NCBI GenBank assembly: GCA_017652965.1
Contig: JAGBZZ010000210.1
Span: 1-6,082, forward strand
Direction: 5' to 3'
DNA from: Clostridia bacterium
GTDB taxonomy: Bacteria > Bacillota_A > Clostridia > Oscillospirales > CAG-272
DNA: 6,082 nt
Positions 1 to 6,082 of this stretch are shown in pieces. How positions within the stretch are numbered: position 1 is the first letter of the stretch; the number at the start of each line of letters is the position of its first letter. The notes beneath the pieces were generated by a model. It was not told where the DNA came from, did not search any database, and worked only from the letters and a program-made list of their open reading frames with translations. Both the position numbers and the translations under genes were made by a program.

Positions 1-1
1 C

Positions 2-154
2 GCCGCCCTTCGCTACGTCTTCCGCTGGAATACGAACCGCCGCAACCTGCGGCACGCGGTATGCACCTCCTCGTTTGCCGAGCGGATGAAAAAGTACGTC
101 CTTGGCGGCGGTGTCCTGCACGAGGCCGGCGGTGTGATCGGGATCGAGCCTTGA
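2..154 (+). CDS. 3' end of an unrecognised protein-coding gene (partial, 5' end outside window)
   Basis: The second plus frame is open from the window edge to a TGA at 152-154 and encodes about 50 residues, beginning AALRYVFRWNTNRRNLRHAV and ending GGVIGIEP. The composition (aromatic, Arg/Asn-rich stretch, then a Gly-rich tail) looks like a real protein end, and two hairpin terminators follow at once. The other two plus frames give Arg/Pro-rich nonsense. I do not recognise the family from this short tail, so no function is offered. It is the only plus-strand gene in the window and converges on the minus-strand membrane protein gene ending at 278. Confidence 0.6.
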   Translation, partial: AALRYVFRWNTNRRNLRHAVCTSSFAERMKKYVLGGGVLHEAGGVIGIEP

Positions 155-171
155 TGTAAACAAAACTATAT

Positions 172-213
172 AAAAAGGAGATACCCTGCCAAGCGCAGAA
201 TATCTCCTTTTTT
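172..213 (+). terminator. Rho-independent terminator of the plus-strand gene (probably bidirectional)
   Basis: A 12-bp stem pairs 172-183 (AAAAAGGAGATA) with 201-212. A small inner CTGC/GCAG stem sits in the loop and a run of T ends the right arm. It starts 17 bases after the stop of the partial plus-strand gene. The A-run on the left arm means it could also act on minus-strand transcripts. Confidence 0.85.
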
Positions 214-221
214 GTAATACA

Positions 222-251
222 AAAAAAGCCCCGGGGTATCGGGGCTTTTTT
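222..251 (-). terminator. Rho-independent terminator of the membrane protein gene (probably bidirectional)
   Basis: A 12-bp perfect stem pairs 222-233 (AAAAAAGCCCCG) with 240-251 around a 6-base loop, with A/T runs on both sides. It lies 26 bases beyond the stop codon of the minus-strand gene ending at 278. Together with the neighbouring hairpin it separates two converging genes. Confidence 0.9.
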
Positions 252-277
252 CCATGCGTATGATGCCGGGCGGCGGC

Positions 278-1132
278 TTAGTAAAGGCGCAGCTTTTTGG
301 CGACGGTTTCGCCGTCCACCTCAATGATGCTGAGGGTGCCGTTGTAGATCGCCTGCACGGTGTGGCCACCTACGACCGCCTCCAGCACGTGGGGCTTCTC
401 TATGATCCCCTCGATCTCATCGTAGACGTGGCCGTTTATGACCAGCTCGTTCGTATGCTTGACCCTGCGATAGCAGATGGTAAGGCTCGGCACCTCTGCC
501 GCAAGAAGCACACGGTGCTTGACCTCGGTATCGGCGGGGCGCAGGCTTTCGGAGCTTTCCCTCTCCGTCTTGTCGCCCGCTTCGTCCTCGGTGAGGGCGG
601 CTTCCTCTTCCTTCTCCTCTTCTTCCGGGAGGGTCTTCAGCTTTTTATGGGCAAGGATACCGGCTATCAGGGTGTAGATCAGCCAGGCATGGCAGAAGAT
701 CTCGAGGGCCGAGGCCAGCGAGATGCCGTCCATCACGATGAGAAACAGCGTGTCAACGCAGAAGAAGACCAGCGCGGCAATCAGCCAACCGGCGCGCCCC
801 TTGCCCGAGAGAAGCCACAGCACAAGGTACCCAAGGGTCAGAAGGACCGCAATGATCAGTGTGGCTACGAAAAACGGGGTATCGAACAGAGGCGTGATCT
901 CAAACTTATCGTAATATTCGGCAGGCAGACGGCCGCTGAACAGCACGCCAAAGAAGGCAACGTAATAGGGGATCGAGGCGGAAAAGAGGACATAGCTGTC
1001 CGTGTTGGTGACAAGCAGAAGGATGTTGACAAGGGTCAGTACGATGATAATGAGAAGGTCTGCTCTTGCCAGGTTGTATTTCTGCAGAAGCCGCTCACGC
1101 GGGGACAGGTTTTTGCTGTAGTTTTTAGGCAT
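278..1132 (-). CDS. Five-helix integral membrane protein with cytoplasmic-type beta-rich C-terminal domain, function unknown
   Basis: The gene encodes 284 residues. After a basic N-terminus (residues 1-22) come five hydrophobic segments at about 24-42, 46-68, 86-109, 114-135 and 140-161. A very acidic, low-complexity linker follows (about 169-200, with runs of Glu). The C-terminal domain (about 204-284) has alternating strand-like segments, including NELVINGHVYDE and a final LSIIEVDGETVAKKL. The ATG is supported by AAGGAG at 1141-1146, eight bases upstream, and by a consensus promoter. The TAA stop is followed by a strong terminator, so it is probably a single-gene unit. The architecture resembles uncharacterised membrane proteins seen in Clostridia; no catalytic motif is visible. 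The long antisense reading frame over this gene is a shadow, because only the minus frame gives membrane segments, RBS and promoter. Confidence 0.88.
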   Translation of the reverse strand: MPKNYSKNLSPRERLLQKYNLARADLLIIIVLTLVNILLLVTNTDSYVLFSASIPYYVAFFGVLFSGRLPAEYYDKFEITPLFDTPFFVATLIIAVLLTLGYLVLWLLSGKGRAGWLIAALVFFCVDTLFLIVMDGISLASALEIFCHAWLIYTLIAGILAHKKLKTLPEEEEKEEEAALTEDEAGDKTERESSESLRPADTEVKHRVLLAAEVPSLTICYRRVKHTNELVINGHVYDEIEGIIEKPHVLEAVVGGHTVQAIYNGTLSIIEVDGETVAKKLRLY

Positions 1133-1140
1133 GGGTCATT

Positions 1141-1146
1141 CTCCTT
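1141..1146 (-). promoter_or_regulatory. Ribosome binding site of the five-helix membrane protein
   Basis: AAGGAG on the minus strand, eight bases before the ATG at 1130-1132. It fixes the start codon. Confidence 0.85.
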
Positions 1147-1157
1147 GTAAGTAGTTT

Positions 1158-1388
1158 TTATTCACACGGTATAGGATAACACAAAAAAGAGGGACTGTCA
1201 AGGGCTTGCGTGCCAAAGCGGATGGCGTAAAGGTCGGCATCCATCAGCCGCACCGAAAGGGTGACGGGCTTGCCCGCAAGGCGGGAGACGCCCGCATCGT
1301 CGGGAAAGTGAATGCGCTTGTCGGCCGAATTGCCAAAGCACTCGTACGAGGTGTATTCCTCGCCCTCACACGTGAGGGTAAAATAGGC
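1158..1388 (-). pseudogene. In-frame C-terminal continuation of the beta-propeller gene beyond its TAA stop
   Basis: Directly after the TAA at 1389-1391 the same frame stays open for 76 codons to a second TAA at 1158-1160. The translation starts AYFTLTCEGEEYTSYECFGN. It contains SRLAGKPVTLSVRLMDADLY followed by AIRFG. This closely resembles the usual final strands of GH32/GH43-like propeller proteins, where a 'GKPVRLRF.L.DADLYSFRF' type ending is typical (recalled family knowledge). The segment therefore looks like the displaced end of the gene's own product rather than chance. Where the ancestral stop lay is unclear: the family-like part ends near 1210, and the last ~15 codons overlap the next gene's promoter. 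It could reflect a nonsense mutation, a base-call error or stop-codon readthrough. Confidence 0.75.
1173..1201 (-). promoter_or_regulatory. Sigma-A/sigma-70-type promoter for the five-helix membrane protein
   Basis: On the minus strand there is a perfect -35 box TTGACA (1196-1201), a 17-base spacer and a -10 box TATCCT (1173-1178). Transcription should begin near 1166, about 34 bases before the start codon. The boxes fall inside the in-frame C-terminal continuation of the upstream propeller gene (after its TAA at 1389-1391). No terminator is visible between that gene and this promoter, so readthrough from the operon upstream is also possible. Confidence 0.75.
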
Positions 1389-2720
1389 TTACCCCTTGGC
1401 CGAGGTCTCAAGGTTTGCGTACAGGGCGCTCCCCTCGTAGGTAAAGGGCTTGGTGACAAGGCGCTCCTCCCTTTCCCCCGCATGGCGGGAGACAAAGCCG
1501 TCAAGGCGGAGGCTGTACCGCACGATCAGGGCGTAGCCCGTGGCGGCGCGGTAATTTTCCATGACGTAGATCGAGTATTCGTTGTCTGCCCCCGGGATGT
1601 CCGAGGGGGTCTCGACCAGCCCCGCCGCCGTATAGCAATCGCCGTACATCCAGGAGTAGGGATGCTCAACGGGCGGCCGCAGGAAGGCCTCGTCATAGCG
1701 CAAAAAGTCGTACCCGTTTCGTGAACACATGAAAAGCCCGTCGGTCACCACAAGCCCGGCACGGGCATAGCCGCGCAGGATGCGCTCCATCCGTGCCTCT
1801 CTGCCGCACAGCTCGTCATAGGTCGGCGTCCAGGCCTTTCTCTCGTGATACCGCACGGGAAAGCCGATAAAGAGGTGGGGCGCACGGGGGTAGGGGGAGA
1901 CGGCGTTGGTATACAGCTGTACCCTGTCGTCCTTCAGACCGATCGGTCGGCTTTCGGTCCAGGTGATGAAATCCTTTGACTCCATGACCCGCACGTCACG
2001 CATCATCTTGCTGTCCTCATCCTCGGGGGAGGGCAGACGGGTGGACATGGTGTCCCCGTCCCACAGGCGGTTGGCGGTATCCTGCTTGAAGGAATATTCC
2101 TCAAAGCTTGCTTCGCCGTTCGGATGATGCTCAAAGCGGTAGTAGCAGAAGTACTTCCCATGCTCGTGGCTGTAAAAGGCGAGATTTTGCGAGTCGAACG
2201 CGCCAAAGGTCGTCATCACCCCAAGATAGGAGAAGTGGATGCCGTCCGGGCTGACAAGCGAAATAAGGCTCTCGTCTCCCGCCGTGGACATCACGGCCTT
2301 GTAGCGCTCTTCCTTCGGGCAGGCGGGGTTCTCATCATAAAAAACGTAGCAGTCGTTCAGGTGCTTTGCTCCAAAGCTGCGCGCCAGCGGCATATCTATG
2401 ACAACGTTGTTATCGTACGAGCCACCCACCGAGACAGCCCCCAGCGAGGGGCGGGTCCAATGGATGCCGTCTAGGCTTTCGGCGCGGCTGATGGTAAAGG
2501 GGCCGGCAAAGGAGGGGGCACTGCGGTAATAGAGAAGCCACCTGCCCTCGGCAAAAAAGACGTTGGGATACCCGCATACCCCGCCCTCCCACGGCATATT
2601 CAGCGAAAGCGCGATCTCGCGCCGTGTCGGACGGTGCAGAAGGCGGGGTGCGGTGCTTGCCTCCTCATTGACAAGAAAGCTGTCAAAAAACACCTCTCGG
2701 CGATCTCCTAATGCGATCAT
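1389..2720 (-). CDS. Five-bladed beta-propeller protein of the GH32/GH43 glycoside hydrolase-like type, C-terminally truncated by TAA
   Basis: The gene encodes 443 residues with no signal peptide, so a cytoplasmic protein is expected. Blade-like motifs recur: SLDGIHWTRP (82-91), SPDGIHF (157-163), SKDFITWTE (248-256) and SRNGYDFLRYDEAFLRP (333-349). The stretch LYTNAVSPYPRAPHLFIGFP (269-288) and the opening DRREVFFDSFLV match the pattern I know for uncharacterised sugar-hydrolase-like proteins of the five-bladed propeller superfamily. RYSLRLDGFVS (401-411) leads into a beta-sandwich tail. Substrate cannot be inferred, and I cannot assign catalytic acids with certainty. The start is fixed by AAGGAGG at 2729-2735, eight bases upstream. 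It is the third gene of the YgjV/C39/propeller operon, 20 bases after the C39-like gene. The tail is cut at about residue 443 while the frame continues after the TAA, so the annotated protein lacks its last strands and may be non-functional. Confidence 0.85.
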   Translation of the reverse strand: MIALGDRREVFFDSFLVNEEASTAPRLLHRPTRREIALSLNMPWEGGVCGYPNVFFAEGRWLLYYRSAPSFAGPFTISRAESLDGIHWTRPSLGAVSVGGSYDNNVVIDMPLARSFGAKHLNDCYVFYDENPACPKEERYKAVMSTAGDESLISLVSPDGIHFSYLGVMTTFGAFDSQNLAFYSHEHGKYFCYYRFEHHPNGEASFEEYSFKQDTANRLWDGDTMSTRLPSPEDEDSKMMRDVRVMESKDFITWTESRPIGLKDDRVQLYTNAVSPYPRAPHLFIGFPVRYHERKAWTPTYDELCGREARMERILRGYARAGLVVTDGLFMCSRNGYDFLRYDEAFLRPPVEHPYSWMYGDCYTAAGLVETPSDIPGADNEYSIYVMENYRAATGYALIVRYSLRLDGFVSRHAGEREERLVTKPFTYEGSALYANLETSAKG

Positions 2721-2728
2721 GTTCTCTT

Positions 2729-2735
2729 CCTCCTT
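2729..2735 (-). promoter_or_regulatory. Ribosome binding site of the propeller gene
   Basis: A full AAGGAGG lies on the minus strand, eight bases before the ATG at 2718-2720. It sits in the 20-base gap after the C39-like gene's stop. Confidence 0.85.
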
Positions 2736-2740
2736 ATCGG

Positions 2741-3328
2741 TTACAGCGAAAAAAGATGGTATTTCACACGTCCCTCGCCGCGCGTTTCGGCGTGGAAAAG
2801 GTCAACGTCACAGAAGAGAAAGGGCGCCTTCGCCGTATCGACCTTGCCTGCCCGCTCCGGGATCTCAAACTTTTCGGGGGTGTAGCTGGGGTCAAGCACG
2901 CAAAAGCGCTCCCCGTCGGTGGCGTACAGCACCACGTAGTGCCCGCCCTTGGTGAAAAGCCCGATGCGCTTGCCCTCCGGCACGCCCATATGGGCAATGA
3001 CCTTACCGCCCCTTTGCAGGTGTGCCACCGCTATGGCAGGGTCATCGGTCTTTTCGTAGGTCAGGCCGTACCTTTCGGCAATGGCGGGGGCAAGCACCAG
3101 CATATCGGTGCCAACCGACCAGTTAGAGCCGCACTCGTAGGCGATGGCCACGCACCCCTCCACCGTCAGCTCACGGTCGGTGAGCAGATCCACGATCATG
3201 CAGGCCGCGCAAAGCCCGCACCCCGAAAGCGCGACCGTGCGGTGCCTTTGCTCGTGTGTGGCGTTTGGGTTTTTGACCTCGGCAAGATAGGGGACGTGGG
3301 CGTAGTCAAGCTGATTGATGTAACGCAT
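2741..3328 (-). CDS. C39-like (papain-fold) cysteine peptidase-family protein
   Basis: The gene encodes 195 residues. VPYLAEV (12-18) followed by SGCGLCAACMIVDLL (35-49) matches the 'Q..Y...GCGP.s.aMv' signature of C39-like papain-fold proteins, making Cys37 the likely nucleophile. GGHYVVLYATDG (128-139) with His130 and VLDPSY (144-149) with Asp146 give the expected His and Asp of the triad. The glutamine normally expected for the oxyanion hole is less clear (Gln6 is a candidate). There is no signal peptide, transmembrane segment or ABC domain, so it is not a typical bacteriocin-exporter C39 protease. A free-standing cytoplasmic peptidase, transglutaminase-like enzyme or inactive relative are all possible. 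The start codon is three bases past the upstream YgjV-like stop, and its GGAGGT (3336-3341) overlaps that gene's last codons, so translation is probably coupled. Confidence 0.8.
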   Translation of the reverse strand: MRYINQLDYAHVPYLAEVKNPNATHEQRHRTVALSGCGLCAACMIVDLLTDRELTVEGCVAIAYECGSNWSVGTDMLVLAPAIAERYGLTYEKTDDPAIAVAHLQRGGKVIAHMGVPEGKRIGLFTKGGHYVVLYATDGERFCVLDPSYTPEKFEIPERAGKVDTAKAPFLFCDVDLFHAETRGEGRVKYHLFSL

Positions 3329-3331
3329 GTC

Positions 3332-3883
3332 TTATACCTCCGTGGTGGTGGGCGGGGCGGCCTTTTGCTTTTCGGCTTTTTCGGCTACGGAATAGCGGAT
3401 CATGGCGCTGATCAGCGACAGAAGCGCCAAAAAGCTGCCGATGGCCGCGCCGTAAGCCCCTGCCGCCAGATTGTAGATCAGCCAGCACGGCACGGCGGGC
3501 AGTGAAACCAGGCGGATGGTCTTCTCCTTTTTCATCCAGTTGGAGGCGCTTTCAAATAAGACGCCCGCCACCGCCAAAAGGCTTATAGGGCTTGTATACA
3601 GCAAGATCCCCACCGTTACGATGGCGGCGTTTGTCAGGATCAGAATGGGGATCTTATGGCGCTTGACAAACGCGGTATCCCGCCGATAGGCGATATAGGA
3701 GGTCACCAGCGCCGCGGCATCCATGGCCGCCCCCACAAAGGCAAACAGCAAAAGATACTGCAGGACGTAAAAAAGGCTGGAAAGCACCCGGCACGCAATG
3801 ATGCTTTTGGCGTGCTTCAGCTGAAAGCAAAGGAGGTACAGCACTACCCCCAAAATTCCGAAGATAAGAGAAAGTATTTTCAT
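3332..3883 (-). CDS. YgjV-like inner membrane protein
   Basis: The gene encodes 183 residues, almost entirely hydrophobic up to residue 165. Membrane segments lie at about 4-20, 33-51, 53-66, 79-96, 99-112, 126-142 and 145-164, and a short polar tail (166-183) ends in TTTEV. The early QLKHAKSIIACRVLSSLFYV (21-40) and the following small-residue helix match the repeated 'Q...k.i...l...l...hf.llG' pattern of the YgjV family (bacterial inner membrane protein, function unknown). The ATG at 3881-3883 is the only in-frame start. Its ribosome site is poor (GGTAG at best), which is unusual beside the strong sites of the next two genes. It leads the operon, behind a good promoter and a leader hairpin. 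The family call is from memory and moderately sure; the membrane nature is certain. Confidence 0.82.
   Translation of the reverse strand: MKILSLIFGILGVVLYLLCFQLKHAKSIIACRVLSSLFYVLQYLLLFAFVGAAMDAAALVTSYIAYRRDTAFVKRHKIPILILTNAAIVTVGILLYTSPISLLAVAGVLFESASNWMKKEKTIRLVSLPAVPCWLIYNLAAGAYGAAIGSFLALLSLISAMIRYSVAEKAEKQKAAPPTTTEV
3336..3341 (-). promoter_or_regulatory. Ribosome binding site of the C39-like gene, embedded in the end of the YgjV-like gene
   Basis: GGAGGT on the minus strand overlaps the final codons of the YgjV-like gene and lies seven bases before the ATG at 3326-3328. This arrangement is typical of translational coupling. Confidence 0.75.
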
Positions 3884-3910
3884 AGGAGCTACCGTTTCGT
3901 GCGTACTGCG

Positions 3911-3930
3911 GGCGGCTGTCCGCAGCCGCC
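3911..3930 (-). promoter_or_regulatory. Hairpin in the 5' leader of the YgjV/C39/propeller operon
   Basis: A perfect 7-bp GC-rich stem pairs 3911-3917 with 3924-3930 (GGCGGCT/AGCCGCC) around a 6-base loop. It sits just after the expected transcription start (about 3934) and 27 bases before the first start codon. No T-run follows, so it is not a terminator. It could stabilise the 5' end or affect translation of the weakly initiated first gene. The role is inferred only. Confidence 0.5.
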
Positions 3931-3940
3931 ACCGTCCTTC

Positions 3941-3969
3941 ATTCTACCATACACCGTGGGGCAAGTCAA
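3941..3969 (-). promoter_or_regulatory. Sigma-A/sigma-70-type promoter of the YgjV/C39/propeller operon
   Basis: The minus strand reads TTGACT (-35, 3964-3969), 17 bases, then TAGAAT (-10, 3941-3946). Five of six bases match consensus in each box. The expected start is near 3934, giving a leader of about 50 bases. Confidence 0.8.
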
Positions 3970-3984
3970 CCCCATTTCGCGGAG

Positions 3985-4019
3985 TTCTAAAGAAGAGCCT
4001 CCCTTTAGAAAAGGGAGGC
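3985..4019. repeat. Perfect 10-bp hairpin with an overlapping alternative stem; possible dispersed repeat remnant or terminator
   Basis: GCCTCCCTTT (3997-4006) pairs with AAAGGGAGGC (4010-4019) around a 3-base loop. A second, mutually exclusive stem pairs TTCTAAAG (3985-3992) with CTTTAGAA (4003-4010). On the minus strand the strong hairpin is followed only by TCTTCTTT, a weak terminator tail. From memory, 'GCCTCCCTTT..AAAGGGAGG' hairpins are the core of an abundant intergenic repeat in some gut Oscillospiraceae, so this may be a truncated copy. It also marks the point where the duplicated fragment next door loses its homology. Confidence 0.55.
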
Positions 4020-4172
4020 AGACAGCTTGAAAAACTTCTTGGGGTAGATATAGCGGATGTCCGGGTGACCTTGCAGGGAGATCACGTAGAACTCGTTCCC
4101 CTCGACAGAGGTTTGCCAAAGCCCGGTCGAGCTGAGGCAGTATTCCCGGCTCCAGGCATAGTGCTTACGAAG
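4005..4172 (-). pseudogene. Decayed partial second copy of the two-helix membrane protein's C-terminal domain
   Basis: The minus frame reads LRKHYAWSREY, then STGLWQT, GNEFY, LQGHPDIRYIYPKKFF and KLSA. It aligns without gaps to residues 144-197 of the neighbouring gene, with 38 of 54 residues identical by my count. The nucleotide copies are 184 bases apart. The N-terminal ~143 residues and both membrane helices are missing, there is no ATG or ribosome site, and the frame is open upstream only to about 4196. The end runs straight into the hairpin at 3997-4019, which supplies the last residues before TAA at 4005-4007. Substitutions are largely conservative (Y/F, V/I, T/S), which suggests the copy was under selection for some time before truncation, or comes from a once-complete paralogue. 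Confidence 0.8.
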
Positions 4173-4356
4173 CGCCGTCCTGTGCGCTGCCCGCAAGCTC
4201 TGCGCTCAGGGTGAAAAACTTCAAGGGATAGATGTAAGCGATATCGGGGTGGCCCTGCAGGGTCACGCGGTAATATTCATTCCCGCTGACGGCGGTCTGC
4301 CAAAGCCCTGTGGTGCCGAGAGAAAGCTCGCGGCTCCAGGTGTAATGCTTCTCAAG
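4028..4356. repeat. Imperfect direct repeat, 184-base offset
   Basis: Bases 4028-4172 and 4212-4356 align without gaps at a constant offset of 184 bases, for example TGAAAAACTT near 4028 and 4212. They encode the same domain end in two reading frames, because 184 is not a multiple of three. Confidence 0.75.
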
Positions 4357-4785
4357 GCGCGGCACGCGCCAGCGCCCGCCCGCTTGGAAGTAAAAAAACA
4401 GGACCTCGCGCATGCTGCGATTCCTCCCGCGGCTGACGTGCGGCTCATAGACGACCTCGGTCGCGGTGTGGCTGAGGATCTCCCGGGTGACTGCGAAATC
4501 CCTGCGCTCGATCGCCGCCTCGATCATCGCCGTCTCCCGCTTCTGCTCCCGTGACTCGAAAAAAAGGCGGACGGCGTGATAGACAGCGCCCGAAAGGACG
4601 AGAAGCACGCCGAGTGGCCAAAGGCCGATGCGGAGTGCCCAAAGCACAAGGCCGACGAGTGCCGCTACGATCGTGAAGCTGAAGATCGCACTCCAGCGCC
4701 ACTCGAGAAGTGTCCCGAGGCGAATGCGGGAGGCGCGGATCAGGTCATTTCGGACGGCGGCAAGGGTGATCTTTTCCTTTTGCAT
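4165..4785 (-). CDS. Two-helix membrane protein with uncharacterised C-terminal domain
   Basis: The gene encodes 206 residues. A basic, amphipathic N-terminus (1-30) precedes two membrane segments at about 32-50 and 53-71. A charged helical stretch follows (77-105, SREQKRETAMIEAAIERRDF). The C-terminal domain (about 108-195) carries GRWRVPRLEKHYTWSRE, TTGLWQTAVSGNEYY and LQGHPDIAYIYPLKFFTL, a beta-rich pattern I associate with uncharacterised Clostridia proteins. No catalytic motif is visible. The ATG at 4783-4785 has AAAAAGGA at 4793-4800 upstream. The last ten residues (AGSAQDGAS and its lead-in) are read across the junction with the duplicated copy. They probably do not belong to the ancestral protein. 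It lies 36 bases after the DUF4234-type gene and is probably co-transcribed with it. Confidence 0.82.
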   Translation of the reverse strand: MQKEKITLAAVRNDLIRASRIRLGTLLEWRWSAIFSFTIVAALVGLVLWALRIGLWPLGVLLVLSGAVYHAVRLFFESREQKRETAMIEAAIERRDFAVTREILSHTATEVVYEPHVSRGRNRSMREVLFFYFQAGGRWRVPRLEKHYTWSRELSLGTTGLWQTAVSGNEYYRVTLQGHPDIAYIYPLKFFTLSAELAGSAQDGAS

Positions 4786-4821
4786 GGTGATATCCTTTTT
4801 CGGTATAGTCCCGGGATGCCC

Positions 4822-5271
4822 TTAAGCATCCGACGGGGTCCCCTCGGCGGAGGCGAGAGGAGCGCGGCGGCGCTCAAGGTTATAGTCGGCCGACAGCTCG
4901 TTCAGGGCTTCGTTTACGTAGTAGATCCCCACAAAGGAAATGATGGGGAACACGAAGGTGCCGATGAGAAAGCAAAGAAGGACGGTACTGCCCGAGACGG
5001 TGGCGTGCAGGCTGCGGCGGTGTACCGCCTTTGCCAGCATATCCCCGATGCGGTACCACCAGAATAAGCCGTAGATTCCGCAGGTCAGAAGGGAAAAGAG
5101 AATAAGAGCGAAAAGCCCCGAGGTCTTTCCCTCGTGCCCCTCGCAGATGGTGTTGGTGTCCTTGGCCACCGTGTGGATATAGTAAAGCTCATAAATGCCA
5201 AATGTGATGATCGAAAGCAGGATCATTACCAAAAGGCTTCGGTTTTCCTTTAAGTCGCGTGTCGTATCCAT
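4822..5271 (-). CDS. DUF4234-type small membrane protein
   Basis: The gene encodes 149 residues. Two related hydrophobic repeats, LLVMILLSIITFGIYELYYI (13-32) and LFALILFSLLTCGIYGLFWW (53-72), show the 'lls.iT.GIYg.yw' motif typical of DUF4234 proteins. A third hydrophobic stretch (about 93-120) ends in IISFVGIYYVNEALNELS, and a short basic-to-acidic tail follows. The function of this family is unknown; the proteins are often fused or adjacent to other membrane or zinc-ribbon modules. The ATG at 5269-5271 is set by GGAGG at 5280-5284, eight bases upstream. The next gene follows after 36 bases. A 107-base gap separates it from the flotillin-like gene upstream, so independent transcription is plausible. 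Confidence 0.88.
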   Translation of the reverse strand: MDTTRDLKENRSLLVMILLSIITFGIYELYYIHTVAKDTNTICEGHEGKTSGLFALILFSLLTCGIYGLFWWYRIGDMLAKAVHRRSLHATVSGSTVLLCFLIGTFVFPIISFVGIYYVNEALNELSADYNLERRRAPLASAEGTPSDA

Positions 5272-5279
5272 GTGGATGT

Positions 5280-5284
5280 CCTCC
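5280..5284 (-). promoter_or_regulatory. Ribosome binding site of the DUF4234-type gene
   Basis: GGAGG on the minus strand, eight bases before the ATG at 5269-5271. Confidence 0.8.
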
Positions 5285-5304
5285 GTTTGTATTTGTCAAA
5301 AAAG

Positions 5305-5310
5305 CTTATA
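5305..5310 (-). promoter_or_regulatory. Possible -10 box for the DUF4234-type gene
   Basis: TATAAG on the minus strand lies in an AT-rich patch 34 bases before the start codon. The sequence about 17 bases further upstream (CTTTCG) is a poor -35 box. A TTGACA at 5294-5299 is also present but too close to the start codon to serve as a -35. Confidence 0.25.
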
Positions 5311-5338
5311 ATGGCAAGTTTTGTTTGCGAAAGTGCAG

Positions 5339-5377
5339 AGCGGCGACCCTGCGTGGGTGCGTGGGTCGCCGCTTTTT
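5339..5377 (+). terminator. Strong hairpin with T-run on the plus strand, between flotillin-like and DUF4234-type genes
   Basis: An 11-bp GC-rich stem pairs 5339-5349 (AGCGGCGACCC) with 5363-5373, with a 13-base loop and TTTTT at 5373-5377. The T-run is on the plus strand, whereas both flanking genes are on the minus strand. Read on the minus strand, the stem follows an A-run and the flotillin-like stop by six bases, but only TCTGCACTTT comes after it. It may still end the flotillin-like transcript through the stem alone, or may block antisense transcription. Confidence 0.6.
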
Positions 5378-5378
5378 G

Positions 5379-6082
5379 TTATTCCGCGGGGGTCTCGGCA
5401 GGGGTCGCCTCGGCGGTCTCGGTCACCTCGGTCACCTCGGCAGCTTCGGTGATGGCGGGGGCGGCACTCTCGGCCTCCTCACGCTTGCCAAGCACGGTGG
5501 GCAGAGACATCCCCGCCAGCGAGAAGACCTCGCCGAGCGGCGGTACGCTCTTCATCATCCCGGAGAGGAAGTCGGCCGTGGCGGTCTTGCCGTTGGCGCC
5601 CGAGCCGTTGTCCCAGACCGTGACCTTGTCGATCTTGATGTTGGAGATGGCGTCGACCTGGATCTTCATCAGCTCCTCGAGCTTGTCGGCGATCATCATA
5701 CGCATGGCCTCATCGGCACCGCCGCCGGCGGCACGGACAAGGTCCTCAAAGCCCGCGGCCTGCTTGGTCAGCATTTCGCGCATACCGTTTGCCTCGGCCT
5801 GCATCTTGGCGAAGATAGCGTCGGCTTCACCCTTGGCCTTACGGCGGATCTGCTCGGCCTCGGCCTCGGCCTCCAGCTCCAGTCGGCGCTTTTCGATCTC
5901 GGCGGCCACGATGATGTTGGCCTCGAGGGTCGCCTTTTCCTTTTCCTTACGCGCCTCCTCGGCGGCCTTCTGTGCGGCGTAGGCCTCCTCGAGCGCCTTA
6001 GCCTCCTGGATCTTCTCAGCGGCGATCGCGATCTTCTGTGCCTCGGCCTCGCGCTCACGGAGCTGGGCGTTCGACATTGCGA
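5379..6082 (-). CDS. Flotillin-like (SPFH) protein, C-terminal half (partial, N-terminus outside window)
   Basis: The frame is open through the window edge: GCA precedes the first visible Met codon at 6075-6077, so that Met is internal and the real start lies further right. About 234 residues are visible; numbering from that Met, residues 1-100 form a long Ala/Glu/Lys-rich coiled coil with EAEAEAE and RRKAKGEADAIFAKMQAEA, the hallmark of flotillins. It continues with LVRAAGGGADEAMRMMIADK (113-132), NIKIDKVTVWDNGSG (146-160) and PPLGEVFSLAGMSLPTVLG (179-197), matching the conserved flotillin C-terminus. Flotillins are membrane scaffold proteins of functional microdomains; the SPFH domain and membrane anchor would be in the missing ~250 residues. 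The tail after 198 is a low-complexity Thr/Glu/Ala/Val stretch with VTE repeats, which looks lineage-specific. Confidence 0.92.
   Translation of the reverse strand, partial: AMSNAQLREREAEAQKIAIAAEKIQEAKALEEAYAAQKAAEEARKEKEKATLEANIIVAAEIEKRRLELEAEAEAEQIRRKAKGEADAIFAKMQAEANGMREMLTKQAAGFEDLVRAAGGGADEAMRMMIADKLEELMKIQVDAISNIKIDKVTVWDNGSGANGKTATADFLSGMMKSVPPLGEVFSLAGMSLPTVLGKREEAESAAPAITEAAEVTEVTETAEATPAETPAE

Follow-up and report, generated by a model that had tools for sequence, protein, structure and literature searches.

An in-frame TAA interrupts a gene on the minus strand

The window (the whole stretch of DNA analysed, 6,082 nucleotides) carries on its minus strand an open reading frame from 2720 to 1389, comprising 443 codons followed by TAA at 1389-1391. 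Its start codon is ATG, preceded by a Shine-Dalgarno-like AGGAGG. Past the TAA this frame stays open for another 76 sense codons, until a second TAA at 1158-1160, and within this continuation lies GKPVTLSVRLMDADLYAIRF, which matches the C-terminus of the homologous protein family. A sequence-only reading had described this frame, its interruption and the resemblance of GKPVTLSVRLMDADLYAIRF to the family C-terminus; all were borne out by reading the frame and by alignment with homologues. In the sequence as given, the in-frame stop is present and is abnormal for the family. The features discussed below are:

2741-3328, minus strand: upstream neighbour, 195 residues, open, weakly C39-peptidase-like, ending in TAA; it has a 99% relative of equal length (P0121)
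1389-2720, minus strand: truncated gene encoding a propeller-like part and the start of a C-terminal beta-domain, as judged from the reading frame, homologues, a structure model of the closest relative (P0001) and structural matches
1389-1391, minus strand: premature TAA at codon 444; all 120 aligned homologues have a residue at this column, Tyr in the 99% relative
1209-1388, minus strand: family C-terminal part behind the stop, codons 445-504, supported by alignment and coding composition (GC3 0.77)
1206-1208, minus strand: codon 505, a sense codon where P0001 has already ended; by this comparison, an apparently lost normal stop
1158-1205, minus strand: probable chance open frame, codons 506-520 and the next in-frame TAA; GC3 is low and none of the 120 homologues reaches as far
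1173-1201, minus strand: promoter-like site TTGACA-17-TATCCT (10 of 12 matches), facing the next gene (278-1132, minus strand)
278-1132, minus strand: downstream neighbour, 284 residues, open, N-terminal half hydrophobic by eye, ending in TAA at 278-280

The C39-peptidase likeness of the upstream neighbour lies below the cut-off (Pfam, E 0.01). This gene begins 3 bases behind the gene at 3332-3883 (Imp-YgjV domain, E 4.7e-24), and a separation of only 3 bases suggests that the two form an operon.

Homologues continue through the position of the stop

The frame was read through, with X at the stop, and used as the query of a homologue search (E up to 0.001; 7998 candidates scored). The search returned 1977 protein matches, of which the best 120 were aligned. 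These are 483-518 residues long and all of them continue through the stop column, where they carry Tyr (41), Ser (28), Gly (21), His (19), Phe (5), Cys (2), Ala (2), Trp (1) or Pro (1). The closest of them, P0001, is 99% identical, 504 residues long and intact, with Tyr at the stop column. Because the best 120 homologues read through this column at lengths of 483-518 residues, and P0001 is intact, residue 443 is no normal end. The sequence-only reading had proposed aligning the product and its continuation with homologues, and had named proteins that normally end near residue 443 as grounds against an interruption; none of the best 120 of the 1977 ends there. The window gene therefore has a premature in-frame stop relative to its orthologues, as a nonsense pseudogene does, with 120 of 120 homologues passing the column.

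The family to which these proteins belong (P0001-P0120, about 500 residues) is unnamed. Its best eight members are 75-99% identical to the window gene, and one member (P0008) comes from a Ruminococcaceae/Oscillospiraceae MAG. The window gene shares the register of the family through the stop and up to codon 504; it differs in that all 120 members are open at the stop column and none reaches the second TAA of the window.

The normal stop also appears to be lost

P0001 ends after codon 504, whereas codon 505 of the window is a sense codon. Beyond the stop column the 120 homologues have 58-65 residues, compared with 76 in the window frame. The coding signal persists behind the premature stop and fades where the relative ends: GC3 is 0.76 in codons 1-443, 0.77 in codons 445-504 and 0.31 in codons 505-520, against 0.72-0.86 in the other six genes of the window. 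The promoter-like site also falls past codon 504, and two such sites were found when both strands of window positions 1000-1500 were scanned, compared with a mean of 0.2 in shuffled sequences. The drop in GC3, the end of P0001 and the promoter-like site together indicate that the normal stop at codon 505 has probably been lost, judging from protein ends, and that the last 16 codons (505-520) are intergenic, with non-coding composition.

This changes the description of the locus in two respects. The earlier reading counted 76 family-like codons after the stop; the first 60 do align with homologues, while codons 505-520 (1161-1208) are not family-like. It also held that only one base triplet blocks a protein of about 520 residues. 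That statement does not hold, as the nearest relative has 504 residues and the normal stop is missing too: 16 intergenic codons had been taken for protein and the second lesion overlooked. With the normal stop apparently lost in addition to the premature TAA, this copy would carry two lesions, not one.

The premature stop cuts into a predicted C-terminal beta-domain

The structure model of P0001 consists of a propeller followed by a C-terminal beta-domain whose last strands are predicted with confidence (pLDDT 94-98). The model shows the five-bladed propeller fold of GH130, GH43 and GH32 enzymes. The enzymes of this fold that it matched are of the GH130 type (beta-1,2-mannobiose phosphorylase, 7fip/7fir; Teth514_1788, 9fj8/9gph), GH43 and GH32, at 6-18% identity to the window family, in which the C-terminal beta-domain comes after the propeller. 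The encoded protein has a predicted propeller fold and is probably carbohydrate-active.

Profile searches gave no firm assignment. Neither the window protein nor P0001 had a Pfam match at E up to 1, and NCBIfam offered no assignment for the family. When 50 relatives were compared with Pfam, the best E-values were 0.012 for GH43 (5 of the 50) and 0.053 for GH32 (3 of the 50), and no GH130 profile was among the 14 families listed for them; no GH130, GH43 or GH32 profile scored above its curated cut-off. A family of about 500 residues with 1977 matches overall, common in the bacterial family (82 of 395 same-family genomes) and matched by neither Pfam nor NCBIfam, merits annotation.

The premature stop falls within strand 432-451 of the predicted C-terminal beta-domain. 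About 60 residues are lost with it, among them 10 positions that are invariant in 50 aligned relatives (50 of the 120). Because the cut inside this strand takes these invariant positions away, the 443-residue product is probably inactive. An alternative is that the short protein is still functional and its C-terminal beta-domain dispensable. The structural matches are compatible with this, since they span mainly model residues 27-412, ahead of the cut. However, a stop within strand 432-451 would leave a partial beta-domain without the invariant positions, and none of the best 120 of 1977 homologues ends there, even though proteins down to 0.55 x query length were admitted to the search (the ranking favours full-length ones). 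A functional short protein is therefore improbable.

TAA acts as a stop codon in the window

All seven genes taken as such in the window end in TAA, and the six other than the interrupted one are long open frames in the ORF list. None of the 120 listed homologues of the 278-1132 gene extends past its end. The 195-residue upstream gene ends together with P0121, and among its 120 listed homologues 119 continue for 0-7 residues and one for 12. A homologue of the interrupted gene at a related locus (L001, a 75% relative) ends in TAA as well. Judged from this stretch of DNA, TAA serves as a stop: the window genes end in this codon, the ends of the two neighbours checked fit those of their homologues, and reassignment of TAA to an amino acid was not encountered there. 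The statement of the sequence-only reading that TAA is a true stop, for which it cited the end at 278, thus stands within the window.

These observations bear on the idea that a full-length protein arises by programmed readthrough or through reassignment of TAA. The frame after the stop does stay in the family register. However, TAA ends every window gene with a visible end; none of the 120 listed relatives has a stop at the site, and there is hence no conserved stop of the kind that programmed readthrough would leave. Nor does the RNA around the stop stand out in its structure (z -1.76, with an equally good fold in 12 of 200 shuffles), and with the normal stop also lost, 16 intergenic residues would be added. 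Readthrough is accordingly very unlikely. Less likely still is that the TAA at codon 444 and the missing normal stop are both kept and that UAA suppression yields a certain amount of full-length protein whose C-terminus is altered; were this so, the strength of suppression would set enzyme output.

Two further candidates were set aside. A split gene, with translation restarting after the stop to give a second subunit, is at odds with in-frame start codons occurring only at 490 and 493, near the very end. The stop does sit in a 6-base inverted repeat, and a mutation templated by this palindrome is conceivable, but nothing solid backs it: such repeats recur in the frame (the 521 codons hold 6 perfect ones, 6 bases or longer, with loops of 3-12) and the fold is not unusual.

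Related loci

Scans of related genome contigs and of viral contigs look for short conserved peptides and detect close relatives only. The genome contigs gave one locus, L001 (75% identical), and the viral contigs none. Among the 82 same-family genomes with a match, the best listed outside G001, the genome of L001 itself, is 52% identical, and no internal stop occurs among the matches listed from the 395. When 69 genomes of the genus were searched at the DNA level, 16 gave a match; the longest, 72% over 1210 bases, lies in G001, and the remaining ones either show lower similarity (64% over about 1030 bases) or cover short stretches. Conspecific DNA was found in none of the contig scans, the 395 same-family genomes or the 69 genus genomes. 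At L001 (69-7515) the homologue (5995-7515) follows a run of four similar genes (346, 524, 524 and 527 residues, in that order), putatively glycoside-hydrolase-family-3-like by eye, a setting that differs from that of the window.

Differences from the closest relatives

Apart from the two stop sites, the window gene and P0001 differ at 5 amino acids, 3 of them within the 443 codons ahead of the stop and 2 within the 60 behind it, which is too few to show relaxed selection. The upstream gene differs from P0121 at 2. The polarity of these changes was judged by the next relatives (15 for the window gene, 6 for the upstream gene); that of codon 505 rests on the 120-homologue alignment. Seven of the 9 differences in the two genes look derived in the window (codons 60, 171, 444, 477 and 505, and codons 29 and 58 of the upstream gene); of the remaining 2, codon 371 looks derived in the relative and the polarity of codon 479 was not assigned. 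Codons 60 and 477 are less clear-cut, the window residue being present in 2 and 1 of the 15 relatives, respectively. Thr at codon 171 occurs in none of the 15 next relatives and in 6 of the 120 homologues. Both changes in the upstream gene lie on the window side, at positions that are uniform or almost so among the nearest relatives. The counts are small, and the neighbour's share of window-side changes favours sequence error no less than decay.

Gene decay or sequence error

Of the explanations that the sequence-only reading had listed (a recent nonsense mutation, a sequence error or readthrough), which proved to be the right set, readthrough found no support. We favour, with a probability of roughly 55%, a young pseudogene: a recently disabled copy of a gene whose intact form has about 504 codons, confined to one strain or population of an uncultured bacterium that is Oscillospiraceae-like by the names of its relatives. 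Translation would end at a nonsense change in codon 444, partway along a strand of the C-terminal beta-domain, and the normal stop at codon 505 would then have turned into a sense codon, a change of no consequence once translation ends earlier; both the correctness of the sequence and this order of events are presumed here.

A serious rival, not much worse than the young pseudogene though itself tentative, is a base-call, consensus or assembly error, in which case the gene of the organism is intact at about 504 codons and the contig bases are wrong at both stop sites. The intact 99% relative P0001 fits such an error, as do the window-derived differences, which make up 7 of 9 and include both in the upstream neighbour. 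According to Cooley and Wright, many of the internal-stop pseudogenes seen in bacterial assemblies are assembly artefacts whose occurrence is linked with platform, assembler and coverage, and high coverage is required (PMC11017572). However, error at this locus would require two mistakes, both at stop sites of one gene, while the other six window genes are long open frames and the two compared with homologues end in keeping with them. Two separate lesions in one gene are also more easily explained by loss of constraint than by a single miscall, and with the other genes open, decay is somewhat favoured.

Set beside the bacterial internal-stop pseudogenes, real and spurious, treated in that work (PMC11017572), the window gene is alike in having an in-frame internal stop while its nearest relatives are intact, and differs in that its normal stop also appears to be lost. 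Decay or sequence error, either one is ordinary. If the lesions are real, a single gene, probably for a carbohydrate-active protein, would have been lost within a species; if they are not, a poor consensus would be mimicking gene decay. The locus illustrates cleanly how to read an internal stop in a contig, combining a 99% intact relative, a coding signal that ends with the relatives and a second lesion.

Other observations in the window

About 54 residues from the C-terminal part of the gene at 4165-4785 (minus strand) recur directly behind it in a different frame. The repeat is a 63-codon open reading frame (4005-4196, minus strand) with 38 of 54 residues identical, and the DNA copies (4023-4166 and 4207-4350) are 70% identical. 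The region 4005-4350 thus holds a partial tandem duplicate without the N-terminal part of its parent, perhaps a remnant. The frame at 5379-6077 (minus strand) resembles NCBIfam FloT below the cut-off (E 8.7e-09, profile positions 298-457 of 477) and is probably the C-terminal part of a flotillin-like protein running off the window.
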